A stretch of DNA of 7,445 nucleotides from an uncultured Lachnospiraceae bacterium (GTDB lineage: Bacteria > Bacillota > Clostridia > Lachnospirales > Lachnospiraceae): the NCBI GenBank assembly GCA_946537585.1, contig CAMNFX010000065.1, positions 1-7,445 of the forward strand, in the 5' to 3' direction. A program made the translations under genes and the position numbers. The notes under the pieces were generated by a model. The model saw only the letters and a list, made by a program, of their open reading frames with translations, was not told the origin of the DNA and searched no databases. Numbering within the stretch: the first letter of the stretch is position 1; every line of letters starts with the position of its first letter. Positions 1 to 7,445 of this stretch are shown one piece after another.

Positions 1-57
1 ATCGGCAACCTGCGCACCGTCATCTGGCGTGCATGGGACGTCTGCATGAGAATCTGA
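1..57 (+). CDS. C-terminal end of an upstream protein, unknown
   Basis: The first frame is open from base 1 to a TGA at 55-57 and encodes 18 residues (IGNLRTVIWRAWDVCMRI). The stop lies 18 bases before a strong terminator hairpin at 76-103, which is where the last gene of a transcription unit would end. The peptide is too short to assign to a family, and the other plus-strand frames either stop or run through the hairpin. This is a placement argument only, and the stretch could also be non-coding. Confidence 0.4.
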   Translation: MGNLRTVIWRAWDVCMRI

Positions 58-75
58 TCCCAATCATCATATTCG

Positions 76-103
76 TAAGCCCTCCCCATCCGGGGAGGGC
101 TTA
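76..103. terminator. Bidirectional hairpin terminator between convergent genes
   Basis: A perfect 12-bp stem (TAAGCCCTCCCC paired with GGGGAGGGCTTA) closes on the four-base loop ATCC. It lies 18 bases after the plus-strand stop at 57 and 6 bases beyond the stop of the minus-strand gene at 110-112, so it can end both transcripts. The T-tract is poor on either side, so efficiency may be moderate or may rely on the very GC-rich stem. Confidence 0.8.
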
Positions 104-109
104 TTGCGT

Positions 110-946
110 TTACTTTCCGAGCGTTTTAAGCAAGTCTCTCATCAGCTCAATTCCGGGGACTGTCCCCTGCCGGAGCAGTTCTTCTGTTGGTGCGGGTGAG
201 AGATCCGGCTTCCGGGCATAGAACATGCCGGGGAAAAAGAGCGATAGCTTCCCTCCCCTGGCCGAAAGCGCTATCCCGTAATCCTTACAATATGGTGCGA
301 GAGTCTTTGCCGCGCTTTCAAAGCACTTCCTGTCTTCACTTTCCGCAAAACATGCAGCCCAGTTTTCAGGCAGCACGCGCGGCGCTTCTGCCGGTTTCCG
401 GCTGTTATAGTATTCACTGAGGGGAACCAGGCCATCAAATGGCTGTCTCCACAGAATGACCCATTGCTCGCTTTCCGGCAAGCTGTCTTCCGCCACAAGA
501 AGTGTCCCCGATACCGTTTTTCCTGTTATGCTCCCGTTCTTCTCTTTCATCGGCGTGAATGCCGTCTCTGCAACAGTCACATTCCTTTCCGCAATTTGCC
601 CCCGCAGGACATGATAGCGCTGGCTCTGAGGGATGATTCGGATTTCCGGCGTAAGCCCGAGCTCCGGGAGTAATTCTGCCCCGATTTCCTCACGCCTGAC
701 ATAGGTGACGCCCTCCATCGCTTTCTCGGCGGCAGCAATGCTTTCTGCTTCCATCCACGCCGCATTATACGGTCTGCGAACCAGCCAGACACCGATCAGC
801 CGGAAAAGACAGGCAAAAATAATAATTGGAACCGCGCTGTCCCAATGCGATACAAGCGCAAACAAGCCAATCAGGAACAGCACCAGAGAAACCAGTAGTG
901 TAAGGCGTACTCTGTCATGCTGCTTTTTCAAGTTTTCAATCGCCAT
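110..946 (-). CDS. Hypothetical membrane protein with two N-terminal helices
   Basis: This is a 278-residue protein of unknown function. Two hydrophobic helices lie at about residues 14-33 and 38-56. Positive residues before the first (KK, RVR) and after the second (RR) predict that the N-terminus and the long C-terminal part, residues 57-278, are cytoplasmic. The soluble part has an acidic, Ala/Glu-rich helical stretch (about 64-95) and then beta-type segments (LRGQIAERNVTVAETAF, VSGTLLVAED). The layout of paired helices followed by a soluble domain vaguely recalls DUF3137-type proteins, but this is not a firm assignment. The start is supported by AAGGGAG on the minus strand (956-962), 9 bases before the ATG, and by a promoter at 977-1005. 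It is divergent from the regulator and convergent with the gene at 1-57, so it appears monocistronic. No link to sugar-acid metabolism can be seen in the protein. Confidence 0.8.
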   Translation of the reverse strand: MAIENLKKQHDRVRLTLLVSLVLFLIGLFALVSHWDSAVPIIIFACLFRLIGVWLVRRPYNAAWMEAESIAAAEKAMEGVTYVRREEIGAELLPELGLTPEIRIIPQSQRYHVLRGQIAERNVTVAETAFTPMKEKNGSITGKTVSGTLLVAEDSLPESEQWVILWRQPFDGLVPLSEYYNSRKPAEAPRVLPENWAACFAESEDRKCFESAAKTLAPYCKDYGIALSARGGKLSLFFPGMFYARKPDLSPAPTEELLRQGTVPGIELMRDLLKTLGK

Positions 947-976
947 GGTCTCGTTCTCCCTTCACTCATTGTATTG

Positions 977-1005
977 ACAATACGTAAAAAAACAGATCTT
1001 GTCAA
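977..1005 (-). promoter_or_regulatory. Sigma-70-type promoter of the minus-strand membrane-protein gene
   Basis: Read on the minus strand, TTGACA (1000-1005) is followed after 17 bases by TATTGT (977-982). That is a perfect -35 and a 4-of-6 -10 at ideal spacing, about 30 bases upstream of the ATG at 946. A 13-bp palindrome (GTATTG-A-CAATAC, 971-983) covers the -10 and expected start site and could be an operator. Confidence 0.6.
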
Positions 1006-1074
1006 GTGGTTATGGCAACTTGCACAGTTTTCAACATTCTATTCTGTGCGAAGTGCTGAAAAAGCACATGTCTG

Positions 1075-1103
1075 TTGACACTGCGAAGTTACCCATGTAT
1101 AAT
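1075..1103 (+). promoter_or_regulatory. Consensus sigma-70 promoter of the GntR-family regulator
   Basis: TTGACA at 1075-1080 and TATAAT at 1098-1103 are both perfect consensus hexamers, separated by 17 bases. Transcription would begin near 1110, about 44 bases before the regulator ATG. So strong a promoter in front of a regulator gene implies that repression holds it down, and the spacer, -10 and start region are indeed covered by inverted repeats (1086-1114 and 1108-1128). Confidence 0.85.
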
Positions 1104-1114
1104 ACAGGTAACTT
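1086..1114. promoter_or_regulatory. Inverted repeat spanning the -10 of the regulator promoter
   Basis: AAGTTACC (1086-1093) and GGTAACTT (1107-1114) form a perfect 8-bp inverted repeat with a 13-base spacer holding the -10 box. The right arm is shared with the 21-bp palindrome at 1108-1128, giving three copies of AAGTTAC or its complement in 43 bases. Inside the spacer, TGTAT-A-ATACA (1096-1106) is another short palindrome, offset by one base. This could be an auxiliary regulator site; part of the symmetry comes simply from the TATAAT box. Confidence 0.5.
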
Positions 1115-1128
1115 GTAGGACAAGTTAC
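1108..1128. promoter_or_regulatory. Probable operator of the GntR/FadR-type regulator (site 1)
   Basis: This is a perfect palindrome with 9-bp arms (GTAACTTGT and ACAAGTTAC) around AGG, covering the expected start of transcription of the regulator gene. The core TTGT-AGG-ACAA has the architecture bound by FadR-subfamily regulators. As I recall, the published E. coli DgoR sites have the core TTGTA(G/C)TACA(A/T), which differs from this core at one position. A related copy lies in front of tctC at 1890-1910. Binding, and thus autorepression, is inferred. Confidence 0.75.
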
Positions 1129-1153
1129 AGGGCCGGCTACGGAGATTACTGAG

Positions 1154-1846
1154 ATGGATATTGTCCGGATTGAGAAAATTAATCTTGTCGACGCGGTTTA
1201 TACACAGCTTCGGGATCTCCTCATCTCTGGGAAATGGCCTGAGGGTACAAAGATCCCCAGCGAGAACGAATTATGCAAAGAGTTTTCTGTCAGCCGTGTT
1301 GTGATCCGGGAAGCGTTGCAGAAGCTTCGCGGTGAAAAATTGCTTGTCACTCGACAGGGTGTTGGGACCTATGCTGCCAACCCTTCCAACTTTGAACCTA
1401 CCGAAGAAAAGATCGTCCTGAGTGAAAAGCTGTATCGGGATTTTCTGGATTTCCGTGAAGCGGTCGAGAATACGGCCGTTAAATTATCCAGGCAAACTGC
1501 AACAGAAGAAGATTTCCTGCGGATGGAACAGTGCGTGGATGCCATGCAGGCGGCTTATAAGGACAACGAAGCATATAACCTTGCTGATTTCAATTTTCAT
1601 CTCGCCGTGGTTTCCGCCAGTCACAATGATCTGCTGATCCGCTCTATGGTTGCCAATCAGAATACGATCGTCGGTGTCTTCACCGCAATGAACGCGGTCC
1701 CCGACTCCCGCGGCTTTGGCGTCTCCTCCCACCGTCAGATCGTGGAAAACCTTCGCAATAAGAAAACCCGCCAGGTCATTGACGATTATGCAGAGATGGG
1801 GAAATATAATCTTACAAGACTCCATCATTTCTTTAAAAATACATAG
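1154..1846 (+). CDS. GntR-family (FadR/FCD subfamily) regulator, DgoR-like
   Basis: This 230-residue DNA-binding regulator probably represses its own gene and the transport/catabolic operon downstream. The N-terminal winged helix (about residues 8-75) has the GntR hallmarks: PSENELCKEFSVSR, then VIREALQKLRGEKLL, and the wing RQGVGTY (67-73). The C-terminal FCD effector domain (about 93-222) shows R101 and E105 (FREAVE), the metal-site motif DFNFH with D145 and H149, and H193 (SSHRQI). The third histidine usually found about 22 residues after H193 is not there; M215 or Y218 lies in that stretch, so metal binding may be altered. The length is normal for FadR-type regulators. The start is supported by GGAG at 1141-1144, 9 bases upstream. 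E. coli DgoR, the D-galactonate-responsive repressor, belongs to this subfamily. The effector here is inferred from the adjacent dgoD, not from specific residues. Confidence 0.93.
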   Translation: MDIVRIEKINLVDAVYTQLRDLLISGKWPEGTKIPSENELCKEFSVSRVVIREALQKLRGEKLLVTRQGVGTYAANPSNFEPTEEKIVLSEKLYRDFLDFREAVENTAVKLSRQTATEEDFLRMEQCVDAMQAAYKDNEAYNLADFNFHLAVVSASHNDLLIRSMVANQNTIVGVFTAMNAVPDSRGFGVSSHRQIVENLRNKKTRQVIDDYAEMGKYNLTRLHHFFKNT

Positions 1847-1848
1847 AT

Positions 1849-1881
1849 GAAAGCGCGTCCCTGTTTGTAAGGAACGCTTTC
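1849..1881 (+). terminator. Hairpin after the regulator gene
   Basis: GAAAGCG (1849-1855) pairs with CGCTTTC (1875-1881), with a further TCC/GGA pairing inside. The hairpin starts two bases after the regulator stop and is followed by TCTCTT, a weak T-tract. It could separate regulator transcription from the operon, probably incompletely. Confidence 0.5.
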
Positions 1882-1889
1882 TCTTAAGG

Positions 1890-1910
1890 GTTGCTTGTAT
1901 GACATGTTAT
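1890..1910. promoter_or_regulatory. Probable second operator, upstream of tctC (site 2)
   Basis: Aligned without gaps to the palindrome at 1108-1128, 16 of 21 bases are identical. The shared parts include CTTGTA, GACA and GTTA. The palindrome is imperfect: CTTGT opposes ACATG around ATG, one mismatch in five. It sits between the regulator hairpin and the tctC leader, where an operator for the transport/catabolic operon is expected. The imperfect match suggests weaker binding than at site 1. Confidence 0.6.
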
Positions 1911-1927
1911 ATGTTATATGTTATGTG
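1899..1927 (+). promoter_or_regulatory. Candidate operon promoter upstream of tctC
   Basis: ATGACA (1899-1904, 5 of 6 to the -35 consensus) lies 17 bases before TATGTG (1922-1927, 3 of 6). This would place site 2 across the -35 region. An alternative pairing is TTGCTT (1891-1896) with TATATG (1915-1920) at 18 bases. Neither is strong and I cannot decide between them; an operon promoter in this stretch is likely on context. Confidence 0.35.
1904..1924 (+). repeat. Three tandem copies of ATGTTAT
   Basis: Three perfect head-to-tail heptamers begin inside the second operator and continue through the candidate promoter. Each junction creates a TATATG, a -10-like hexamer. It may be incidental AT-rich promoter sequence or a short slippable repeat that sets promoter spacing. 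Confidence 0.65.
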
Positions 1928-1943
1928 GTTGTTGTGATCAATA

Positions 1944-1957
1944 GACCTGAAAAGGTC
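1944..1957 (+). other. Small leader hairpin with GAAA tetraloop
   Basis: GACCT and AGGTC pair around GAAA, a GNRA-class tetraloop, 15 bases before the tctC ribosome binding site. At 5 bp it is marginal by length but the loop is a stabilising type. It might protect the leader RNA; no riboswitch or attenuator structure was recognised around it. Confidence 0.3.
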
Positions 1958-1987
1958 ATTGAAATATTTTTCAGAAGGAGCGTACCC

Positions 1988-2956
1988 ATGAAAAATCTCA
2001 AGATCCTCGTCGCAATGGTCCTTGTCGTGCTGATGCTCGGCACCTCCGCAGTTGCCTTCGCCGATTATCCCGAGAAGGCAATCGAAGTCCTGATCCCCGC
2101 GGGTCCCGGTGGCGACACTGATACTACTGTCCGTGCCATCACTGCCTCCCTGACAGAGCTGCTTGGTCAGCCTGTTGTTGTGACCAACATGCCTGGTGGT
2201 GCCGGTACGGTCGCCATGACCGAACTGCAGAATCGGGATGCCGATGGCTACACGGTGTTCTATCACCATGTCGATACCCTGCTGCTTGAGCTGCTGGGCC
2301 GCATGGATGAAGACTGGAAGTGGGAAGATGCACTTGACATCTCCGCAGTAACCGGTGGCGGCAACACGTATTGCCTCTTTGTCCGTAAGGACAACGACAA
2401 AGGCCTGAAGACCTTTGAAGATGTCGTGAACTACGCCCGCGAGAATCCCTATGAGCTGACCTATGCTGTCGAAATGGGCGGAACTCTCCACATGCACGCA
2501 CTTGCCCTTATGCAGGCCCTTGATATCGAAGTTGACTGCATCGACCTTGGCGCTGCCAGTGACCGCACTGTCGCTTTCCTCGGTGGTCAGTGCGACATTC
2601 TGGAAGGTCTCTACAGCCAGGGCAAGGAATACATCGAGACCGGTGATTTCATTCCTCTGTGCGTCCTCGGCAATGAGCGCAACGAAAACTTCCCCGACAT
2701 CCCCTGCTCTGACGAGCTTGGCTTCCCCTTTGGCGCAGAGTGGTTCTACTACTTTGGATTCAAGAAGGGCACCGATCCTGCAATCGTTGACGCTTTCACT
2801 GCGGCAGTGAAAGAGGCTGTCACAATGGAGCCTTACTCCAATGCTCTGGACCTCTACAACTTCCATGCCAACTTCCAGCCCGGTGAGGATGGCGTTGCAT
2901 TCATGAAGGGCATCCAGGAGGTTTATGCCCCCATGGCAGAAGCTCTGATGGGCTAA
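1988..2956 (+). CDS. tctC: TTT transporter periplasmic/extracytoplasmic binding protein (TctC/Bug family)
   Basis: This 322-residue solute-binding protein of a tripartite tricarboxylate-type transporter captures the substrate and delivers it to TctA/TctB. A Sec signal peptide covers about residues 1-25 (two Lys, hydrophobic run, AVAFA before D26) and contains no lipobox cysteine. The mature protein opens with YPEKAIEVLIPAGPGGDTD, the Bug-family first motif with GG at 41-42, D45 and R49. The second family motif follows: VVVTNMPGGAGTVA and then DADGYT. The length matches the family. AGAAGGAG at 1973-1980, 7 bases upstream, fixes the start; an in-frame ATG at 1895 would lie in the promoter region and puts a non-signal sequence ahead of the signal peptide. 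The mature part has five cysteines, unusual for an exported protein and suggestive of an anaerobe. Proline is never encoded by CCG here (0 of 14), unlike dgoD. The family binds citrate, dicarboxylates, aromatic acids and other carboxylates; an aldonate ligand is inferred from the neighbours. Confidence 0.93.
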   Translation: MKNLKILVAMVLVVLMLGTSAVAFADYPEKAIEVLIPAGPGGDTDTTVRAITASLTELLGQPVVVTNMPGGAGTVAMTELQNRDADGYTVFYHHVDTLLLELLGRMDEDWKWEDALDISAVTGGGNTYCLFVRKDNDKGLKTFEDVVNYARENPYELTYAVEMGGTLHMHALALMQALDIEVDCIDLGAASDRTVAFLGGQCDILEGLYSQGKEYIETGDFIPLCVLGNERNENFPDIPCSDELGFPFGAEWFYYFGFKKGTDPAIVDAFTAAVKEAVTMEPYSNALDLYNFHANFQPGEDGVAFMKGIQEVYAPMAEALMG

Positions 2957-2998
2957 GCAGATCAGGCCCTTGCGGTCTGATTTCTGGCCCCTGAGCAC

Positions 2999-3028
2999 GC
3001 GGCAGGTATCCATCGCGTTACCTGCCGC
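2999..3028 (+). other. Strong hairpin between tctC and tctB
   Basis: GCGGCAGGTA (2999-3008) and TACCTGCCGC (3019-3028) form a perfect 10-bp stem with a 10-base loop, in the 100-base gap after tctC. No T-run follows, so it is a poor intrinsic terminator. Such a hairpin typically stabilises the 3' end of a binding-protein message or partly stops transcription, making the binding protein more abundant than the membrane parts. That role is inferred here. It ends 12 bases before the tctB ribosome binding site. Confidence 0.65.
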
Positions 3029-3040
3029 ATTTCAATACAT

Positions 3041-3046
3041 GGGAGG
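3041..3046 (+). promoter_or_regulatory. Ribosome binding site that fixes the tctB start
   Basis: GGGAGG lies 10 bases before the ATG at 3057. Two earlier in-frame ATGs exist. The one at 2970 lies upstream of the hairpin and would translate through it, and the one at 3039 overlaps this site, so 3057 is chosen. Confidence 0.75.
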
Positions 3047-3056
3047 CAAGTTTAAG

Positions 3057-3644
3057 ATGGACAACAAACAAAGAAAGAATTATACCGATCTCATCTCGGG
3101 GCTGGTCGTCATGGCTCTCGCTGCCTTTTTCTATTGGACGACCATTGGTACAAAATCCTTCATGAAGGCTGGTCGTGGCCGCCTTGCACCCGATGCCATT
3201 CCAAAAGCCGTGGCCATCGCCATGTTTGTTCTTGGCATCATCATCATCGTTAAGTGGATCATCAGCTCTTCCCGTGGGAAAGTCCCCCCTCTGGAAATCG
3301 TCGATGACAGCGAAGACTGTGTTGGCATGACAGAGGCACAGATCCGCAATCGTCATCTTTTCCAGAAAATCACCATGCCCCTTACACTGCTGCTGATTCT
3401 TCTGTATCTCATCGCAATGCCCCGTATCGGTTTTACCATTTCCACTTTCTGCTTTCTGACCTTACAGATTACGCTGCTTTCTGCAGACCTCTCCGCAAAA
3501 AGCTGGCTGAAAAACCTTCTGATTGCCTTGATTGCCACTTTGGTGATCTACATTATTTTTGGCTGCGCCTTTGGTCTTGCCGTTCCGAAAGTATCGCCTG
3601 TAGATCTCGGGCTGGGTTATCTCTATCGGTCTGTTTTCGGCTGA
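3057..3644 (+). CDS. tctB: TTT transporter small membrane subunit (TctB family)
   Basis: This 195-residue small integral membrane partner of TctA is poorly conserved as a family and of unclear mechanistic role. Five hydrophobic segments are visible at about residues 12-30, 50-70, 105-120, 124-142 and 152-172, with a hydrophilic loop (about 71-104) containing an acidic patch (DDSEDC). TctB proteins are usually described with four or five helices and about 150-200 residues, so the length fits. The N-terminal pattern DLISGLVVMALAAFFYW and the following LAPDAIPKAVAIAMF resemble the typical TctB opening, where a Phe-Pro or similar pair precedes helix 2. The assignment rests largely on position between tctC and tctA. 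The start is decided by GGGAGG at 3041-3046. It follows tctC by 100 bases containing a hairpin, and precedes tctA by 28 bases. Confidence 0.87.
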   Translation: MDNKQRKNYTDLISGLVVMALAAFFYWTTIGTKSFMKAGRGRLAPDAIPKAVAIAMFVLGIIIIVKWIISSSRGKVPPLEIVDDSEDCVGMTEAQIRNRHLFQKITMPLTLLLILLYLIAMPRIGFTISTFCFLTLQITLLSADLSAKSWLKNLLIALIATLVIYIIFGCAFGLAVPKVSPVDLGLGYLYRSVFG

Positions 3645-3672
3645 TCTGTGTCATTAGAAAGGAGAAATTGGT

Positions 3673-5199
3673 ATGCTGCAATTATTTGCCCAAGGTTTCC
3701 AACAGATGGCCAGTTGGCTGAACATAGCCATGGTCGCGTTCGGTGTATTTTTGGGCGTTGTTTTCGGCTGTGTGCCCGGTCTCAACGGGAATACTGCTCT
3801 GGTTCTGGTTCTTCCTCTCTCTTACAAACTGCCCCGCATGGCGGCCTTTGCTTTGATCATGGGCATCTATATAGGCTCCTGCTCCGGCGGTCTGATCTCT
3901 GCCATTCTTTTGAACATCCCCGGTGCTGCTTCAAACGTGGCGACTCAGTTTGACGGTGCTCCCATGGCACGGAAAGGAGAAGCCGGGAAGGCCCTTGGAA
4001 CCGGTATCTTCTACTCATTTTTAGGATCCATCATCGGTTTTATTGCACTGTTCTTCCTGTCCGGCCCCGTTGCCAGCATTGCCATCAACTTTGGGAAGGC
4101 CGACTACTTCTGGATGGCTTTCTTTGCCCTGACGATGGTGATCTCTCTCTCCAGCAAGAACCTTTGGAAAGGCCTCGCCGTGGCCTGCCTGGGTTTACTT
4201 TGTTCCTTTATCGGCGCGTCAGAAGTTGACGGCACCACCCGCATGACCTTGGGGATTCATGCTCTGGATGCCGGCATAAACCTGATTCCGGCGCTGATCG
4301 GTATCTATGCCGTCGGCGAGCTGATCAATGCTTCCAAGTCTTTCGATAAGAAAGTCAAGATTGAAACCAACTACAAGATTAAGGGTTTCGGCTTTTCCTG
4401 GCTGGAATTCAAAGAGCAGTTTGTGAATATGCTCACATCCGGCGTAGTGGGCGCTTTCATTGGTATTCTGCCCGGCATCGGCGGCATGACAGCCAACCTT
4501 GTGGCCTACTCTGTTTCCAAATCCACCTCCAAGCATCCGGAAAAATACGGCAAAGGGTACATGGGTGGTCTGGTTGCATCTGAGACTGCCAATAATGCCT
4601 GTGTCGGCGGTGCGATGATCCCACTGTTTGCCCTTGGTATTCCGGGAGATACCTTCACCGCGGTTATGCTGGGCGTCATGATGGTTCACGGCCTCCAGCC
4701 GGGTCCCCTGGTCATGACCAAGAATGCGGATTTCATCTACGGCATTTTCGTTGCGCTGATGCTGGCGAATATTTTCTGCGTGATTCTTCAGTATTTTGGC
4801 ATCAAGCTGTTCGTTCGCATGCTCGCGGTTCCCAAGCATATCCTTCTGCCTATTATCATGGTCCTGTCCCTTGTCGGTGCGATCGCTGTCAATAACCGGA
4901 TCTTCGACGCATGGATCGTGTTGATTTTCGGTATTGTCGGTATTGTCATGAATAAATTGGAATTCCCTATTACCCCCATTATCCTTGGCTTTATTCTTGG
5001 TCCCCTGGCAGAAACCAACCTGCGCCGTGCACTGATGGTAAGCAAGGGTGCTTTTCTTCCCCTCATCTCCAATACTCCTTCCATCATTCTGATTTCCCTT
5101 TCTGTCCTGTCGCTTATTCTGGCCCCGCGTCTTCTGAAGCGTGAAGCCAAAGCACAGGCTGAGCAGGAGGCCCTGGAAACATCAAACTCTGCAGAATAA
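3673..5199 (+). CDS. tctA: TTT transporter large membrane subunit (TctA family)
   Basis: This 508-residue main permease of the tripartite system couples substrate entry to an ion gradient and uses no ATP. The protein is an internal duplication, and both repeats show the family signatures. In the first half these are VPGLNGNTALVLVLPLS (34-50) and GIYIGSCSGGLISAILLNIPG (64-84), followed by FDGAPMARKGEAGKALG (93-109). In the second half they are LPGIGGMTANLVAYSVSK (266-283), GGLVASETANNACVGGAMIP (298-317) and LGIPGDTFTAVML to HGLQPGP (321-345). The C-terminal tail (about 488-508) is short, charged and cytoplasmic. The length matches the family. AAAGGAG at 3658-3664 lies 8 bases before the ATG. 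It sits 28 bases after tctB and 20 bases before dgoD, so transport and catabolism share a transcript. In the first repeat, GLNGNT replaces the more usual GLGPT; whether this bears on substrate cannot be told by eye. Confidence 0.96.
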   Translation: MLQLFAQGFQQMASWLNIAMVAFGVFLGVVFGCVPGLNGNTALVLVLPLSYKLPRMAAFALIMGIYIGSCSGGLISAILLNIPGAASNVATQFDGAPMARKGEAGKALGTGIFYSFLGSIIGFIALFFLSGPVASIAINFGKADYFWMAFFALTMVISLSSKNLWKGLAVACLGLLCSFIGASEVDGTTRMTLGIHALDAGINLIPALIGIYAVGELINASKSFDKKVKIETNYKIKGFGFSWLEFKEQFVNMLTSGVVGAFIGILPGIGGMTANLVAYSVSKSTSKHPEKYGKGYMGGLVASETANNACVGGAMIPLFALGIPGDTFTAVMLGVMMVHGLQPGPLVMTKNADFIYGIFVALMLANIFCVILQYFGIKLFVRMLAVPKHILLPIIMVLSLVGAIAVNNRIFDAWIVLIFGIVGIVMNKLEFPITPIILGFILGPLAETNLRRALMVSKGAFLPLISNTPSIILISLSVLSLILAPRLLKREAKAQAEQEALETSNSAE

Positions 5200-5219
5200 G
5201 ACTGAAAGGACTCAATACC

Positions 5220-6365
5220 ATGAAAATTGCGAAACTCGAACTATTTAAAGTCCCGCCCCGCTGGCTGTTCCTTAAGATGACCACGGATGACGGTCTGGTC
5301 GGCTGGGGCGAGCCGGTCTGTGAGGGCAAGGCAGACAGTGTCGCCGCTGCCGTGAAAGAACTCGGCGACCAGCTGATCGGGCACAGCGCCACAGATGTTG
5401 AGGATGCGTTCCAGCAGATGTATCGTACCAGCTTCTACCGCGGCGGTCCGATCCTGACCAGCGCAATCTCCGGGATTGAACAGGCGATGTGGGACATCAA
5501 GGGCAAAGCGCTGGGCGTGCCGGTTTATGATCTGCTCGGGGGCAAGTGCCGCGACCGGATCGAAGTCTATCGCTGGATCGGCGGAGATCATCCCCGGGAT
5601 ACCGGGAACGAAGCCAAAGTCGCCGCTTCCCAGGGCTACAAGGCCGTCAAGATGAACGGAACGGACGAGCTGCGCTGGATTGACACCTATGACAAGCTGG
5701 AGGCCACGGTGGAACGCGTGGCTGCGATTCAGGAGGCTGTCCCCGGCATGCGTATTGCGGTCGACTTTCACGGCCGCGTCCACAAGACCATGGCCAAGCA
5801 GCTGATCCACATGCTCGAGCCTTATCACCTCATGTTCATCGAGGAACCGGTCCTGTGTGAAAATGAGGATGAATTCCTGGAGTTTGCCCGCGGCAGCTAC
5901 ACGCCGATTGCCACCGGCGAGCGGAATTTCACCCGTTGGGGATTTAAGCACATGCTCACCCGCGGCGGTGTTGATATTGTCCAGCCGGATGTCAGCCATT
6001 GCGGCGGCATTCTCGAGGCGCGCAAGATTGCGGCCATGGCGGAAGCCTTTGACGTCTCTGTCGCTCTGCACTGCCCGCTCGGTCCGATTGCGCTGGCCTC
6101 CTGCCTGCAGGTCGACTTCTGCTCGCCGAATGCCTTTATTCAGGAGCAGAGTGCCGGCATTCACTATAACGCCGGCTATGACATTCTTAACTATCTGAAC
6201 AATCCCGAAGTCTTCCAGTGGAAAGACGGTTATTGTGACCTGATGACCCTGCCCGGCCTCGGAGTTGATATCAACGAAGCGTACGTGCGCGAGATGGCGG
6301 CCAAAGGCCATGACTGGCACAACCCCATCTGGCGCGACAGCGACGGCGTTATAGCCGAGTGGTAA
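5220..6365 (+). CDS. dgoD: D-galactonate dehydratase (enolase superfamily, MR/MLE type)
   Basis: This 381-residue cytoplasmic enzyme is predicted to dehydrate D-galactonate to 2-dehydro-3-deoxy-D-galactonate with Mg2+. The N-terminal capping domain opens MKIAKLELFKVPPRW and holds VGWGEPVCEG and FYRGGPILTSAISGIEQAMWDIKGK, which read like E. coli DgoD as I remember it (382 residues). The barrel domain carries the metal ligands D182, E208 and E234 (DFHGR, IEEP, TGER), a base histidine H184 beside D182, the D257/H284 dyad (QPDVSH, LHCPLGP) and E309 (QEQS). All fall one residue earlier than the DgoD numbering I recall (183, 185, 209, 235, 285, 310). The C-terminus ends WHNPIWR then AEW, also DgoD-like. 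AAAGGA at 5205-5210 lies 9 bases before the ATG. Proline codons are mostly CCG (10 of 17), unlike tctC. A related aldonate as true substrate is possible, but galactonate is by far the best call. Confidence 0.95.
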   Translation: MKIAKLELFKVPPRWLFLKMTTDDGLVGWGEPVCEGKADSVAAAVKELGDQLIGHSATDVEDAFQQMYRTSFYRGGPILTSAISGIEQAMWDIKGKALGVPVYDLLGGKCRDRIEVYRWIGGDHPRDTGNEAKVAASQGYKAVKMNGTDELRWIDTYDKLEATVERVAAIQEAVPGMRIAVDFHGRVHKTMAKQLIHMLEPYHLMFIEEPVLCENEDEFLEFARGSYTPIATGERNFTRWGFKHMLTRGGVDIVQPDVSHCGGILEARKIAAMAEAFDVSVALHCPLGPIALASCLQVDFCSPNAFIQEQSAGIHYNAGYDILNYLNNPEVFQWKDGYCDLMTLPGLGVDINEAYVREMAAKGHDWHNPIWRDSDGVIAEW

Positions 6366-6371
6366 AGGAGG
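6364..6371 (+). promoter_or_regulatory. Strong ribosome binding site overlapping the dgoD stop
   Basis: AAAGGAGG begins inside the TAA stop of dgoD (6363-6365) and lies 8 bases before the ATG at 6380. It rules out the in-frame ATG at 6359, which precedes the site and overlaps dgoD. The arrangement favours translational coupling of dehydratase and aldolase. Confidence 0.8.
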
Positions 6372-6379
6372 AGATCATT

Positions 6380-7039
6380 ATGAGAGAACAGGTTCTGCAG
6401 TACGTTGACCAGTATAAGATCATAGCGATTGTCCGCGGTGCGGATCCCAAACAGTGCTTTGCGGTTGCCGAGGCGCTGTATGCCGGCGGGATCAGACTGA
6501 TGGAAGTTACCTATGACCAGAAAAAGCCGGAGACCTGGCAGGCTACCGCCGACACCATCGGTGCTCTGGCAAAGGAGTATGAAGGCAGAATGTTCGTCGG
6601 GGCAGGCACTGTCACTTCGCCGGAACTGGTCGAACTTACTGCAAAGGCAGGCGGCGCCTTCATCATTTCCCCGGACACGGATGTCGCCGTCATCAAACGC
6701 ACCAGAGAACTGGGTCTGGTTTCCATGCCGGGTGCACTCACGCCCAGCGAGATCAAAACCGCCCATAATGCCGGTGCGGACTATGTGAAAGTATTCCCCC
6801 TCGGCTCCATGGGTCCCGGCTATCTGAAAGCCATCCGTGCACCGCTCAGTCATATCAAAATGACTGCCGTGGGCGGCATCAATGAGAAGAATCTGAAGGA
6901 ATACCTGGAAGCAGGCGCCTGCGGTGCCGGCATCGGCGGCAATCTCGCAAACAAGAAGTGGATCGAGAACGGCGAATTCGATAAGATCACCGAAGTGGCA
7001 AAGCAGCTGGTCCAGGTCGTCGAAGAGTTTGGAAAGTGA
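6380..7039 (+). CDS. 2-dehydro-3-deoxy-6-phosphogalactonate/KDPG aldolase (Eda/DgoA family)
   Basis: This 219-residue class I aldolase is predicted to split 2-keto-3-deoxy-6-phosphogalactonate into pyruvate and glyceraldehyde-3-phosphate. The TIM barrel shows the family landmarks in order: IAIVRG with R19, the catalytic glutamate E42 in LMEVTYD, the phosphate/substrate loop VGAGTV (73-78), SPD (97-99), MPGALTPSEI (116-125), the Schiff-base lysine K137 in YVKVFP, GPGYLKAI (145-152), and AVGGIN (163-168) with GAGIGGNL at the end. The length is typical (about 205-220). The family divides into Eda (KDPG/KHG) and DgoA (KDPGal) types that cannot be separated by eye. The neighbouring dgoD favours KDPGal, but the enzyme may accept both C4 epimers. 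The start is set by AAAGGAGG at 6364-6371. It sits 14 bases after dgoD and 18 before the kinase gene. Confidence 0.93.
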   Translation: MREQVLQYVDQYKIIAIVRGADPKQCFAVAEALYAGGIRLMEVTYDQKKPETWQATADTIGALAKEYEGRMFVGAGTVTSPELVELTAKAGGAFIISPDTDVAVIKRTRELGLVSMPGALTPSEIKTAHNAGADYVKVFPLGSMGPGYLKAIRAPLSHIKMTAVGGINEKNLKEYLEAGACGAGIGGNLANKKWIENGEFDKITEVAKQLVQVVEEFGK

Positions 7040-7057
7040 TCAGGGAGGATGGATTGT

Positions 7058-7445
7058 ATGAAAAAAGTAATTACGTTCGGTGAAATCATGATGCGTCTGA
7101 ATCCCCCCGGATATCAGCGCTTTGTTCAGACCACGGTTTTTGAGGCCACCTACGCCGGCGGTGAGGCAAACGTCGCGGTCTCCCTGGCCAACTACAAAAA
7201 CGACGTCGCCTATGTCTCCAAAGTGCCCGACAACGAGATCGGTCAGAATGCCATCAACGCACTTCGCCGTTACGGTGTGGACACTTCCCTTATGCAGGTC
7301 GGCGGTCCCCGTCTGGGCATCTACTTCTGCGAGAAGGGCGCCTCCCAGCGCGGCAGCAAGGTAATCTATGACCGCGCGGGCTCCTCCATCGCGCTGGCAA
7401 AGCGGGATGAGTTCAACTGGGATGAGATCTTCACAGACGTCGACT
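7058..7445 (+). CDS. kdgK: 2-dehydro-3-deoxygluconate/galactonate kinase, PfkB family (5' part)
   Basis: The first 129 residues of a sugar kinase are present; the gene runs off the window. It is predicted to phosphorylate the 2-keto-3-deoxy sugar acid made by DgoD, giving the aldolase its substrate. The N-terminus MKKVITFGEIMMRLNPPG is typical of KdgK-type PfkB kinases. YAGGEANVAVSLA (32-44) is the family glycine/asparagine signature. Residues Y89, Y104 and R106 (GIYF; VIYDR) sit where KDG kinases contact the keto-acid substrate, as I recall from the thermophile structures. The ATP-site and catalytic aspartate region (GAGD motif) lie beyond the window. AGGGAGG at 7042-7048, 9 bases upstream, selects this ATG over an in-frame ATG at 7049. 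E. coli uses an unrelated kinase (DgoK) for the same step. Sugar specificity between KDG and KDGal cannot be settled here. Confidence 0.92.
   Translation, partial: MKKVITFGEIMMRLNPPGYQRFVQTTVFEATYAGGEANVAVSLANYKNDVAYVSKVPDNEIGQNAINALRRYGVDTSLMQVGGPRLGIYFCEKGASQRGSKVIYDRAGSSIALAKRDEFNWDEIFTDVD

Follow-up and report, generated by a model that had tools for sequence, protein, structure and literature searches.

Paired palindromic sites around a DgoR-like regulator gene as likely operators of a clostridial galactonate operon

The window, that is, the whole stretch of 7,445 nt analysed here (contig CAMNFX010000065.1 of the uncultured Lachnospiraceae assembly GCA_946537585.1), carries a GntR-type regulator gene followed by genes for a tripartite tricarboxylate transporter and for galactonate catabolism:

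110..946, minus strand: putative divergent gene, 278 aa; an open reading frame and conserved neighbour of the regulator
1075..1103, plus strand: promoter P1, TTGACA-17-TATAAT; 12 of 12 consensus bases, beaten by 0 of 300 shuffles
1108..1128, plus strand: candidate operator site 1, a 9-3-9 palindrome covering the predicted transcription start; rank 1 in the window with the leave-out matrix
1154..1846, plus strand: gntR, FadR-subfamily GntR regulator, clostridial DgoR-like, 230 aa; Pfam GntR and FCD
1845..1884, plus strand: terminator-like hairpin 3′ of the regulator gene, weak U tail; fold −12.6 kcal/mol, z −1.6
1890..1910, plus strand: candidate operator site 2 in the gntR–tctC spacer, T at position 16
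1904..1924, plus strand: ATGTTAT tandem repeat, three copies, copy 1 inside the right half of site 2
1938..1962, plus strand: leader hairpin, 25 nt 5′ of the tctC ATG
1988..2956, plus strand: tctC, solute-binding protein of the tripartite tricarboxylate transporter; Pfam TctC
3057..3644, plus strand: tctB; Pfam TctB
3673..5199, plus strand: tctA; Pfam TctA
5220..6365, plus strand: dgoD, galactonate dehydratase; NCBIfam equivalog PRK14017.1, 608 bits against a cut-off of 311
6380..7039, plus strand: KDPG/KDPGal-type aldolase; Pfam Aldolase, TIGR01182 161.9 against a cut-off of 156
7061..7445, plus strand: start of a PfkB sugar kinase, KDG/KDGal kinase-like; gene cut at the window end

The divergent gene had no Pfam or NCBIfam match. 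Against Rfam, nothing reached the gathering score across the window, and within 1840–2000 nothing appeared up to E 1.

Site 1 reads GTAACTTGT-AGG-ACAAGTTAC; it starts 4 nt 3′ of the P1 TATAAT and ends 25 nt 5′ of the gntR ATG. The first-pass annotation had described it as a perfect 21-bp palindrome. This holds for the 9-bp arms, but the 3-nt centre AGG is not self-complementary, so that strictly 18 of 21 bases equal the reverse complement. Site 2, GTTGCTTGT-ATG-ACATGTTAT, ends 77 nt 5′ of the tctC ATG. It had been put forward as a degenerate copy of site 1, and our analysis bore this out: 16 of 21 bases are identical, with 13 at the runner-up position on the same strand. In shuffled windows a perfect 9-3-9 palindrome arose in 7 of 300 and a 16/21 match to site 1 anywhere in 5 of 300; in shuffled gntR–tctC spacers such a match arose in 2 of 5000. 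The paired-site observation is real and exceeds chance. The window holds another perfect 9-3-9 palindrome at 2793–2813, inside tctC and unrelated in sequence, hence the symmetry of site 1 alone proves little. The proof of site 1 is its promoter position together with its copy at site 2 and its conservation, not the palindrome by itself. The core of site 1, TTGTAGGACAA, agrees with the FadR-subfamily operator consensus TKGT-N3-ACMA given in the available passages of PMC4494728. It is one base off IR1 of E. coli dgo, TTGTAGTACAA, as quoted in an excerpt of PMC12288454. Both likenesses had been noted in the first-pass annotation. Part of the head-to-tail ATGTTAT tract (1904–1924) is also present in L031, L034 and L039; the tract may represent extra half-sites or an AT-rich promoter element. 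Extra half-sites 7–12 nt from operator centres are described in PMC4494728.

For comparison across genomes, 84,980 species genomes were scanned with an alignment of 40 of 181 homologues as the query, and the best 80 of 123 confirmed loci were used. Among these best 80, we kept loci with at least 34% identity over nearly the whole regulator, leaving out L035 (a near copy of L034) and L111 (on the same contig as L040). L166 was added later, fetched after the matrix was fixed, and the final set comprises 18 loci, window included. L047–L110 except L062 (at most 33% identity, or partial matches) served as background only, and L115 and L116 were left out of the scan. Three relatives at 33–39%, L167–L169, were scanned and not counted; their best sites scored 21.6, 21.5 and 16.6 bits, and in L169, where the regulator adjoins dgoD, the nearby site reached only 10.8 bits. 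Regulator orthologues were found in 2 of 397 genomes of the family, 3 of 392 of the order and 4 of 391 of the class, own genome included in each count, and in none of 24 other genomes of the genus at E 1e-30. The gene dgoD is linked to the regulator in 17 of the 18 loci, the exception being L041, whose DNA ends 1.4 kb past the regulator. The curated galactonate dehydratase cut-off was passed by all five dehydratases scanned, i.e., that of the window and four others. Uptake genes vary: TctCBA, or TRAP DctPQM in L039 and DctP/DctM in L034. L038 additionally carries DgoK. Between tctA and dgoD, an IlvD/EDD-type dehydratase and an RraA-like gene (families Pfam-checked for one example of each) lie in L031 (12067–14437), L033 (9916–12262) and L037 (12173–14519); they are absent from the window though present in its closest relative, L031.

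The motif matrix is symmetric and was seeded from site 1. Trained without the window and L031, it gave 27.8 bits for site 1, 19.0 for site 2 and 8.7 for the next position in the window. In the background only 2 of 844,022 positions scored 18 or more, at a G+C content of 55% compared with 38–42% in the spacers. When the locus in question was excluded from training, the two sites came out as its top two in 9 of the 10 loci with both. The exception was L033, where they rank first and third and a further operator ranks second. These ranks are only partly independent, as the training sites were picked via a first matrix. L166 is fully independent of the matrix, and its two best positions in 13 kb are again the regulator promoter and the gntR–tctC spacer.

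As a check on the palindromes, the first-pass annotation had suggested comparing orthologous loci, with non-conservation as the refuting outcome. The sites are conserved. A canonical site occupies the regulator promoter in 10 of 18 loci (window, L031, L032, L033, L034, L036, L039, L040, L042 and L166); it is weak in L038, and the matrix scan found none in L037, L041 and L044. In the remaining four (L043, L045, L046 and L062) a wider variant is seen, with the half-sites further apart around the −10 box. An operon-start site occurs in 13 of 18 loci, 11 times in the spacer after gntR and twice (L038, L044) on the divergent side. In L041 a spacer site is present but precedes a different gene, and L032, L043, L045 and L062 gave no operon-start site in the matrix scan. 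Measured co-directional spacers of at least 73 nt carried a site in 10 of 10 cases and those of at most 42 nt in 0 of 4, a count that omits L036 and L040, where the next start codon is not fixed; the gntR spacer of L032 is 42 nt. Among 24 sites from 14 loci, TGT/ACA hardly varies (47, 45 and 48 of 48 half-sites carry these letters). The window and L031 agree at 20 of 21 positions of site 1 and at 17 of 21 of site 2, compared with 33 of 46 in the spacer 5′ of site 2 and 17 of 25 immediately 3′ of site 1.

Some loci show additional features. The wide half-sites resemble AAGTTGTATAAT-N5-ATACAAGTT and lie at the regulator promoter (L043 7953, L045 7952, L046 7959, L062 7643); their GT–AC distance is about 11 nt, and the recognition helix looks unchanged. 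In L041, one motif at 8793 lies 3′ of the regulator before a putative gene (20.9 bits), and a second copy (23.4 bits) follows 1.2 kb on at 10018, near the contig end, on a perfect TTGACA-17-TATAAT promoter. The divergent gene of the window adjoins the regulator also in L031, L032, L033 (4379–5128) and L166, and stands downstream of dgoD in L036. Before it, a third operator copy is found in L033 (5270–5290, 21.8 bits) and L166 (10322–10342, 15.2 bits), on promoter-like sequence in L166 (3 of 300 shuffles) and less clearly so in L033 (20 of 300). Because of these third copies, the divergent gene may be part of the regulon.

A search of 12 genomes with the pattern ACWTGTANKACAWGTTAY returned 4 exact and 10 one-mismatch rows, of which 13 of 14 (11 of 12 distinct places) were at the regulator's own locus. 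When two mismatches were allowed in these genomes, 42 hits stood against 97 in the control, and no regulon was visible beyond the locus. Two of the 12 genomes, those with L036 and L044, gave zero hits, so that there the pattern fails to find even the sites at the locus. In the window's own genome, which is 59% complete and may hold further sites, site 1 was the sole match when the pattern was allowed up to three mismatches (control 2+2). For the shared core, two mismatches at most gave 9 rows against 6 in the control, the exact ones being the two window sites only. Since near-exact hits away from the locus are rare, the regulator looks local. The single one-mismatch hit of the core in the window's own genome, C128:969-984, is at the start codon of a frame judged by eye to be transketolase-like and probably arose by chance. 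Off the locus, a one-mismatch copy was seen in L158 (G826 C3:1042000-1050000), between an unrelated GntR gene and a pair of SDR and enolase-superfamily genes, as judged by eye.

The regulator belongs to the FadR subfamily, with the N-terminal GntR winged helix-turn-helix (PF00392, 71.7 bits) and the C-terminal FCD domain (PF07729, 65.5 bits) both above cut-off. Its best NCBIfam scores, for PdhR (90.5 bits), LldR (90.2) and GlcC (80.5), are far under the respective cut-offs of 330, 311 and 301, and the gene neighbourhood differs from that of these three. When the family profile was compared with solved structures, E. coli DgoR (7c7e) was the best of 36 PDB matches (E 2.2e-26); identity to DgoR is 30% over 178 residues. 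An excerpt of PMC7674646 names Asp146, His150 and His195 as the DgoR metal ligands. The aligned D145, H149 and H193 are invariant in all 18 sequences of an alignment that includes E. coli DgoR and leaves out L166. The same excerpt names 11 ligand-pocket residues, of which five are shared with DgoR (R102, D146, H150, H195 and R224) and six differ. Among the eight non-metal ones (R102, Q173, R179, W181, D184, T191, S221 and R224), six differ, where the alignment of the 173–191 loop is uncertain. All 17 clostridial-type sequences in the alignment have Asn in place of W181 and S221. As judged from these alignments, it appears well supported that the regulator works like DgoR. That it senses D-galactonate in the same way as DgoR is not supported, given the six differing residues of 11.

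Linkage to galactonate catabolic genes, as for DgoR, is seen in the equivalog of the window and in the dgoD genes of the other loci, and so is an inverted repeat overlapping the regulator promoter, namely site 1 on P1. E. coli dgoRKADT likewise has a GntR/FCD regulator with an Asp-His-His metal site and two operator copies that overlap the regulator-gene promoter, and there, too, the regulator gene comes first, followed by kinase, aldolase and dehydratase genes. Its kinase is DgoK, that of the window PfkB-type, and its transporter is DgoT in place of TctCBA. The second E. coli copy, which we read as IR2, lies 21 bp after IR1 in the sequence, in line with the two closely spaced inverted repeats over the promoter reported in the excerpt of PMC12288454. 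Whereas the E. coli repeats thus stand side by side, 21 bp apart, those of the window flank the regulator gene at a distance of 782 bp. FadR-subfamily operators in the passages of PMC4494728 share the TKGT-N3-ACMA core, the GT–AC distance of 3 and A/T-rich flanks. Their survey table holds one clostridial FadR-subfamily regulator, if its column order is as we inferred. Among the open-licence titles listed, none was on a clostridial DgoR regulon.

Promoters were scored with approximate hexamer weights. Promoter-like sequence was found at all 18 regulator genes, with at most 3 of 300 shuffles better in 17 of them and 19 of 300 in L039. At the 10 canonical regulator sites, the −10 ends between 10 nt before the site and 6 nt inside it. 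In contrast, none of 12 co-directional spacer sites (the 11 plus L041) had a promoter better than 31 of 300 shuffles, and in the four short-spacer loci nothing better than 28 of 300 occurred in the 130 nt before the next gene. At both divergent operons, the operator lies on promoter-like sequence (L038 7 of 300, L044 1 of 300). As a promoter is seen at the divergent operons but not in co-directional spacers, P1 was taken as the putative operon promoter and site 2 as a putative internal gate. A −10 at fixed offset from site 2 gave no peak beyond the motif's own contribution. Nevertheless, a terminator-like hairpin before site 2 in the window, L031 and L039 argues against simple read-through in these loci (−17.7 kcal/mol and z −6.2 in L031, weaker in the window). 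Moreover, the tctC leader (1911–1987) is identical between the window and L031 at 74 of 78 positions, compared with 88–93% in six coding genes and with 70% and 80% at third codon positions of gntR and tctC. With the leader more conserved than coding genes, something besides site 2 is constrained there. Such conservation would also fit an internal promoter.

A hairpin 5′ of tctC is found in all seven tct loci examined (window 1938–1962; L031 8785–8809; L032 5084–5107; L033 6642–6662; L037 8801–8820; L036 8817–8836; L166 9282–9302, minus strand); L038 and L040, both with TctC, were left out of this comparison. Its 8–9 pairs are all kept (G–T counted, one bulge omitted), and the stem sequences differ. 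In the six loci with tctC it ends 21–33 nt before the ATG, and in L036 it precedes the gap left by the absence of tctC, tctB and part of tctA. The energy of the leader hairpin is not unusual compared with 54 other leaders.

The first-pass annotation placed the stronger site on the regulator and the weaker on the operon. By score this applies to 7 of the 10 loci with both sites (window, L031, L034, L036, L039, L042 and L166), and the order is reversed in the other three (L033, L038 and L040). In L036, L039, L040 and L166 the two scores differ by only about 1–2 bits. The tight autorepression and easier operon induction deduced from this order are unsupported as written, with a recognisable promoter at 0 of 12 spacer sites compared with 18 of 18 regulator genes. 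The paired sites differ at position 16, which is T in 11 of 11 co-directional spacer sites compared with 2 of 11 at the regulator promoter (Fisher 2.2e-4). If L031 and L166 are set aside, the counts are 9 of 9 and 2 of 9 (0.0023), and with the two divergent sites, both A, operon-side sites have T in 11 of 13 (0.003). The L041 spacer site, left out of this test, has T, as does the second L041 site, which is on a promoter; the single operator of L032 carries T as well. Of the E. coli dgo pair, one copy is ACAA and the other ACAT. A contrast of this kind between paired sites is absent from the passages of PMC4494728. Because position 16 was singled out post hoc from a choice of 21 positions with four bases each, in loci that are related to one another, we regard the apparent difference as a lead.

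Both palindromes are copies of a single conserved motif, and they likely serve as operators of the regulator encoded between them. Hence one regulator likely controls both itself and the operon, as had been predicted, since the sites are conserved and the gene linkage stays the same. The clostridial DgoR relative would keep its own promoter and the galactonate operon repressed as long as no sugar acid of the pathway releases it. By binding site 1, a dimer would cover the P1 transcription start and so block initiation. With no other recognisable promoter before the operon, P1 would likely drive gntR-tctCBA-dgoD-aldolase-kinase by read-through. Site 2 would then act as a second, internal gate that stops polymerase coming from P1, which seems more likely than an action by occluding a weak internal start. 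The signal that opens both gates is likely galactonate or an intermediate further down the pathway. As a whole, we consider this explanation, with operators of a DgoR-like repressor, read-through from P1 and an internal gate at site 2, probable on the strength of the sequence comparisons. More tentative is the specific proposal that a single transcript is controlled at two gates, with initiation stopped at the perfect palindrome and elongation at the asymmetric copy, which has ACAT for ACAA in its right half. If true, this would allow repressor to be made while the pathway genes stay closed.

Alternatively, gntR and tctC might have separate promoters, each with its own operator, so that the weaker site 2 would open the operon first. 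This would suit the lower score of site 2 in the window and in most loci with both sites, the T that marks spacer sites at position 16, the conserved leader and the hairpin that parts the units in the window, L031 and L039. The TTGT of site 2 could even serve as a −35, followed by a poor −10 at equal offset in the window, L031, L039 and L040 and one base further in L166. However, no co-directional spacer site had a promoter better than 31 of 300 shuffles, while one is seen at both divergent operons, which are out of reach for transcription from P1, and the score order is reversed in three loci and nearly level in four. The promoter contrast at the divergent loci makes two gates on one transcript more probable and separate promoters less so, and we think the latter unlikely. 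The two operators could also be joined by DNA looping, with dimers on sites 1 and 2 repressing as a unit across 782 bp. Two distant operators indeed flank the regulator gene in 9 loci (in L038 both are on one side), but their centre distance varies from 757 to 1106 bp in these loci without constant helical phase, which makes looping improbable.

That the sites belong to another FadR-type regulator, with the neighbouring gntR a coincidence, appears very improbable. The genome does have three other GntR matches, and FadR-type motifs are alike in the passages of PMC4494728. Against this, nearly all near-exact matches in the 12 genomes fall at the locus of this regulator, and the sites stay with it while transporter families change. 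Finally, rather than being a DNA operator, site 1 might function in the gntR mRNA, as a hairpin at its 5′ end, and the site 1 RNA does fold well (−13.6 kcal/mol, z −3.3). Over the 24 sites, however, outer pairs frequently fail to form (6/16 is present in 7 of 24 and 1/21 in 11 of 24), whereas TGT/ACA hardly varies, and sites also occur in spacers and on the divergent promoters of L038 and L044. Because its pairs are not kept, we rejected this role, which we hold to be scarcely credible.

Most likely, therefore, the locus is a clostridial DgoR-type autoregulated operon whose operators are split around the regulator gene. Its control is likely of a known kind, and the split arrangement and the position-16 difference would be the points worth testing. 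DgoR-type galactonate control would thereby reach beyond enterobacteria to clostridial bacteria, many of which are represented by metagenomes alone, and the operator motif could be used for regulon annotation. The locus also offers a case for testing how one repressor may act through two operators that flank its own gene at a distance from each other and differ systematically. A further prediction would concern galactonate uptake in these organisms, namely which TTT or TRAP transporters are responsible for it.
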